64,000 nucleotides of DNA from Jiella avicenniae (lineage in GTDB: Bacteria > Pseudomonadota > Alphaproteobacteria > Rhizobiales > Rhizobiaceae): NCBI RefSeq assembly GCF_021390325.1, contig NZ_JAJUWU010000003.1:248001-312000 (forward strand), in the 5' to 3' direction. The notes under the pieces were generated by a model. That model saw only the letters and a program-made list of their open reading frames with translations, did no database searches and had not been told where the DNA came from. Below, one piece after another: positions 1 to 64,000 of the stretch. Numbering within the stretch: the first letter of the stretch is position 1; each line of letters starts with the position of its first letter. The position numbers were made by a program, and so were the translations under genes.

Positions 1-105
1 ACGATCCTCAAGGGCGTCGACCGCACGCCGCTCTTTGCCGGCTTCCTCGGCCTTGCCGTCCTGCTTCTGGCGCTGTCGGCCACCTGGTATCGGGAGGGTC
101 GCTGA
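1..105 (+). CDS. C-terminal fragment of a membrane protein
   Basis: The first 34 codons of the window are open and end in TGA. The gene begins outside the window. The fragment has a hydrophobic run (LFAGFLGLAVLLLALSATWY) that reads as one transmembrane helix, followed by a short basic tail. The family cannot be identified from this much sequence. Confidence 0.5.
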   Translation, partial: TILKGVDRTPLFAGFLGLAVLLLALSATWYREGR

Positions 106-380
106 CGCGGCGCGTCGGCCTGCAACGGCGGATGCGCGGCGGCGGCGCCTCGCAGGGTTCAACGTTCGCCGCCGGTCGTCCTACGGACACCTGATCGGCG
201 TGTCCCTCTCCGTCGCTCGAATGCTCCGCTGCGGCCCGCCGAGCGTCATCGATTCTTCGGAACTCCCACTACGACATGACCGCCAATGATGTCCCACTGT
301 TCATGCGGGCGGGGCCGTCCGTCGGTTCCGTCCCTGCGCCGCGATCGCTGACCGGGCGGGTGGCATCGGCCGGCTGGATG

Positions 381-395
381 GTTTGATTTTCAAAC
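381..395. promoter_or_regulatory. Palindrome GTTTGA-TTT-TCAAAC
   Basis: A perfect 6-bp inverted repeat with a 3-nt centre, only 5 bp from a second palindrome. The size and AT content suit a protein-binding operator. No cognate regulator gene lies in the window, so the function is inferred from symmetry only. Confidence 0.35.
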
Positions 396-400
396 GGTAC

Positions 401-417
401 GATACATTACCTGTATC
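401..417. promoter_or_regulatory. Palindrome GATACA-TTACC-TGTATC
   Basis: A perfect 6-bp inverted repeat with a 5-nt centre. The overall form (ATACA...TGTAT) resembles operators of TetR-family repressors. The target gene is unclear: the nearest downstream gene starts about 210 bp away. Confidence 0.35.
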
Positions 418-626
418 ATACTTTCGCATGCAACGACGAACTTTGCTCGCCCAAGTCGTCGATCTCGAAAATGGTGTTTCGGTGAGCAGCCTATATCGGG
501 GCCGAAAGCTTCACGGTCCAAATATGAAGCACTGACTTCAGCGATAATTTACCTGCGACCTTTAGATCGACGATGCATTACATGAGGATCGGCGACGATA
601 TGCAACTCTAAGAAGAAATCCAGGGA

Positions 627-2441
627 TTGCAGAACAGCACATTGGAGGCGATCGCCCACGGAGTTGAATTCGAACATATTGCCGACATGCTCTGCCGGAA
701 GGCCGAGGCCATCTCGAAAGACTCGGTTTGCACGGTCGTCGCAATCGAGCCCGATGGCCGGCTCCGCTCGGTCGCCGCCCCGTCGCTGCCTGAGGCCTAT
801 TGCGATGCCATCGACACTTTGTACGTCGGCCCGGAAGTCGGCTCCTGCGGAACGGCCGCCCATTTCGGAACGCCCGTTCAGGTCACGGACATCGCGACGG
901 ATCCCCTCTGGGCCCCCTATAAGGAATTGGCCCTGCCGCTCGGACTGCGCGCTTGCTGGTCGATGCCGATCGTCCGCTCCGACGGCACGGTCGCGGCGAC
1001 GTTCGCATTCTACTCCCGGCAGAGCCGGCCTGCGACCGAGGTCGAGCGCGCCGTCGCCTTCACCTGCATGCACCTGTGCAAGGTATCGATCGCCTATGGC
1101 GAGATGCTGAAGCGCAATTTCGACCTGTCGCATTTCGACCAGTTGACCGGTCTTCCCAACAGGCGGCGCTTCGAGGAAACCTTTGCGGCCCTCATCGCAG
1201 GGGACGCCGTCTTCGGTCTTCTGATACTCGACGCCGACCATCTCAAACGGGTGAATGACACCTTCGGCCACGCGATCGGTGATGGACTCATCGCCGAAAT
1301 CAGCCGTCGCCTCGCCGCTATTCACAAGGACGCGACAGCTTACCGCATCGGCGGCGACGAATTCGCGATGATCGTCGGGCACTGCAGGGACGATGACGCG
1401 GTGAAGCGGATCGCCGGGCAAATTCTCGACGCCATGGCGCTGCCTTTCGAGACCCATGGGCACTCTCTTCTCCCCTCCGTTTCCATCGGCGGCGTGGTGC
1501 ATGGACCGGACGAGCACGCTCCGTCGCATTCACGCCAGAACGCCGATCTTGCGCTTTACCACGCCAAGGAGACGGCGCGTGGCAGCTTCGTCCTGTTCGA
1601 GCCGAGCCTGCGCACTTCGATGATGCGGAGAATGGAGACGATCCATTCGGTCCGCGAGGCGCTCGAAGACGGCCGGATCTTCAACCACTATCAACCCGTC
1701 GTCCGGATCGACTCGGGAAAGATCGGCGGTCTGGAGGTGCTGATGCGCATGCGCGCAGTCGACGGCACCGTCGTCCCGGCGGGCGAGTTTCTCGAGGCTT
1801 TGTCGGATCGTCGACTTGCCGTCGCGCTGGCGCGCCGAGTTGCCGATCAGGCGGCGAAGGACATGGCAAGCTGGCTCGCGGCTGGGATCGCTCCGGAGTT
1901 CATCGCGATCAACATTTCCGGTGCGGATTTCTCCGAGAGCGGCATCGACCGTCAGATGGCCGCGATCTTCGAAGCTCACGGCGTTCCGCTCGAAAGCGTC
2001 ACCCTCGAGATCACTGAAACCGTCGTCGTGGAAGGTGACGCCTCCGGCATCGGACGCGCCATCAAATCCCTTCACAATCAGGGATTCACCATTGCGCTGG
2101 ACGATTTCGGTACGGGCTACGCATCCCTCACCCACCTCCTGATGCTGCCGGTGGACGTCATCAAGATCGACAAGTCCTTCATCGCCCGGCTGTCGGCCTG
2201 CGGAGCGGGCGAAGCGATCGTCGAGGCGCTGATCGGGATCGCCGACAAAATCGGCCTGCGGGTCATCGCCGAAGGCATCGAGTGCGAATTGCAGGCGCGC
2301 TGCCTGATCCAGCGTGGTTGCGAATATGGCCAGGGATATTATTTCGCGCCGCCGGCAGACGCCGAACGGACGACCCGCATCCTGCACTCATGGAGCCCGA
2401 AGCGGATCGCCTCCGCGCAGGTGGCCGCGCCCGCCGCGTAG
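627..2441 (+). CDS. GAF-GGDEF-EAL cyclic-di-GMP enzyme
   Basis: A 604-residue cytosolic protein for cyclic-di-GMP turnover. An N-terminal GAF sensor domain (about residues 15-150) is followed by a diguanylate cyclase domain with an intact motif (YRIGGDEFAMI). The C-terminal phosphodiesterase domain has EVL in place of the EAL signature (GGLEVLMRM) and the expected metal-site motifs EITETV, DDFGTGYASL, IKIDKSF and AEGIE. Both domains therefore look catalytically competent, so it may be bifunctional. No membrane segment is seen. The start is uncertain. TTG at 627 is chosen because an in-frame TAA sits at 609-611. The ten residues encoded between that stop and the LQN of the GAF domain (EEIQG) also look like family sequence, so the N-terminus may once have been longer. 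Confidence 0.85.
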   Translation: MQNSTLEAIAHGVEFEHIADMLCRKAEAISKDSVCTVVAIEPDGRLRSVAAPSLPEAYCDAIDTLYVGPEVGSCGTAAHFGTPVQVTDIATDPLWAPYKELALPLGLRACWSMPIVRSDGTVAATFAFYSRQSRPATEVERAVAFTCMHLCKVSIAYGEMLKRNFDLSHFDQLTGLPNRRRFEETFAALIAGDAVFGLLILDADHLKRVNDTFGHAIGDGLIAEISRRLAAIHKDATAYRIGGDEFAMIVGHCRDDDAVKRIAGQILDAMALPFETHGHSLLPSVSIGGVVHGPDEHAPSHSRQNADLALYHAKETARGSFVLFEPSLRTSMMRRMETIHSVREALEDGRIFNHYQPVVRIDSGKIGGLEVLMRMRAVDGTVVPAGEFLEALSDRRLAVALARRVADQAAKDMASWLAAGIAPEFIAINISGADFSESGIDRQMAAIFEAHGVPLESVTLEITETVVVEGDASGIGRAIKSLHNQGFTIALDDFGTGYASLTHLLMLPVDVIKIDKSFIARLSACGAGEAIVEALIGIADKIGLRVIAEGIECELQARCLIQRGCEYGQGYYFAPPADAERTTRILHSWSPKRIASAQVAAPAA

Positions 2442-2530
2442 AGGCATACGCCCGTCCTCCCGCGCTTGCTGACGCCGTCGCCGGATGCGCCCCGGCCTTG
2501 CAATCAAAGCGTCCTGACCTCATCGGATCG

Positions 2531-3031
2531 TCATCTGGCACGCACCGAGCCGCACAAGCCCTCGAGCGCACCCGGTCGCAATTCCAGCCCGAGCAGGCGC
2601 CGCGGGTCGACGGGCCCCGGCATGACGACGGAGCCGGGCGGCATCGGGCGGTAGCCCAGCGGCGCGTAGTAGGGCGGATCGCCGACCAAAAGGACCGAGT
2701 CCTCGCCCTTCTGCCGCGCCGCCTCGGCGGCGATCCGCATCAGGGCCTTGCCGGCGCCGCGGTTCTTGAAGGCCGGCCGAACGGCCAGCGGCCCGAGCAG
2801 GAGGCTCGGCGCCCCGCCGACCATTATGGGCGTGAGCCGCACCGAGCCGATGATCGCCCCCTCATATTCGGCGACGAAGGACAGCGCCGGATCGTGCGGC
2901 GCCATCTCGCGCACACGCTCGGCCGCGCGGGCGAAGCGGCCGGGGCCAAAAGCCTCGGCGGAGATCGCCTCGATCTCCGGGTGATGCGCGGCAAGTTCGG
3001 GCAGGAAACTGACGTCGTCGAGAAATGACAT
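2531..3031 (-). CDS. GNAT-family N-acetyltransferase (YhbS-like)
   Basis: A 166-residue protein with the GNAT fold. The acetyl-CoA loop is visible as RPAFKNRGAGKALM after the strand LLLGPLAV, and the C-terminal PYYAPLGYRPMPPG stretch is typical of the YhbS/COG3153 group. It probably transfers an acetyl group from acetyl-CoA to an unknown small molecule or protein. It stands alone and is divergent from the glutathionyl-hydroquinone reductase gene. The substrate cannot be inferred. Confidence 0.8.
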   Translation of the reverse strand: MSFLDDVSFLPELAAHHPEIEAISAEAFGPGRFARAAERVREMAPHDPALSFVAEYEGAIIGSVRLTPIMVGGAPSLLLGPLAVRPAFKNRGAGKALMRIAAEAARQKGEDSVLLVGDPPYYAPLGYRPMPPGSVVMPGPVDPRRLLGLELRPGALEGLCGSVRAR

Positions 3032-3381
3032 GGCGGGGTGGTCCGGAAGCGGGATGAAAGCGGTCTCGCCGCACGCCTCCGGATGATCCTCCCGGTCGCC
3101 AACGACGGATGGTCAGCGCTGGTGCGCGCTCGCCTTCATTCGTCGTCGCCGGATGGTCATCGCGCTCGTCCCCGTGGCTATGCGACGTCGCCGTTAGCAC
3201 CTTCCCGGCCGGCGGTCCACCGGCCATCACCGTCGCTCCGCTTCCAAAGGTGACGCACTGTCGCGCCGATCTCGGAACACCACTCGTTGCCGCCGGGTTG
3301 CAAGGGAACGACATTGCGGCAAGCGCGATCGTTTCCGATCGCCTCCGGCCCAACCGCCCCAACACTCGGGAGACGATCGCC
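3032..3381. other. Divergent intergenic region
   Basis: 350 bp between two divergent genes. The only structure seen is a perfect 7-bp hairpin at 3325-3342 (GCGATCG-TTTC-CGATCGC), 40 bp before the plus-strand start, and a GGGAG ribosome binding site ahead of ATG 3382. No convincing -35/-10 pair was found. Confidence 0.4.
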
Positions 3382-4374
3382 ATGGGACTTCTCGTCGACG
3401 GCAAATGGCAGGACAAGTGGTACGACACCGCCAAGACCGGTGGTAAGTTCGAGCGGACGACGACGAGCTTTCGCAACTGGATCACGCCGGACGGCTCGCC
3501 GGGGCCGAAGGGGCAGACGGCCTTTCCCGCCGAGGCCGGGCGCTATCACCTCTACGTCTCCCTCGCCTGCCCCTGGGCGCACCGCACGCTGATCGCCCGC
3601 AAGCTGAAGAAGCTCGAAGAGGTGATCTCGCTCGCCGTCGTCGACTATCACATGGGCGAGGAAGGCTGGGTCTTCTCCGAGCGCCCGGGTGCCATTCCCG
3701 ACGGCATCCTCGGCAAACGGCGGCTGTACGAAGTCTATCTGGAAGCCGAGCCGACCTATACCGGCCGGGTGACGGTCCCGGTGCTCTGGGACAAGCAGGA
3801 GCGAACGATCGTCAACAACGAGTCGGCCGAGATCATCCGCATCCTCGACACCGCCTTCCCGGCCGTCGCCGACAATTCCATCGACATCACGCCCCGCGAA
3901 CACCTCGGCGAAATCGACCGGATCAACGCGATCGTCTACGACACCGTCAACAACGGCGTCTACAAATGCGGCTTCGCCACGACCCAGGAAGCCTATGAAA
4001 AGGCCTTCCATCCGCTGTTCGAAACCCTCGACATGCTGGAGGACCGTCTATCCCGCCAGCGCTATCTCGTCGGCTCGAAGGCGCCGACCGAGGCCGACTG
4101 GCGGCTGTTCACCACGCTGATCCGCTTCGACGCCGTCTATCACGGCCATTTCAAGTGCAATCTGCGCCGCATCGCGGACTATCCGGCGATCGACGCCTAC
4201 ATGCGCGAACTCTACCAGTGGCCCGGCATCGCCGAGACGGTGAATTTCGAGCACATCAAGGGCCACTATTACACCAGCCACAAGACCATCAATCCGACCG
4301 GTATCGTACCGCTCGGGCCGAAGCTGCAGCTCGACCGCCCGCATGGCAGGGAGAGTGTCCCCTTCCGAGCCTGA
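3382..4374 (+). CDS. Glutathionyl-hydroquinone reductase (GST superfamily, YqjG/PcpF type)
   Basis: A 330-residue cytosolic enzyme that reduces glutathionyl-hydroquinones to hydroquinones using glutathione. The N-terminal opening MGLLVDGKWQDKWYDT and the TSFRNWITPDG motif are characteristic of the GS-HQR family. The catalytic cysteine is in ACPWAHRTL, and the GST C-terminal helical domain follows (KAPTEADWRLF, FDAVYHGHFKCN). ATG 3382 is preferred over longer frames because the family begins here and a GGGAG ribosome binding site precedes it. It is likely used in detoxifying oxidised quinones. Confidence 0.93.
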   Translation: MGLLVDGKWQDKWYDTAKTGGKFERTTTSFRNWITPDGSPGPKGQTAFPAEAGRYHLYVSLACPWAHRTLIARKLKKLEEVISLAVVDYHMGEEGWVFSERPGAIPDGILGKRRLYEVYLEAEPTYTGRVTVPVLWDKQERTIVNNESAEIIRILDTAFPAVADNSIDITPREHLGEIDRINAIVYDTVNNGVYKCGFATTQEAYEKAFHPLFETLDMLEDRLSRQRYLVGSKAPTEADWRLFTTLIRFDAVYHGHFKCNLRRIADYPAIDAYMRELYQWPGIAETVNFEHIKGHYYTSHKTINPTGIVPLGPKLQLDRPHGRESVPFRA

Positions 4375-4519
4375 CGGCTCCGGATCGTCAGGATCCGTCC
4401 GGCGCGGCGGAAAGCTGCGCCGGCATCCGCGCCAGCAGCCTCGTCTCGCCCTCCGACCCCCGCCGCCGCTGTGCACGCTTCCTCGACCTTTGGGCCGCGC
4501 CGGAGGCGGAAGGCGCCGA

Positions 4520-4981
4520 TCACCAGTAAGGGTCGGGTGCCCGTCCGCCGGCGAGTTCGTCCAGCCGCCGGCGGGTGGCGTCGGTCAGTCCTTCTGGAAG
4601 ATCGTCGAGCGGGAAGAAGCCCGATTCGGCGATCTCCCGGTCTGGCTTCTTCTCACCGTCCTGCACCACGCCGTCGCAGCGGTAGAAGACGACGTGGTCG
4701 TGCTTCGAGGCGGCCCGGTTGTAGTAGACGGCAAACAGTTCCGGCGGGCGGGATGCGACCAGGTTGCCCTCTTCGGCCATTTCCCGATGTAGGGCCTCCT
4801 CGACCGTCTCGCCGCGATCGACCCCGCCGCCGGGCATGTACCAGCCCGGCAGGTAGGTGTGGCGGACGAGGAAGATGCGGCCCTCGCCGTCGAAGGCCGC
4901 GCCGCGCACCCCGAGGGTCATGGGGCGCGCCAGGAGATGGACGCCCTGCATGGCGGTGACCAGCAAATTCTGAACCCGCAC
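4520..4981 (-). CDS. NUDIX hydrolase
   Basis: A 153-residue Nudix hydrolase. The Nudix box is visible as GGGVDRGETVEEALHREMAEE, matching Gx5Ex7REUxEEx. The substrate of this branch (VRHTYLPGWYMPGGG) is not known; a nucleoside diphosphate derivative is the default guess. GTG at 4981 is chosen because AAGGAGAG lies 7 nt upstream. An internal ATG at MQGVHLL is the alternative. It is divergent from the metallophosphoesterase gene. Confidence 0.82.
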   Translation of the reverse strand: MRVQNLLVTAMQGVHLLARPMTLGVRGAAFDGEGRIFLVRHTYLPGWYMPGGGVDRGETVEEALHREMAEEGNLVASRPPELFAVYYNRAASKHDHVVFYRCDGVVQDGEKKPDREIAESGFFPLDDLPEGLTDATRRRLDELAGGRAPDPYW

Positions 4982-5132
4982 GGTTCCACTCTCCTTCTTC
5001 GTTTCTACAATGGATGAATGACGAGGATGCGGATCCGCAACCCGATTCCATGTTTCAAAAACAACCGCTTCACGCGGAACGGCGTCGGCGGGATGCCACC
5101 CCGCAAGGCCGAACTCGATTTTGGGAAATCCG

Positions 5133-6083
5133 ATGTTCCGACTAGCCCATCTCTCCGACATCCATCTCGGGCCGTTGCCGGAACTGTCCTTCCGCGAGCT
5201 CGCTTCGAAGCGCGTCACCGGCTGGTACAACTGGCAGCGCAATCGCCGTCGCATGATGTTCGGCGATACGCTGAGCGATCTCGTCCTCGACCTCAAGGCC
5301 GAGAACCCGGACCATATCGCGGTGACCGGCGACCTCGTCAATCTCGCCACCAAGAAGGAAACGATCGCCTCGGGCCTCTGGCTGCGCGATCTCGGCACGC
5401 CGCAACTCGTCTCCCTCGTCCCGGGCAATCACGACGCCTACGTCCCCGGCGCACTCAAACGCTCCTACAAGGAGTGGCAGCCCTACATGACCGGCGACGA
5501 CGCGCTGAATTCGAGCCGCAAGTCGTTCCCCTATCTCAGGATCCGCGACAACGTCGCGATCCTCGGCGTCTCGACGGCGGAGGCGACGGCGCCCTTCTTC
5601 GCCACCGGCACGTTCAAGCGCGGCCAGGCCCTGCGGCTTGCCAAACTCCTGGAGACCACCCGTGCCCTCGGCCTGTTCCGCGTCGTCCTGATCCACCATC
5701 CGCCGATCTCCGGCTCCACCTCCTGGCACAAGCGGCTGATCGGCAAGCAGTTCTTTTCCAAGGTGATGCGCGACGTCGGGGCGGAGCTGGTGCTGCACGG
5801 CCATACGCATCTGGATACGCTGTACTGGCTGAAGGGACCCGACAAACAGATCCCGGTGGTCGGAGTCCCTTCCGCCAGCCAGGCCCCCGGAAGCAAGAAC
5901 CCGGCGTCGCGCTACAACCTCTTCGAAATCACCGGCGGTCCCGCGACATGGACGTTGATCCAGCGCGAGCGCGGCCTGCGCGAGCACGAGCACGGCATCG
6001 GCTGGGTGCGCGAACGCGAACTCCTCGCCGACGGCCGCGCGATCGACGCCAGGCCGCGCGAGGATGCCAAGGAGGCGGTCTGA
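5133..6083 (+). CDS. Calcineurin-like metallophosphoesterase
   Basis: A 316-residue phosphoesterase with all five metal-binding blocks in order: SDIHLG, TGDLVNL, PGNHDAY, IHHPP and GHTHLDT. It is expected to use a dinuclear metal centre to cleave phosphoester bonds. The overall form resembles CpdA/UDP-diacylglucosamine-pyrophosphatase relatives, but the specific substrate cannot be assigned. ATG 5133 (MFRLAHLSDIH) is preferred to the TTG four codons upstream because the family starts just before the first motif. No signal peptide is seen. Confidence 0.88.
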   Translation: MFRLAHLSDIHLGPLPELSFRELASKRVTGWYNWQRNRRRMMFGDTLSDLVLDLKAENPDHIAVTGDLVNLATKKETIASGLWLRDLGTPQLVSLVPGNHDAYVPGALKRSYKEWQPYMTGDDALNSSRKSFPYLRIRDNVAILGVSTAEATAPFFATGTFKRGQALRLAKLLETTRALGLFRVVLIHHPPISGSTSWHKRLIGKQFFSKVMRDVGAELVLHGHTHLDTLYWLKGPDKQIPVVGVPSASQAPGSKNPASRYNLFEITGGPATWTLIQRERGLREHEHGIGWVRERELLADGRAIDARPREDAKEAV

Positions 6084-6162
6084 GCCTCGGCCGGCCGTCG
6101 CTCGGAAGGCGAAGTTCCGCCGGGGGAAAGACCCGAGAACGAGACGGTTCATGCCATGAGGA

Positions 6163-6639
6163 TTACTCGCCGAGGACGATCCGAGCCTCGCATTCCACCG
6201 GGAACCTGACCGACCGCGCGATGAAGCATTTGGCGTGCGCTTCGTGATGCAGCGCCATCGCCTTTTCCGGGTCGCTCGTTCCGGCGATCGTCACCTTCGG
6301 CCGCAGCACGGCCCGGACGAACTCCCCGCCGCCGTCTTTCGCTTCAAGCATCTCACCTTCGGCGGCATCCTCATAGGCGGTGACGACGACGCCGGCGACG
6401 GCGCACAGATGCAGATACCAGAGCTGGTGGCAGGCCGACAGCGAGGCGAGCAGCATCTCCTCCGGGTTCCAGCGGGCGGGATCGCCGCGAAAGGCCGGAT
6501 CGGCCGACCCGGCGATCGTCGGCTTGCCGGCGCTCGTAATCACATGGTCGCGTGTGTAGGTACGGTAGTGGGCCGTGCCCTCACCCCGATTGCCGGTCCA
6601 TTCGAGCCGGATCGCATAGTGGTGTCGCGTCTCGCTCAT
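6163..6639 (-). CDS. OsmC-family peroxiredoxin-like protein
   Basis: A 158-residue protein of the OsmC/Ohr superfamily, which reduces organic hydroperoxides with paired cysteines. Two Cys positions fit this: LSACHQLWYLH on the central helix and HAKCFIARSVRFPVECE near the C-terminus. The N-terminal strand region (GTAHYRTYTRDHVI) and the LLASLSACHQLW motif place it in the OsmC-like rather than the Ohr branch. The gene is monocistronic on the minus strand, and its 3' end converges with the metallophosphoesterase gene. Confidence 0.85.
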   Translation of the reverse strand: MSETRHHYAIRLEWTGNRGEGTAHYRTYTRDHVITSAGKPTIAGSADPAFRGDPARWNPEEMLLASLSACHQLWYLHLCAVAGVVVTAYEDAAEGEMLEAKDGGGEFVRAVLRPKVTIAGTSDPEKAMALHHEAHAKCFIARSVRFPVECEARIVLGE

Positions 6640-6738
6640 GGTGATCCTGCCTCCGAGTCCCCGATCGGACCCATTGAAGTCGGTGGTAACCCTTTCTTAA
6701 GACGACGTTCGCCTGCGCTTGCGAAGCCGCGACCGTCG

Positions 6739-7338
6739 ATGCTTATAAAAGCCGCCATGCAGCATAGTTCGTTCCCTTCCCGGCTTCATCCCCGACGTTT
6801 CGGTCCACCATCGACGACCGTGTTCGCCTGGATGACGCTTCTTGGGGGGCTCGCTGCGCTTTCGCCGTCCCTCGCCGCGGCCCAGACGGCGGCGAAGACC
6901 GAGGACCGGCTTGCGGCAGAGCCCGAGGCGCTCGCCGATCCCCGGATCGCGACGGCCGGCCGCGACGCCCGGCTCCGCATCCACGCCCCCAGGGCGCCGA
7001 CGAGGCTGTCGCTGGTGCTGGCGCCGAGCGCCGTCGATCCCGGCGAGACCGTTTTCGTCGACGTCTATCTCCAGCAGGCCGACGCGGAAACGCAGAACGC
7101 CGAGGACGCGGGCCCCGGCACCGCTCGCCTGAGCGAGGCGGATCGAAGCCGGCTCGCCGGCACCGTCGCCTTCACGAAGGCGGAGGCCGTCGGCGAGGAG
7201 GAGTATTTCGTCGTCAACGTGCCGCCCGGCATGCGCTTCGAGACGGGTGCGGCGATCGTCACCCTGACGCTCTCCGGCGCCGATGCCCCTTTGCGCAATT
7301 CGGCAGTCGAACTCCGCCAGGCGACGCTCCTCAGATAG
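6739..7338 (+). CDS. Secreted protein of unknown function
   Basis: A 199-residue protein (193 if the second ATG at 6757 is used; neither has a good ribosome binding site). A basic N-terminus is followed by a hydrophobic core and the likely signal peptidase site SLAAAQ/TA, so the mature protein is probably periplasmic. The mature part is acidic and Ala-rich, with a beta-rich C-terminal half (YFVVNVPPGMRFETGAAIVTLTLSG) that looks like an immunoglobulin-like sandwich. No family was recognised. The downstream MaoC genes are on the same strand, but 71 bp separates them. Confidence 0.65.
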   Translation: MLIKAAMQHSSFPSRLHPRRFGPPSTTVFAWMTLLGGLAALSPSLAAAQTAAKTEDRLAAEPEALADPRIATAGRDARLRIHAPRAPTRLSLVLAPSAVDPGETVFVDVYLQQADAETQNAEDAGPGTARLSEADRSRLAGTVAFTKAEAVGEEEYFVVNVPPGMRFETGAAIVTLTLSGADAPLRNSAVELRQATLLR

Positions 7339-7409
7339 CCGTTCCAGCCAGGGGTCCGCCGGCCTATAACCCGCGCTGATTCGTGTCGAAGCAGGGGAGT
7401 TCGCGAGCC

Positions 7410-7868
7410 ATGAAGCGCGCCTACGAGGATTTCGAGGAGGGGCTCGAAATTCCGCTCGGTCCCTACACGGCCGAACGGGACGAGATGATCGCATTCGCCG
7501 CGGAATTCGACCCGCAGCCGTTTCATCTGGACGATGAGGCCGGCGGCGCCAACGAACTCGTCGGCTCGTTGACGGCCTCCGGATGGCACACATGCTCGGT
7601 GCTGATGCGGATGATGGCGGACGGCTTCCTCATCGATTCGACCTCACAGGGCTCGCCCGGCGTCGACTTCGTGAAGTGGCGCGCGCCGGTTCGGCCCGGC
7701 GACAGGCTGACCGGGACCGCCCGCGTCCTGTCGCGCCGGCTGTCCGCCAAGCATCCCACTCTCGGCATCGCCAAGATCGCCGTCGCGCTCGCAAACCAGG
7801 AGGGCGTGACGGTGCTGGAGAGCGAATACTCCCTCCTCCTCCTCACCCGCGCCGGAACCGCCGCATGA
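7410..7868 (+). CDS. MaoC-like hotdog-fold dehydratase (first of a pair)
   Basis: A 152-residue single-hotdog protein of the MaoC family, which includes (R)-specific enoyl-CoA hydratases. The hydratase segment is visible as FAAEFDPQPFHLDDEAG, followed by LTASGWHTCSVLMRM. ATG 7410 is used because AGGGGAG lies upstream; a GTG nine codons earlier is possible. The stop overlaps the next ATG (ATGA), so the two MaoC proteins are translationally coupled. They may form a heterodimer, one subunit carrying the catalytic Asp-His pair. Confidence 0.85.
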   Translation: MKRAYEDFEEGLEIPLGPYTAERDEMIAFAAEFDPQPFHLDDEAGGANELVGSLTASGWHTCSVLMRMMADGFLIDSTSQGSPGVDFVKWRAPVRPGDRLTGTARVLSRRLSAKHPTLGIAKIAVALANQEGVTVLESEYSLLLLTRAGTAA

Positions 7869-8335
7869 CCTTCTGGGACACATTCGTCGTCGGCGAGCCG
7901 ATCGTCCTCGGATCGCATCGTTTCGTCGCCGAGGACATCATCCGCTTTGCCGAAAGATACGACCCTCAGGTCTTCCACCTCGATCCGGAGGCGGCGAAGA
8001 CCACCCTTCTCGGCGGGCTGTGCGCTTCGGGCTGGCACACGGCAGCGGCCTGCATGCGCCTCAACGTCGACTATCGCTACGGCCGGCTGAAGGAATGGAT
8101 CGCGGCCGGCAATCCGGCGCCGCGGATCGGCCCCTCGCCCGGCTTCAAGAACATGCGCTGGCTGAAACCCGTCTATGCCGGCGACACGGTTACCTTCACC
8201 CAGACCGTCGTCGCCAAGAGGGTCTCCGGCACCAGACCGGGCTGGGGAATTCTCAGCTTCACCACCCTCGGGGTGAACCAGGACGGCATGGACGTCTTTG
8301 CGTTCGACGGTGCCGTCTTCCAGGGGACGGATTAG
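7865..8335 (+). CDS. MaoC-like hotdog-fold dehydratase (second of a pair)
   Basis: A 156-residue MaoC-family protein, clearly paralogous to its upstream partner: FAERYDPQVFHLDPEAA and LCASGWHTAAACMRL mirror the same motifs there. The hotdog core ends in strands ILSFTTLGVNQDGMDVFAF. ATGA overlap with the preceding gene indicates coupled translation. Both copies keep the D-x-x-x-x-H arrangement, so a simple active/inactive split of subunits is not obvious. The likely substrate is an enoyl- or hydroxyacyl-CoA; which one is unknown. Confidence 0.85.
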   Translation: MTFWDTFVVGEPIVLGSHRFVAEDIIRFAERYDPQVFHLDPEAAKTTLLGGLCASGWHTAAACMRLNVDYRYGRLKEWIAAGNPAPRIGPSPGFKNMRWLKPVYAGDTVTFTQTVVAKRVSGTRPGWGILSFTTLGVNQDGMDVFAFDGAVFQGTD

Positions 8336-8561
8336 CGCGCGCCGATGTCGAAGAGCGGGGCCAGCCGTCATGGCAGACTGCACGGCCAGTTCGTCGCCCC
8401 CGCGCAGCACAGGCAAACCGAAAGAAACGAAATCAGATCGAAACACGCTTCGAAATCGACCTGAAACGCAGTTTGTCTAGAGGAGCCTCGCCGAACGGTT
8501 CCCGAGGCAGGGTTGCCCCGGATGCGTCCGTTGGTTTCGGCGCCTTTCGAGATCCACTACC

Positions 8562-8963
8562 ATGCGCAACATTGACAAGCTTTACGTGGCCGCCGGCTTC
8601 GGATGGCTGATTTTCGCCGCCGGTTTCGGTACGTGGCTGGGTGCGAGCGGGCATTTCAACTTTTCCGAGTCGCACGCCCATATCGGCCTTCTCGGCTTCG
8701 TCGCCTCGATGCTCTTCGGGCTCGTCCATCGCGGCTGGCCGGAACTGCGCGAGCGCATGCTCGCCTCCGTCCAGTTCGCCGTGTACGAGATCGGCACGAT
8801 CGTGCTTCTCGCCGGCAAGATCATGGTCGACGCGACCGGTGAGCCGAACGCCCTGCTGATGATCGGCTCGCCGATCGTCATCCTCGGCGTCATCGCCTTC
8901 CTCTGGCTGTTCCTCGCATCCCCCGCACAGAAGAGAACGCCGGAGTTGGTGCCCGCGGAATAA
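8562..8963 (+). CDS. Small four-helix membrane protein with HAH motif
   Basis: A 133-residue integral membrane protein with four predicted helices: YVAAGFGWLIFAAGFGTWL, HIGLLGFVASMLFGLVHR, FAVYEIGTIVLLAGKIMV and LLMIGSPIVILGVIAFLWLF. The SESHAHIGLLGFVASMLFGLV stretch resembles the heme-ligand helix of cytochrome oxidase subunit I/CcoN, and small proteins of this size and pattern are often annotated as cytochrome-oxidase-like. Whether it binds heme or a metal is not established. It is monocistronic and followed by a clear terminator. Confidence 0.7.
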   Translation: MRNIDKLYVAAGFGWLIFAAGFGTWLGASGHFNFSESHAHIGLLGFVASMLFGLVHRGWPELRERMLASVQFAVYEIGTIVLLAGKIMVDATGEPNALLMIGSPIVILGVIAFLWLFLASPAQKRTPELVPAE

Positions 8964-8997
8964 TCCCCCAGATCCCGCATCCCCGCACCAGAAGGAA

Positions 8998-9030
8998 GCC
9001 CTGACCGTTCCCCCGCGGTCGGGGCTTTTT
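8998..9030 (+). terminator. Rho-independent terminator
   Basis: A 10-bp stem (GCCCTGACCG pairing with CGGTCGGGGC, one G-U pair) with an 8-nt loop, followed directly by TTTTT. It lies 34 bp after the four-helix membrane protein gene. Confidence 0.85.
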
Positions 9031-9135
9031 CGTGAAATACCACGCGTCGCCGGTAAGGGTGCTCGAACCGGCCATTCCGGTTCCGGCGCGGCACGGGGGC
9101 AAACGCGATGCGCTTCGGGCACTCCAGGAAGGCCC

Positions 9136-10263
9136 TCACCGCACGATGGTGAGCCGCTCCGCCGCCCGGGTGATCGCCGTATAGAGCCAGCGCTCCCGGG
9201 TGTCGCGGAAGGCGAAGCTTTCGTCGAACAGCATCACCTCGTCCCACTGCGAGCCCTGCGCCTTGTGCACGGTGAGCGCATAGCCGTAGTCGAAATCGTC
9301 GAAGCGTTTCTTGGTCGCCCAGGGAACCTCCGTCTCCGGCTCCTCGAAGGCCTGCTTCAGGAGCCGGATCTTCGCCGCGCCCTGATCGATGTCGTCGTCG
9401 TCCGGCTTGACGATCAGGTTGACGCCGGGCTTCGTCGTCTCGCGCGAAGCCGTCATCACCTGCCAGAGCGATCCGTTGAGGAGGCCCTTGGGCGGGTCGT
9501 TCCTCAGGCAGACCAGCTTGTCGCCCGCCATCGGCAGCGGCCCCTCGAAGCCCTTCAGTTCCCGCAGGCGGGCATTGTACCGCCGCCGCGTCCGGTTGGT
9601 GCCGACCAGCACCTGGTCGGCGGCGAGGACCTTCTCGGTCTCCACCTCCCGCTTGGGGATGACCTGCGCCGTGCCGTAGTCCCCATACATCAGCTCGCGG
9701 CCTTCCCGCACGGCGAGCGCCATCTCGATGATCGGATTGTCGCGCGCCTGCCGGTGGATCTCCGAGAGCAGGAAGTCCGGCTCGGCTTCGGTGAAGAATC
9801 CGCCGCCCGAAACCGGCGGCAACTGACCCGGATCGCCGAGGACGAGGATGGGCGTGCCGAAGGAGAGGAGGTCGCGGCCGAGCGCCTCGTCGACCATCGA
9901 GCATTCGTCGACGACGACCAACTTGGCCTTGGCGACGGGGCTCTGGCGATTGAGCGAAAACGTCGGCGAAACCCGCGAGACGCCGCTCGCCTCGTCCGAG
10001 ACGGTCTCCTCGCCGCGCGGCCGGTAAATCAGGGAATGCAACGTCCGCGCCGACTTCGCACCCTTGGAGCGCAGCACCTGCGCCGCCTTGCCGGTAAAGG
10101 CGGCGAACTGCACCGTCCCGTCGATCCCTTCGGCGAAATGCCGGGCGAGCGTCGTCTTGCCCGTTCCGGCATAGCCGAACAGGCGGAAGATCGGCTGATC
10201 GCCGCGCTCCAGCCAGTCGGCGACGGCGCGCAGCGCGTCGTCCTGTTGCGGCGTCAGTTGCAA
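9136..10263 (-). CDS. RecD-like/Dda-type ATP-dependent DNA helicase
   Basis: A 375-residue superfamily 1B helicase. Walker A is GYAGTGKTT (about residues 30-38), Walker B is VVDECSMVD, and motif III is LVLGDPGQLPPV. The C-terminal UvrD_C_2 motif (YALTVHKAQGSQWDEVML) and final motif VI (RWLYTAITRAAERL) are present. It lacks the extra N-terminal domains of RecD2, so it is closer to the short Dda-like enzymes. It probably unwinds DNA 5' to 3' in repair or replication restart. It is transcribed alone. Confidence 0.88.
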   Translation of the reverse strand: MQLTPQQDDALRAVADWLERGDQPIFRLFGYAGTGKTTLARHFAEGIDGTVQFAAFTGKAAQVLRSKGAKSARTLHSLIYRPRGEETVSDEASGVSRVSPTFSLNRQSPVAKAKLVVVDECSMVDEALGRDLLSFGTPILVLGDPGQLPPVSGGGFFTEAEPDFLLSEIHRQARDNPIIEMALAVREGRELMYGDYGTAQVIPKREVETEKVLAADQVLVGTNRTRRRYNARLRELKGFEGPLPMAGDKLVCLRNDPPKGLLNGSLWQVMTASRETTKPGVNLIVKPDDDDIDQGAAKIRLLKQAFEEPETEVPWATKKRFDDFDYGYALTVHKAQGSQWDEVMLFDESFAFRDTRERWLYTAITRAAERLTIVR

Positions 10264-10426
10264 GGCGTCTCTCCCGAATGGCGTCGGCTCGGAACGATCG
10301 CAGGCGCCCAGACGCTGCGACAGACCGACACTTGGCAGCGGGCCGCGCCGTCATCAATCGAAAAAATGAAGAAATCGGGGGATTTCGCCGGCACCACGGC
10401 TGGCACGCCCGTCGGAAGGCGATCTG

Positions 10427-12448
10427 CTATCCGAGGGTGGCCGGTGCGGCATGTGGGGTTCGGGTCGCGATGCCCCCGCTGCCGGTCCGGGCCTCGGCGC
10501 CGTCGACCGCTGCGGCGATGACTGCTCGAAGGTCGCGAATGCCGAAGGGCTTCTGCAGGCGGGCGGAGACGATCCCGGTGCCGTCGACGACGTCCTCGGC
10601 GTAGCCCGTCGCCAGGACCACCGGCAGAGACGGCCACGATTTGCGCAGCAGGCGGGCCAGTTCCAGTCCGGTCATGTGCGGCATTGCGTGGTCTGTCAGG
10701 ACCAGATCGACCGGACGATGGGTCGTCGCATTCTGCAGAAAGGACAGCGCCTCCTCGGCCGACGACAGCGCAAAGGTCTCGTGGCCGAGATCGTTCAGCA
10801 GCGCGGCCGAATTCATCAGGACCAGGGCATCGTCGTCGACGACGAGGATGCGCAGCTTGCGCTCCGGATGATCTTTCACGTCGGCCGTCTCCAGTTCGTC
10901 ATCGGCGAAAACCCCGTCCGCCGGTGATGGCGCTGCCGGCAGCAGCAGGGTCACCGTCGTCCCCTTGCCGGGACAGCTCTTGATCGACATCCGCCCCCCG
11001 ACGGTGCCGACGAATCCTTGAACCATCGATAGCCCCAGTCCGGTTCCCTTCCCGGCGGGTTTGGTGGTGAAAAAAACGTCGCAGGCGCGCGACAGCGTTT
11101 CGGCGTCCATGCCGCAACCATGATCGGTGACGTCGAGCTGGACGTAGCGGCCGGGCGCGACGCAACGTTCCGTTCCGGCAGAGATCCGCCGGTTGCGAGC
11201 GACGAGGCGGATGGTCCCACCTTCGGCCATGGCATCGCGGGCATTGACGACGAGGTTCAAGAGCGCGAGTTCCAGTTGATGGGGATCGATCCTCACCGGC
11301 GCGAGCTTTTCGGGAAACCGCGATTCGAGAACGGTCTCCGGTCCGAGCGCCTTGGCGACGAGGTCGGACAATTCGTCGAACAAAGCCTTGAGATCGATCG
11401 GTCTGATCTCGATCTCCTGCTCCCGGGCGAAGTTCATCATCCGTCCGACGAGGGCCGCCCCGCGCTTGGCACCGATGATGGCATTGTCGAGGAACCGCGT
11501 CACGTCGCTGTCGGCTGGCAGACGCCGGCGGCCGAGTTCGAGATTGCCCAGGATCGCGCTCAGAAGATTGTTGAAGTCATGGGCGACACCGCCGTTGAGT
11601 TGTCCGATCATCTCGAGCTTCTGCGACTGGAACAGCGCGCGCTTCGCCGCCTCCAACGCCTGCTCCGTCGCCGCTTGTGCCGACACGTCGCGCAATGCCA
11701 GAGAAAAGCCGAGATGCTCGCCGACGTCGTTGCGGATCACGTCGATGACCTCGCTGGCATAGACCCACCCCCCGCCTCTGGCCATGCGCCAGCCCGCCTG
11801 GCGCAGCCGCCCCTCGCGCAGAGCGCGGTCGATGGCTTGGCCGGGCAGCCCAGAACGGCGGTCCTCCGCCGAAAAGAGATCTGCGTAGGCGCGGCCGATG
11901 ATGTCTCGCGAGCCGTATCCGAGCAACCGTTCGAGCGCCTCACTCCAGCTGTTGATCTGCCCGGCCTGATCCAGAGTGCATGTCGCCAGGTCCTGGAAGC
12001 CCGCGATGAGATGCCGGAACTGCTGTTCGCTGCGGCGGCTGGCACCCTCCGCGCTGTGCCTTTGCGTCCGGTCCCTGCAGATCACCACGAAGCCCGTCTT
12101 CGCCGGGTCGTCATTGTCGATCCGCTGCAGAAGAAGATGGCAGCGGAAACGGCCGCCATCCTTTCTCTTGCACCATCCTTCCGCCTCGTAGCGCGTCCGG
12201 TGCGCGGCGCCGTCGAGAATCTCGAGGATCGCATCGCCCGGCTGCTGCCAGTAAAAATCTGCAAAAAAATCGCGTCCGACGACCTCCAGTTCGGAAAACC
12301 CCTTCAGGCGCTCCGCGCCCTCGTTCCAACTGGCAATGCGACCTGCTCGATCCAACAAGATGATCGCGTAATCCGTCACGCTCTCGACGAACAGGCGATA
12401 AGTGTCATCACTCAGGTGCCGGTCGGGCAGGTGATATCGATCGTCCAT
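10427..12448 (-). CDS. Hybrid sensor histidine kinase (PAS-PAS-HisKA-HATPase-REC)
   Basis: A 673-residue cytosolic hybrid kinase. Two PAS domains (about 15-135 and 145-265; TDYAIILLDRAGRIASWNEGAERLKG and a second copy ending LALRDVSAQ) precede a HisKA domain with H-box GGVAHDFNNLL. The ATPase domain keeps the N-box (LLNLVVNARDAM), G1 (DHGCGMD) and G2 (GTGLGLSMV). The C-terminal receiver domain has the acidic pair VVDDD, phosphoacceptor Asp in LTDHAMP and Lys in LQKPFG. No transmembrane segment is present. The ligand sensed is unknown. The ribosome binding site (GAGGGG) lies in a possible hairpin. Confidence 0.92.
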   Translation of the reverse strand: MDDRYHLPDRHLSDDTYRLFVESVTDYAIILLDRAGRIASWNEGAERLKGFSELEVVGRDFFADFYWQQPGDAILEILDGAAHRTRYEAEGWCKRKDGGRFRCHLLLQRIDNDDPAKTGFVVICRDRTQRHSAEGASRRSEQQFRHLIAGFQDLATCTLDQAGQINSWSEALERLLGYGSRDIIGRAYADLFSAEDRRSGLPGQAIDRALREGRLRQAGWRMARGGGWVYASEVIDVIRNDVGEHLGFSLALRDVSAQAATEQALEAAKRALFQSQKLEMIGQLNGGVAHDFNNLLSAILGNLELGRRRLPADSDVTRFLDNAIIGAKRGAALVGRMMNFAREQEIEIRPIDLKALFDELSDLVAKALGPETVLESRFPEKLAPVRIDPHQLELALLNLVVNARDAMAEGGTIRLVARNRRISAGTERCVAPGRYVQLDVTDHGCGMDAETLSRACDVFFTTKPAGKGTGLGLSMVQGFVGTVGGRMSIKSCPGKGTTVTLLLPAAPSPADGVFADDELETADVKDHPERKLRILVVDDDALVLMNSAALLNDLGHETFALSSAEEALSFLQNATTHRPVDLVLTDHAMPHMTGLELARLLRKSWPSLPVVLATGYAEDVVDGTGIVSARLQKPFGIRDLRAVIAAAVDGAEARTGSGGIATRTPHAAPATLG

Positions 12449-12451
12449 GAC

Positions 12452-12474
12452 GTAACCCCTCGATGACGGGTTAC
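12452..12474 (-). promoter_or_regulatory. Possible 5'-UTR hairpin over the kinase ribosome binding site
   Basis: GTAACCC and GGGTTAC form a perfect 7-bp stem with a 9-nt loop just before the start codon at 12448. On the minus strand the downstream arm contains most of the GAGGGG Shine-Dalgarno sequence, so the stem could limit translation. This is inferred from pairing only. Confidence 0.35.
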
Positions 12475-12543
12475 TTTACGTCGGGCCGATTTTGAAGACG
12501 ATGCCGTCGGACGGCAAAAACTTACCCGATGACAATGCCAAAA

Positions 12544-12560
12544 TGCGGCAATTTGCCGCA
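12544..12560. promoter_or_regulatory. Palindrome TGCGGCA-ATT-TGCCGCA
   Basis: A perfect 7-bp inverted repeat with a 3-nt centre about 100 bp upstream of the hybrid kinase start. It has the form of an operator. No regulator is known for it. Confidence 0.35.
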
Positions 12561-12792
12561 AAAGATATAGATCTCATCCGAAGATAGGCCATGCTGCCCA
12601 AAAACGCTACGGCATGTAGATCTTCATGGGCACCCCTTCCTCTGCCGATTCGAAACGTACCGGTCGGAAATATTATTCGAAGCGGACCATTCATCGCCAA
12701 CTCACCCCCGCATCGGCAAAGCGACCGCGAGCAAGCTCTCCATGCCGTGAAAAGTGACGTAGCGACATGGGCCGCCGGTACTGCAAGCCGAT

Positions 12793-13392
12793 CTACATGC
12801 CTTCCTTGCCGCGGGAGAGCGCGGCGACGCCGGTCCGGCAGACTTCGACCAGACCGAGAGGCGCCATCAACGCCACGAACTTGTCGAGCTTCGAGGGACG
12901 GCCGGTGATTTCGAAAACGAAGTGGTCGACCGAGGAGTCGACGACCTTGGCGCGAAAGACGTCGGCGAGGCGCAAGGCTTCGACCCGCTTCTCGCCCTGG
13001 CCTGCCACCTTGATGATGCCGAGCTCGCGCTCGATCGGACCGGTTTCGCCCGTCGCCCCCGCCGTCGCCGTGAGGTCGACCACCCGGTGGACCGGCACGA
13101 TCCGGTCGAGCTGGCTCTTCAACTGCTCGATGACGTGGGGCGCGCCCCGCGTCACCACGGTGATGCGCGAGAGATGCTTCTCATGCTCGGTTTCGGAAAC
13201 GGTCAAGCTCTCGATGTTGTAGCCGCGGCCCGAAAACAGGCCGATCACCCGGGCAAGCACCCCCGGCTCGTTGTCGACGAGGACTGCGAGCGTGCGTGAA
13301 ACCGCCGTCTCCTTTTCCGGGGTGATGAAATAAGCCGAAGCCGGCGGCTGCACGGCGGGGTTGTTCATGGTCGTTTCCTGCTCGTCGTTCAT
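12793..13392 (-). CDS. ilvH: Acetolactate synthase small (regulatory) subunit
   Basis: A 199-residue regulatory subunit that confers valine feedback inhibition on acetolactate synthase. The N-terminal ACT domain is visible (RTLAVLVDNEPGVLARVIGLFSGRGYNIESLTV), followed by the second ACT-like domain characteristic of IlvH (SKLDKFVALMAPLGLVEV). Two starts are possible: 13392, with AGGAGG 13 nt upstream, or ATG 13368 (MNNPAVQPP), with AGGAAA at better spacing. It lies 219 bp downstream of ilvI on the same strand, and the two are presumably co-transcribed. Confidence 0.95.
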   Translation of the reverse strand: MNDEQETTMNNPAVQPPASAYFITPEKETAVSRTLAVLVDNEPGVLARVIGLFSGRGYNIESLTVSETEHEKHLSRITVVTRGAPHVIEQLKSQLDRIVPVHRVVDLTATAGATGETGPIERELGIIKVAGQGEKRVEALRLADVFRAKVVDSSVDHFVFEITGRPSKLDKFVALMAPLGLVEVCRTGVAALSRGKEGM

Positions 13393-13611
13393 TCGGCGCC
13401 AACCGCCTCCTGGCCTCTTCCGCGGAGGCCCTCTCGATCATTTCATCCGTTACCGGCGGCCCTTCGAGGGCGGCCGACGCTCGAAGACCTTCTCGGGCGT
13501 GATCCTCGGGACGCTCATTCCCCGAAGGAAGACGCCGAGCGAGACCCTTCGTCTTTCGAACCGTGGTTCATCGGCCGCTCTCGGAGCCGCCCGCCAAAGG
13601 CCATCCATCGG

Positions 13612-15402
13612 TCAGACCAGCACCCGGTCCTTCGCGTCGATCGCCTTGGCGACGGCCTCGTCCGTCGCCTCCTCCGGCAACAGGATTTCGTTGTGCGCCT
13701 TGCCCGACGGGATCATCGGGAAGCAGTTGGCAAGGTTCGCCACGCGGCAGTCGAAGAGCACCGGCGCATCGACCGCCAGCATCTCGGCGATCGCATCGTC
13801 GAGATCGCCGGGCTTCTCGCAGCGCAATCCGACCGCACCGTAAGCCTCGGCGAGCTTGACGAAGTCCGGCAGCGCCTCGGTGTAGGAATGCGACAACCGG
13901 TTGCCGTGCAGGAGCTGCTGCCACTGGCGCACCATGCCCATATACTGATTGTTGAGGATGAAGATCTTGGCGTTGGCCCGGTGCTGCACCGCCGTCGACA
14001 TCTCCTGCATGTTCATCAGCACCGAGGCGTCGCCGGCGATGCAGACCGACAGCGCATCGGGATGGGCGATCGCCGCGCCGATCGCCGCCGGCAGGCCATA
14101 GCCCATGGTGCCGAGGCCGCCAGAGGTCAGCCAGCGGTTCGGCGCCTCGAAGCCGTAGAACTGCGCTGCCCACATCTGGTGCTGGCCGACTTCGGTGGAG
14201 ACGTAGGTCTCGCGATCCTTCGTCGCCTCGTAGAGCCTCTGGACCGCATATTGCGGCATGATGACGTCGTCATGCGGCTTGTAGGCGAGACAGTTGCGCG
14301 CCTTCCATGTCTCGATTTCGCCCCACCAGGCCGCCATCGCGGTCCGGTCGACCGACGCTCCGGCACTCTTCCATCCGGCGATGAGATCCTTCAGGGCATG
14401 GGCGACGTCGGCGATGATCGGCAGTTCGACGCGCACGTTCTTGTTGATCGAGGACGGATCGATGTCGATGTGGATCTTCCGCGAACCCGGCGAGAAGGCG
14501 TCGAGCCGGCCGGTGATCCGGTCGTCGAAGCGCGCGCCGATGCACAGCATGACGTCGCAGCCGTGCATGGCGAGATTGGCCTCGTAGGTTCCGTGCATGC
14601 CGAGCATGCCGAGCCAGCTCTTGCCGGACGCCGGGTAGGCGCCGAGACCCATCAGCGTCGAGGTGATCGGAAAGCCCGTCATCTCGACGAACTCGCGCAG
14701 GAGCTTCGAGGCTTCCGGCCCGGAATTGACGACGCCGCCGCCCGAATAGATCATCGGACGCTTGGCGCCGGCCAGCATCTGGACCGCCGCGGCGATACGC
14801 TCGTGCTCGGGAGACAAACGCGGACGATAGCTTTCGTGGGTCCGGGTCGGCGGCGGGGGCGCATACATGCCGGTGGCGAACTGAACGTCCTTCGGCACGT
14901 CGACGACGACGGGCCCCGGTCGCCCCGTCCGCGCGACGAGGAAAGCCTCGTGCAGAATCCGCGACAGGTCGTTGACGTCCTTCACCAGCCAGTTGTGCTT
15001 GGTGCAGGGTCGGGTAATTCCGACCGTGTCGCATTCCTGGAACGCGTCGGAACCGATCAGCGTCGTCGGCACCTGGCCGGAAATGCAGACCAGCGGGATC
15101 GAATCCATCAGCGCGTCCTGCAGCGCCGTGACGGCATTCGTGGCACCGGGGCCGGAGGTGACGAGCATCACGCCGGTCTTGCCGGTCGAGCGGGCATAGC
15201 CCTCCGCCGCGTGACCGGCCCCCTGCTCATGACGCACGAGGACGTGGCGAACCTCGTCCTGCTGGAAGAGTTCGTCATAGATCGGCAGCACGGCCCCGCC
15301 CGGATAGCCGAAGATGTCCGTCACCCCGTTGTCGATCAGCGCGCGGACGACCATTTCGGCGCCCGTCATCTCCCGTGCTTCGCTCTCGGTCTTCATATCC
15401 AT
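13612..15402 (-). CDS. ilvI: Acetolactate synthase large (catalytic) subunit
   Basis: A 596-residue thiamin-diphosphate enzyme. It condenses pyruvate to acetolactate, or pyruvate plus 2-oxobutyrate to acetohydroxybutyrate, at the first common step of branched-chain amino acid synthesis. The catalytic Glu is in [16 protein letters not shown]. The ThDP/Mg motif starts at [12 protein letters not shown] and ends in NNQYMG. The gene follows a leader-peptide attenuator. ATG 15402 (MDMKTESE) is used; the longer frame to 15504 would run through the terminator hairpin and is not credible. Confidence 0.95.
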
Positions 15403-15466
15403 CGCTTCGGTCTTTCTCGTTTCCGCCGTCGCTCGTTCCAGCGGACCATTCACAGAAATTTCGGCA

Positions 15467-15493
15467 ATAAAAAAGGGCCTCCAGGGGCCCTTC
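15467..15493 (-). terminator. Attenuator terminator in the ilvI leader
   Basis: On the minus strand AAGGGCC pairs with GGCCCTT around a 6-nt loop and is followed by a T-rich tail. It sits between the leader peptide stop (15528) and the ilvI start (15402). A second, nested hairpin at 15500-15548 (outer arms CGCACACG..TGGC/GCCACGTGTGCG, inner arms at 15520-15537) overlaps the end of the leader peptide gene, giving the alternative structures expected of attenuation. Confidence 0.85.
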
Positions 15494-15527
15494 GTCTCGC
15501 GCACACGTGGCTATCGCCGGGCGGTCT

Positions 15528-15578
15528 TCAGACCGCCACGCGTGTGCGCTTTCGTACGAGAATCAGCTTCGTGCTCAC
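15528..15578 (-). CDS. ilv leader peptide
   Basis: A 16-residue peptide, MSTKLILVRKRTRVAV, starting with GTG. The LILV and VAV runs supply the Leu, Ile and Val codons whose slow translation would signal shortage of branched-chain amino acids. Its stop lies inside the hairpin that precedes the attenuator terminator. There is no Shine-Dalgarno sequence. The -10 box ends 8 nt before the GTG, so the transcript probably starts at or one base before the start codon. Confidence 0.8.
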   Translation of the reverse strand: MSTKLILVRKRTRVAV

Positions 15579-15585
15579 GCGCGGT

Positions 15586-15614
15586 AAGCTAGGCGCAGGA
15601 GGACACGACGTCAA
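15586..15614 (-). promoter_or_regulatory. Promoter of the ilv leader and ilvIH
   Basis: On the minus strand TTGACG (15614-15609) is separated by exactly 17 nt from TAGCTT (15591-15586). The expected start of transcription is at 15579-15578, the leader GTG itself. The promoter lies just downstream of the DUF1206 gene. Confidence 0.7.
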
Positions 15615-15658
15615 CGGGGTTTTTCGCCGGCCCGGAGGCAGCCCAGCCGGCCCCGGGG

Positions 15659-16492
15659 TCAGCCGACGTCGGGAACGTTCGGGATGGTGATCCGCCGGTA
15701 GATCGCCTCCGCGATCGAATAGACGCCGAAGGCGATCAGACCGAGCCCCGTCAAGGACAGGAACAACCAGCCGAAGCTCCAGCCGGCGATTTCCTGAAGC
15801 GCCGCGTCGAGGCCCGGCGTGTCGCCGGAACTGTAACCGGCAGCGCCGGTGGCCAGGAGCCCCGCGAGCACCACGAAAGTCAAAGCCCGGGCTGTCAGAC
15901 CGAACTGACAGACGGGCTTCAGCAGCCAGCGGCGATCTTCGGGTATCGCCATATACTTCTCGAAACCGGCCTTCGCGGCCTTCACCACGTGGGCGATCGC
16001 CGCGGCCGCCATGCCTGCCGCGATCAGATAGGTCACCCACACGCCGTAGCCCTGCTCGTAGGCGTAGGCGATGACGCCGCTCTTGCCGCCGCCACCGCCG
16101 TCCGACGCGCTCCCAAGCAACAGTGTCGTCGCATAGAGCGCAAGACCGCCGTAAGAGAAAGCGCTGATGAGCAGTCCGGCCCGCACGAACAGGCCCTTGG
16201 CGCCCGTGCCGTGACGATCGACGTCCATGACGACCTGGATGAGCCGCCAGACCGCAAACGCTGCGAGTGCCAGGACCATGACGACGAGCAGGACGACTCC
16301 GAAACCCGAGCCGGCGATGACCTCGATGGCGTCCTTGGTGTCCATCGCCTCGCCGCTGGCGAATGCCGCTCGGAAGGAAAAGTAACCGACGATCAGGAAG
16401 ACGAGCCCCCTCGCTGCATAGCCGGCACGCGCCGCGGATTTGAGCCAATCCTTGCCGTCTTCCGGAGTGAGACTGTCGATCGTGCGCGTCAT
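15659..16492 (-). CDS. DUF1206 domain membrane protein
   Basis: A 277-residue membrane protein built of three tandem units of two helices each, the DUF1206 pattern. Each unit begins with a related motif: ARAGYAARGLVFLIVG, VRAGLLISAFSYGGLA and QFGLTARALTFVVLA. Six transmembrane helices are expected. The function of the family is unknown. Its start lies 81 bp downstream of the diguanylate cyclase stop, and its 3' end abuts the ilv promoter. Confidence 0.85.
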   Translation of the reverse strand: MTRTIDSLTPEDGKDWLKSAARAGYAARGLVFLIVGYFSFRAAFASGEAMDTKDAIEVIAGSGFGVVLLVVMVLALAAFAVWRLIQVVMDVDRHGTGAKGLFVRAGLLISAFSYGGLALYATTLLLGSASDGGGGGKSGVIAYAYEQGYGVWVTYLIAAGMAAAAIAHVVKAAKAGFEKYMAIPEDRRWLLKPVCQFGLTARALTFVVLAGLLATGAAGYSSGDTPGLDAALQEIAGWSFGWLFLSLTGLGLIAFGVYSIAEAIYRRITIPNVPDVG

Positions 16493-16573
16493 CTATGGCC
16501 TTTCCTTTACGGGAAAGACGCTCGGGAGCCGGCGCTGGTTCCTCGAAAGGCGCACGAATTGCTCCCGCGACCG

Positions 16574-17356
16574 TCAGATGACGACGCGGTTTCGCCCGCC
16601 CTGCTTGGCCTGATAGAGATTGACGTCCGCCCGCTTGGTCAGGCTGCCCGGTCCGTCCTCGGGTCCGGCGAGTGCGAGGCCGATCGAGGCGGTGACGCCG
16701 AGCCGCTGCTCGCCGACGGCGAGCGCCACGCGCGAGATCTCGTGCCGGAGCTTTTCGGCGAAGCGGCGCAGTTCGTCGAAGGCGAGATTGGGCGCGATGA
16801 TGGCGAATTCCTCCCCTCCGATTCGCGCCACCACGTCGTGAAACCGCGTGACCTCGAACAGGCAGAAGGCGACGGCGCGCAGCACCTCGTCGCCGGTGTC
16901 GTGGCCGTGGGAATCGTTGATCGCCTTGAAATGATCGAGATCGATGAGGATCAGCCCGAGCGGCCTGTCGATCCGCTTGAATTCCTGAACGTATTGCGAC
17001 AGCGCCTCGTCGAAGAAGCGACGATTGTGCGTGCCGGTCAGAGGATCGGTGAGCGCGGCCGCCTCGAGCTTCTTCGAACGCTCCTTGAGGAGGACCGTCA
17101 GGGAGCGAAGCTTGCCCTGTTCGCGGTCGTGGTGGCGCAGAAGCGGCAGAACGACGAACAGCGACCCGAAACCCGCCGCTCCGACGAAGCCCAGAGCCAG
17201 GAACGTCATCCGGGCATATTGCTGGCGAAGCGCCTCGTCGATCACCTCGCCCTGAAACGATCCGGTGAGCCTATAGCTCGCATAGATCAGCGCCGACGCT
17301 GCCAGGAGGGCGCAGATGACGAATGCGACCGACAACTCTGCCCTAGCGACTCTCAT
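16574..17356 (-). CDS. Membrane-bound diguanylate cyclase
   Basis: A 260-residue inner-membrane GGDEF protein. Two N-terminal helices (VAFVICALLAASALIYAS and FLALGFVGAAGFGSLFVVL) flank a short periplasmic loop. A coiled linker leads to a GGDEF domain starting at LTDPLTGTHNRRFF. The active site is GGEEF (RIGGEEFAII). An allosteric I-site RxxD (RFHD) lies five residues upstream, so product inhibition by cyclic-di-GMP is expected. No ligand-binding domain is seen, so the input signal is unknown. Confidence 0.9.
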   Translation of the reverse strand: MRVARAELSVAFVICALLAASALIYASYRLTGSFQGEVIDEALRQQYARMTFLALGFVGAAGFGSLFVVLPLLRHHDREQGKLRSLTVLLKERSKKLEAAALTDPLTGTHNRRFFDEALSQYVQEFKRIDRPLGLILIDLDHFKAINDSHGHDTGDEVLRAVAFCLFEVTRFHDVVARIGGEEFAIIAPNLAFDELRRFAEKLRHEISRVALAVGEQRLGVTASIGLALAGPEDGPGSLTKRADVNLYQAKQGGRNRVVI

Positions 17357-17422
17357 TCTCTCCGACGTCCAAAATGCCAGCGTCTCGATTCATAACGCGA
17401 AGCATCTAGCGCAGGGTTAAGT

Positions 17423-18337
17423 TTATAGTTCGCTTGCCTGCGAAATTGCCGCCCGCGGCGAAATTCGCAGCCATCGCACGTCGAATTGATGCCGAAACCA
17501 GGTTTCCTGCCGCTTGGCATATTGCCTCGTCCGGGTCACCGCCCGAACACATGCTTCGCCGTAAGCCACGTCTCCCTTGATGTAGGACGACAGTTCGGCG
17601 AGGCCGATCGCCTTGCCGGCGGTGGCCCCGGCGTCCGGATAGGTCGCCTCGAAGGCGCGGACCTCGTCGATTGCGCCAGCTTCCAGCATGGTTTCGAAGC
17701 GCCCGGCGATGCGCTGGCGCAGTTCGGCCCTGTCGGGCGTCAGCACGATCATCCGCGCCCGATCCGGATCGACCAGGGCCTTGCCCTCCCCGCCCTGCAA
17801 TCCCGACAAGGACGCGCCACCCGCCTCCCGCACCTCGAGCGCCCGGACGATCCGCTGCCCGTCGCGCGGGGAGAGCCTGCCCGCCGTCGCAGGATCGAGG
17901 CGGGCGAGTTCGGCATGCAGGGCCTCCGGTCCTTCGTCTGCGAGCCGCGCCCGCCATTTCTCGCGGATCGTCGCCGGGACCTCGGGCATAGGGTCCAGAA
18001 GACCGAGAAGCGCCTTGAAATAAAGGCCCGTGCCGCCGCAGAAGATCGGCAGCAGGCCTTGCCGGCGCAGGTCCTCGAGCACTCTCTCGGCGTCGCGAAG
18101 ATAGGCGCCGGCCGAATAGTCCGAGCGCGGGTCGACATGCCCGTACAGACGATGCGGCACGCGGCCCAGATCCTCGTCGGACGGACGTGCGGTCAGGATC
18201 TTGAGCCCGTCGTAGACCTGCAGGGAATCGGCGTTGACCACGACGCCGCCATGCCGTTCGGCGAGTTCGACGGCAAGGCGCGACTTGCCGCTGGCGGTCG
18301 GCCCGGCTATCAGGATGGCCTCGATTTTCCCCGTCAT
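17423..18337 (-). CDS. miaA: tRNA dimethylallyltransferase
   Basis: A 304-residue enzyme that adds a dimethylallyl group to A37 of tRNAs reading UNN codons. The P-loop is at the N-terminus (LIAGPTASGKSRLAVELA). It is followed by NADSLQVYDGLKILTARP, the GTGLYFKALL motif, and the C-terminal TRTRQYAKRQETWFR, all diagnostic of MiaA. Longer upstream frames overlap serB and are not used. It is divergent from serB with 27 bp between start codons, so the promoters must overlap the coding ends. Confidence 0.95.
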   Translation of the reverse strand: MTGKIEAILIAGPTASGKSRLAVELAERHGGVVVNADSLQVYDGLKILTARPSDEDLGRVPHRLYGHVDPRSDYSAGAYLRDAERVLEDLRRQGLLPIFCGGTGLYFKALLGLLDPMPEVPATIREKWRARLADEGPEALHAELARLDPATAGRLSPRDGQRIVRALEVREAGGASLSGLQGGEGKALVDPDRARMIVLTPDRAELRQRIAGRFETMLEAGAIDEVRAFEATYPDAGATAGKAIGLAELSSYIKGDVAYGEACVRAVTRTRQYAKRQETWFRHQFDVRWLRISPRAAISQASEL

Positions 18338-18364
18338 CGCCTCTTCTTCACCGGCTGTTTTCCC

Positions 18365-19255
18365 ATGCACGTCGCCACCCTGATCGCCAATCCGGACGGC
18401 GCGCCGTTCACCGCGCAGGCGATTGCCGCGGTCGCCTCCCGTCTCGGCGCCTCGCCGGATGCCGTCGATTGGCTGGCCGATGGCTTTGCGGCCGACCTCG
18501 CGCTCGCCGCGCCGCCTGTAGCGGACGCGCGCGCGGCTGCGGCGAACGAGGCGGCCGGGCTCGGCATCGACCTCGTCGTGCAGGAGGCGGCCGGCCGCCG
18601 CAAGCGCTTTCTGATCGCCGACATGGACTCCACCATGATCGAGCAGGAGTGCATCGACGAACTCGCCGCCGAGGTCGGCATCAAGGACCGCATCGCCGCG
18701 ATCACCGCGCGGGCGATGAATGGCGAGATCGCCTTCGAACCGGCCCTGCGCGAACGGGTCGGGCTCCTCGCCGGCCTGCCCGAATCCGTCGTGGAAAAGG
18801 TCATCGCCGAGCGGATCACCCATGCCAGGGGCGGCAAGCGCCTCATTGCGACCATGCGCGCCAACGGCGCCCATACCGCTCTCGTCTCCGGCGGCTTTAC
18901 CGTCTTCACCGGGCCGATCGGCGCGGCACTCGGCTTTCACGAGACCCGAGCGAACCGTCTGATCGCCGAGGGCGGCAAGTTGACGGGCGAGGTCGGCGAG
19001 CCGATTCTCGGTGCCGAAGCCAAGGTCGCGGCACTGCGGGAGATCGCCGCCGAACGGGGCCTTGCTCCCGCCGACACCATCGCCGTCGGAGATGGCGCCA
19101 ACGACCTGCCGATGCTGCAGCTCGCCGGCACCGGGGTCGCGCTCCACGCCAAGCCGAAGGTCGCCGCCAGCGCGCCGCACAGGATCGACCACGGCGACCT
19201 GACGGCGCTTCTCTACATTCAGGGCTATCGGCAAAGCGAATTCGTCGACGGGTGA
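18365..19255 (+). CDS. serB: Phosphoserine phosphatase
   Basis: A 296-residue HAD-family phosphatase catalysing the last step of serine synthesis. The nucleophile motif is IADMDSTMIEQECIDE, motif II is ALVSGGFTVFTG, and motif IV is VGDGANDLPML. An N-terminal ACT-like regulatory region of about 80 residues (MHVATLIANPDG...) precedes the HAD core, as in other alphaproteobacterial SerB proteins. It is divergent from miaA, an arrangement I have seen associated with this order in rhizobial genomes, though I cannot verify that here. Confidence 0.95.
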   Translation: MHVATLIANPDGAPFTAQAIAAVASRLGASPDAVDWLADGFAADLALAAPPVADARAAAANEAAGLGIDLVVQEAAGRRKRFLIADMDSTMIEQECIDELAAEVGIKDRIAAITARAMNGEIAFEPALRERVGLLAGLPESVVEKVIAERITHARGGKRLIATMRANGAHTALVSGGFTVFTGPIGAALGFHETRANRLIAEGGKLTGEVGEPILGAEAKVAALREIAAERGLAPADTIAVGDGANDLPMLQLAGTGVALHAKPKVAASAPHRIDHGDLTALLYIQGYRQSEFVDG

Positions 19256-19327
19256 TCCCGCGCCTGAAGCACACCGCATGTGCCAGGCGCGGACGTATCG
19301 GACGCCCCGGCGCCCTTCCTGCGATGG

Positions 19328-20620
19328 TCAGCAGCCGTAGTCCACCAGCATCTGATCGTAGATCGCCACGAGACCGCCGCCACCGTCGCCTGCCGCCGGC
19401 AACGTGCCGGCGATCCTCACATCGCGATCGAGAACGCGCCGGCGCTGGGCCGCGATGTCGGCGCAGATGCCCTCAGCCGGCTCGCCTTCCGACCGGCGAT
19501 CGGCGGCTTGCCCCCCGCTGGTCTGATCCGCCGTATTGGCCGCGCCGGCGGGCGGCGTCTGCGCCGTCGCGGCAGCCGCCACGCCGCCGCCATCGGCTCC
19601 GTCCGCCGTCGGCCCGTCGGCTGGTCGGGGCGGCGTTCCGAAACAGACTCGCTGCACCGCCGTCGCGACGTTGGCGGCGCAGAGTTCGTCCATCTCCGGA
19701 TGATGCATCTCCCTCACGCCGGCCGTCTTCATGAAGGCGACGACGGCCGACCCGTCGGCGCCGAGGTCGTCGGCATAGGCGCGGACGAGATCGTAGATCT
19801 CGCTGTAGTCGGGGATCGCCACGCCGTCGCTGGAGATCCTGTGGAAACCGAGTTGCGGATAAGGCGACCAGATCCGCCGCTCGACGCCGCCGAGGAACAC
19901 GAGCGAACAGGCCGACCGGCAATCGTTGTAGAGTTCCGTGTCGAGCCCGCGCGCGCGGATGTAGCGGCCGGCCTCGACGGCGTCGCCGACGCCGCCGCCG
20001 GCCGAGCCGAGGACGACCCGCGTCACCGCCGGATTGGCCTCGACGGCCGCTTTCAGCTCTTCGAAGAAACCGGGCTCGACATTGCCGAGGACGCGGATCG
20101 CATCGCCGTCCACCGCCACCAGCGCACGCCCATTCTCCTCGCGGATGAAGTCACGCCCCGTAATGCCGAACTTTCCGACGCAATCGAGATTCCAGGCGCG
20201 AACGCGCTCGACCTGCGATTCCCCCAGGAACGTCTTGGCGAGATTCGCCCAGTTGGATCGGGAATTGCCTTCGACGCCCTCGGCGAAACCCGGCTCGTCG
20301 TCCGGCTGCGGCGGGTCCAAGGGCGCGACGAGAAGCGGCGTCAGGTGGTTCTTGCCGAGCATGATCGACAGGATGTGGCAGGTGTGGATGTCGACGTCGA
20401 CCTCGTTCACCGCCGTGCCGAGCGCGAAGGTGCCCTTCGCGCGCATGACGTCCCACAGCCGGTCGGCCTCCTCCTGTGCCTTTGCGATCTCGGCCTTCCA
20501 CCAGACGGGGTCGACGTTTGCGGGCGCGGCGACCGCCCCTCGGGCGATGGCGAGAACGAGAGCGACCCCCAGGCAGGGGACGAGAACGCGAAAACGGCGA
20601 AGACGGGTTCGGATCGACAT
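19328..20620 (-). CDS. Secreted ClpP/crotonase-fold-like protein
   Basis: A 430-residue protein. A strong ribosome binding site (GGAGGAACGGC) precedes ATG 20620. A signal peptide is visible (RRFRVLVPCLGVALVLAIARGAVA/AP). The central region from about residue 160 (TRVVLGSAGGGVGDAVEAGR, then DCRSACSLVFLGGVERRI) matches the pattern of bacterial 'periplasmic ClpP-like' proteins, where the SAC serine or cysteine sits at the position of the ClpP nucleophile. The C-terminal third is Ala/Gly/Asp-rich low complexity. A proteolytic role is possible but unproven. Confidence 0.65.
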   Translation of the reverse strand: MSIRTRLRRFRVLVPCLGVALVLAIARGAVAAPANVDPVWWKAEIAKAQEEADRLWDVMRAKGTFALGTAVNEVDVDIHTCHILSIMLGKNHLTPLLVAPLDPPQPDDEPGFAEGVEGNSRSNWANLAKTFLGESQVERVRAWNLDCVGKFGITGRDFIREENGRALVAVDGDAIRVLGNVEPGFFEELKAAVEANPAVTRVVLGSAGGGVGDAVEAGRYIRARGLDTELYNDCRSACSLVFLGGVERRIWSPYPQLGFHRISSDGVAIPDYSEIYDLVRAYADDLGADGSAVVAFMKTAGVREMHHPEMDELCAANVATAVQRVCFGTPPRPADGPTADGADGGGVAAAATAQTPPAGAANTADQTSGGQAADRRSEGEPAEGICADIAAQRRRVLDRDVRIAGTLPAAGDGGGGLVAIYDQMLVDYGC

Positions 20621-20782
20621 GCCGTTCCTCCGGAAAGGGCTCCTCACCGAGCCTGCCCGGGCAAGAATAGGCCGGGCGAGGCCGCTTTGGAATCGGCAAT
20701 GGCGCAAGGCGCGCCCTCTGGCGGCCGCCCGAAGCCGTGATAAGAAGAGACCCCCCTCCACCATGCCGCCGGAGCGACCATC

Positions 20783-21400
20783 ATGGACATGCGCGCGCCG
20801 ATCGTCACGCTCCGGACGCGCCTTCGCCCTTGGGCGGAACGCAATCGGCCCGCGTTCCACCGCCTCAACAGCGACGAGACGGTGATGCGTTTCTTCCCGT
20901 TTCGCCGGAGCCAGAGGGAGTCCGACGCGCTTCTCGACGATCTGAACCGGCGGCTGGAGGATGACGGATATTCCTTTCTTGCCCTCGAAGTGGAGGGCTC
21001 CCGCCAGGCGGTCGGCATGGTCGGCATGGCGAGGCTCGACCCGAACATGCCCGGTGCACCGGGCGTTGAGATCGGCTGGCGCCTCCTCCCCGAAGCTTGG
21101 GGCATGGGCTTCGCGACGGAGGCGGCGGCCGCCTGTCTCGACCGGGCCTTCGCCGGGCCGGATGCGCTGGACGAGGTCGTCAGCTTCTGCGTCGCGAACA
21201 ACGGTGCCTCCGAGGCAGTGATGCTGCGGCTCGGCTTTTCACGCGGGCAGGATTTCGATCATCCGAAAGTGCCGGCCGAGACCCACCCCGAATTGGTGCG
21301 CCACCGGTTCTACCGGCTGTCGCGATCGGACTGGCTCGCCAGACGGCAAGGCCGACCGGCGGACCTGACGGGTCGCCCGCCACGATCGGCGGAGACGTGA
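20783..21400 (+). CDS. GNAT acetyltransferase (RimJ/RimL type)
   Basis: A 205-residue GNAT protein of the RimJ/RimL (Acetyltransf_3) branch. The family opening TLRTRLRPWAERNRPAFHRLNSD is present, followed by VEIGWRLLPEAWGMGFATEAA, the acetyl-CoA binding loop, and VSFCVANNGASEAVMLRLGF. It probably acetylates the N-terminus of a protein or a small molecule. It converges on the end of the photosynthesis superoperon (puhE). Confidence 0.85.
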   Translation: MDMRAPIVTLRTRLRPWAERNRPAFHRLNSDETVMRFFPFRRSQRESDALLDDLNRRLEDDGYSFLALEVEGSRQAVGMVGMARLDPNMPGAPGVEIGWRLLPEAWGMGFATEAAAACLDRAFAGPDALDEVVSFCVANNGASEAVMLRLGFSRGQDFDHPKVPAETHPELVRHRFYRLSRSDWLARRQGRPADLTGRPPRSAET

Positions 21401-21470
21401 CGAGCAGGCGCCGAGCACCTCGGGCTCCTGCCCAAATCGATGCCGCTGCCTCCTCCTGCTCGACCGCAGC

Positions 21471-23597
21471 TCATTCCGCTGGCAGGACGTTGGCTGCCGG
21501 GGCATGAAGCGAAGGCGTCACCGCCGGCTCCGACGCGGAAGAAGAAACCGCCTCGCCCGTCAGTTCCGCAAAGGCCCGGTCGAGCCAGATTAGATCCGGA
21601 TCGGCGCCGATCGCCAGCGCCCGCGGCGTCTCGCCCGGCTTCGGGACATGCGCGGCCAGTGAGGCCCTGCCGCCGGCGACGTCGAAGCGCAGCCAGCCCC
21701 TGCTCGTCTCGACGATGCCCTTCATCCGGTCGACCCCGCCGGCATGACCGGCGACGACCTCGCCGAGAACGGCGCGGAGGCCATCGGCATCGACCTGTCC
21801 GGAAAGCCGGCGGCTCCAGGACGAAAGGCCGAGACCCGGCTCGTCGTGATGGTGATGGCCGTGGTCGTCGTGGTGGGCATGGCCGCCATGGTGCGCATGG
21901 TCGTGATGGTGGTGGTGCCGATGACCGGCATGGGCGTGGCCGATGTGGCCGGAATCATCGACATGGGCGTGCGGGGCGGTTTCCCGGGGCGCTCTGTGGT
22001 CATGATCGTGCCGTGCGTCGCGGCCATGGCCGGCATGGCCCTGGGTGCGGGGCTCGTGGTCGTGACGATGCTCCGCCAGAGCGTCGGTCGCGGCGGCCCG
22101 ATGATCGTCGGCGGGCTGCGCCGCGGCAGTCCGCTCCGCCTTTCCATGGTCGCCGCGCGCCTTTGCCGCCTGCGCTTGATCGGCGCGTTCCTGCGCCAGT
22201 TCGTCGTCGAGGATGTCGCGGGTCTTGCTTTCCCACTGCGACAGCGCCATCGCCGGATCGACCCCACCCTCGACGATGCCGTAGCGCGCCGTCAGGATCG
22301 TTGCCGCCGGATTCAGCGCCAGCAGCGTCTCGCGGACGGTCTCGATCTCCCCGGCAGAGACCAGGTCGGTCTTGTTGAGGATGAAAACCGGGGCGAGTTT
22401 CGCCTGGATGCGGAAATAGTCCGGCATCCGGGCGAAGTCCCTCAGAAACGCGCCGGCGTCGATGACGGTGTAGAGCCGCAGCGCCTTGGTGAGGCCCGCG
22501 ATCTCCGGCTCGTGCAGCACCCGCAAGAGCGAGGCGACGTCGGCGACGCCGGAGGGTTCGATCAGCACACGCTGCGGCTTGATCCTGGCGACCACCTCGC
22601 GCAGCTGCGCCGACAGGTCCTTCCTCAGCGAACAGCAGATGCAGCCGTTGGAAAGCTCGACGACGTCGGCGCCCTGCCCTTCCAGCAGCGATCCGTCGAT
22701 GCCGAGTTCGCCGAAGTCGTTGACGAGGACGACGGTCTTCACGTTCGGATCGGCTTCGGACAGCATGTGGCGCAGCGTCGTCGTCTTGCCGGCGCCGAGG
22801 AAGCCGACGACGATCTCCGCCTCGAAGGGCTGGCTGGTGCCGCGCGACTTCAGCGCCGGCGACCAGATGGCGCCGGCCGGCATCGGCAGGACGAGCATCC
22901 AGTGTTCGAGGATCGCCAGCGCCATCAGGACGGCGAGGAAGGTGTAGCCCGCCCGCTCGAAGGCGGATGCCCCCTCCGCCATCGCCGCGACGACGAGCAG
23001 CGCGGTGATCACCGTCGAGATGGTGACGGAGAAGGGGAAGAGCAGGTTCATCGAGCGCTTGTTGAGGAAGCCCTTCAAGAATTCGAGATGCTCCGGCAGG
23101 AACTCCTCGTTGAGGTTCCGGACGCCGAAGAAGACGTTGAGCTTGGCGCTCTGGTGCATCCACCAAAGCACCATGAAGGTCCACATGCCGATCTGGTTCG
23201 GGGCGCCCCAGGTCAGCCAGACCACGGCACCGGCGGCGACGATGATCGCCAGCTCGTGATAGAGGCTGGTCTGGACGGCATGGACGAAGTGCGCGAAGCC
23301 CCTGCAGTTCTCCGGACAGGGCTGCTTTCGGGGCCCGGTGACGTAGCCCATGTAGAAGCTCATCTCCTGCCAGCCCCAGGCCAGCAGGCCGAAGGTAAAG
23401 GCCAGATAGGCGCCGGTAATGCTCGCATCCTGCGCCGATCGCTGGAGACCGATCAGCGAGACGGCGAAGATCAGCGTCGCGCCGATCATGGAGTATTTGA
23501 AGGTCCAGCGCGGCAATCCGTCGAGATAGATGATGAGAACCGTCGACGCCCACCAGACGAAAAGCGCGAACAGCGCCGGGTAGAGATATTCGGTCAT
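21471..23597 (-). CDS. puhE: PuhE-CobW fusion: photosynthetic complex assembly protein with metallochaperone GTPase
   Basis: A single 708-residue frame joining two proteins. Residues 1-250 are PuhE (DUF3623, 'photosynthetic complex assembly protein 2'): about seven membrane helices with family motifs CPENCRGFAHFVHAVQTSLYHE, MVLWWMHQSAKLNVFFG and EHWMLVLPMP. Residues 258-680 are a CobW/COG0523 GTPase with Walker A GFLGAGKTTT (265-274), the CICC metal motif (319-322) and NKTD (408-411). Residues 510-584 are extremely His-rich. A CobW C-terminal domain follows (about 590-680). No start codon lies between Pro240 and the Walker A motif, so two separate products are unlikely. It is the last gene of the operon, after acsF. 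The fused GTPase presumably handles a metal for pigment or complex assembly; which metal is unknown. Confidence 0.88.
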   Translation of the reverse strand: MTEYLYPALFALFVWWASTVLIIYLDGLPRWTFKYSMIGATLIFAVSLIGLQRSAQDASITGAYLAFTFGLLAWGWQEMSFYMGYVTGPRKQPCPENCRGFAHFVHAVQTSLYHELAIIVAAGAVVWLTWGAPNQIGMWTFMVLWWMHQSAKLNVFFGVRNLNEEFLPEHLEFLKGFLNKRSMNLLFPFSVTISTVITALLVVAAMAEGASAFERAGYTFLAVLMALAILEHWMLVLPMPAGAIWSPALKSRGTSQPFEAEIVVGFLGAGKTTTLRHMLSEADPNVKTVVLVNDFGELGIDGSLLEGQGADVVELSNGCICCSLRKDLSAQLREVVARIKPQRVLIEPSGVADVASLLRVLHEPEIAGLTKALRLYTVIDAGAFLRDFARMPDYFRIQAKLAPVFILNKTDLVSAGEIETVRETLLALNPAATILTARYGIVEGGVDPAMALSQWESKTRDILDDELAQERADQAQAAKARGDHGKAERTAAAQPADDHRAAATDALAEHRHDHEPRTQGHAGHGRDARHDHDHRAPRETAPHAHVDDSGHIGHAHAGHRHHHHHDHAHHGGHAHHDDHGHHHHDEPGLGLSSWSRRLSGQVDADGLRAVLGEVVAGHAGGVDRMKGIVETSRGWLRFDVAGGRASLAAHVPKPGETPRALAIGADPDLIWLDRAFAELTGEAVSSSASEPAVTPSLHAPAANVLPAE

Positions 23598-23660
23598 GGC
23601 TTGATCTCTTTCATGCCGGTTCGGTCGGTGCGTTCAAGAATTTGCCGGGCTCCGACGCTT

Positions 23661-23789
23661 CGTCATCCTCGGGCTTGTCCCGAGGGTCTCCTGTCGCCCG
23701 TTTCGTCCAATCCGTTTCCGGACGGGCCGTCCGGAAAGGTTTCATCGTGGAGATGGCAGTAGATCCTCGGGACAAGCCCGAGGATGACG
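23661..23789. repeat. Palindromic repeat element between acsF and puhE
   Basis: Two 25-bp arms in perfect inverted orientation (23661-23685 and 23765-23789) enclose about 80 bp. Each arm is itself a hairpin (CCTCGGG-CTTGT-CCCGAGG). This matches the style of dispersed extragenic palindromes that are common in Hyphomicrobiales. It lies inside the operon, so it could affect mRNA stability between the two genes. Confidence 0.75.
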
Positions 23790-23808
23790 GACCGCTACGG
23801 CCTTACGA

Positions 23809-24897
23809 TCACCACACCGGCACGAGCTTGCTCTCCTCCGGGATCTCGTTCTCGATCACCGGCAGCGTATAGAGCCGCGCGAAGGTGAGCGCGGCGGCCG
23901 CCTTGCCGCGCCAGACCTTGAGCTTGCCGAGGATGCCGCCCTGCTTCGCGGCCGCGTCGATGTCGCGGCTGATCTTCAGGAGCCGGTCGAGGCCGGCCTT
24001 GAAGCGCGGATCGTCGATGTCGAGCATCACCGGAAAGACCTGCCTGGAGATCTCCGAGGTGATCCGGAAAACCTTGAAGCCGTAGTCGGACGGGTCGAGC
24101 CCCAGCGCCTTGTGGAACTCCGGCCGGGCATGGTCGCGGACATACATCGTCGCAAAGACGGCGAGCAGGAAGAAGCGGACCCAGAGCTTGTTGCGCCCCT
24201 CCAGCGTGTGCCTCTCGGCCCGCATCAGCAGCGAGAAGGCCTCGCCGTGGCGGAACTCGTCGTTGCACCACTTCTCGAACCACTTGAAGATCGGGTGGAA
24301 ACGCCGCTCCGGATGCTGTTCCAGATGTCGGAAGATGGTGATGTAGCGGGCGTAGCCGATCTTCTCGGAAAGATAGGTGGCGTAATAGATGAACTTCGGC
24401 TGGAAGAAAGTGTACTTCTTTTCCTTGGTCAGGAAGCCGAGATTGACGCCGATGCCGAACTCCTTCAGCGCATCGTTGATGAAGCCGGCATGGCGGGCCT
24501 CGTCGCGGCTCATATAGGAGAAGAGTTCGCAGATGTCGGGGTTCGTGCCCCGCCGCTTCATCTCCTTGTAAAGGACGCAGCCGGAGAATTCGGCCGTCAG
24601 CGAGGAGACGAGGAAGTCGACGAACTCCTTGCGGAGACCTTCGGGCAGATCGTCGAGGGAGACCTTGTCCCAGTTCTCGTCGCGCTTGAAATGCCCCTTG
24701 TTCGGGTCCGACCGCATCTCGGCGATGAGAGCGTCCCATTCGCGGCGCACGCCCGAGACGTCGACCTTGTCGAGCTTGTCGAAGTCGGTGGTGTAGAAGC
24801 GCGGCGTCAGCAGCGTGTCCTGCTGGGCGATCTTGGTGGTTTCGTTCGGCGCCTCGCGGACCGGGGCCCCGTGGGAGATTCTCGCATGCGCGTTCAT
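23809..24897 (-). CDS. acsF: Mg-protoporphyrin IX monomethyl ester (oxidative) cyclase
   Basis: A 362-residue di-iron enzyme that forms the fifth (E) ring of protochlorophyllide using oxygen. The di-iron ligands are visible in two helix motifs, [10 protein letters not shown] and [11 protein letters not shown], with [11 protein letters not shown] supplying an earlier Glu. ATG 24897 (MNAHARIS) is used because it overlaps the stop of the preceding gene (ATGA). The oxygen-independent cyclase BchE is not in the window, so pigment synthesis here appears oxygen-dependent. It sits between orf100 and puhE. Confidence 0.95.
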
Positions 24898-25196
24898 AGC
24901 GTCGCCCTTTCCGAGAATGAGAATTCGCACAGTTCCATGAATTCGAAGTCGCCGGTCGCCCGCGTCCACTGGCGCTCCAGCCAGCCGGCCCGGCGGATCG
25001 TCGCGCGGCGCCTGAGATAGGCGGTCTGGCCATAGGGCACTTCGACCGGCGCACCGTGGACCAGCACCTCGTCGCCCGGCTCCACCGTCACGCCGCCGTC
25101 GAAGCGGACATGGGCGTGCAGGCTTTCGAAGGTGTTGGAAATCTCGACGGTACAGCAGACCTCCTCGGCCTTCTTCTTCAGCAAGCGATCGATCAT
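24894..25196 (-). CDS. Conserved-type small protein of the puh operon, unknown function
   Basis: A 100-residue soluble protein, [20 protein letters not shown] at its N-terminus. It overlaps both neighbours by ATGA (puhC upstream, acsF downstream), so it is tightly coupled to them. The middle ([19 protein letters not shown]) looks like a small beta-barrel, and the C-terminal part is basic then acidic ([13 protein letters not shown]...[11 protein letters not shown]). A double Cys at residues 14-15 and another near the C-terminus could bind a metal. Proteins of this size are often found at this position in photosynthesis clusters, but I do not know a function. Confidence 0.75.
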
Positions 25197-25705
25197 CTCA
25201 CACCTCTTGTGTTTTCGGCGTCGGCTGCCGGCAGCAGACCGGCGAAAGCCTTGGCCTGCCTCTCGCCGAACGCCCGCAATTCCACCTGCTGGCGGGTTTC
25301 CGGGTCTTCGAGGACCAGTCGCCCGTCCGACTTCAGCGCGAGGACGAAAGCCCCGCCGGCCGGAACGCCCTTGCGGACCCGGTCCCTCGCCAGATTGCGC
25401 AGCGCCTCCACGGCGAAGGCGCCCTCGCCCACCCTGACCGAGATCAGCGGCGCGCGCGTTACGGCGTCGACGACGGCGGCCGAGCCGTCGGCGTGCTCGG
25501 CAAGACGCAGGTCGCGATGGGCGATCGTGCGCATCTGCGGCGTCTCGGCGAGACCGACCCCGGTGGTGCGGCCGGTCGCGATCGAGACGAGAGCGACGAG
25601 GGCCAAGGCCCCGGCGGACATCAGGATCGGCCTCGGGATCGGCTTGTCCGCGTCCGGGCTGATCTTGATCGAGCCGTTGCGGATGGCGGCGGCGAGAGCG
25701 CGCAT
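25193..25705 (-). CDS. puhC: Photosynthetic complex assembly protein PuhC
   Basis: A 170-residue protein with one N-terminal membrane helix ([18 protein letters not shown]) and a periplasmic C-terminal domain containing [18 protein letters not shown] and [20 protein letters not shown]. This is the pattern of the alphaproteobacterial PuhC family, needed for reaction-centre/LH1 assembly. It follows puhB by 12 bp and overlaps the next gene (ATGA). Confidence 0.9.
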
Positions 25706-25717
25706 GGCTGATCTCCC

Positions 25718-26398
25718 CTATGTCGCCGCCGGCTGGGCACCGGCGAAGCCGGCCCGGCCGGTGTCCGCGTCGGACGTGCGCGCCGCGGGCACCGCACCGC
25801 GCTTGCCCCCCTGCGAAGCGGCGAGCGCGTCGGCGACCAGCCGCGCAGCTTCGGCCGCATCCGGGACGGCGCGCAGCATCGGCTCCGCCGCGCCGAACTT
25901 CCACGGCCGGGCATAGGGCCAGAGCTGGAAATAGGAGGGCCGGCCGTTCCTCGGGATCGTCAGCGGTATGTCGCCGGTCCCGTCCGCATTCAGCCTGACC
26001 GCCGCATGATCGACGTGCGCGAGCGGAATGTTCAGCTGGGCCGGCAGCGCGACGCCGTAGCGCATCACCAGCCGCCGGCTGGTGAGGGTGAACCGCGTCG
26101 CGCGGGCCGTCAGAAAGGCCAGAAGCATGATCAGCCCGACGCCGACCCCGAGCGCCGGCAGCAGCGTCGCGGCATCCGCGAAGCCCGCCGCCCACGAGCC
26201 GGTGTCGTGATGGGTCACGCCGACCTTCCAGAGCGCGAAGGCCAGGAACCAGGCGCCGACGAGCTTCAGCCGGTAGGCGCCGAGCGCCAGGCGCCACCAG
26301 TCCGGCCGCGCCTGCCAGAGGATCGTCTCGCCTTTCGGCAGTTCGTCCTGGCTGACCACCGGCTTGATGTCGTCGAATTCGTCCATCTGGGCGCTCAT
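25718..26398 (-). CDS. puhB: Photosynthetic complex assembly protein PuhB
   Basis: A 226-residue membrane protein with two to three N-terminal helices and a PH-like domain (TRFTLTSRRLVMRYGVALPAQLNIPLAHV), the PuhB signature. PuhB assists assembly of the reaction centre and LH1. The start overlaps the puhA stop (ATGA). The last 40 residues are an Ala/Gly-rich tail without recognisable structure. Confidence 0.93.
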   Translation of the reverse strand: MSAQMDEFDDIKPVVSQDELPKGETILWQARPDWWRLALGAYRLKLVGAWFLAFALWKVGVTHHDTGSWAAGFADAATLLPALGVGVGLIMLLAFLTARATRFTLTSRRLVMRYGVALPAQLNIPLAHVDHAAVRLNADGTGDIPLTIPRNGRPSYFQLWPYARPWKFGAAEPMLRAVPDAAEAARLVADALAASQGGKRGAVPAARTSDADTGRAGFAGAQPAAT

Positions 26399-27180
26399 GA
26401 CAGGGCGTCCTCGGTCGGCGAGCCGTCATAGAAGGCGCCGCCGGCGAAATAGCCGTTCAGGCGGTCTTCCTCGCGCATGGTGATCTGGTCGGGGTTGGCG
26501 AGTGCCGGCACCCGCGAGAACTGCGGCCGGGTCAGCGACGAGAAGCGGACGATGCGGCGGGCGGCCCTGATGTCGGCGAACGCGAAGGGAGCGAGCACGC
26601 GCCGTCCGCCGCTCTCGACATTCGCCTCGATCTCCAGATAGCGCGGGAAATATTCGTGGGCGTTGATCCAGACGTCGACGATCGTGCCGACCTCGAGGCC
26701 CTCGCGGCTCATCACGGTCATGCCGATCGGATCGGGATCGGTGCCCTCCAGCCGGTATTGGGGATGGTTGCGCATCGGCGTCAGCTTCAGCGAACCGTCG
26801 ACGGTGAGATCGGGCGTGTCGGCCTTCAGCGCATAGGACGCAGGGCCGATGCCATCGACCAGCGGATCTCCGCTCGGCATGATCGGAGAACCGGGAAACT
26901 CGTAGGCCGAAAAGGCGTTGAGCTCGCGCGGGACCTCCCCACGCGGCACCCTGGTCTCGCCGCCATGCATCAGCCGGAAGACCTTCGGCGACGGCAGCGG
27001 CGGGAAGCCGACCACCTGCACCCTGCCTCCGGTGCGTGTGGTTCGATCGCTCTCGAGCGGATAGCCCTCCCGCTTGTCCTCCCCGCGCAGGTAGTAGACG
27101 AGGCCGAGGAAGAACAGGAAAAACAGGATGACGAGCAGCAAGGGAATATCGAGCTGCTCCGTGAGGGCATAGGCTGGCAA
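26395..27180 (-). CDS. puhA: Photosynthetic reaction centre H subunit
   Basis: A 261-residue H subunit. A single N-terminal helix (PLLLVILFFLFFLGLVYYLR) is followed by the invariant REDKREGYPL-like segment (RGEDKREGYPLESD) and the cytoplasmic PRC-barrel (VGTIVDVWINAHEYFPRYLEI). TTG 27180 is chosen over GTG 27189. It gives the M-P-A opening typical of the family, and AAGGGAG lies 8 nt upstream, whereas the GTG would overlap that Shine-Dalgarno sequence. It sits between lhaA and puhB. Confidence 0.93.
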   Translation of the reverse strand: MPAYALTEQLDIPLLLVILFFLFFLGLVYYLRGEDKREGYPLESDRTTRTGGRVQVVGFPPLPSPKVFRLMHGGETRVPRGEVPRELNAFSAYEFPGSPIMPSGDPLVDGIGPASYALKADTPDLTVDGSLKLTPMRNHPQYRLEGTDPDPIGMTVMSREGLEVGTIVDVWINAHEYFPRYLEIEANVESGGRRVLAPFAFADIRAARRIVRFSSLTRPQFSRVPALANPDQITMREEDRLNGYFAGGAFYDGSPTEDALS

Positions 27181-27207
27181 GACACGCACTCCCTTCGTTT
27201 CGAGCGT

Positions 27208-28698
27208 CTAGTTCGGCAGGTCGGCGAGACCGAAGCGCGCCGCCGGCGCGGCCCTCGGTTCGATCCGACGCGGTTTGACCAGGGGTCCGAGGCAGACGAG
27301 CGCCCCAAAGACGAGAAAGACTTCGACCAGATAGACGACGCTGTATCCGCTGGCCGGGCCCTGAAAGGCCGAGCCGAGCCAGCCGGCATCGGCAAGTCCG
27401 GTGACGGCGTCGCGCAGGAATCCGCCGACGGCGACCGCAAGACCCAGCGCCACGGCCTGAACCGCGCTCCAGGCGCCCAGCGCCAGGCCGCCCCGGCCGT
27501 CGCTGACCATCGCCATGGCGGCGATCAGCATCGACACGGCGAAGAGGCCGCTGCCGAGGCCGATCATCGCCGTGCCGGCGGAAAACACGACGACCGAGCC
27601 GAAAGGCGCCGCCATGATGACTGCGGCAAAGCCCGGCAGGCCGAGCATCAGCCCGACGCCGGCGACGACGTAAGGGTTGCCGCCCCGGCCCATCAGCCGG
27701 GCGGAAACGAAATAGCCGGCGAGACTTCCGGCGGCGAACAATGCCGTCAGCAGTGTCGTCGACCCGACCCCCATGTGCAGCACCGAGCCGCCGTAAGGCT
27801 CGAGCAGGACGTCCTGCATGCCGAAGGCGGCGGTGCCGACGGCCAGCGACGCAAGGAGCCGGTCGAGCCCCTTTTGCCGGCGGAGCGCCTTCAGCGCCGC
27901 GCGGAAGGTTTCCCTGGCCTCGCCGGACGGAGCGAGATCGCGCCGGCGCGGTTCCTGCTTCCATACGGCGATGACGGTAAGCGCGACGGTGAGCATCGCC
28001 GAGCCCTTCAGGACCTCGATCAACTTCAGCGGCGAAAAGTCCGAGAGCATGCGCCCGATGACGATCGCACCGGCGACCATGCCGACGAGCAGCATGGTAT
28101 AGAGCATGGCGACGACCCGCGGGCGCTTGTCCGCCGGGGCGAGGTCGGTGGCGAGCGCCAGACCGGCAGTCTGGACGGTATGGAGGCCGAAGCCGGTCAT
28201 CAGGAAGGCGAGCGTCATGCCCACCTCGCCGTAGATCACCGTTCCCGGCCGGGCCTCGGCGATGATCAACAGCGAGATCGGCATCAGAGCGAGCCCGCCG
28301 AACTGGGTCAGCGCGCCGAACCAGATGTAGGGAACCCGGCGCCAGCCGAGATAGGAGCGATGCGTATCGGACTTGTGGCCGATCAGCGCCCGGGCGGGCG
28401 CCGCAACCAGCGGCAGCGCCATGGCGACGGCGATGATCGAGACGGGAATGCCGAGTTCGATCGCCATCACGCGATTGAGCGTGCCGCCGAGCAGCACCAT
28501 GGTGATGCCGACCGACACCTGGAACAGCGACAGGCGGAACAGCCTGGCGAGCGGCAGATCCGTCGACGCCGCGTCGGCGAACGGCATGATCGACATGATG
28601 AAGCGGCTCATCTGCGCCCGCGCCGCCGCTTCACGCGCCGACATCGGGGCGCGGACGGCGCCCGCCAAAGCCCGTTTGCGTCGCCGAAGGAGCCTCAT
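27208..28698 (-). CDS. lhaA: Light-harvesting complex assembly protein LhaA (PucC family)
   Basis: A 496-residue, 12-helix major-facilitator-like protein of the PucC/LhaA family, which assists insertion of LH1 or delivery of bacteriochlorophyll. Family segments include TLNRVMAIELGIPVSIIA, ARALIGHKSDTHRSYLGWRRVPYIW, AFGMQDVLLEPYGGSVL and GAWSAVQA. The start overlaps the bchM stop (ATGA). It is paralogous to bch2 at 41391-42731 in this window. Confidence 0.95.
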   Translation of the reverse strand: MRLLRRRKRALAGAVRAPMSAREAAARAQMSRFIMSIMPFADAASTDLPLARLFRLSLFQVSVGITMVLLGGTLNRVMAIELGIPVSIIAVAMALPLVAAPARALIGHKSDTHRSYLGWRRVPYIWFGALTQFGGLALMPISLLIIAEARPGTVIYGEVGMTLAFLMTGFGLHTVQTAGLALATDLAPADKRPRVVAMLYTMLLVGMVAGAIVIGRMLSDFSPLKLIEVLKGSAMLTVALTVIAVWKQEPRRRDLAPSGEARETFRAALKALRRQKGLDRLLASLAVGTAAFGMQDVLLEPYGGSVLHMGVGSTTLLTALFAAGSLAGYFVSARLMGRGGNPYVVAGVGLMLGLPGFAAVIMAAPFGSVVVFSAGTAMIGLGSGLFAVSMLIAAMAMVSDGRGGLALGAWSAVQAVALGLAVAVGGFLRDAVTGLADAGWLGSAFQGPASGYSVVYLVEVFLVFGALVCLGPLVKPRRIEPRAAPAARFGLADLPN

Positions 28699-29399
28699 GA
28701 CCGGACGAGCTCCATGCCGTGGGACTTGTAGAAGCCGCTGGTCACCCGACGCTGGCGCTCAAGGCTCCAGCCGGCCAGACCGGGATGACGGTCCAGGCGC
28801 TCGCCGAAACGGTCGGTCGCGACGGGAACGATGGCCGGCGCCCGGTCGCCGCGCGGAAACAGCCGGCCGGCCCGGTGCATCAGGGCCAGCATCGCCGTCT
28901 TCGGCGCGATGGTACAGGCGATCGAGTGGTCGGTTCGGGCCGCGAGCGTCGCGAGAGCGGCGGCGGCGTCGGCCGGCTCGTAATGGATGAGGGAGTCCAT
29001 CAGGACGACATGGTCGAATCGGTCGTGCGAGGATGCCAGCATGTCCCCGGCTTCGAAATGCGCGGCGTGGCCGACGCCCGCCAGTCGGGCGAGATCGCGC
29101 GCATGGGAAATCAGGGTCGGCGAAAGATCGATGCCGACGACATCCGCGCCCCGCGCCGCGAGCGCGATCGACAGTGCCCCGGTTCCGCAGCCGGCGTCGA
29201 GCACCCTCGTACCGCTCAGGTCATCCGGCAGCAGCGAGAGAAGAAACGCCCGCATCTCTTCGCGGCCGGCGCGCACGCTGGCCCGGATACGGCCGAGCGG
29301 CGCGTCGGAGGTGAGCTTCTTCCAGGCATCGGCGGCGGTGCGATCGAAATAGGTCTCGATCTCGCCGCGCCGGATCTCGTAGGTGGCAACGTCGCTCAT
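28695..29399 (-). CDS. bchM: Mg-protoporphyrin IX O-methyltransferase
   Basis: A 234-residue SAM-dependent methyltransferase that makes the Mg-protoporphyrin monomethyl ester, the substrate of AcsF. The SAM site is VLDAGCGTGALSIALAARGADVVGIDLSP. The family C-terminus is recognisable (RVTSGFYKSHGMELVRS). ATG 29399 (MSDVATYEIRRGEIETYFDR) starts 8 nt after the bchL stop; four more residues are possible upstream. Confidence 0.95.
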   Translation of the reverse strand: MSDVATYEIRRGEIETYFDRTAADAWKKLTSDAPLGRIRASVRAGREEMRAFLLSLLPDDLSGTRVLDAGCGTGALSIALAARGADVVGIDLSPTLISHARDLARLAGVGHAAHFEAGDMLASSHDRFDHVVLMDSLIHYEPADAAAALATLAARTDHSIACTIAPKTAMLALMHRAGRLFPRGDRAPAIVPVATDRFGERLDRHPGLAGWSLERQRRVTSGFYKSHGMELVRS

Positions 29400-29407
29400 C
29401 GCCCGCC

Positions 29408-34036
<4,629 letters not shown>

Positions 34037-34065
<29 letters not shown>

Positions 34066-35926
34066 AGAGCGTCTCCACGGTGATCTCTGAAAGACCCCGT
34101 TCGAGGGCGAATTTTTCGGTATTCCGGCGGGCCTTTCCCCGCACGAAGAAGGGGATCTTCTTCAGCTCCACCTCGGCTTCGTTGAGCCAGTCGAGGTTGA
34201 TCGGATTGCCGTCGGCCGAGGCCCCCACCCGCGTCGCGGGAGGAACGGCCGGTGGCGTGGCGAAGGTGGTGGTAGCGCGCTCGGGCTCGGTCGAAATCCG
34301 GGAGCCGGCCCCGAGATGGGAGGGCCGCGCATCGTCGTGGAACTCGAAATCGTCCCGGAACATGCCGAGGAGATGCTCCTCAAGCCCCATCACCAGCGGA
34401 TGGACCCAGGTATCCCAGAGGACGTTGGCGCCTTCGAAGCCCATCTGCGGCGAGTAGCGCGCCGGATAATCCTGAACGTGGACGGGAGCTGAAATGACGG
34501 CGCAGGCGACGCCGAGCCGCTTGGCGATGTGCCGCTCCATCTGGGTGCCGAGGACGAGTTCCGGCTGGACCGCGGCGATCGCCTCTTCGACGTCGAGATA
34601 GTCGTCCGAGATCAGCGGCTCGACGCCGTACGCCTTGGCGGCGGCCCGGATGTCGCGCGCGAACTCGCGCGAATAGGTGCCGAGGCCGCAAAGCGTGAAG
34701 CCGAACTCCTCGGTCGCGACCCGGGCTGCAGCGAGCGCGTGGGTGGCGTCGCCGAAGACGAAGACGCGCTTGCCGGTCAGATAGTTGGAATCGACCGACC
34801 GGGAGAACCAGGGAAGGTTCGAGCGGGGTGCGACACCCGTCGCCGCCGCCTCCGGCAATCCTGCAAGCCGGCGCACTTCGGCGACGAAATCCCGCGTCGC
34901 GCCATGGCCGATCGGCACGACGGTGGTGAACGCTTGGCCGAAGGTCCGCTTCAGCCATTTCGCCGCGACGCCGGCGATCTCGGGATAAAGGACGACGTTG
35001 AAGTCGGCCTCGTCGAGCCGCCCGATGTCGGCGGGCGAGGCGCCGAGCGGCGCGACGACGTTCACGACGACGCCGATCTCGCCGAGCAACTTGCGGATCT
35101 CGGCGACGTCGTCGCGATGGCGGAAGCCGAGGGCCGTGGGGCCGAGGATGTTGCAGGTCGGGCGGCGTGCTTCGCGCGGCCCGAAATTCGCGGCTTCGCC
35201 GTGTGCGTCGGCCGCTCTCTTCTCTGGTTCGGCGGAAGAGTCGATGCCGGCGTCACCCCCCTCTGCCCTGCCGGGCATCTCCCCCACAAGGGGGGAGATT
35301 GACCCCGCTTTTGCGCCGAGGCCACTCTGAGACGCTGGGTCTTGCGTTTCCGACGACGCACCAGGCGAGGCATCGAAACCGCCGACCTCCCCCCTTGAGG
35401 GGGAGATGCCGGCAGGCAGAGGGGGGTGCCCCGGCACGGCATTGGCAGGAATGGCGCCTGCGGCATCGCCGACCTGCGGGTGAACCGGGGCGGCCAGCGT
35501 CCGGACGATCTGATAAAACGTCTCCGCGGCGCCCCAGTTTTCCTTGCGCTGGTAGGAGGGCAGCTCCAGCGGGATGACCGGCACCGGCAGGTTCGCCGCC
35601 TTGGCGAGGCCAGCCGGATCGTCCTGGATCAGCTCGGCCGTGCAGGAGGCGCCGACCAGCATCGCCTGCGGCTGAAACCGCTCATAAGCATCCTTCAGCG
35701 TCCGCTGGAACAGGGCCGCCGTGTCGGTGCCGAGATCGCGGGCCTCGAAGGTCGTGTAGGTCACCGGCGGGCGCTTGTCGCGGCGCTCGATCATGGTGAA
35801 GAGGAGGTCCGCATAGGTGTCGCCCTGGGGGGCATGGAGAACGTAATGGACGCCTTCCATCGCGGTGGCGACGCGCATCGCCCCCACATGCGGCGGCCCC
35901 TCATAGGTCCAGACGGTGAGTTGCAT
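34037..35926 (-). CDS. bchB: Dark-operative protochlorophyllide reductase subunit B, with in-frame repeat insertion
   Basis: A 629-residue subunit, about 100 residues longer than usual BchB. The cluster ligand Asp36 (HAPQGD) is conserved, as are [35 protein letters not shown] and [17 protein letters not shown]. Between the last two blocks, where BchB normally has a short variable linker, residues about 167-224 are encoded by a palindromic repeat element (see 35255-35427). This adds a Pro/Gly/Ser-rich stretch ([13 protein letters not shown] ... [15 protein letters not shown]). The frame is kept, and both halves look intact, so the protein is probably functional. The C-terminus ([10 protein letters not shown]) overlaps bchH. 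Confidence 0.95.
35255..35427. repeat. Palindromic repeat element inside bchB
   Basis: About 173 bp with terminal inverted repeats of roughly 40 bp. The left arm (35255-35296) reads ACCCCCCTCTGCC..TGCCGG..CATCTCCCCC and the right arm (35388-35427) is its near-perfect reverse complement. Each arm also contains an internal CCCCC/GGGGG hairpin. The 'CCCCCTCTGCC...CATCTCCCC' style matches dispersed palindromes of Hyphomicrobiales (RIME-like). It is translated in frame as part of BchB. Confidence 0.85.
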
Positions 35927-35937
35927 GGCCGCCTCCC

Positions 35938-37831
<1,894 letters not shown>

Positions 37832-38008
37832 TCGAGAGAAATTTACGGTTTCGTTCCGCCTATGATTTTATCTCCGCGCGGCGGATTGCAATCGTTCCAA
37901 CTTTGGAGGAAGCTTCGTGGGTAAAGATCGCCGAACACACGCAGGCGCCGCGCTGACAGCGCGTTTCGGGCGCGGTGGAGACAGGCGACGATCTGGGAGG
38001 GGAGATCA

Positions 38009-38872
38009 ATGGCAGACATCCCCCAAGCGGCAGAACGACCTCACGGAGACCTTCAGCCTCACTTCGATCGGGGCCAGGTGTCAACTCGCGCTTACACAGC
38101 CGGTGAGGAGGACTGGCGATACCGCCTGTCCGAGGCCATCGTGGCAAAGGTGATTCCGAGCCTCTACGCCGCGCATGGCGAAGCCGGTCCACTCAACCAG
38201 AGATCGACGTCCACGGGGGAGATTCATCGGCGCATCGAAGCCGAGCGCTTTCTGGGTCTCGTTCTCTCGGACAGTCCGGAAGCCCAGTGGCGCCATCTCC
38301 TCGACCTCCAGGCCGCCGGCATGGATCTCGAAACGCTGCTGATGGAAATCATGGCGCCCGCCATTCGCGAACTCGGCGAGATGTGGCTGAACGACCGGAT
38401 GAGCTTCGTCGAGGTCACGACGAAGTCGGCCCGGCTGCAACACATGATTCGTTCGCTCGGCCGGCCCGACTCGTTCCAGATGACGGATGGGCGCGCCAGC
38501 GTGTTGTTGGCGGCGGCGCCCGGGGAACAACATACCTTCGGCCTGTTCGTCCTGGCCGAACTCTTCCTCGCCGCCGGCTGGAGCGTTTCGCTCGAAGCCA
38601 ATTCCAGCCTCGACGTCTTGTGCGAACTCGCCGAAAGCCGCCGCTACGATGCGATCGGCATGAGCGTCGGCAGCGAGCGGTTCCTGCCGCCCGTGCGCGA
38701 GCAGGTCGCGGCGTTGCGCCAGGCAACCGGATCGCAAACAAGTCGCATCTTTCTCGGCGGATGGGCTTTCACCGTCGCGGGACAATCGTTAGATGACTAC
38801 GGGGCCGATCTCGTCGCAGTAGACGGGCGCAGTGCAGTCGAACGGGCGGAAACGCTACTGATCGATCGCTGA
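38009..38872 (+). CDS. aerR: B12-domain antirepressor AerR/PpaA
   Basis: A 287-residue regulator of the AerR/PpaA family, which binds cobalamin and modulates PpsR/CrtJ. A helical N-terminal region (LLDLQAAGMDLETLLMEIMAPAIRELGEMW) is followed by a cobalamin-binding-like Rossmann domain from about residue 165 (LLAAAPGEQHTFGLFVLAELFLAAGWSV). The classic DxHxxG of B12 enzymes is absent; a His in GEQHTFG is the candidate axial ligand. A good ribosome binding site (GGGAGGGGAG) precedes ATG 38009. It lies 63 bp upstream of ppsR, as in other purple bacteria. Confidence 0.9.
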   Translation: MADIPQAAERPHGDLQPHFDRGQVSTRAYTAGEEDWRYRLSEAIVAKVIPSLYAAHGEAGPLNQRSTSTGEIHRRIEAERFLGLVLSDSPEAQWRHLLDLQAAGMDLETLLMEIMAPAIRELGEMWLNDRMSFVEVTTKSARLQHMIRSLGRPDSFQMTDGRASVLLAAAPGEQHTFGLFVLAELFLAAGWSVSLEANSSLDVLCELAESRRYDAIGMSVGSERFLPPVREQVAALRQATGSQTSRIFLGGWAFTVAGQSLDDYGADLVAVDGRSAVERAETLLIDR

Positions 38873-38935
38873 GACGCTGCGCAGACGATTTCGGAACCGA
38901 ACGGGGGGGACGGACGAGAGATAGGTGCCCTGAGG

Positions 38936-40363
38936 ATGGAACATCCGAGCACTGGCCGGCAGTTTTCCGACCCGAGCCGTTCGTTTGCGAATCTCGAAGC
39001 CGCCCTCGTTGCGACGATGGTGACCTCGGCGACCGACGTCGCCCTGCTTCTCGATCGTTCCGGAACGATCGTCGACGTCGCGATGCGCGAGCCCGATCTC
39101 TTCGGGTCGGTCGAAAAGGCCTGGATCGGCAAGAGCTTCGTCGACGTCGTCACGGTGGAGAGCCGGCAGAAGGTCGAGCGCATGCTCGCCGAGGGTCCCG
39201 ACCAGGACTCACCGGCCCGGCGCGAGATCAACCATCCGATAGCGAACGGCTCCGATCTGCCGATCAGCTATTCGCTGCTGCGTTTGACCCAGAACGGCAT
39301 GCGTCTCGCCCTCGGGCGTGATCTGCGGACGATGGCGGCCCTGCAGCAGAATCTCGTCGAGACGCAGCTCGCGCTCGAAACCGACTATGCCCGCCTGCGC
39401 AGTACCGAAACGCAATATCGCGTTCTGTTCGATACGGCAGTCGAACCGATTCTGCTCGTCGACGCTGCGGCACGACGCATCATCGACGCCAATCTCGCTG
39501 CGCGTCAGCGTCTCGAAAAGGACGGCAGGCGGATCGTCGGAGCGCCGCTGTCGAGCGTCTTCGGCCAGGCCAGCCAGGGGGACGTCGAGGCGTTGATCGC
39601 GGCGGCTCGCCGGTCCGGCGAGTCGGAGAGCGCCGAACTCGTTCTGGCCGGCGGCGAAGACGCGGTCGCCGTGGTGATCCGCTTTTATCGTCAGCATGGC
39701 AGCAGCCGCATCATTCTGCGTCTGGCGGGCGACGAGGGAGCCGGGAAGCGGGAAATCGGCGACGATCTCGTCGCAAGGCTGGGCCGGGCCTCGCCGGACG
39801 CCATCGCCGTCGTCGGCCCCGACCGGGCGGTGCTGGAGGTCAACGAGAGCTTCCTCGACCTCACCGAAATCGCCAGCCGCAGCCAAGTGGTCGGTCGCCC
39901 GTTGGACGAGATACTCGGGCGGCGGGGCGTCGAACTCGGCATCCTGATGAAGGCGATCGACGGCGAGGGCTTCGTCCGCAATTTCGCCACCCATCTCAAC
40001 ACCCGCTACGGCGGGGTCGTCGACGTGGACGTCAGCGGCTCGGCGATCACCAAGGGCGACCGGCGCTTCTACGGCTTCTCGATCCGCGAGACGTCGCGCG
40101 TGTCGGCAAGGCCCGCGACCTCCGAACCCTTCCGCTCGGCCAACGACATGACCGGGCTCGTCGGCCGCGTGCCGCTGCGCGAGATCATCCGCGAGACCGC
40201 GGACATCATCGAACAGCTCTGCATCGAGGCCGCCCTCGAACTGACCCGCAACAATCGGGCCTCGGCCGCCGAAATGCTCGGTCTCAGCCGGCAGAGCCTT
40301 TATTCCAAGCTGCGGCGCCACAACATTTCCGGCAATTTCTCCGAAAGCGACGAAACCCATTGA
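38936..40363 (+). CDS. ppsR: Photosynthesis repressor PpsR/CrtJ
   Basis: A 475-residue redox-responsive repressor of bch, crt and puc genes. It has an N-terminal domain, two PAS domains (about 160-270 and 285-400) joined by a Gln-containing helix, and a C-terminal Fis-type helix-turn-helix (TRNNRASAAEMLGLSRQSLYSKLRRH). The only cysteine is C429, in EQLCIEAALEL at the start of the HTH, equivalent to the redox-sensitive Cys420 of CrtJ. The second Cys of the disulfide model is missing. Operators fitting its consensus are found at bchF and bchG. Confidence 0.95.
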   Translation: MEHPSTGRQFSDPSRSFANLEAALVATMVTSATDVALLLDRSGTIVDVAMREPDLFGSVEKAWIGKSFVDVVTVESRQKVERMLAEGPDQDSPARREINHPIANGSDLPISYSLLRLTQNGMRLALGRDLRTMAALQQNLVETQLALETDYARLRSTETQYRVLFDTAVEPILLVDAAARRIIDANLAARQRLEKDGRRIVGAPLSSVFGQASQGDVEALIAAARRSGESESAELVLAGGEDAVAVVIRFYRQHGSSRIILRLAGDEGAGKREIGDDLVARLGRASPDAIAVVGPDRAVLEVNESFLDLTEIASRSQVVGRPLDEILGRRGVELGILMKAIDGEGFVRNFATHLNTRYGGVVDVDVSGSAITKGDRRFYGFSIRETSRVSARPATSEPFRSANDMTGLVGRVPLREIIRETADIIEQLCIEAALELTRNNRASAAEMLGLSRQSLYSKLRRHNISGNFSESDETH

Positions 40364-40422
40364 AAGGATCGCGGCGGACCTTCGTCGCCGTCGACGGGCA
40401 CATGTCGGCCATGACACCGAAG

Positions 40423-40440
40423 TGTCAAAATTTGTTGACA
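40423..40440. promoter_or_regulatory. PpsR/CrtJ operator at bchG
   Basis: TGTCAAAATTTGTTGACA is a perfect match to TGT-N12-ACA and to the extended TGTC-N10-GACA form. Its last six bases are the bchG -35 box, so bound repressor would block RNA polymerase. An imperfect TGT-N8-ACA lies just upstream (40403-40416). Confidence 0.85.
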
Positions 40441-40463
40441 CTCGTTCCCGCCCCGCCTAGCCT
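40435..40463 (+). promoter_or_regulatory. bchG promoter
   Basis: TTGACA (40435-40440), 17-nt spacer, TAGCCT (40458-40463). The expected start of transcription is 40470, the A of the bchG ATG. There is no room for a Shine-Dalgarno sequence. Geometry is identical to the bchF promoter. Confidence 0.7.
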
Positions 40464-40469
40464 CCCGTC

Positions 40470-41387
40470 ATGAGCCGCTTGATCGCAGACACCCCGGCCG
40501 GCATGCGACCGATCGTTTCGGCCGGGATCGAATTGTTGAAGCCGATCACCTGGTTCGCGCCCATGTGGGCCTTCGGCTGCGGAGCGATCTCGGCCCGTTA
40601 CATGGCCGAGCCGGATCGTCAGACCATCTGGATCGTCTTGGCCGGAATCGTGCTCGCCGGGCCGCTGCTCTGCGGTGCGAGCCAGGTTGTCAACGACTGG
40701 TTCGACCGCCACGTCGACGCGATCAACGAGCCGAACCGGCCGATCCCCTCGGGGCGGATGCCGGGCCGCTCGGCGCTTTATCTGGCGATCGCCTGGACGG
40801 CGTTGGCGCTGGCGGTCGCCTTCGCGCTGGGGCCGTGGGTCGGCCTCGCCTCCGCCCTCGGCTGTCTGCTCTCCTTCGCCTACAGCGCGCCGCCGCTGCG
40901 GCTGAAACGCAATGGCTGGTGGGGCAATGCCGCCGTCGCCTTCGCTTACGAAGGGCTCGCCTGGTTCACCGGCGCCGCCGTCGTCGCCGGTGGTCTTCCC
41001 GACGCCGAGATCGTCTTCGTCGCCTATCTCTACAGCATCGGCGCCCATGGGATCATGACGCTCAACGACTTCAAGGCCATCGAGGGCGACGTCGCGCTCG
41101 GCGTCCGCTCCCTGCCGGTCCAGTACGGTGCGAGGGCCGCGGCGCTGATCGCATGTTTCGTGATGGCGCTGCCGCAACTTCTCGTCGCCATCCTCCTCGC
41201 CGCCTGGGGCGCGCCGCTCTACGGCCTCGCCATCCTCGTCCTTCTCGCCGGACAGGCGATGCTGATGCGCCGTTTCGTCGCCGATCCGCGCGGCCGGGCG
41301 CCCTGGTACAATGCCACCGGCACCAGCCTCTACGTCCTCGGCATGATGGTCGCCGCCTTCGCACTCGGCGGCATCGTCGGGAGCTAG
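40470..41387 (+). CDS. bchG: Bacteriochlorophyll synthase (geranylgeranyl transferase)
   Basis: A 305-residue UbiA-family membrane enzyme that attaches geranylgeranyl or phytyl diphosphate to bacteriochlorophyllide a. The prenyl-diphosphate motif is NDWFDRHVDAINEPNRPIPSG, and the second Asp-rich region is HGIMTLNDFKAIEGD. Eight to nine helices are expected. It begins the bchG-bch2-bchP operon and is probably translated from a leaderless transcript. Confidence 0.96.
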   Translation: MSRLIADTPAGMRPIVSAGIELLKPITWFAPMWAFGCGAISARYMAEPDRQTIWIVLAGIVLAGPLLCGASQVVNDWFDRHVDAINEPNRPIPSGRMPGRSALYLAIAWTALALAVAFALGPWVGLASALGCLLSFAYSAPPLRLKRNGWWGNAAVAFAYEGLAWFTGAAVVAGGLPDAEIVFVAYLYSIGAHGIMTLNDFKAIEGDVALGVRSLPVQYGARAAALIACFVMALPQLLVAILLAAWGAPLYGLAILVLLAGQAMLMRRFVADPRGRAPWYNATGTSLYVLGMMVAAFALGGIVGS

Positions 41388-41390
41388 ACG

Positions 41391-42731
41391 ATGGCGCAAG
41401 GCGGTCTCACCTGGCTGCAGATTCTCCGGCTGGCCCTGGTCCAGACCGGCCTCGGCGCGATGGTGGTGCTGACCACCTCGACGATGAACCGGGTGATGGT
41501 GGTCGAACTCGCCTTCCCGGCCATCGTGCCCGGCGCCCTCGTCGGCATCCATTACGCCCTTCAGCTGACGCGCCCGCTCTTCGGCCACGGCTCGGATGGC
41601 GGCCGGCGGCGCACCCCCTTCATCGTCGCGGGCCTGGCGGTCCTCGGCCTCGGCGCCGTCGCGGCCTCCGGCGCGACCGCCCTGATGCAACATCACCCGA
41701 CGGCCGGGATCCTCGCGGCGATTCTCGCCTTCGCCGCGATCGGCGTCGGCGTCGGCGCGGCGGGAACCAACCTCCTCACCCTGGTCGCGACCCACGTCGC
41801 CGCGGACCGTCGCGGACCCGCCGCGACGCTCATCTGGATGATGATGATCTTCGGCTTCGTCGTCACCACCGCCGTCGCCGGCAAGGTTCTCGATCCCTAT
41901 TCGCCCGAGCGGCTGATCGCCGTGACGGCCGCCGTCTGCGGCATCGCGTTCCTGGTCGCTCTTGCTGGCCTCGCGGGCATCGAACGGCCGGCACGCGAGA
42001 ACGAGGGGCGCGGGGCCTCTGCCCCCAAGCCTCCTTTCCGTCGGGCGCTCGAAGAGGTCTGGCGCGAGGCGGAAACCCGCCGGTTCACGATCTTCGTGGT
42101 CGTCTCGATGCTCGCCTATGCCGGCCAGGATCTCATCCTCGAACCCTTCGCGGGCATCGTCTTTTCGATGACCCCCGGCGAGACCACCGGCCTGTCGAGC
42201 GCCCAGCATGGCGGAACCTTTCTCGGCATGCTGCTCGTCGCGGCTCTTTCGCCGATCCTCGCGCCGCGGATGCGGAACGTCCTGACCAGACTGTCCGTCG
42301 CAGGCTGCCTCGCTTCGGCCCTGGCGCTGGCCATGCTCGCCGCCTCGGGCCTCGTTCCCGGCTTCCTGCCGATCGGGGTCCTGGTCTTTGCGCTCGGCCT
42401 CGGCAACGGCGTCTTCGCCGTCGCGGCGATCGGCAAGATGATGGCGCTTGCCCGCGAGGGTGAGCGCGGGCGCGAAGGGGTGCGCATGGGCGTATGGGGG
42501 GCGGCGCAGGCGATATCCTTCGGTGCAGGCGGCTTCCTCGGCACCGTTGCCGTCGATCTCGCCGGCCAGGTCATCGGGCCCGGCGGCGGCGCCTATGGCG
42601 TCGTCTTCGCGGTCGAGGCGCTGCTCTTCCTCGTCTCGGCGAAGCTGGTGACCACCACCGTCCGGCAGCATTCGCGAGCTCCGGGGGAAAGCGAAGAGAC
42701 GCGTTCATCCAACGAGGTGGTGCCGGCATGA
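41391..42731 (+). CDS. PucC-family protein Bch2 (bchG-bchP intergenic gene)
   Basis: A 446-residue, 12-helix protein of the PucC family, paralogous to lhaA. Segments TSTMNRVMVVELAFPAIVPG, LTRPLFGHGSDGGRRRTPFIV and AGQDLILEPFAGIVFSM correspond to the LhaA motifs. The gene at this position (BCH2/orf428) is thought to help bacteriochlorophyll delivery, but its exact role is not settled. It starts 3 bp after bchG and overlaps bchP (ATGA). Confidence 0.92.
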   Translation: MAQGGLTWLQILRLALVQTGLGAMVVLTTSTMNRVMVVELAFPAIVPGALVGIHYALQLTRPLFGHGSDGGRRRTPFIVAGLAVLGLGAVAASGATALMQHHPTAGILAAILAFAAIGVGVGAAGTNLLTLVATHVAADRRGPAATLIWMMMIFGFVVTTAVAGKVLDPYSPERLIAVTAAVCGIAFLVALAGLAGIERPARENEGRGASAPKPPFRRALEEVWREAETRRFTIFVVVSMLAYAGQDLILEPFAGIVFSMTPGETTGLSSAQHGGTFLGMLLVAALSPILAPRMRNVLTRLSVAGCLASALALAMLAASGLVPGFLPIGVLVFALGLGNGVFAVAAIGKMMALAREGERGREGVRMGVWGAAQAISFGAGGFLGTVAVDLAGQVIGPGGGAYGVVFAVEALLFLVSAKLVTTTVRQHSRAPGESEETRSSNEVVPA

Positions 42732-43951
42732 CGGACGAAACAAACGACATCGCGCACTTCGACGTCGTCGTCGTCGGCGGCGGCCCGGCCGGCGCTACGG
42801 CGGCGCAAGCCCTGGCCGAGGCCGGCCATTCCGTCGCCTTGCTCGACCGGGCCGGCCGCATCAAGCCATGCGGCGGCGCCATTCCGCCCCGTCTCGTCCG
42901 CGATTTCGACATTGCCCCGGAGCTTCTCGTCGCGCGCATCGCCAGCGCCCGGATGGTCTCGCCGTCGGACAAGCGCGTGCCGATGCCGATCGAGAACGGC
43001 TATGTCGGTATGGTCGATCGCGAACATTTCGACGAGTGGCTGCGCGATCGGGCGGCGGCCGCGGGCGCCACCCGCTTCACCGGCCGCTTCCAGGCGATCG
43101 AACGCGAGGGCGGCCGCACCCTGGTCCGCTTCCTGCCGTCATCCGGCACGGTCGAAGACGGCAACACCATGACGGAACGGCTGATTTCCACCCGTCTCGT
43201 CATCGGCGCAGACGGCGCCCGCTCTTCCGTCGGCCGGCAGGCGATCCCCGGTGCCGACAAGGTGCCCTGCGTCTTCGCCTATCACGAGATCGTCCGCGCC
43301 AAACCGGCCGCCCCCGAAGCCGATTACGATCCGGTGCGCTGCGACGTCTATTATCAGGGCCGGATCTCGCCGGACTTCTACGGCTGGGTGTTTCCCCATG
43401 GCGCCACCGCCTCGGTCGGCACGGGCAGCGCCATCAAGGGATACGGTCTGCGGCCGGCGGTCGAGCGGCTGCGCGAGACGGCCGGCCTTGCCGGCGCAGA
43501 GACCATCCGCCGGGAAGGCGCGCCGATCCCCCTGAAGCCGCTGAAGCGCTGGGACAACGGCCGCGACGTGATCCTCGCCGGCGACGCGGCGGGCGTCGTC
43601 GCGCCGGCATCGGGCGAAGGCATCTATTACGCCATGGTCAGCGCCCGGATGGTCGCCGAGGCGGCAGAGGCCTTTCTCGCCACCGGAAACGCCAGGGCCC
43701 TCGCCGCGGCGCGAAAAGCCTTCATGCGCGAGCATGGCCGGGTGTTCTGGATCCTCGGCATCATGCAGACCGTCTGGTACCGGTCGGACAAGCAGCGCGA
43801 GCGCTTCGTCTCGATCTGCCGCGACGAGGACGTGCAGCGCCTGACCTGGGAATCCTACATGAACAAGAAGTTGACGCGTCGCGACCCGGCGGCGCACCTG
43901 CGCATCTTCTTCAAGGATCTCGCCCATCTGTTCCGGCTGGTGTCGCCCTGA
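42728..43951 (+). CDS. bchP: Geranylgeranyl reductase
   Basis: A 407-residue flavoprotein that reduces the geranylgeranyl tail to phytyl. The FAD-binding GGGPAG motif is at residues 17-22, followed by the family motif RIKPCGGAIPPRLV and later DVILAGDAAGVVAPASGEGIYYAM. It is the last gene of the bchG operon. A convergent hypothetical gene follows 37 bp away, marking the cluster edge. Confidence 0.96.
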   Translation: MTDETNDIAHFDVVVVGGGPAGATAAQALAEAGHSVALLDRAGRIKPCGGAIPPRLVRDFDIAPELLVARIASARMVSPSDKRVPMPIENGYVGMVDREHFDEWLRDRAAAAGATRFTGRFQAIEREGGRTLVRFLPSSGTVEDGNTMTERLISTRLVIGADGARSSVGRQAIPGADKVPCVFAYHEIVRAKPAAPEADYDPVRCDVYYQGRISPDFYGWVFPHGATASVGTGSAIKGYGLRPAVERLRETAGLAGAETIRREGAPIPLKPLKRWDNGRDVILAGDAAGVVAPASGEGIYYAMVSARMVAEAAEAFLATGNARALAAARKAFMREHGRVFWILGIMQTVWYRSDKQRERFVSICRDEDVQRLTWESYMNKKLTRRDPAAHLRIFFKDLAHLFRLVSP

Positions 43952-43988
43952 CCGTCGTCGAAGGCGGCCGTCGGCCACATGCGGCCGA

Positions 43989-44642
43989 TCAGCCGGGAAT
44001 GGTCACGCCGCGATAGGAGGCGATGGCAAGCAGGATCGCGGCGCCGAGCACCGCGCCGATCATCAGCCAGATCAGCCCGATGGCGAAGTCGCTGGTCCTC
44101 GAACGCTGAGGCTTTGCCTGGGTTCTCTGCGCCTTGTCGGGAAAGCGGAGCGGCTCGTCGTCTTCCTCGGCATGCCTCGGACTGCGACCAGCCTGATGGA
44201 TCTCCCCCGCGCCCATCGCGTCGTCGGCGGCATAGGCCTTCTCGCGCTCGACGATCCGCGCGGCGACATAGTCGGTGACGCGATCGGCGATCACCCGCGG
44301 CTCGGTGGATTCGGCCATCGTCAGCCGGCCGATGCGGGTCTCGCGGACGAAGCGGTAGGTGCGCCGGTCGCGCGCCATCATGACGTTGGCCGTCCCGTCG
44401 ACCCACAGCCGGGGATGGCTGCCGCCGGAGATCGTGAAGTCGAAGAAGTCGTCGGCCGGGTCGAGTTCGCCGACGATCGGCTGAAGCTCTTCGGCGAGGA
44501 TTTCCAGACGCGCCCGATCGGCCTCGCGGATGTCGACGACGACGTCCGAGCGTTGCGCCGCGGCGATCTTCGCCTGCCGGACGGCGTCGGCCAGACGCTT
44601 CGTCCCCATCAGCTGCGCGATGTTGTCTCTCGACTCGCTCAT
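43989..44642 (-). CDS. Protein with C-terminal membrane anchor, unknown function
   Basis: A 217-residue protein. The N-terminal two thirds are soluble and mixed alpha/beta (DVVVDIREADRARLEILAEEL, FDFTISGGSHPRLWVDGTANVMM, DRRTYRFVRETRIGRLTMAE). A charged linker leads to one C-terminal membrane helix (IGLIWLMIGAVLGAAILLAIAS), so the bulk probably faces the cytoplasm. ATG 44642 is chosen; 23 further upstream codons have no family appearance. No function is recognised. Confidence 0.7.
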   Translation of the reverse strand: MSESRDNIAQLMGTKRLADAVRQAKIAAAQRSDVVVDIREADRARLEILAEELQPIVGELDPADDFFDFTISGGSHPRLWVDGTANVMMARDRRTYRFVRETRIGRLTMAESTEPRVIADRVTDYVAARIVEREKAYAADDAMGAGEIHQAGRSPRHAEEDDEPLRFPDKAQRTQAKPQRSRTSDFAIGLIWLMIGAVLGAAILLAIASYRGVTIPG

Positions 44643-44732
44643 TCTCGCCTCGAATCGACACGGTAACCGAAAATTAACCGTACCGGGCTTTGCGAGCGAA
44701 GGAAACACCACCCGGCGATCTCGGCCAAACGA

Positions 44733-45506
44733 CTATCCGGGCTCCGCCCTGCTGATCGCCCGGGCAACGGCGGCGCGCGTCTCGCCCGGCGCCTCGAAAG
44801 CCAGCATGTGGCCGACGCCGGCGAGCCGTCTCACGGCAAAGGCGGCGGGCAGGTTCTCGCTCTGCGCGACCGGCGTGACCGGGTCCGCTTCGCCCCAGAG
44901 GAGTTCGATGGGAATCTTCGTCTCCGCGACGGCATCGAGCGGCAGCACGCCCTGACGGCCGGACGAAAAGAGCAGGTGGAAGACATGGCGGACCTGATCT
45001 CGCGCATCGCAGTCGTTCAGGCCCTGCAAGGCTCCACCCGGAAGGGTGGAGCCCTCCGCCATCATGCCCCGCAGCGCGGCGACCCGGTCCTCCTCCGTCT
45101 CGGCCTCCATCATCCTTCGGATCGGCTCGACCCCGATCTGCGGCCCGAAGCCGCCCGGCGCGAGCAGCGTCAGCGACGACACCCGCGCGGGTTCGAACAG
45201 GGCCATCAGACAGGCCACCGCACCGCCCATGGAATGGCCGACGACATGGGCAGCATCAATGCCCCGGCGCCGCATCTCGGCGATGACCGCCCGCGCCGCC
45301 ACCTTCGGCGGGCCGAAGCCGGGGTAATCGCGCGACCGGCCGTGGCCGGGCAGGTCGAAGGCGAGGCACCGCCTTCCCTCGGCGGCAAAGGCTTCGGCGA
45401 GCGGGTCGAAGACCTCGGCCCGGCCGTCGAAGCCGTGCAGGAAGACGAGCGGCGGCCGGTCGCCGCCACCTCTTTCGATCGCGTGAAGACGCGGCTGGTC
45501 GTTCAA
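44733..45506 (-). CDS. Alpha/beta-fold hydrolase
   Basis: A 257-residue hydrolase. The oxyanion motif is LVFLHGFDGRAE, the nucleophile elbow is VVGHSMGGAVA (Ser), the acid is in LLWGEADPVTP and the His in AGVGHMLAFE. BchO, another alpha/beta hydrolase of photosynthesis clusters, was considered, but this protein has no special similarity to it and bchID are absent. The substrate is unknown. It lies between the cluster edge and leuA on the minus strand, 22 bp after leuA, and may share its transcript. Confidence 0.82.
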   Translation of the reverse strand: MNDQPRLHAIERGGGDRPPLVFLHGFDGRAEVFDPLAEAFAAEGRRCLAFDLPGHGRSRDYPGFGPPKVAARAVIAEMRRRGIDAAHVVGHSMGGAVACLMALFEPARVSSLTLLAPGGFGPQIGVEPIRRMMEAETEEDRVAALRGMMAEGSTLPGGALQGLNDCDARDQVRHVFHLLFSSGRQGVLPLDAVAETKIPIELLWGEADPVTPVAQSENLPAAFAVRRLAGVGHMLAFEAPGETRAAVARAISRAEPG

Positions 45507-45528
45507 AGCCGTCTCGTCGCGTGCCGGC

Positions 45529-47289
45529 TCATCTGGTGCCGGCCCGCTCGGCGAGAATGCGGTTCACAGCCGAGACGATGGCCTCGAGCGAGGCCGTGAC
45601 GATGTTCTTGTTGATCGCCGCGCCGAACAGCCGCCCGCCCGGATGGGCGATCTCCATGTAGCAGATGGCGCGGGCGTCGGAGCCGGCGCCGAGCGAATGC
45701 TCCGAATAGTCGAAGACCGAAAACTCGATGCCGAGATGGCGCTTGAGCGCGTCGATGAAGCCATCGATCGGGCCGGTGCCGTTGCCCTGGATGGTGATCT
45801 CCTTGCCGTCGTCGACGATCGTCGCCTCGACGACCCGCTCGCCCTTCACGCTCTGGTTCGGCCGGGTGAAGTGATCGACGAATTTCAGCCGCCCCTGCGG
45901 CTGCTCGACATAGCGCTCGATGAAGCGGTCGTAGATCGCCTTGACCGGCAATTCGACGCCCGTTTCGTCGGTGATCCTCTGGATGTCCTCGCGGAACTCG
46001 ATCTGCAGGTTGCGCGGCAGGTTGAGCCCGTAATCGGCCTGCAGGACATAGGCGATGCCGCCCTTGCCCGACTGCGAGTTGATGCGGATGATCGCCTCGT
46101 AACTGCGGCCGACGTCCTTCGGGTCGATCGGCAGATAGGGCACCTCCCAGACCTCGCTGTTGGCCGCGCGGCGGGCCTTCATGCCCTTGTTGATCGCGTC
46201 CTGATGCGAGCCGGAAAAGGCGGTGTAGACGAGTTCGCCGACATAGGGGTGACGCTCGGGAATCGCCAGCCTGTTGCAGTATTCGTAGACGTCCTTGATC
46301 CGGTTGATGTCCGAAACGTCGAGGCCGGGGTCGATCCCCTGCGTGTACATGTTCAGCGCCAGGGTCACGAGGTCGACGTTGCCGGTGCGCTCGCCATTGC
46401 CGAACAGCGTGCCCTCGACCCGGTCGGCGCCGGCCATCAGGCCGAGTTCCGTCGCGGCAATGGCGGTGCCGCGGTCGTTGTGCGGATGCAGCGAGACGAT
46501 GAGGTTCTCGCGGTCGTCGAGATTGCGGCACATCCATTCGATCTGGTCGGCATGGACGTTGGGCGTCGACATCTCGACCGTCGCCGGCAGGTTGACGATC
46601 AGCTTGTTCTCGGCCGTGGGCTGGATGATTTCCGCGACGGCGTTGCAGATCTCGGCGGCAAATTCCAGCTCGGTCCCGGTGAAGCTCTCCGGGGAATACT
46701 GGAAGCGATAACCGCCGCCGGCCTTCGCCGCCATGTCGGTGATCATCTTCGCAGCGTCCACCGCGATCTGCCTGATCCCGGCGCGATCCTTGTCGAACAC
46801 CACCCGGCGCTGCAGCTCGCTGGTCGAATTGTAGAAATGGACGATCGGCCGGACCGAACCTTCCAGAGAGTCGAAGGTCTTCTGGATCAACTCCGGCCGG
46901 CACTGGACGAGCACCTGCAGCGAGACGTCCTCGGGCGTGCCGCCCTGTTCGATGCACCAGCGGGCAAAATCGAAGTCGGTCTGCGAGGCCGACGGAAAGC
47001 CGATCTCGATCTCCTTGAAGTTCATCGCCAGCAGGAGCGCGAAGAAGCGCGCCTTGCGATCGTGGCCCATCGGATCGACCAGCGCCTGATTGCCGTCCCT
47101 GAGATCGACCGAGCACCAGATGGGCGCCTCGGTGATCGTCTTCGACGGCCAGCTGCGATCCGGCAAATCGATCGTGCCGTAGGGCCGGTACTTGCGCGGC
47201 GCGTCGTTCATGGTGCGCGCCGTCTCGCGCGGGCGCTCCGCCTGTCGCGCGGCTTCGGCGGCAAAGGGAGTGATGGGACTGACTGACAT
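45529..47289 (-). CDS. leuA: 2-isopropylmalate synthase
   Basis: A 586-residue enzyme that condenses acetyl-CoA with 2-oxoisovalerate in leucine synthesis. It is the long LeuA type: the N-terminal motif YRPYGTIDLPDRSWPSKTI, catalytic SVDLRDGNQALVDPMG, metal ligands in VSLHPHNDRGTA, and a C-terminal regulatory domain (GTGPIDGFIDALKRHLGIEF). ATG 47289 is used with AAGG upstream; ATG 47211 (MNDAPRKYRP) is an alternative. No Leu-rich leader peptide or attenuator was found upstream. Confidence 0.95.
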   Translation of the reverse strand: MSVSPITPFAAEAARQAERPRETARTMNDAPRKYRPYGTIDLPDRSWPSKTITEAPIWCSVDLRDGNQALVDPMGHDRKARFFALLLAMNFKEIEIGFPSASQTDFDFARWCIEQGGTPEDVSLQVLVQCRPELIQKTFDSLEGSVRPIVHFYNSTSELQRRVVFDKDRAGIRQIAVDAAKMITDMAAKAGGGYRFQYSPESFTGTELEFAAEICNAVAEIIQPTAENKLIVNLPATVEMSTPNVHADQIEWMCRNLDDRENLIVSLHPHNDRGTAIAATELGLMAGADRVEGTLFGNGERTGNVDLVTLALNMYTQGIDPGLDVSDINRIKDVYEYCNRLAIPERHPYVGELVYTAFSGSHQDAINKGMKARRAANSEVWEVPYLPIDPKDVGRSYEAIIRINSQSGKGGIAYVLQADYGLNLPRNLQIEFREDIQRITDETGVELPVKAIYDRFIERYVEQPQGRLKFVDHFTRPNQSVKGERVVEATIVDDGKEITIQGNGTGPIDGFIDALKRHLGIEFSVFDYSEHSLGAGSDARAICYMEIAHPGGRLFGAAINKNIVTASLEAIVSAVNRILAERAGTR

Positions 47290-47776
47290 CGGTTTTCAAC
47301 CTTGATCGCTCGGAACGCCCTCGCGAGGGGCCATGGCGCCGCCTTCATGCGGGAACGCGTCCGAATTTGCACGGATTTTGTGGGATGCAAGGGGCAGAGC
47401 GAAGTCGAGGCAGACCGCGCCGGCTCGACCGCCGGACGCCCCTTCGATCAACGGGTCCGACGGCCGCCGCTAAGCAGAAGAAGGAGCGGAAGGAGGCCGC
47501 GCGACGCCGTGGCGCGGGAAACGCGCGTACCGATGGCCGAAAAAATGGCGGGCGTCGAAATCATGGCCGGGAACGTAGCCAATCGTGCGCGGAATGCAAG
47601 ACGGATCGCGCCGATATCCGCGCGGGAGCCGGCGCAGGAGCGGACGTGCTCGTTCGGCGCACGGGAAGTCGATCGAAAAACTTTTCGTGACGCTAGGGTA
47701 GATTGATGCATCTCGGCAGGTTTCGTCCTATGAAGACGACCGGGGCTCGTGAATTCCTGCGGTCGAGGCCGTTCCC
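47290..47776. other. Divergent intergenic region, nothing recognised
   Basis: 487 bp between leuA and the tyrosinase gene. No gene, convincing promoter or terminator was found. Confidence 0.4.
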
Positions 47777-49360
47777 ATGCAGATGTCGAGACGTGGTGTT
47801 CTCAAAGCCGTCGCATCGCTGACGATGCTGGGCCTCCTGCCCGTGAGCTTCGAGCAACTCGCAAGTGCCCAACCGCTGAGGGTGCGCCACGACGCCCGCA
47901 CGGCCGAGGGCAAGGAAATGCTCAAGACCTACGCCCGGGCGGTCGACCTCATGAAACGGACCGGCGCCGGCACGCCGGCCTCTTGGACGTTTCAGTGGTA
48001 CACCCATGCGGTCAGCGGATCGTCCAGCAAGCTGGCGGAACTGAACCGGATCTACGGCAGCCAGCCGAGTCCGGACCGGGATCTCGCCAATCGCGTCTGG
48101 AGCACCTGCCAGGCCCATGGCAGCGGCACCTGGGAGCCGAACTTCCTGCCCTGGCACCGGGCGCTCATCCTGTTCTTCGAGGACACGATCCGGCGGGTGG
48201 CGGAGGACGACGGCTTCACCCTGCCCTACTGGAACTATACCGAGGACGCCTCGATCCCGGCCGAGTTCCGCCGCCCGAACGACCCGGCTTTCGCCTCGCT
48301 CTATCAGGCGAACCGCAATCCGGGCATCAATGACGGCCTCCCTCTGACGCGGGTCAAGGGCGGCCTGCCGGGACAGCTTCTGTCCCTCGCGGTCATGGAC
48401 GAGCGGCAATATTACGCCGGTCCCCAAGGTGCTCCGCAGGGTTTCAACGAGCGGATCGACAACGACCTGCACGGCTTCATCCACGTCAATACCGGGGGCA
48501 CCGAGAACATGGGGTCGGTGCCGTTCGCGGCGCAGGACCCGGTCTTCTGGATCCACCACTGCAACATCGACCGCATCTGGGCGGGATGGAACGCCGAGGG
48601 CGGCCGCAACCCGACCGGACGGCAGTGGGCGAGCGAGCAGATCCACGTCTTCGCGGACGCGACCGGCAACCGCATCGAGGTCTCGAACGGCCAGGTGACG
48701 GCGATCGAGCCGCTCGGTTACGCCTACGACACGCTGCCGCGCCGGCAGGTCGCCGTCGCCTCGCGCGAGACGGCACGGACGGCGGGATTGAGCGGAGCGG
48801 CTGCCGTGAACGACATTCTCGGCGGCGGCAGCACGCAGGTCGCGCAAGCCGGCCAGGACCGGAACGGCCAGGCCGGGCACGACCAGGCCGCCCCGGATCA
48901 GGCACAGGCGGCGCAGAGCGAGATGATGGCGACGACCGACCAACCGGTGGTTCTCGGGGCCTCGCCCACGGCGATCACCCTGACGCCGTCCCGGCGCGCC
49001 GCGCCGGTCCAGAGCTTCGCGCTCGAATTGAAGAACTCGCCGAAGCGCCAGTATCTCGTCCTCAGCGGTATCAAGACCGACATTCAGCCCGGAACGATCT
49101 ACAACGTCTTCGCCGGCCAGCCCGGCAGCCAGCCCGCGACGGGAGACAGCCCGAACTACGTCGGATCGCTGCAATTCTTCGACGCCCAGCCTTTCGGAGC
49201 GGAGGGCGGGACGAAGCCGGTGCGCTTCGTCTTCGACATCACCGACAAGATCCAGTCCGGAGTCATCACCGATCCGCTGAGCTATTACGTCCTGCCCGCC
49301 GACGATCCAGCTGCCAGCGCAAAGCCGGTGATCGGCACGATCGAGCTGGTCAACAACTGA
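47777..49360 (+). CDS. Tat-exported tyrosinase/polyphenol oxidase
   Basis: A 527-residue type-3 copper protein. A twin-arginine signal (MSRRGVLKAVASLTMLGLL) predicts export of the folded protein. CuA ligands are H77 (WYTHAV), H114 (CQAHG) and H127 (LPWHRALILFFE). CuB ligands are H232 and H236 (NDLHGFIH) and one of the HH pair (DPVFWIHHCNIDRIW). After a Gln/Ala-rich linker the C-terminal domain (residues about 400-527) is beta-rich, resembling the shielding domain of polyphenol oxidases. It would oxidise phenols to quinones. It is monocistronic. Confidence 0.9.
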   Translation: MQMSRRGVLKAVASLTMLGLLPVSFEQLASAQPLRVRHDARTAEGKEMLKTYARAVDLMKRTGAGTPASWTFQWYTHAVSGSSSKLAELNRIYGSQPSPDRDLANRVWSTCQAHGSGTWEPNFLPWHRALILFFEDTIRRVAEDDGFTLPYWNYTEDASIPAEFRRPNDPAFASLYQANRNPGINDGLPLTRVKGGLPGQLLSLAVMDERQYYAGPQGAPQGFNERIDNDLHGFIHVNTGGTENMGSVPFAAQDPVFWIHHCNIDRIWAGWNAEGGRNPTGRQWASEQIHVFADATGNRIEVSNGQVTAIEPLGYAYDTLPRRQVAVASRETARTAGLSGAAAVNDILGGGSTQVAQAGQDRNGQAGHDQAAPDQAQAAQSEMMATTDQPVVLGASPTAITLTPSRRAAPVQSFALELKNSPKRQYLVLSGIKTDIQPGTIYNVFAGQPGSQPATGDSPNYVGSLQFFDAQPFGAEGGTKPVRFVFDITDKIQSGVITDPLSYYVLPADDPAASAKPVIGTIELVNN

Positions 49361-49417
49361 GGATCCGCGCCTTGGCGCAGCCGGTGATGGAGAACCGTTC
49401 GGCGCCCGTCCCGGCCG

Positions 49418-50320
49418 TCAAAGCACCGGCACGCCGGTCTGCTTGGCCTCGTCCTCCGGCTCGACGTGGATCAGCACCCGGGCGCCGGTGAACAGCTCCT
49501 GCAGCGCGTCCTCGATCCGGTCACAGATCAGGTGGGATTTCGCCACGGTCATCTCCCCGGGCACGACCAGATGGAACTCGATGAACATGGCGCGCCCGGC
49601 AAGCCGCGTCTTCAGGTCGTGCACCTCGATCGCCCCCTCCGCATTCAGGGAAATCGTCTCGCGCACCTTGGCGTCCGATTCGGCGTCGATCGCCTGGTCC
49701 ATCAGCCCTGAAAGCGACGAGGTGACCACCCGCGTCCCTTCCCAGAGGATGTTGAGCGCGACCAGGGCGGCGAGGATCGGATCGAGGACCGTCCAGCCGG
49801 TCGCCGTCGCCACGGCGAGGCCGGCGATGACGCCGACCGAGGTGACGACGTCCGCCCGGATGTGGCGCCCGTCGGCGGAAAGCGCCGGCGAGCGGTGGGT
49901 CCGGCCGAGCCGCATCAGGAGGGTCGCCCAGACGGCATTGATTCCCGTCGCGAAGCCGTTCAAAAGCAGGCCTTCGAGCGGCGCGTCGAAGCCGCGCGGA
50001 TCCCAATAGGCGCCCCAGGCTTCCTTCAGGATGAGCAGCGCCGCGACGACGATGAGGACGCCCTCGACGACGGCGGAGAAATACTCGGCCTTGGTGTGGC
50101 CGAAGGGATGATCGCTGTCGGCCGGCTTGTAGCTGACGGCCACCGCCCAGAGCGCGACGAGGCCGGCGACGACGTTGACGATCGATTCCAGCGCGTCCGA
50201 AAACAGCGCCACCGAGCCCGTCAGCACATAGGCGTAATATTTGATCGCGAGAACGGCGATCGCTACGACGACGGTCGTCGCCGCCATGCGCATGGCGATC
50301 GGGGCTTTCGTATCCGGCAT
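49418..50320 (-). CDS. Cation diffusion facilitator (metal efflux) transporter
   Basis: A 300-residue CDF transporter, six helices plus a cytoplasmic C-terminal domain. The first metal-site half is SVALFSDALESIVN, the second is ADGRHIRADVVTSVGVI, and the HPFGHTKAEYFSA segment is typical. It exports a divalent metal such as Zn, Fe or Mn by proton antiport; which metal cannot be decided. Its start lies 20 bp downstream of trpE(G), so it may be co-transcribed. Confidence 0.92.
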   Translation of the reverse strand: MPDTKAPIAMRMAATTVVVAIAVLAIKYYAYVLTGSVALFSDALESIVNVVAGLVALWAVAVSYKPADSDHPFGHTKAEYFSAVVEGVLIVVAALLILKEAWGAYWDPRGFDAPLEGLLLNGFATGINAVWATLLMRLGRTHRSPALSADGRHIRADVVTSVGVIAGLAVATATGWTVLDPILAALVALNILWEGTRVVTSSLSGLMDQAIDAESDAKVRETISLNAEGAIEVHDLKTRLAGRAMFIEFHLVVPGEMTVAKSHLICDRIEDALQELFTGARVLIHVEPEDEAKQTGVPVL

Positions 50321-50340
50321 CGTCGATCCCGCCGCCGTCG

Positions 50341-52530
50341 TCAGGCGGCTTTCTCCCTGGCACGTCGGGGCAGATGGGCGACGACGTTCTCGATCATCCG
50401 CATCCCGGCATCGCCACCGAGCGTCATGATGCTCTCTGGGTGGAACTGGACGGCGGCGACCGGCTCGGTCCGATGCTCGAAAGCCATGACGATGCCGTCG
50501 TCGGTCTCGGCGGTCACCTCGAAGTCGCGCGGCAGGCGCACCGGATCGGCGAAGATCGAGTGGTAGCGCCCGACGGTGATCTCGGCCGGCAGACCGGAAA
50601 AGACGATCCCCGGCTTGTCGATCCGGATGCGCGAGGGCTTGCCGTGCATCGGCACGTGCAGCGTCCTCAGCGCGCCGCCATAGGCTTCGGCCAACGCCTG
50701 GAGCCCGAGGCAGACGCCGAAGATCGCCGCGCCGCGCTCGCGCGCCGCCGCGATGGTGCCCCTGCAGTCGAAGTCGGACGGCATGCCGGGCCCCGGCGAC
50801 AGCACGACGAGATCGGGATCGATGCGCTCGAAGATTTCGGCCGGCACCGGCGTGCGGACGGTCGAGACGCTCGCGCCGGTCTGGCGGAAGTAGTTCGCCA
50901 AGGTGTGGACGAAGGAATCCTCGTGGTCGACGAGGAGGATCCTCAACCCCTCGCCCACCCGCGCCGTCTCGCGGTCGCCGGCGCCGGCATTCGACGCGCC
51001 GGCCTCGCGGATCGCGCCGAGCAGCGCCGAGGCCTTGAGTTCGGTCTCGGCCTCTTCCTCCTCCGGGTTGGAATCGTAGAGCAGCGTCGCGCCGGCGCGC
51101 ACTTCGGCGATGCCGTCCTTCAGCCGGATGGTGCGCAGCGTCAGGCCGGTGTTCATGTCGCCGTTGAAATGCACCATGCCGACGGCGCCGCCGTACCAGG
51201 CGCGCGGGCTCTTCTCGTTCTTCTCGATGAAACGCATCGCCCAGAGCTTCGGCGCGCCGGTCACCGTCACCGCCCAGGCGTGGGAAAGGAACGCGTCGAA
51301 GGCGTCCATCCCGTCGCGGAGGCGGCCCTCGATGTGGTCGACCGTATGGATCAGCCGGGAATACATCTCGATCTGTCGCCGGCCGATCACCTTGACCGAG
51401 CCGGGCTCGCAGACGCGGCTCTTGTCGTTGCGGTCGACGTCGGAACACATCGTCAGTTCCGATTCGTCCTTCTTCGAGTTGAGCAGCTTCAGGATCTGCT
51501 CCGAATCGGAGATCGCATCCTCGCCGCGCTTGATCGTACCGGAAATCGGACAGGTCTCGACCCGGCGGCCGTTGACCCGGACGAACATCTCCGGGCTCGC
51601 GCCGATCAGGAACTCGTTGTCGCCGAGATTGATGAAGAAGGAATAGGGCGACGGGTTCACCGCCTTCAGCCGCCGGGAGATTTCGGACGGCAAGTGCTCG
51701 ACGCGCTCGTAGAAGACCTGCCCGGGGACGACCTCGAACAGATTGCCGCGACGAAACTCCTCCTTGGCCTTGCGGACGAGCTCGGCATATTCGCCCGGCT
51801 CGTGGTCGCCGCGGGGCGGAATCCGGTCGGCCGGCGCGAAGGGCGCGGCCTCCCCGCCACGCCCGAGCGCTTCGGTCGAAGTGCCGTCCATGGCGAAGTC
51901 GTAGCGGGTGACGAAGGCCGAGGCCGAATAGTGGTCGACCTCGACGAGTTCGTCCGGCAGATAGAGGACGAGGTCGCGGCGCTCCGGATCGCGGCTTTGA
52001 ACCTCGCGGACCGGGTCGAACTGAAAGGCGAGATCGTAGCCGAAGGCTCCGTAGAGTCCGACCGCGTCGTCCTCCGGCGAGCGGAACAGAGAGACGATCC
52101 GGCGCAGGATCGAGAACACCGTCGGAATGCGCGAGCGCTCCTCCTCGGTGACGGCGACGGTCGGCTCGGCCACGACGACGTCGATGCGCGTCTCGCCGAC
52201 CGACGTCGACGCGACCTCCTCGCAGCCTTCGAGCACTCCGGCGACGAAGCCGGCGAGCACCCGGCCACGCTCGTTCAGCGCCTCGATCCACAGGCTCCGC
52301 CCGCGCGAGGCGATCGCCAGCGGCGGATCGACGAAGGCGACGTCCTGGCGGGTGTAGCGGCCGGGATATTCGTAGTTGGAAAACAGGATCGCGCCGCGCC
52401 GCGTATCCAGCCGATCGAAGAACGGTTCGATCGCGCCGGCATATTCGATCGCCTCGCGCCGCCGCGTCACCGTGACGCCGCCGGCCGTCACGTAGCGCTC
52501 GGCACCGCCCGGAAGCTCTTCGCTCGCCAT
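50341..52530 (-). CDS. trpE(G): Fused anthranilate synthase TrpE(G)
   Basis: A 729-residue bifunctional enzyme converting chorismate and glutamine to anthranilate, the first step of tryptophan synthesis. The TrpE part (1-500) includes [46 protein letters not shown] and the [15 protein letters not shown] region. The TrpG amidotransferase part (from about 530) has the nucleophile [15 protein letters not shown] and [11 protein letters not shown]. The E-G fusion is typical of rhizobia. It has a strong GGAGG ribosome binding site and is preceded by the trpL attenuator. Confidence 0.97.
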
Positions 52531-52575
52531 GTCCTATTCCTCCGTGTCGGCCCCGCTGGCCCGGACGACGAAAGC

Positions 52576-52608
52576 AAAAAGGCCGCCCGGTTCACGAGGC
52601 GGCCTTTT
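52576..52608 (-). terminator. trp attenuator terminator
   Basis: GGCCGCC (52581-52587) pairs with GGCGGCC (52598-52604), extended by A-T pairs, and on the minus strand runs directly into a T tract. It sits between the trpL stop (52648) and the trpE(G) start (52530). Confidence 0.9.
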
Positions 52609-52647
52609 CGTTCGAGATCACGATGCGTGACGGCTCGGGCCGCTCTT

Positions 52648-52695
52648 TCAGAGCGTCCACCACCAGTTCATCGCCGTGACGACCATTGTTTCCAT
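52648..52695 (-). CDS. trpL: trp leader peptide
   Basis: A 15-residue peptide, METMVVTAMNWWWTL, with three consecutive Trp codons. When Trp-tRNA is scarce, stalling there would prevent the downstream terminator and allow trpE(G) expression. In Sinorhizobium the short terminated leader and its peptide also act in trans. There is no Shine-Dalgarno sequence; the promoter places +1 at the ATG, as known for rhizobial trpL. Confidence 0.93.
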   Translation of the reverse strand: METMVVTAMNWWWTL

Positions 52696-52701
52696 GGCTC
52701 A

Positions 52702-52730
52702 CCGATAGCCGGTGAAGGGACAAAGGGCAA
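52702..52730 (-). promoter_or_regulatory. trpL promoter
   Basis: On the minus strand TTGCCC (52730-52725), 17-nt spacer, TATCGG (52707-52702), then 6 nt to the A of the trpL ATG at 52695. A leaderless transcript is therefore expected. Confidence 0.65.
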
Positions 52731-52792
52731 TGGGCCCTGGCGGTGATTCGCCAAAGGGCCGTCGAGCGGTGGAAGCCGCCCTGCCCGACGCC

Positions 52793-54307
52793 TCACTTGA
52801 GGTCGGCGGGAAGGATCGCCTCCGGAATGCCCTGGTAGCAGACCGGCCGCAGGAAACGGCGGATGGAGAGCGTGCCGACCGAGGTCGCGCCGAAATTGGT
52901 CGAAGCGGGATAAGGCCCGCCATGGACCATGGCATCGGCCACCTCGACGCCCGTCGGAAAGCCGTTGGCGAGGATGCGTCCGGCCTTGCGCTCGAGAAGC
53001 GGCAGGAGCTTCGATGCGGCATCCGCATCGCCCGCATCCATGTGCAGCGTCACCGTCAGCTGACCGTCGAGACCCTTGGCGAGCTTTTCCATCTCGGCGA
53101 CGTCCTTGACGCGCACGACGATGCCGAGCGGGCCGAACACCTCCTCGGTCAAGGTCTCGTCCTTGGCGAATACCTCGCCGGTGGTCTCGAAGACGTAGGG
53201 CGACGCATGGCGCGTGGCATTCGCCTCGCCGGTCAGCGCGGTGACCCCCGGCGTCGACTCGATCCGGGCGGCGCCCTTCCGATAGGCTTCGGCAATGCCC
53301 TCGGTCAGCATCGCCTGCTTGGCGACGTCTTTCGCCGCGGCGACGGCGGCCTCGACGAAGGCATCCGCCCCCTCGCCGTCGACGACGATGGCGATGCCGG
53401 GATTGGTGCAGAACTGGCCGGCACCCATCGTGAGCGAGCCGGCCCAGCCCTTGCCGATCGCCTCGCCCCGCGCCTTTACGGCCTCCGGCATCAGGAACAT
53501 CGGATTGACCGAGCCGAGCTCGCCGAAAAACGGGATCGGCTCGGGCCGGCGAGCGCACAGGTCGAACAGCGCCCGGCCGCCGCGGAGCGAGCCGGTGAAG
53601 CCCACCGCCTTGATCAGCGGATGGGTGACGAGTGCCTCTCCGACGTCGCGCTTGCCGCCTTGGACGAGCGAGAACACGCCGGGATGAAGGCCGTGCTTCT
53701 TGATGGCCGCATCGATCGCCTGGGCGACGATCTCGCCGGTGCCGGGATGGGCGCCGTGGCCCTTGACCACGACCGGGCAGCCGGCCGCGAGCGCGGCTGC
53801 GGTGTCGCCGCCGGCGGTCGAAAAGGCCAGCGGGAAGTTGGAGGCACCGAAAACGGCGACGGGGCCGATCGGCCGCTGGATCAGGCGAAGATCGGGCCGC
53901 GGCGCCGGCTGGCGATCGGGCATCGCCGCGTCGTGGCGCCGGTCGAGATACGCCCCCTCGCGGATGTGGCTGGCGAAGAGCTTCAACTGGCCGGTGGTGC
54001 GGCCGCGCTCGCCCTGCAGGCGGCCCGCCGGCAGCCCGCTCTCCTCAGTGCCGATCTCGGTGATCTCGTCGCCGCGCTTGTCGATCTCTTCGGCGATCGA
54101 CTCCAGGAAGGCGGCGCGCTCCTCGCGGCTGGAATAGCCGTAGGTCCAGAAGGCTTCCTCGGCCGCCTTGACCGCCGCATCGACGAGTTCGGGCGTGCCG
54201 ATGGAAAAGTCCCGCGGCTCGCCGGTCATCGGCTCGGACTTGAAGCTCGCGCCGGAGCCCTTCCATTCGCCAGCGATCAGATGTTTGCCGGTGAGTTCCA
54301 GTGCCAT
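52793..54307 (-). CDS. Aldehyde dehydrogenase (2-oxoglutarate-semialdehyde dehydrogenase type)
   Basis: A 504-residue NAD(P)-dependent aldehyde dehydrogenase. The segment VFGASNFPLAFSTAGGDTAAALAAG, the catalytic Glu in PFFGELGSVNPMF and the catalytic Cys in GAGQFCTNPG are those of the KGSADH/AldB branch that oxidises 2-oxoglutarate semialdehyde in pentose or hydroxyproline breakdown. Substrate assignment rests on this motif pattern only. ATG 54307 (MALELTGKHLIAGEW) has GAAGAAGG upstream. It ends 97 bp before trpL. Confidence 0.88.
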   Translation of the reverse strand: MALELTGKHLIAGEWKGSGASFKSEPMTGEPRDFSIGTPELVDAAVKAAEEAFWTYGYSSREERAAFLESIAEEIDKRGDEITEIGTEESGLPAGRLQGERGRTTGQLKLFASHIREGAYLDRRHDAAMPDRQPAPRPDLRLIQRPIGPVAVFGASNFPLAFSTAGGDTAAALAAGCPVVVKGHGAHPGTGEIVAQAIDAAIKKHGLHPGVFSLVQGGKRDVGEALVTHPLIKAVGFTGSLRGGRALFDLCARRPEPIPFFGELGSVNPMFLMPEAVKARGEAIGKGWAGSLTMGAGQFCTNPGIAIVVDGEGADAFVEAAVAAAKDVAKQAMLTEGIAEAYRKGAARIESTPGVTALTGEANATRHASPYVFETTGEVFAKDETLTEEVFGPLGIVVRVKDVAEMEKLAKGLDGQLTVTLHMDAGDADAASKLLPLLERKAGRILANGFPTGVEVADAMVHGGPYPASTNFGATSVGTLSIRRFLRPVCYQGIPEAILPADLK

Positions 54308-54898
54308 GTTCGAACCTTCTTCGCTATTCGTCAGTGTTTCGTCGCTTCGGGCCGCGCGCCTCGACGGTCGCGGCGATGGGTCGGACGTCGGAGCGTCGAG
54401 CGACACTCTCCTGCATCTTCGCAACGTCTCGCATCGGCCGTATCGGCGCCGATCGATTGCCCGCGATCCGCCATGAGTGCAAGCCGGCCCGGCTCGAGCG
54501 CGGGAAAAGCAGCCCGGCCCGGGCCCCTCATATAGGTCGCACTCCCCACGCCCGCTTCCTCCGCGCGGCGGTGCGCCCCTTCTTCGGCGCCGCGTCACCG
54601 CGCCCGTGCTCTCACGCCCCAGTGGCGTTCGTTCAAGCGGAATGTCCGTATCCGCCGCCGGGAAAGACGCCGAGGCCAGCCGGGATCGGATTAGCGGATT
54701 TGCTCCGCCAGCCGGGATCTAGCCGAAACCTTGCAGGAATCGAGGGGCACCGACGCTCTTTCGCCGAAAAACCGGTCCGCCGACCGGCACCCACATTCCC
54801 GCCGAAACCGGAATCGCCCTGTCCGCAGGCGGCTGGGGACCGGCCGCGGAACCCGTCGACACGACACGTCGCCGACATGGAAACCACTGGCAGAGAAG
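54308..54898. other. Intergenic region, no gene seen
   Basis: About 590 bp between the aldehyde dehydrogenase start and tRNA-His. Reading frames here are low-complexity Arg/Pro shadows. The only feature seen is a direct repeat of CAGCCGGGATC (about 54678 and 54710). Confidence 0.4.
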
Positions 54899-54975
54899 TG
54901 GTACGGTTGGCTGGAGTTGAACCAGCGACCTTCGGAGCCACAATCCGACGCTCTAACCAACTGAGCTACAACCGC
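54899..54975 (-). tRNA. tRNA-His (anticodon GTG)
   Basis: A 77-nt cloverleaf on the minus strand: acceptor GCGGTTG/CAACCGT, D arm GCTCAGTTGGTTAGAGC, anticodon loop TTGTGGC, T arm GCTGG-TTCAACT-CCAGC, and encoded CCA. Position 1 is G paired with U72 and the discriminator is A73, without the extra G-1 base that tRNA-His has elsewhere; this is the known alphaproteobacterial exception. Confidence 0.97.
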
Positions 54976-55082
54976 ACGCTGGAACGGGGCGTCACGAGGC
55001 GCCGCCGTCCACACAGACCGGATAGTGATTTTCGCCAGCCGATGCAAGCCCGCAAAGCGGCGCAAACGGCGGGGTCCCGGCC

Positions 55083-55115
55083 AAAAAAATCAAAGGGCCG
55101 CGCAGGGCGCGACCC
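55083..55115 (-). terminator. Rho-independent terminator of the phasin gene
   Basis: On the minus strand GGGTCGCGC pairs with GCGCGGCCC around a 3-nt loop (one G-U pair), followed by TTTGATTTTTTT. It lies 55 bp after the phasin stop codon. Confidence 0.85.
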
Positions 55116-55170
55116 CCTCAATTCTCAACAGGCTGCAGGCAAGCAGCGACCCGAAAAGGGTCCGTCGGGC

Positions 55171-55626
55171 TCAGTTGCCCTTCGACGCCTTCTGGAAGGC
55201 TTCGCGGCCCGGCTTCATCATGTCCTGGGCGACGGCCTGGGTGAGCGTTTGCATTTCCTTGACCTGGTCGGTCGCCATCTCGACCTGCTTGCGCACGTAG
55301 GCGGTCTGCATCTCGATCATCTCGGCGAAGGTCTTGGCGGTCATCATCGAATCGAGATGCTGGAAGCCGAGCTCGGCATTCGTGCGCATCGCGTCGATGG
55401 CCTTCTTGGAAAGCTGGAGCGAACCCTGATGGGCGTTTTCCATCGTCGATTCGAGAGCCTTCGTGGCCTCGTCGGCGGCAGCCTTCATGCGGCCATAGGC
55501 CTCCTTGGACTGCTCCATCGACTTCTGGGTCATCGAACGGAAGGTCTCGTTCATCTGGCTCGGATCCATCCCGAGCATCGACTGGGCATTCGGCATGGCG
55601 AACGGATCGCCTCGCGTATCGGACAT
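55171..55626 (-). CDS. Phasin family protein
   Basis: A 151-residue helical protein of the phasin family, which coats polyhydroxyalkanoate granules. The family region is visible from ALESTMENAHQGSLQLSKKAIDAMRTNAELGFQHL to the C-terminus, with the AKTFAEMIEMQTAYVRKQVE segment. A GGAGA ribosome binding site precedes ATG 55626. A PhaR-type operator lies 78 bp upstream, linking the gene to PHA regulation. No PHA synthase gene is in the window. Confidence 0.9.
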   Translation of the reverse strand: MSDTRGDPFAMPNAQSMLGMDPSQMNETFRSMTQKSMEQSKEAYGRMKAAADEATKALESTMENAHQGSLQLSKKAIDAMRTNAELGFQHLDSMMTAKTFAEMIEMQTAYVRKQVEMATDQVKEMQTLTQAVAQDMMKPGREAFQKASKGN

Positions 55627-55703
55627 CTGGTTGTCTCCTCACATCGTGTTCTTGTCGTCGGAAAGGCCCATTCCCTCCGTTCGAGAGCTGACATAACATC
55701 GAT

Positions 55704-55722
55704 CATGTTGCACCGCAACATG
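55704..55722. promoter_or_regulatory. Probable PhaR operator
   Basis: CATGTTGC-ACC-GCAACATG, a perfect 8-bp palindrome. The TTGCACCGCAA core fits the TGC-rich motif bound by the PHA regulator PhaR. It lies upstream of the phasin gene and also in front of the divergent PdhS-like gene. Confidence 0.7.
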
Positions 55723-55783
55723 AACTCGATCAATTTTTTTGCAATTGCTCACTCGTTAACCGTTTCGAAAGTCCGCTGTGCGG

Positions 55784-55817
55784 GATGGACGGAGGTTCTT
55801 TATTCGCTCCGTCCATC
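55784..55817. promoter_or_regulatory. Inverted repeat upstream of the PdhS-like gene
   Basis: GATGGACGGAG and CTCCGTCCATC form a perfect 11-bp inverted repeat with a 12-nt centre, 35 bp before the earliest start of the kinase-like gene. No T tract follows. It may be an operator or a 5'-UTR hairpin. Confidence 0.45.
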
Positions 55818-55851
55818 TCACTATGAATGAAAGCTTAAGACCAATACCGGA

Positions 55852-58800
55852 TTGACGGGCCTCACCGGCGGCGCGCGTGTGGCGGAAGCAACCTACGAAC
55901 CCATGGCGACCACCTTCATGCGACAGACGCTGGCCATCATGGCGAACCCTGCCGTACGCGGGGCCAACGCCGCTGAAACCGCAGTTCTGGTTCTCTCTTC
56001 GGATCTTTCCCGCCTCCTCTGGGCGAATGCGGCCGGAGCGCAGAGCTTCGGCTTGTCCTCGCCCGGCCCGCAGCGGGCCGCGGACGGGCGTCCCCGGGTT
56101 CTCGCTCAGCTTTCGGGATCGTCCGGCATTCTGTCCCGCAAGGGGCGAACGTCGCTGCTCCTGCGCATCCACCAGGGCGTTCGCGCGACGAACCTTTCGG
56201 CCGAACTCCGCCGGCTGGCCGTCGAGGACGGCGGCATCGGAGACGGCGAGGACCATGCGCTGCTGACGGTGAGTGCCGTCCGTCCGGCCTATCGGCCGCA
56301 GGACCGGGACGGCGCGCTCGTCCGCGAGGCAGGTCTTTCGGACGAGCATGAGGTTCGCCTCGTTCCGTTGGACGCCGCGACGTCGCTTGCGCCGGATGAC
56401 GATCTGCCGGCCGCCCAGGCGATCGCCGCCTTCATTGCCGGCGGTAAAGCCATCGCGGAGGTCGGCACGACCTCCGGAAGATCTCTCCTGCTGGCACGCA
56501 TCGCCGACGACAGGATGGTCGTGGCGCCGGGCAAGGACACGGCGCAGATCGCCTCCGAGCCAGAATTCGAGCCTTCGCCGGCCACCCCGCCCTTGGCGGA
56601 AAACGCGCCGTCGTCCCCGCAGCACCCGGCGCGCTTCCGCTCGAACTGGGCGAGCGCCGGGTCGACGGCGACGCCGGCGGCCGTCCCGGCTTCGCCGGAT
56701 GATGCCGATCGCTCGTCGACCGGATCGACGGAAGAGCTCTTCGACGACGCCTCGCCCGCAGAGGCCGCGGCGCCCCCCCCTGCTGGTCTCGACCTGGCCA
56801 CGGAGGGTTCGACCGCCGCTGCGGGGAACGAGCCGCACGGCCCCGCCGAGAGAGAAGCCGGGGCGTCGCCGCCATTCGAGACGGCATCAGACCCGCGCCC
56901 GCTGCGCCGGCATTCGATCTGGAACGTCGCCGCCCCCGCAGGCGGAAAGGTCACCGCGCAACCCGTTTCGGCCGAAACACCACAGCCGACCGCGCCGGAC
57001 ACGAGCCGCACGGATCCGACGGGGCCCGAAGCGCAGGACTCGCACGCCTCGCGGGGTGGCGTGTCGGAAGGCGACCGCCGGCCCGATATATCTTCGAGCG
57101 AAGACAGGACCTCGGGCGAAGACGGGCTTTCCTCGCCCGACGGCAGGTTTCATGGCGAAGACGAAATCGCGTTGGTCGAGACGGCGATTGACGAACCCGA
57201 TACGGGCCCCGACGCCCGAGCCGAAACGGACTCCGTCCCGCAGGACGAGGCTGCGCCAATGATTTCCGGACATCCTTGCGAGCCTGTGGCCGCACCCGGC
57301 GCCGTCGACGGTCCGCCGAGGGCCGACGACGACAGTGCCAACGCGGGAGAGCACGTCGAACCTCCCGCGCAAGACGTTCGCCCGGCGAAAGCGTCGGACT
57401 TCGCGGCGTCCGGCGCCGGCGGGCAGACGGCACCGTCGAGCCCGTTTCACGCCCGCACCGGCGGCGATCCGGTGCGCTTCGTCTGGCGCATCGACAGCGA
57501 GGGCCGGTTCCGCTCGCTGTCGCCAGAATTCGCCGATGCCGTCGGCCCGGCCTCTGCCGCCGTTCTCGATCGCAGCGTCGACGAGGTGGCACGGGCCTAT
57601 CGGCTCGACGGGGACGGCGCTCTGCGCCGGCTGCTGTCGCGCCGCGACACCTGGTCGGGGCGGACGGTCATGTGGCCGCTCGAAGGCACCGCCAAGAAGG
57701 TGCCGGTCGATCTCGCCGCCCTGCCGATCTACGCGCGCGACCGCAGCTTCGACGGTTTTCGCGGCTTCGGCGTCGTGCGTCTCGCGGATGCGGTGGAAGA
57801 TGCGGATGCGATCGGGCTTTCGCCGGCGGCGGCGCTGCGCGACGTTCCGCCCGCCGATCCGTCCGAAGGAGAGCAGGCCGACACGGCGCTGGAGGATTCG
57901 CTTCCGGCCTTCATGCGCAGCATCGGCGCGGCGGCGCCGCCGATCAACTTCGGCCGCCGCGACCCAGAAAGCCGCCCCCCCTCACCGGCCCCGGAGCAGC
58001 CGGCCCGGTCGGACGAGCCGCGGGAGCGCTCCGCCGACAAGGTCATCCGGCTGGAGGAACGGCGGCGCGCGCCGAACGCCGGTCTCAGCCAGTCGGAGGA
58101 GGCCGCCTTCCGTGCGATCGGCGAGACCCTGGCACAGGACGGCTCGCAGCCGCACGATCTCGCCGAGGCCGTGACGGCCGCGTCGAAGCGAATCGGCGCG
58201 ATCGAGGAGGCTCGCCAGGCGGACGGCGACACGGCAGATCCGGACGCCGCACGGAATGACCCACGAGCGGCCGGCTCGATCGATCCGGATTTCGCGGCCG
58301 CCCTCGAGCGGGCCTACGGAACGCTGCCCATGCCGATCCTGGCGCAGACCGGACAGGAGCTGGTCTATGCCAATCGCGAATTCCTCGATCTCGCCGGCTA
58401 TGCCGATCTGGCGGCGCTGAAGTCCGCGGGAGGATTCGAAAGCCTGATCGTCGACCGGCAGGAGGGCGACGCGGACTTTCTTCGGCTGCGGCGCAGCAAC
58501 GGCCAGACCCTGGCCATCCGCGCGCGCATGCAGCGCACGAGCGTCGACGGGACGTCCTGCCTGCTCTTCGCCTTCTTCGCAACGCCGCGCCTGTCGCTCG
58601 TCCTGCGTGAAATCGTCGAGACGAGCGAGGCGCAAACGCCCGGCGTCGCCCGCGGCGTCCTCGAAGATCCGTTGCTCGGCCTTGCCGCCGACGGCATCGT
58701 GCTCGTCGACGAGGACGGCCTCGTCACCGCAATGAGCGAGCCGGCGCAGCAACTGTTCGACATTCCGCCCGCCGACATTTCCGGCCGCCCCTTCGTCACG

Positions 58801-59781
58801 CTCTTTGCCCATGAAAGCCAGAAGGCGATCAAGAGCCTGATGAGCGGCCCGGAGGACGGCGGGTTCGCCGCAGCGGAAAGCCGGACGGGACCTGGGGACA
58901 AGTGGTTCGCGCGCCGCGACGTGATCGGCCGGGTCGCCGGCGGCGAATTCCTGCCGCTCTCGGTCTCGCTCGGGCGAGCGCCCGGGACGACCGGCTTTTG
59001 CGCGGTCATCAACGACATCACGCCGTGGAAGCGGGCCGAGGAGACGGCGCTCCGCGACCGCGCCAGCGCACAGGCTTCGAACCTGCAGAAAAGCACCTTC
59101 CTGGGCGAAGTCGCACAGGAGATCAAAGACCCGATCGACGCGATGATCGGCTTTGCCGATCTGATCGGGACCGAGAGCCTCGGGCCGGTCGGCAACGAGC
59201 GCTATCTCGAATATCTCGACGACATCAAGCGCTCGGGCCATCAGGTGATCGATCTCGTCACCATCCTGCACGATCTCGCCAAGGTGGAGAGCGGCAGGCA
59301 GGAACTGAGCTTCGAGGCGGTATCGCTGGCCGAGATCGTCACCGAGGTCACCGCCGTGATGGCGCCGCAGGCCAACCGCCAGCGCGTCATCATGCGCACG
59401 CACATGCCCTCTTCGGTGCCGCCCGTCGTCGGCGACCGCCACACCATCCGTCAGATCGCCACCAATCTCGTCGCCAATTCGATCCGCTCGACGCCCGCCG
59501 GCGGACAACTGATCGTCTCGCTGCGGCACGAAGACGAAACCGGCGTCTCATTGCGATTTCGCGACAGCGGCGTCGCCATGCGCCAGGACGAGATCGACAG
59601 TGCGCTGCACGGCCCGGGAACCGGCTATGCCTCGACCGGCGCCGAGACCGGCCGCCTCGGTCTTCCGCTGACCAAGGCGCTGGCGGAAGCCAACCGGGCG
59701 GAGCTTTCCATCTCTTCGACGCCCGGCGAAGGCACCCTCGTCGAGGTACGATTCCCGCCGTCGCGGGTACTGCTCGACTGA
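55852..59781 (+). CDS. PdhS-like PAS sensor protein with degenerate kinase core
   Basis: A protein of up to 1309 residues resembling the PdhS/PleC/DivJ cell-cycle kinases of Hyphomicrobiales. Residues about 200-560 are Pro/Ala/Glu/Asp-rich and likely disordered. PAS domains follow around 545-645, 815-910 and 945-1060. The dimerisation region reads FLGEVAQEIKDPIDAMIGFAD, where family members have FLAKVSHEIRTPLNAIIGF: the phospho-accepting His is Gln (codon 59116-59118). The N-box (NLVANSIRST) is kept, but G1 is DSGVAM and G2 is TGRLGLP. It is probably not an active kinase. The start is unsure: TTG 55852, GTG 55879, or ATG 55903. Confidence 0.85.
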   Translation: MTGLTGGARVAEATYEPMATTFMRQTLAIMANPAVRGANAAETAVLVLSSDLSRLLWANAAGAQSFGLSSPGPQRAADGRPRVLAQLSGSSGILSRKGRTSLLLRIHQGVRATNLSAELRRLAVEDGGIGDGEDHALLTVSAVRPAYRPQDRDGALVREAGLSDEHEVRLVPLDAATSLAPDDDLPAAQAIAAFIAGGKAIAEVGTTSGRSLLLARIADDRMVVAPGKDTAQIASEPEFEPSPATPPLAENAPSSPQHPARFRSNWASAGSTATPAAVPASPDDADRSSTGSTEELFDDASPAEAAAPPPAGLDLATEGSTAAAGNEPHGPAEREAGASPPFETASDPRPLRRHSIWNVAAPAGGKVTAQPVSAETPQPTAPDTSRTDPTGPEAQDSHASRGGVSEGDRRPDISSSEDRTSGEDGLSSPDGRFHGEDEIALVETAIDEPDTGPDARAETDSVPQDEAAPMISGHPCEPVAAPGAVDGPPRADDDSANAGEHVEPPAQDVRPAKASDFAASGAGGQTAPSSPFHARTGGDPVRFVWRIDSEGRFRSLSPEFADAVGPASAAVLDRSVDEVARAYRLDGDGALRRLLSRRDTWSGRTVMWPLEGTAKKVPVDLAALPIYARDRSFDGFRGFGVVRLADAVEDADAIGLSPAAALRDVPPADPSEGEQADTALEDSLPAFMRSIGAAAPPINFGRRDPESRPPSPAPEQPARSDEPRERSADKVIRLEERRRAPNAGLSQSEEAAFRAIGETLAQDGSQPHDLAEAVTAASKRIGAIEEARQADGDTADPDAARNDPRAAGSIDPDFAAALERAYGTLPMPILAQTGQELVYANREFLDLAGYADLAALKSAGGFESLIVDRQEGDADFLRLRRSNGQTLAIRARMQRTSVDGTSCLLFAFFATPRLSLVLREIVETSEAQTPGVARGVLEDPLLGLAADGIVLVDEDGLVTAMSEPAQQLFDIPPADISGRPFVTLFAHESQKAIKSLMSGPEDGGFAAAESRTGPGDKWFARRDVIGRVAGGEFLPLSVSLGRAPGTTGFCAVINDITPWKRAEETALRDRASAQASNLQKSTFLGEVAQEIKDPIDAMIGFADLIGTESLGPVGNERYLEYLDDIKRSGHQVIDLVTILHDLAKVESGRQELSFEAVSLAEIVTEVTAVMAPQANRQRVIMRTHMPSSVPPVVGDRHTIRQIATNLVANSIRSTPAGGQLIVSLRHEDETGVSLRFRDSGVAMRQDEIDSALHGPGTGYASTGAETGRLGLPLTKALAEANRAELSISSTPGEGTLVEVRFPPSRVLLD

Positions 59782-59826
59782 GGCGAGTACGCGAGGGCCC
59801 GAAAGTCCGGCCCCCGCAAACGTCGA

Positions 59827-59850
59827 ACGGGCCGCGCTGAGGCGGCCCGT
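59827..59850. terminator. Hairpin between convergent genes
   Basis: ACGGGCCGC and GCGGCCCGT form a perfect 9-bp stem with a 6-nt loop between two converging genes. T tracts are weak on both strands, so it is a candidate bidirectional terminator only. Confidence 0.5.
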
Positions 59851-59902
59851 CTCATCAATTCTCGAGCCCGAGCCCGGATCGCTCCGGGACGGGGACCCGA
59901 CG

Positions 59903-60559
59903 TCAGTTTTGCTTGCGGCCCTTGCCGTAGACCCAGTAGTGGGCGCCTTCTTCCGCGATGTAGCGGGCGTCCGGCATCGTGGTGACGAGGTGAAGGTCGC
60001 CGTCCGCCTCGATCTTCCGGCTGGCCGCCGCGAAGTCCGTGCCTTCCAGATAGCTGTTCCGGGTGGAGGTGACGAGATAGCCGTCGTCCGACAGGTAGGA
60101 CGCCAGACGCTTCAGACCGTCCGGTTCGACGTGGCCGAGCGTGAACACGCCGCAGCATACGATCAGGTCGTACTTCCCGTCGAAGACCGGAGCCTTGTCG
60201 ACGTTGAGGTCGACGTTGGCCGCCAGCTTGTCGTAGACGCCGGTCTCGCGGGCGATGTCGCACATCTCCTGGGAGAGATCGAAACCGTCGATCTTCTCGA
60301 AGCCCTTCGCCCTCAGCTCGATCCCGCCGAGACCGGTCCCGCAGCCCGCGTCGAGCACACGGATCGTCTTCGATTCGCGGCAGAGATAAGTATCGGCCAC
60401 CATCAGCGCGATGCTGGCGATTGCTTTCGGGCCGCCATATTCTTCGTTCTTGACGTCGTTGTCGTAACGTTCGGCCCAGTCCGCATAGTATTTTTCGAGC
60501 TTCTCAGTATCACCGGCAAGCACGTGCGATGCATGGATGGTGTTTTCCGAATTCGACAA
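59903..60559 (-). CDS. Class I SAM-dependent methyltransferase
   Basis: A 218-residue soluble methyltransferase. SAM-binding motif I is IRVLDAGCGTGLGGIEL, followed by FDLSQEMCDIARETG and the motif II region YDLIVCCGVFTLGHV. Near the N-terminus YYADWAERYDNDVKNEEYGGP is shared with the Williams-Beuren/'tellurite-resistance'-like methyltransferase group. The substrate is unknown. It is monocistronic. A 28-bp palindrome lies about 120 bp upstream. Confidence 0.88.
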   Translation of the reverse strand: MSNSENTIHASHVLAGDTEKLEKYYADWAERYDNDVKNEEYGGPKAIASIALMVADTYLCRESKTIRVLDAGCGTGLGGIELRAKGFEKIDGFDLSQEMCDIARETGVYDKLAANVDLNVDKAPVFDGKYDLIVCCGVFTLGHVEPDGLKRLASYLSDDGYLVTSTRNSYLEGTDFAAASRKIEADGDLHLVTTMPDARYIAEEGAHYWVYGKGRKQN

Positions 60560-60680
60560 AGTTCGACCTCTCGTCTGATTGCGATGGATTCAACGATTGT
60601 CAGATGACGCAATGCAGCGTGCAATTCGAGTCTTGACACGAATATTTTTGCAAACTTTCTCCCTTGTCTTTGATATTGTA

Positions 60681-60708
60681 GACGTTTCACGATAATTCGT
60701 GAAACGTC
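60681..60708. promoter_or_regulatory. 28-bp palindrome, candidate operator
   Basis: GACGTTTCACGA and TCGTGAAACGTC form a perfect 12-bp inverted repeat with TAAT at the centre. On the minus strand TACAAT, a good -10 box, follows directly, and TTCACG inside the repeat is a possible -35 box. It probably binds a dimeric regulator that controls the methyltransferase gene. Confidence 0.6.
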
Positions 60709-60920
60709 TTTTGGGCATCGGGACACGTGCGTCGCGAAATGGGGAGGATCGACCGTCATTTGTCCTCCCGCACCCTCTCCCATCCTCATGCAAAGTGCGG
60801 TTCCGAACGCGGAACGAAAACGTGATGACCGCCATCCAATTTAGAACCGCACCAGCAATCGCGGTAACGGCTTGAATTGGTTGACCTCCTTCCGGCCACG
60901 TCGACCCCGTCAGCCGGCTT

Positions 60921-60937
60921 TTTAGAACTCTTCCAAG
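60921..60937. promoter_or_regulatory. Irr-type iron control element
   Basis: TTTAGAA-CTC-TTCCAAG matches the rhizobial ICE consensus TTTAGAANNNTTCTAAA in 12 of 14 fixed positions. It lies 164 bp upstream of the ferric-iron transporter gene, where Irr would be expected to act according to heme/iron status. Another TTTAGAA half-site is at about 60840. Confidence 0.6.
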
Positions 60938-61101
60938 GCGTTGATTTTACTGATGAAAGCGTTGCTGTTATGCCGTCCCGGCATCGCCGAGTCGGTGCGG
61001 TCCGGAGCCGACCCGGAAGGTGTCGGGTCAGACGGAGCGCGTCGGCGGTCGCAGTGCACAGCCGCCCCGCATCGAGTTCCGACCCGACAGGACAGAGTCA
61101 G

Positions 61102-62154
61102 ATGAAACGTTCCCGTTCCGCCCGCACCGCCCTGCCCCTTGGCTTCTGCCTGCTCGCTTCGGCGGCCTTTGCGACGCCGGCCGCACGGGCCGCGGACGTC
61201 AACATCTACACCTCCCGCCAGCCGGAGCTGATCCAGCCGGTCCTTGATGCCTTCACGCAGGAGACAGGGCTGTCCACCGCGACGATCTTCATCGACAAGG
61301 GTCTGGAGGAGCGCATCAGGGCCGAAGGCGCCAACTCGCCGGCCGATCTCGTCATGACCGTCGACATCGGCCGTCTCGACGCGGCGAAACAGGCCGGCGT
61401 CGTCCAGCCGGTCGACAGCGCCGTGCTCACCGAAAACATTCCCGAGCAGTTTCGCGACGGCGAAAAGGAATGGTTCGCGCTGACGGCCCGTGGCCGCGTG
61501 GTCTACGCCTCGAAGGAGCGCGTCGATGCCGAGGCCATCACCTACGAGGAGCTCGCCGATCCGAAATGGAAGGGGCGGCTGTGCACCCGCTCCGGCCAGC
61601 ATCAGTACAACATCGCCCTGATTGCCGCCTACATCGCCCATCACGGCGAGGACGCGGCGCGCCAGTGGGTCACCGGTCTGCGCGACAATCTCGCCCGCCG
61701 GCCCGAAGGCGGCGACCGCGACCAGGCCAAGGCGATCTATGCCGGCGAATGCGACGTCGCCCTCGGCAATACCTACTACGTCGGCAAGATGGCGACGAAC
61801 GAGCAGGAGCCGGAGCAGAAGGACTGGGCGAACGCGATCAAGGTCATCATGCCGACCTTCGACAACGGCCGCACCCATGTGAACATTTCCGGCGTCTCCC
61901 TGGCCAAGAACGCGCCGAACCGGGAAAACGCCGTCAAGCTGATGGAATTCCTGTCGAGCGACGAAGCCCAGAAGATCTACGCCGAGCTGAACTACGAGTA
62001 TCCCGTCGAGCCCGGCATCGAGACCTCCGATCTCGTCAAGTCCTTCGGCGAGTTGAAGCCCGATACCCTGTCGCTCGACGAAATCGCCAAGCATCGGACC
62101 AAGGCCTCCGAGATCGTCGACGAGGTGAATTACGACGGCGGCCCGCAAAGCTGA
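61102..62154 (+). CDS. Fe(3+) ABC transporter, substrate-binding protein (FbpA/FutA type)
   Basis: A 350-residue periplasmic ferric-iron binding protein. A signal peptide is visible (MKRSRSARTALPLGFCLLA ... ARA/ADV). The mature N-terminus VNIYTSRQPELIQPVLDAF and the iron-ligand pair in LGNTYYVGKM are typical. Other family segments are FIDKGLEERIRAEG and TFDNGRTHVNISG. ATG 61102 is used because the signal peptide begins there. The permease gene follows 19 bp downstream; the ATPase gene would be expected beyond the window. Confidence 0.95.
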   Translation: MKRSRSARTALPLGFCLLASAAFATPAARAADVNIYTSRQPELIQPVLDAFTQETGLSTATIFIDKGLEERIRAEGANSPADLVMTVDIGRLDAAKQAGVVQPVDSAVLTENIPEQFRDGEKEWFALTARGRVVYASKERVDAEAITYEELADPKWKGRLCTRSGQHQYNIALIAAYIAHHGEDAARQWVTGLRDNLARRPEGGDRDQAKAIYAGECDVALGNTYYVGKMATNEQEPEQKDWANAIKVIMPTFDNGRTHVNISGVSLAKNAPNRENAVKLMEFLSSDEAQKIYAELNYEYPVEPGIETSDLVKSFGELKPDTLSLDEIAKHRTKASEIVDEVNYDGGPQS

Positions 62155-62173
62155 GGACGGCGGCGTACCGCCG

Positions 62174-63868
62174 ATGTCCGTCATCTCCTCCGGCAAGACC
62201 CGAGCCTTCCTGCCGTGGCGGCTCGACCGCCGCGGCAGGGGCGACGACGGTTATCTCGCCCTCGCCTTCGCGGTGGCGGCTCTCGTCGCCATGCCCTTCG
62301 CCGCGCTCGTCTGGCTCGCCGCCTCGGGCACCTCTTCGAACTGGTCGCATCTGGCGACGACGATCCTGCCGGAGGCGAGCCGGGTCACGCTCCAGCTGAT
62401 GCTCGGCGTCGCCCTTCTCGCCGGCACGTTCGGTGTCGTCACCGCCTGGCTGGTGGCGAGTTTCGACTTTCCGGGCCGGCGCCTTTTTTCCTGGGCGCTG
62501 GTCCTGCCGCTGGCCGTGCCGACCTACATCGCCGCCTATTGCTTCGTCGAATTCCTGCATTTCGCCGGGCCGGTGCAATCGGCGATCCGGGCGATCTTCG
62601 GTTTTCAGACGAGTCGCGACTACTGGTTTCCGGACGTGCGCTCGCTCTGGGGCGCGATCCTCATCCTCTCTTCGGTTCTCTACCCCTACGTCTATCTGAC
62701 GGTGCGGATGGTATTCCTGATGCAGGGCCGCAAGGCGGCCGACGTGGCGCGGACCCTCGGCGCCTCGCAGGCGGCGGTCTTCCGGAAGGTGCTCTTTCCT
62801 CTCGCCCGCCCGGCCATCGCCATCGGCGTCTCCCTCGCCCTGATGGAATCCGTCAACGACATCGGCGCCGTCGAATTCCTCGGGGTGAGGACATTGACCT
62901 TCGCCGTCTACTCGACTTGGCTCAACCGCGGCGACCTCTACGGCGCCACGCAGATCGCGCTTCTGATGCTGGCGGTGATCGTGCTTCTGGTGCTGGTCGA
63001 GCGGTTCGCCCGCCGCAGGCAGCGCTTCACCCTCGGCCGGGCCGACCGGCCGCAACCAGGCTCGGAAAGGCTCTCGGGCGGCAAGGCCTTCCTGGCCTCG
63101 GCGGCCTGCGCGCTGCCGATCCTCCTCGGCTTCGCGATTCCCCTGCTCGTTCTCGGCGACTATGCGCTGAAGCGGCTCGATCAGCTCGGTGATCCGCAGC
63201 TCTGGCGCGCGCTCTTCCACACCGTCACCCTCGCCGGCACGACCGGCCTCGCCACCGTCCTCGCCGGTTTCATGCTGGCCTATGGCGTCAGGCTGACCGG
63301 CTCGAAGCGATTGCTTCTCATGACCCGTCTCGCCGTGCTCGGCTACGCCGTACCCGGCACCGTGCTCGCAATCGGCATCCTCATCCCCCTTGCTGGTCTC
63401 GACAATTGGGTGGACGCTCGGATGCGCGCCGGCTTCGATGTCTCGACCGGTCTGCTGTTGACGGGCTCCGGCTTTGCCATCGTCTATGCCGGCTTCGTGC
63501 GCTTCATGGCGATGGGCCACGGCTCGCTCGAGAGCGGCTTCACCAAGCTCTCGCCGCATCTCGACATGGCCGCCCGCACCCTCGGCCGGTCGCCCGGCGC
63601 GACGCTCTTCGAAGTGATCCTGCCCTTGATGCGCCCGGCGCTTCTGACCGCCTTCCTCCTCGTCTTCGTCGAGACCTCGAAGGAGCTGTCGGCGACGATC
63701 CTCCTGCGCCCCTTCGATTTCGAGACGCTGGCGACCTTCGTCTATGCCCAGACCTCGCGATCGGCCTTCGAGGACGGCGCGGTGGCGGCGCTGCTCATCG
63801 TCCTCGTCGGCATCCTCCCCGTCGCCATCCTCAACCGCTCGATCCTCGCGGAAACGGCGCGCGGCTGA
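62174..63868 (+). CDS. Fe(3+) ABC transporter permease (FbpB type)
   Basis: A 564-residue double permease with about 12 helices. Each half carries the EAA-type loop that contacts the ATPase: ADVARTLGASQAAVFRKVLFPLARPA in the first and AARTLGRSPGATLFEVILPLMRPA in the second. It imports ferric iron delivered by the upstream binding protein. No ribosome binding site is obvious at ATG 62174. It is followed by 132 bp to the window end with no identifiable gene, only a GC-rich hairpin near 63951. Confidence 0.94.
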   Translation: MSVISSGKTRAFLPWRLDRRGRGDDGYLALAFAVAALVAMPFAALVWLAASGTSSNWSHLATTILPEASRVTLQLMLGVALLAGTFGVVTAWLVASFDFPGRRLFSWALVLPLAVPTYIAAYCFVEFLHFAGPVQSAIRAIFGFQTSRDYWFPDVRSLWGAILILSSVLYPYVYLTVRMVFLMQGRKAADVARTLGASQAAVFRKVLFPLARPAIAIGVSLALMESVNDIGAVEFLGVRTLTFAVYSTWLNRGDLYGATQIALLMLAVIVLLVLVERFARRRQRFTLGRADRPQPGSERLSGGKAFLASAACALPILLGFAIPLLVLGDYALKRLDQLGDPQLWRALFHTVTLAGTTGLATVLAGFMLAYGVRLTGSKRLLLMTRLAVLGYAVPGTVLAIGILIPLAGLDNWVDARMRAGFDVSTGLLLTGSGFAIVYAGFVRFMAMGHGSLESGFTKLSPHLDMAARTLGRSPGATLFEVILPLMRPALLTAFLLVFVETSKELSATILLRPFDFETLATFVYAQTSRSAFEDGAVAALLIVLVGILPVAILNRSILAETARG

Positions 63869-64000
63869 GAGCGGGCCGCCGGTTTTCCGCAGCGCACCTT
63901 CTCGCCCCTCTCCCAAAGAGGCGCATCGGCCCTAGCTCCCGTTCGAGTGACGCCCCGGTCCCCGGGGCGACCGGCGGGTCTTTTGGGTTAGACGAGGGGT

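What the first reader, a model, noticed from the sequence alone, without database searches (positions are those of the whole stretch)
21471..23597. PuhE fused to a CobW/COG0523 GTPase with a long His-rich stretch, directly after the di-iron cyclase gene
Seen: one uninterrupted 708-codon frame contains the membrane protein PuhE (1-250), a full GTPase core (Walker A 265-274, CICC 319-322, NKTD 408-411), a region with dozens of His (510-584) and a CobW C-terminal domain. No start codon separates the halves. Known: COG0523 GTPases are metal chaperones and CxCC is their metal site; PuhE is an assembly factor of the photosynthetic complex with no known mechanism. Inferred: the fusion ties a metal-loading GTPase to the membrane at the site of pigment or reaction-centre assembly. 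Candidate clients are AcsF (two Fe), Mg chelatase, or the quinone-site iron of the reaction centre. I do not recall this fusion being described.
Basis: partly seen in the sequence, partly recalled or inferred. Interest (0 to 1): 0.88.

Follow-up and report, generated by a model that had tools for sequence, protein, structure and literature searches.

The report
Photosystem assembly protein fused to metallochaperone
Some light-using bacteria have joined a membrane protein that helps build their photosynthetic complex to a GTP-driven enzyme of a kind that hands out metal ions, probably zinc, giving a concrete lead on how metal supply may be tied to photosystem assembly.

Summary
On the minus strand (21471-23597) one 708-codon frame joins PuhE (7-TM, DUF3623) to a complete COG0523/CobW GTPase: Walker A, CxCC, NKTD, a His-rich linker and CobW_C. 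It is not a sequencing accident: 49 of 181 distinct PuhE sequences sampled carry it (46 read whole; Aurantimonadaceae, Lichenibacterium, Acetobacteraceae including Acidiphilium and Acidocella), and the GTPase evolves about as slowly as PuhE. Three more have a CxCC-less GTPase and 11 keep only CobW_C.

The GTPase lacks the cysteine pair of Co-type CobW, matches Zn-bound YjiA best, and YeiR, a measured relative, binds Fe and Mn weakly. PuhE itself carries C94/C98/H103/H106/H148, complete in 52 of 52 GTPase-bearing proteins, 0 of 11 CobW_C-only and 18 of 118 unfused. Best explanation: a membrane-anchored Zn chaperone acting on PuhE. All 12 genomes read with Glu at PufL L168 (Acidiphilium and Acidocella-type) carry the fusion, so it is also a candidate in Zn-bacteriochlorophyll formation. 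Metal and mechanism are inferred, and the site correlation is not phylogenetically independent. My open-access searches found no description.

The parts
21471..23597 (-). puhE-cobW fusion gene, 708 aa
22839..23597 (-). PuhE / DUF3623 half (residues 1-253), seven predicted TM helices, C-terminus predicted cytosolic
   Evidence: Pfam; AF2 models; charge tally
23280..23318 (-). C94-x3-C98-x4-H103-x2-H106 in predicted cytosolic loop 3 / start of TM4: candidate metal site
   Evidence: all five ligands (with H148) in 52 of 52 GTPase-bearing proteins, 0 of 11 CobW_C-only, 18 of 118 unfused
23154..23156 (-). H148 in TM5, fifth residue of the candidate site
22278..22829 (-). COG0523/CobW GTPase domain (residues 257-440)
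22782..22805 (-). Walker A GFLGAGKT (265-272)
22632..22643 (-). CICC metal motif (319-322)
22365..22376 (-). NKTD guanine-specificity motif (408-411)
21846..22070 (-). His-rich, predicted disordered linker (about residues 510-584)
   Evidence: His count after residue 260 ranges from 5 to 46 among whole fusions
21558..21836 (-). CobW_C domain (about residues 588-680)
   Evidence: PF07683 29.3 bits, cut-off 22
23809..24969 (-). acsF, di-iron Mg-protoporphyrin monomethyl ester cyclase, upstream neighbour
25193..25705 (-). puhC
25718..26398 (-). puhB
26395..27189 (-). puhA, reaction-centre H subunit
27208..28698 (-). lhaA/PUCC-type assembly protein
   Evidence: PF03209
28695..29411 (-). bchM-type Mg-protoporphyrin methyltransferase
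   Evidence: PF07109

Best explanation
PuhE-CobW is a membrane-anchored COG0523 metallochaperone, most likely for Zn(II), and PuhE is probably its own built-in client. Proposed steps: (1) the disordered His-rich linker collects Zn near the membrane (inferred; its length varies and a few members have little of it); (2) the G domain with Mg-GTP binds the metal at CxCC (motif shown, binding inferred from YjiA, YeiR and CobW); (3) GTP hydrolysis passes the metal to a Cys2His2(+His) site on the cytosolic face of PuhE (conservation shown by sequence, side of membrane predicted, metal binding inferred); (4) metallated PuhE tunes pigment or reaction-centre assembly, so that assembly follows metal status. 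[quoted passage not shown] The fusion most likely arose once (inferred); some lineages then lost the GTPase and kept only CobW_C, or lost both.
For: Fusion in 49 of 181 distinct PuhE sequences of a sample partly seeded with this protein (46 read whole, L013 frameshifted, L075 and L079 cut by contig ends). Purifying selection in 17 related genes: median dN/dS PuhE 0.145, GTPase 0.173, CobW_C 0.35, linker 0.39, tail 0.75. Walker A, CxCC and NK.D invariant or nearly so in the fused alignments. Best fold match Zn(II)-bound YjiA. Zn rather than Co: PMC7895991 notes an extra cysteine pair (C56, C61) in CobWs that is absent from the Zn-preferring homologues; 44 of 44 distinct Walker A-to-CxCC stretches of fused proteins have no Cys (7 fused loci without both motifs not counted), while a paralogue in the same genome (L002) has two. 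PuhE site: complete in 52 of 52 GTPase-bearing proteins against 16 of 127 resolved others; L083, which lies in the fused part of the PuhE tree (modest support) and has CobW_C but no GTPase, keeps only 2 of 5. Loop and GTPase lie on the same predicted side of the membrane. CobW_C-only tails descend from the fusion: a model of 10 of the 11 scores fused C-domains at a median of 74 bits and the standalone set at a median of 15. No close standalone version of the CobW half in 60 PuhE genomes: fused with CxCC 348-531 bits, best non-fused 197.
Against: The link between GTPase and PuhE site is not phylogenetically independent: only 2 usable pairs on well-supported branches (6 on all), and the sign test cannot reach significance. 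Enrichment of Cys/His among fusion-specific invariant columns depends on the cut-off (4 of 12 against 4 of 68, p 0.015, at frequency 0.4; 4 of 22 against 4 of 58, p 0.21, at 0.6; cut-offs chosen afterwards). Sixteen resolved unfused PuhEs have all five residues, 11 of them from the window's own family and placed inside the fused part of the tree, so the site does not need the GTPase, and these genomes hold no close standalone copy. Three PuhEs keep the site with a GTPase that has lost CxCC. The loop is predicted with modest confidence (pLDDT about 55-73) and I had no coordinates, so clustering of the five residues is not shown. Metal identity, GTPase activity and transfer are untested.
Confidence: 0.42

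Rival explanations
1. Zn/GTP sensor rather than delivery: the GTPase half changes the activity of PuhE according to metal and nucleotide status, with no metal handed on.
For: [quoted passage not shown] CobW_C-only and CxCC-less forms persist, as expected if parts serve as protein-protein modules. Sixteen resolved unfused PuhEs have the complete five-residue site without a GTPase.
Against: CxCC is read in frame in 48 of 52 GTPase-bearing proteins. The His-rich linker is common; Haas et al. relate such stretches to metallochaperone activity (PMC2770081, passages).
Confidence: 0.2
2. One reading: iron or magnesium delivery to AcsF, Mg chelatase or the reaction-centre iron site.
For: Position beside acsF and puhA; bchI directly follows the fusion in L057, hemA-bchI-bchD in L084. 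CobW putatively supplies CobNST, a cobalt chelatase of a tetrapyrrole pathway (PMC7895991, passages); that CobNST resembles Mg chelatase is recalled.
Against: BchE: fused 8 of 34, unfused 10 of 32. BchD-like frames with and without the fusion. The unfused locus L081 has hemA, bchI and bchD after puhE too. YeiR Fe(II) affinity 1 micromolar or weaker, Mn(II) weaker than 200 micromolar. Reaction-centre iron was not tested.
Confidence: 0.14
3. Zn source for Zn-bacteriochlorophyll in acidophilic Acetobacteraceae; in other hosts it does something else.
For: 7 of 7 PuhE-bearing Acidiphilium genomes (of 13 searched) have long frames after PuhE; 6 are read as fusions, the seventh is cut at a contig start. 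All 12 genomes whose PufL has Glu at L168 carry the fusion; the 42 other genomes read have His. How Zn enters is unsettled (PMC12654162, passage); Mg chelatase of A. rubrum inserts Mg and Zn is proposed to enter after dechelation (PMC4944227, passages).
Against: 23 fused genomes, the window's included, have His at L168, so the fusion is not specific to Glu-L168 organisms. The Glu-L168 genomes look like one lineage, so the correlation is one event. That this residue is L168 and that Glu there marks Zn-BChl organisms is recalled. Acidisphaera was not identified in the data.
Confidence: 0.12
4. Local Zn buffer: the His-rich GTPase keeps Zn away from chelatase, cyclase or pigments to prevent mis-metallation.
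For: Up to 46 His after residue 260. A bchD mutant and bchE mutants of Rba. sphaeroides make Zn-BChl (PMC4944227, passages), so mis-metallation is real.
Against: A buffer needs no GTPase, yet the GTPase is about as constrained as PuhE; several fusions have few His (L050, L056, L064, L065, L183).
Confidence: 0.08
5. Dispensable passenger: a fusion of no consequence that is decaying.
For: Three CxCC-less GTPases and eleven CobW_C-only forms.
Against: GTPase dN/dS 0.17; motifs kept across families.
Confidence: 0.04

Closest known systems
COG0523 / CobW-family GTPases (YjiA, YeiR, ZigA, CobW)
   Same: G domain with Walker A, CxCC, NKxD, His-rich stretch and CobW_C; best solved match Zn(II)-bound YjiA.
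   Different: Fused behind a 7-TM photosynthesis protein; matches no NCBIfam COG0523 equivalog at its cut-off; no close standalone relative in 60 PuhE genomes; lacks the Co-type cysteine pair.
PuhE (TIGR03055 / DUF3623)
   Same: Residues 1-250, 317 bits, single copy in this genome, in the puh-acsF cluster.
   Different: PuhE without the extension has a median of 276 aa in the sample; this one continues into a GTPase and has a complete C/C/H/H/H site that most unfused PuhE lack (18 of 118 have all five).
CobW of B12 synthesis (putative metal supplier to the CobNST chelatase)
   Same: Same GTPase family; serves a tetrapyrrole pathway (PMC7895991, passages).
   Different: No 7-TM PuhE half there (recalled: CobW is soluble); CobW is Co-type, while the fused form has no extra cysteine pair.
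IcmF: chaperone GTPase of the same superfamily fused to its client mutase
   Same: Precedent for a chaperone-client fusion; seen only as PDB entry titles (isobutyryl-CoA mutase fused); that the GTPase is the mutase's chaperone is recalled.
   Different: Handles a cofactor, not a metal, and the client is soluble (recalled).

Membership tests
COG0523 / CobW GTPases | P-loop GTPase domain of the CobW/HypB/UreG type | tested here: met
COG0523 / CobW GTPases | CxCC motif in switch I region | tested here: met
   CICC 319-322; read in frame in 48 of 52 GTPase-bearing proteins
COG0523 / CobW GTPases | CobW_C C-terminal domain | tested here: met
   PF07683 29.3 bits, cut-off 22, when scanned alone; not reported in the whole-protein scan at 1e-3
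COG0523 / CobW GTPases | GTP hydrolysis and GTP-dependent metal binding | not testable with these tools
   needs purified protein
CobW equivalog (Co supply for B12) | TIGR02475 above cut-off | tested here: not met
   100 bits, cut-off 332
CobW equivalog (Co supply for B12) | extra conserved cysteine pair before CxCC | tested here: not met
   0 of 44 distinct fused stretches; paralogue L002 has two Cys there
ZigA zinc metallochaperone | NF038288 above cut-off | tested here: not met
   95.8 bits, cut-off 600
PuhE | TIGR03055 / DUF3623 above cut-off and place in the photosynthesis gene cluster | tested here: met
PuhE | 7-TM fold not of the TmAT type (PMC12423673, passages) | tested here: inconclusive
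   7 TM helices predicted; no informative PDB match
Zn-bacteriochlorophyll reaction centre hosts | Glu at PufL L168 (numbering and association recalled) | tested here: not met
   window genome has His (FHYNPAH, L331)

The most novel reading that the evidence does not exclude
PuhE-CobW is a chaperone and client in one chain that controls metal insertion at the photosystem: it metallates PuhE in all hosts, and in Acidiphilium and Acidocella it was recruited as the Zn donor that replaces Mg in bacteriochlorophyll, the unidentified step of natural Zn photosynthesis.
Probability: 0.12. Interest if true: 0.92.

Novelty: new variant of a known kind. Interest (0 to 1): 0.72.

Why it matters
COG0523 GTPases are widespread but few clients are known, and PuhE has no known mechanism (both recalled). 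A natural fusion ties the two together and gives matched controls from nature: whole fusion, CxCC-less GTPase, CobW_C only, and plain PuhE. It also supplies a specific gene to knock out for the open question of how Zn enters bacteriochlorophyll in Acidiphilium.

Tried and rejected

Dropped or special rows: L005 (duplicate of L007) and cores aligning over fewer than 200 columns (L076 and L265 among them) were left out and identical cores merged; L013 was set to 'fused' by hand although its frame is broken, so 49 = 46 whole + L013 + L075 and L079 cut by contig ends. In one search the script labels L053 (same broken gene) 'D'. L167 and L082 end at a contig end and were left out of the 127 resolved others; L204 also ends there and was kept as unfused. 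In one search, G450 and G602 are fragments and G684 was judged from frame length alone, G107 and G180 likewise. In one search seven fused loci without both motifs were not counted. G418's split pufL was not read and G405 has no pufL match. The surveys overlap: L176 has the same coordinates as L155, and one search was seeded with this protein and kept 76 loci of 119 relatives, so no count is a prevalence.

Literature: (all 10 searches used). The library holds open-access papers only; a description in a subscription journal, a preprint or a domain-architecture database would be missed.

Full report

It is not an artefact. In the genus, 10 of 10 genomes have PuhE followed by the GTPase; 9 are uninterrupted and in one (L013; the same broken frame is in L053, Jiella pelagia) the frame breaks inside the GTPase. 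In the wider family 49 of 394 genomes have PuhE: 15 fused, 32 read as unfused, 2 unfused by frame length. In the family of Acidiphilium rubrum 95 of 299 have PuhE: 19 fused (one cut by a contig end), 3 with a GTPase that lost CxCC, 10 with CobW_C only, 63 without extension, of which 3 end at a contig end, 2 are fragments and 1 was judged by frame length. In a class-wide draw 27 of 385 have PuhE over the cut-off, 3 of them fused, one of these already in the previous draw. The one scan of named genomes kept 76 loci of 119 relatives; 47 hold PuhE: 39 fusions (L076 cut at its start), 2 fusions cut at their end, the frameshifted L053, 2 CxCC-less, 1 CobW_C-only, 1 unfused and 1 unresolved. Names include Aurantimonas, Jiella, Fulvimarina, Lichenibacterium minor, Pararhizobium mangrovi, Acidiphilium rubrum, Acidocella, Lichenicoccus and, for the CobW_C-only one, a Geminicoccaceae MAG. 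That scan was seeded with this protein, so it is biased towards fusions. After merging identical cores there are 181 distinct PuhE sequences: 49 fused (46 whole), 3 CxCC-less, 11 CobW_C-only, 118 without extension.

Selection and history. Among 17 related genes median dN/dS is 0.145 for PuhE, 0.173 for the GTPase, 0.39 for the linker, 0.35 for CobW_C and 0.75 for the last 28 residues. The CobW_C-only tails belong with the fused C-domains, not with standalone COG0523: a model built from 10 of the 11 scores fused ones at a median of 74 bits and the standalone set at a median of 15 (that set includes the two frameshifted Jiella fragments). The C-domain tree puts them inside the fused group with modest support. 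So the GTPase was probably lost, not added later. On the PuhE tree the presence of the GTPase needs at least 6 changes, the complete five-residue site 4. No close standalone relative of the CobW half was seen in 60 PuhE genomes: the eight fused with CxCC score 348-531 bits (two of them matched only in part), the three CxCC-less 199-348, the best non-fused match 197.

Which metal. Young et al. 2021 (PMC7895991; abstract, passages) report that CobW acquires Co(II) while YeiR and YjiA acquire Zn(II), that Fe(II) and Mn(II) affinities of YeiR are weak, and that CobWs have an extra cysteine pair absent from the homologues. In 44 of 44 distinct Walker A-to-CxCC stretches of fused proteins there is no Cys, while paralogue L002 of the same genome has two (I did not test whether L002 is the B12 CobW). 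This favours Zn over Co and weighs against iron clients. It is inference from family members, not a measurement.

Which client. Instead PuhE itself stands out. C94, C98, H103, H106 and H148 are all present in 52 of 52 GTPase-bearing proteins, in 0 of 11 CobW_C-only and in 18 of 118 without extension, two of these unresolved at contig ends. C94 and C98 lie in a predicted cytosolic loop and H103 and H106 at the cytosolic end of TM4. L083, a Geminicoccaceae PuhE in the fused part of the tree without a GTPase, has lost three of the five. Against this, sixteen resolved unfused sequences have all five, the enrichment of Cys/His among fusion-specific columns depends on the cut-off (p 0.015 or 0.21), and a test on independent pairs has too few pairs to decide. 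I therefore propose PuhE as the built-in client with moderate confidence only.

The zinc-pigment link. Acidiphilium is known for Zn-bacteriochlorophyll. A 2025 review says there is uncertainty about how zinc is incorporated (PMC12654162, passage); a 2016 paper recounts that A. rubrum Mg chelatase inserts Mg and that Zn is proposed to enter after dechelation (PMC4944227, passages). Seven of 13 genomes of that genus have PuhE and all 7 have long frames after it; 6 are read as fusions and one is cut at a contig start. I read PufL around L168 (numbering recalled) in 54 of the 55 genomes with a match (56 searched): Glu in 12, all Acidiphilium or Acidocella-type and all fused; His in the other 42, of which 23 are fused, the window's genome included. 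So the fusion is wider than the Glu-type centre, but every Glu-type centre seen comes with it. As this looks like one lineage, it is a lead, not proof.

Print. Searches for puhE with CobW, COG0523 with bacteriochlorophyll, puhE with photosynthesis gene cluster or bacteriochlorophyll, COG0523 subfamilies, DUF3623 and puhE with GTPase, metallochaperone and zinc showed no description of the fusion in their listings. Passages found by term in PMC2770081, PMC7677001, PMC12423673 and PMC10892978 do not mention it. I read no paper whole, and the library is open-access only.

Verdict. A real, conserved and, as far as I could search, undescribed domain architecture. The best reading is a membrane-tethered Zn metallochaperone serving PuhE; metal, activity and client remain to be shown by experiment.

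Noticed in passing
window 23662-23788: The acsF-puhE spacer holds a dispersed palindromic repeat (arms GTCATCCTCGGGCTT...), 50 matches to a 26-base arm in this genome with up to 1 mismatch, often as inverted pairs about 100 bp apart; the control pattern gave none.
   Followed up: partly
L213, L216, L218, L220, L223, L226, L227, L235, L251, L252, L083: PuhE proteins that end in a CobW_C domain without any GTPase, a natural separation of the modules. Of four scanned alone against Pfam, L083 and L213 pass the CobW_C cut-off, L220 and L227 do not.
   Followed up: yes
L078, L080, L231: Fused PuhE with a GTPase that has lost CxCC but keeps a Walker A-like motif, NKxD and CobW_C.
   Followed up: partly
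G030, G131, G199: Three fused genomes (Fulvimarina-like by their PuhE) hold a second, divergent PuhE match in a short frame besides the fused one.
   Followed up: no
G000 C24 and C34: The puh-acsF part and the pufL/bchI/bchD part of the photosynthesis genes lie on different contigs, so the cluster may be split.
   Followed up: no
L297, L298, L301, L303-L305, L314-L317, L320, L321: Glu replaces His at PufL L168 (numbering recalled) in all 12 Acidiphilium and Acidocella-type genomes read; His in the 42 others.
   Followed up: yes
L056, L079: Contigs labelled Kouleothrix (a chloroflexote, recalled) carry a proteobacterial-type puhE-cobW; a binning error is possible.
   Followed up: no
L018: An unfused PuhE with the complete five-residue site ends in a short His-rich tail.
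   Followed up: no
G410 and G422: Two pufL matches over the cut-off in one genome.
   Followed up: no
L013/L053: The frame breaks inside the GTPase in Jiella pelagia; completeness of G005 is low (84%) for an assembly of 3 contigs, so a sequencing error is likely.
   Followed up: partly
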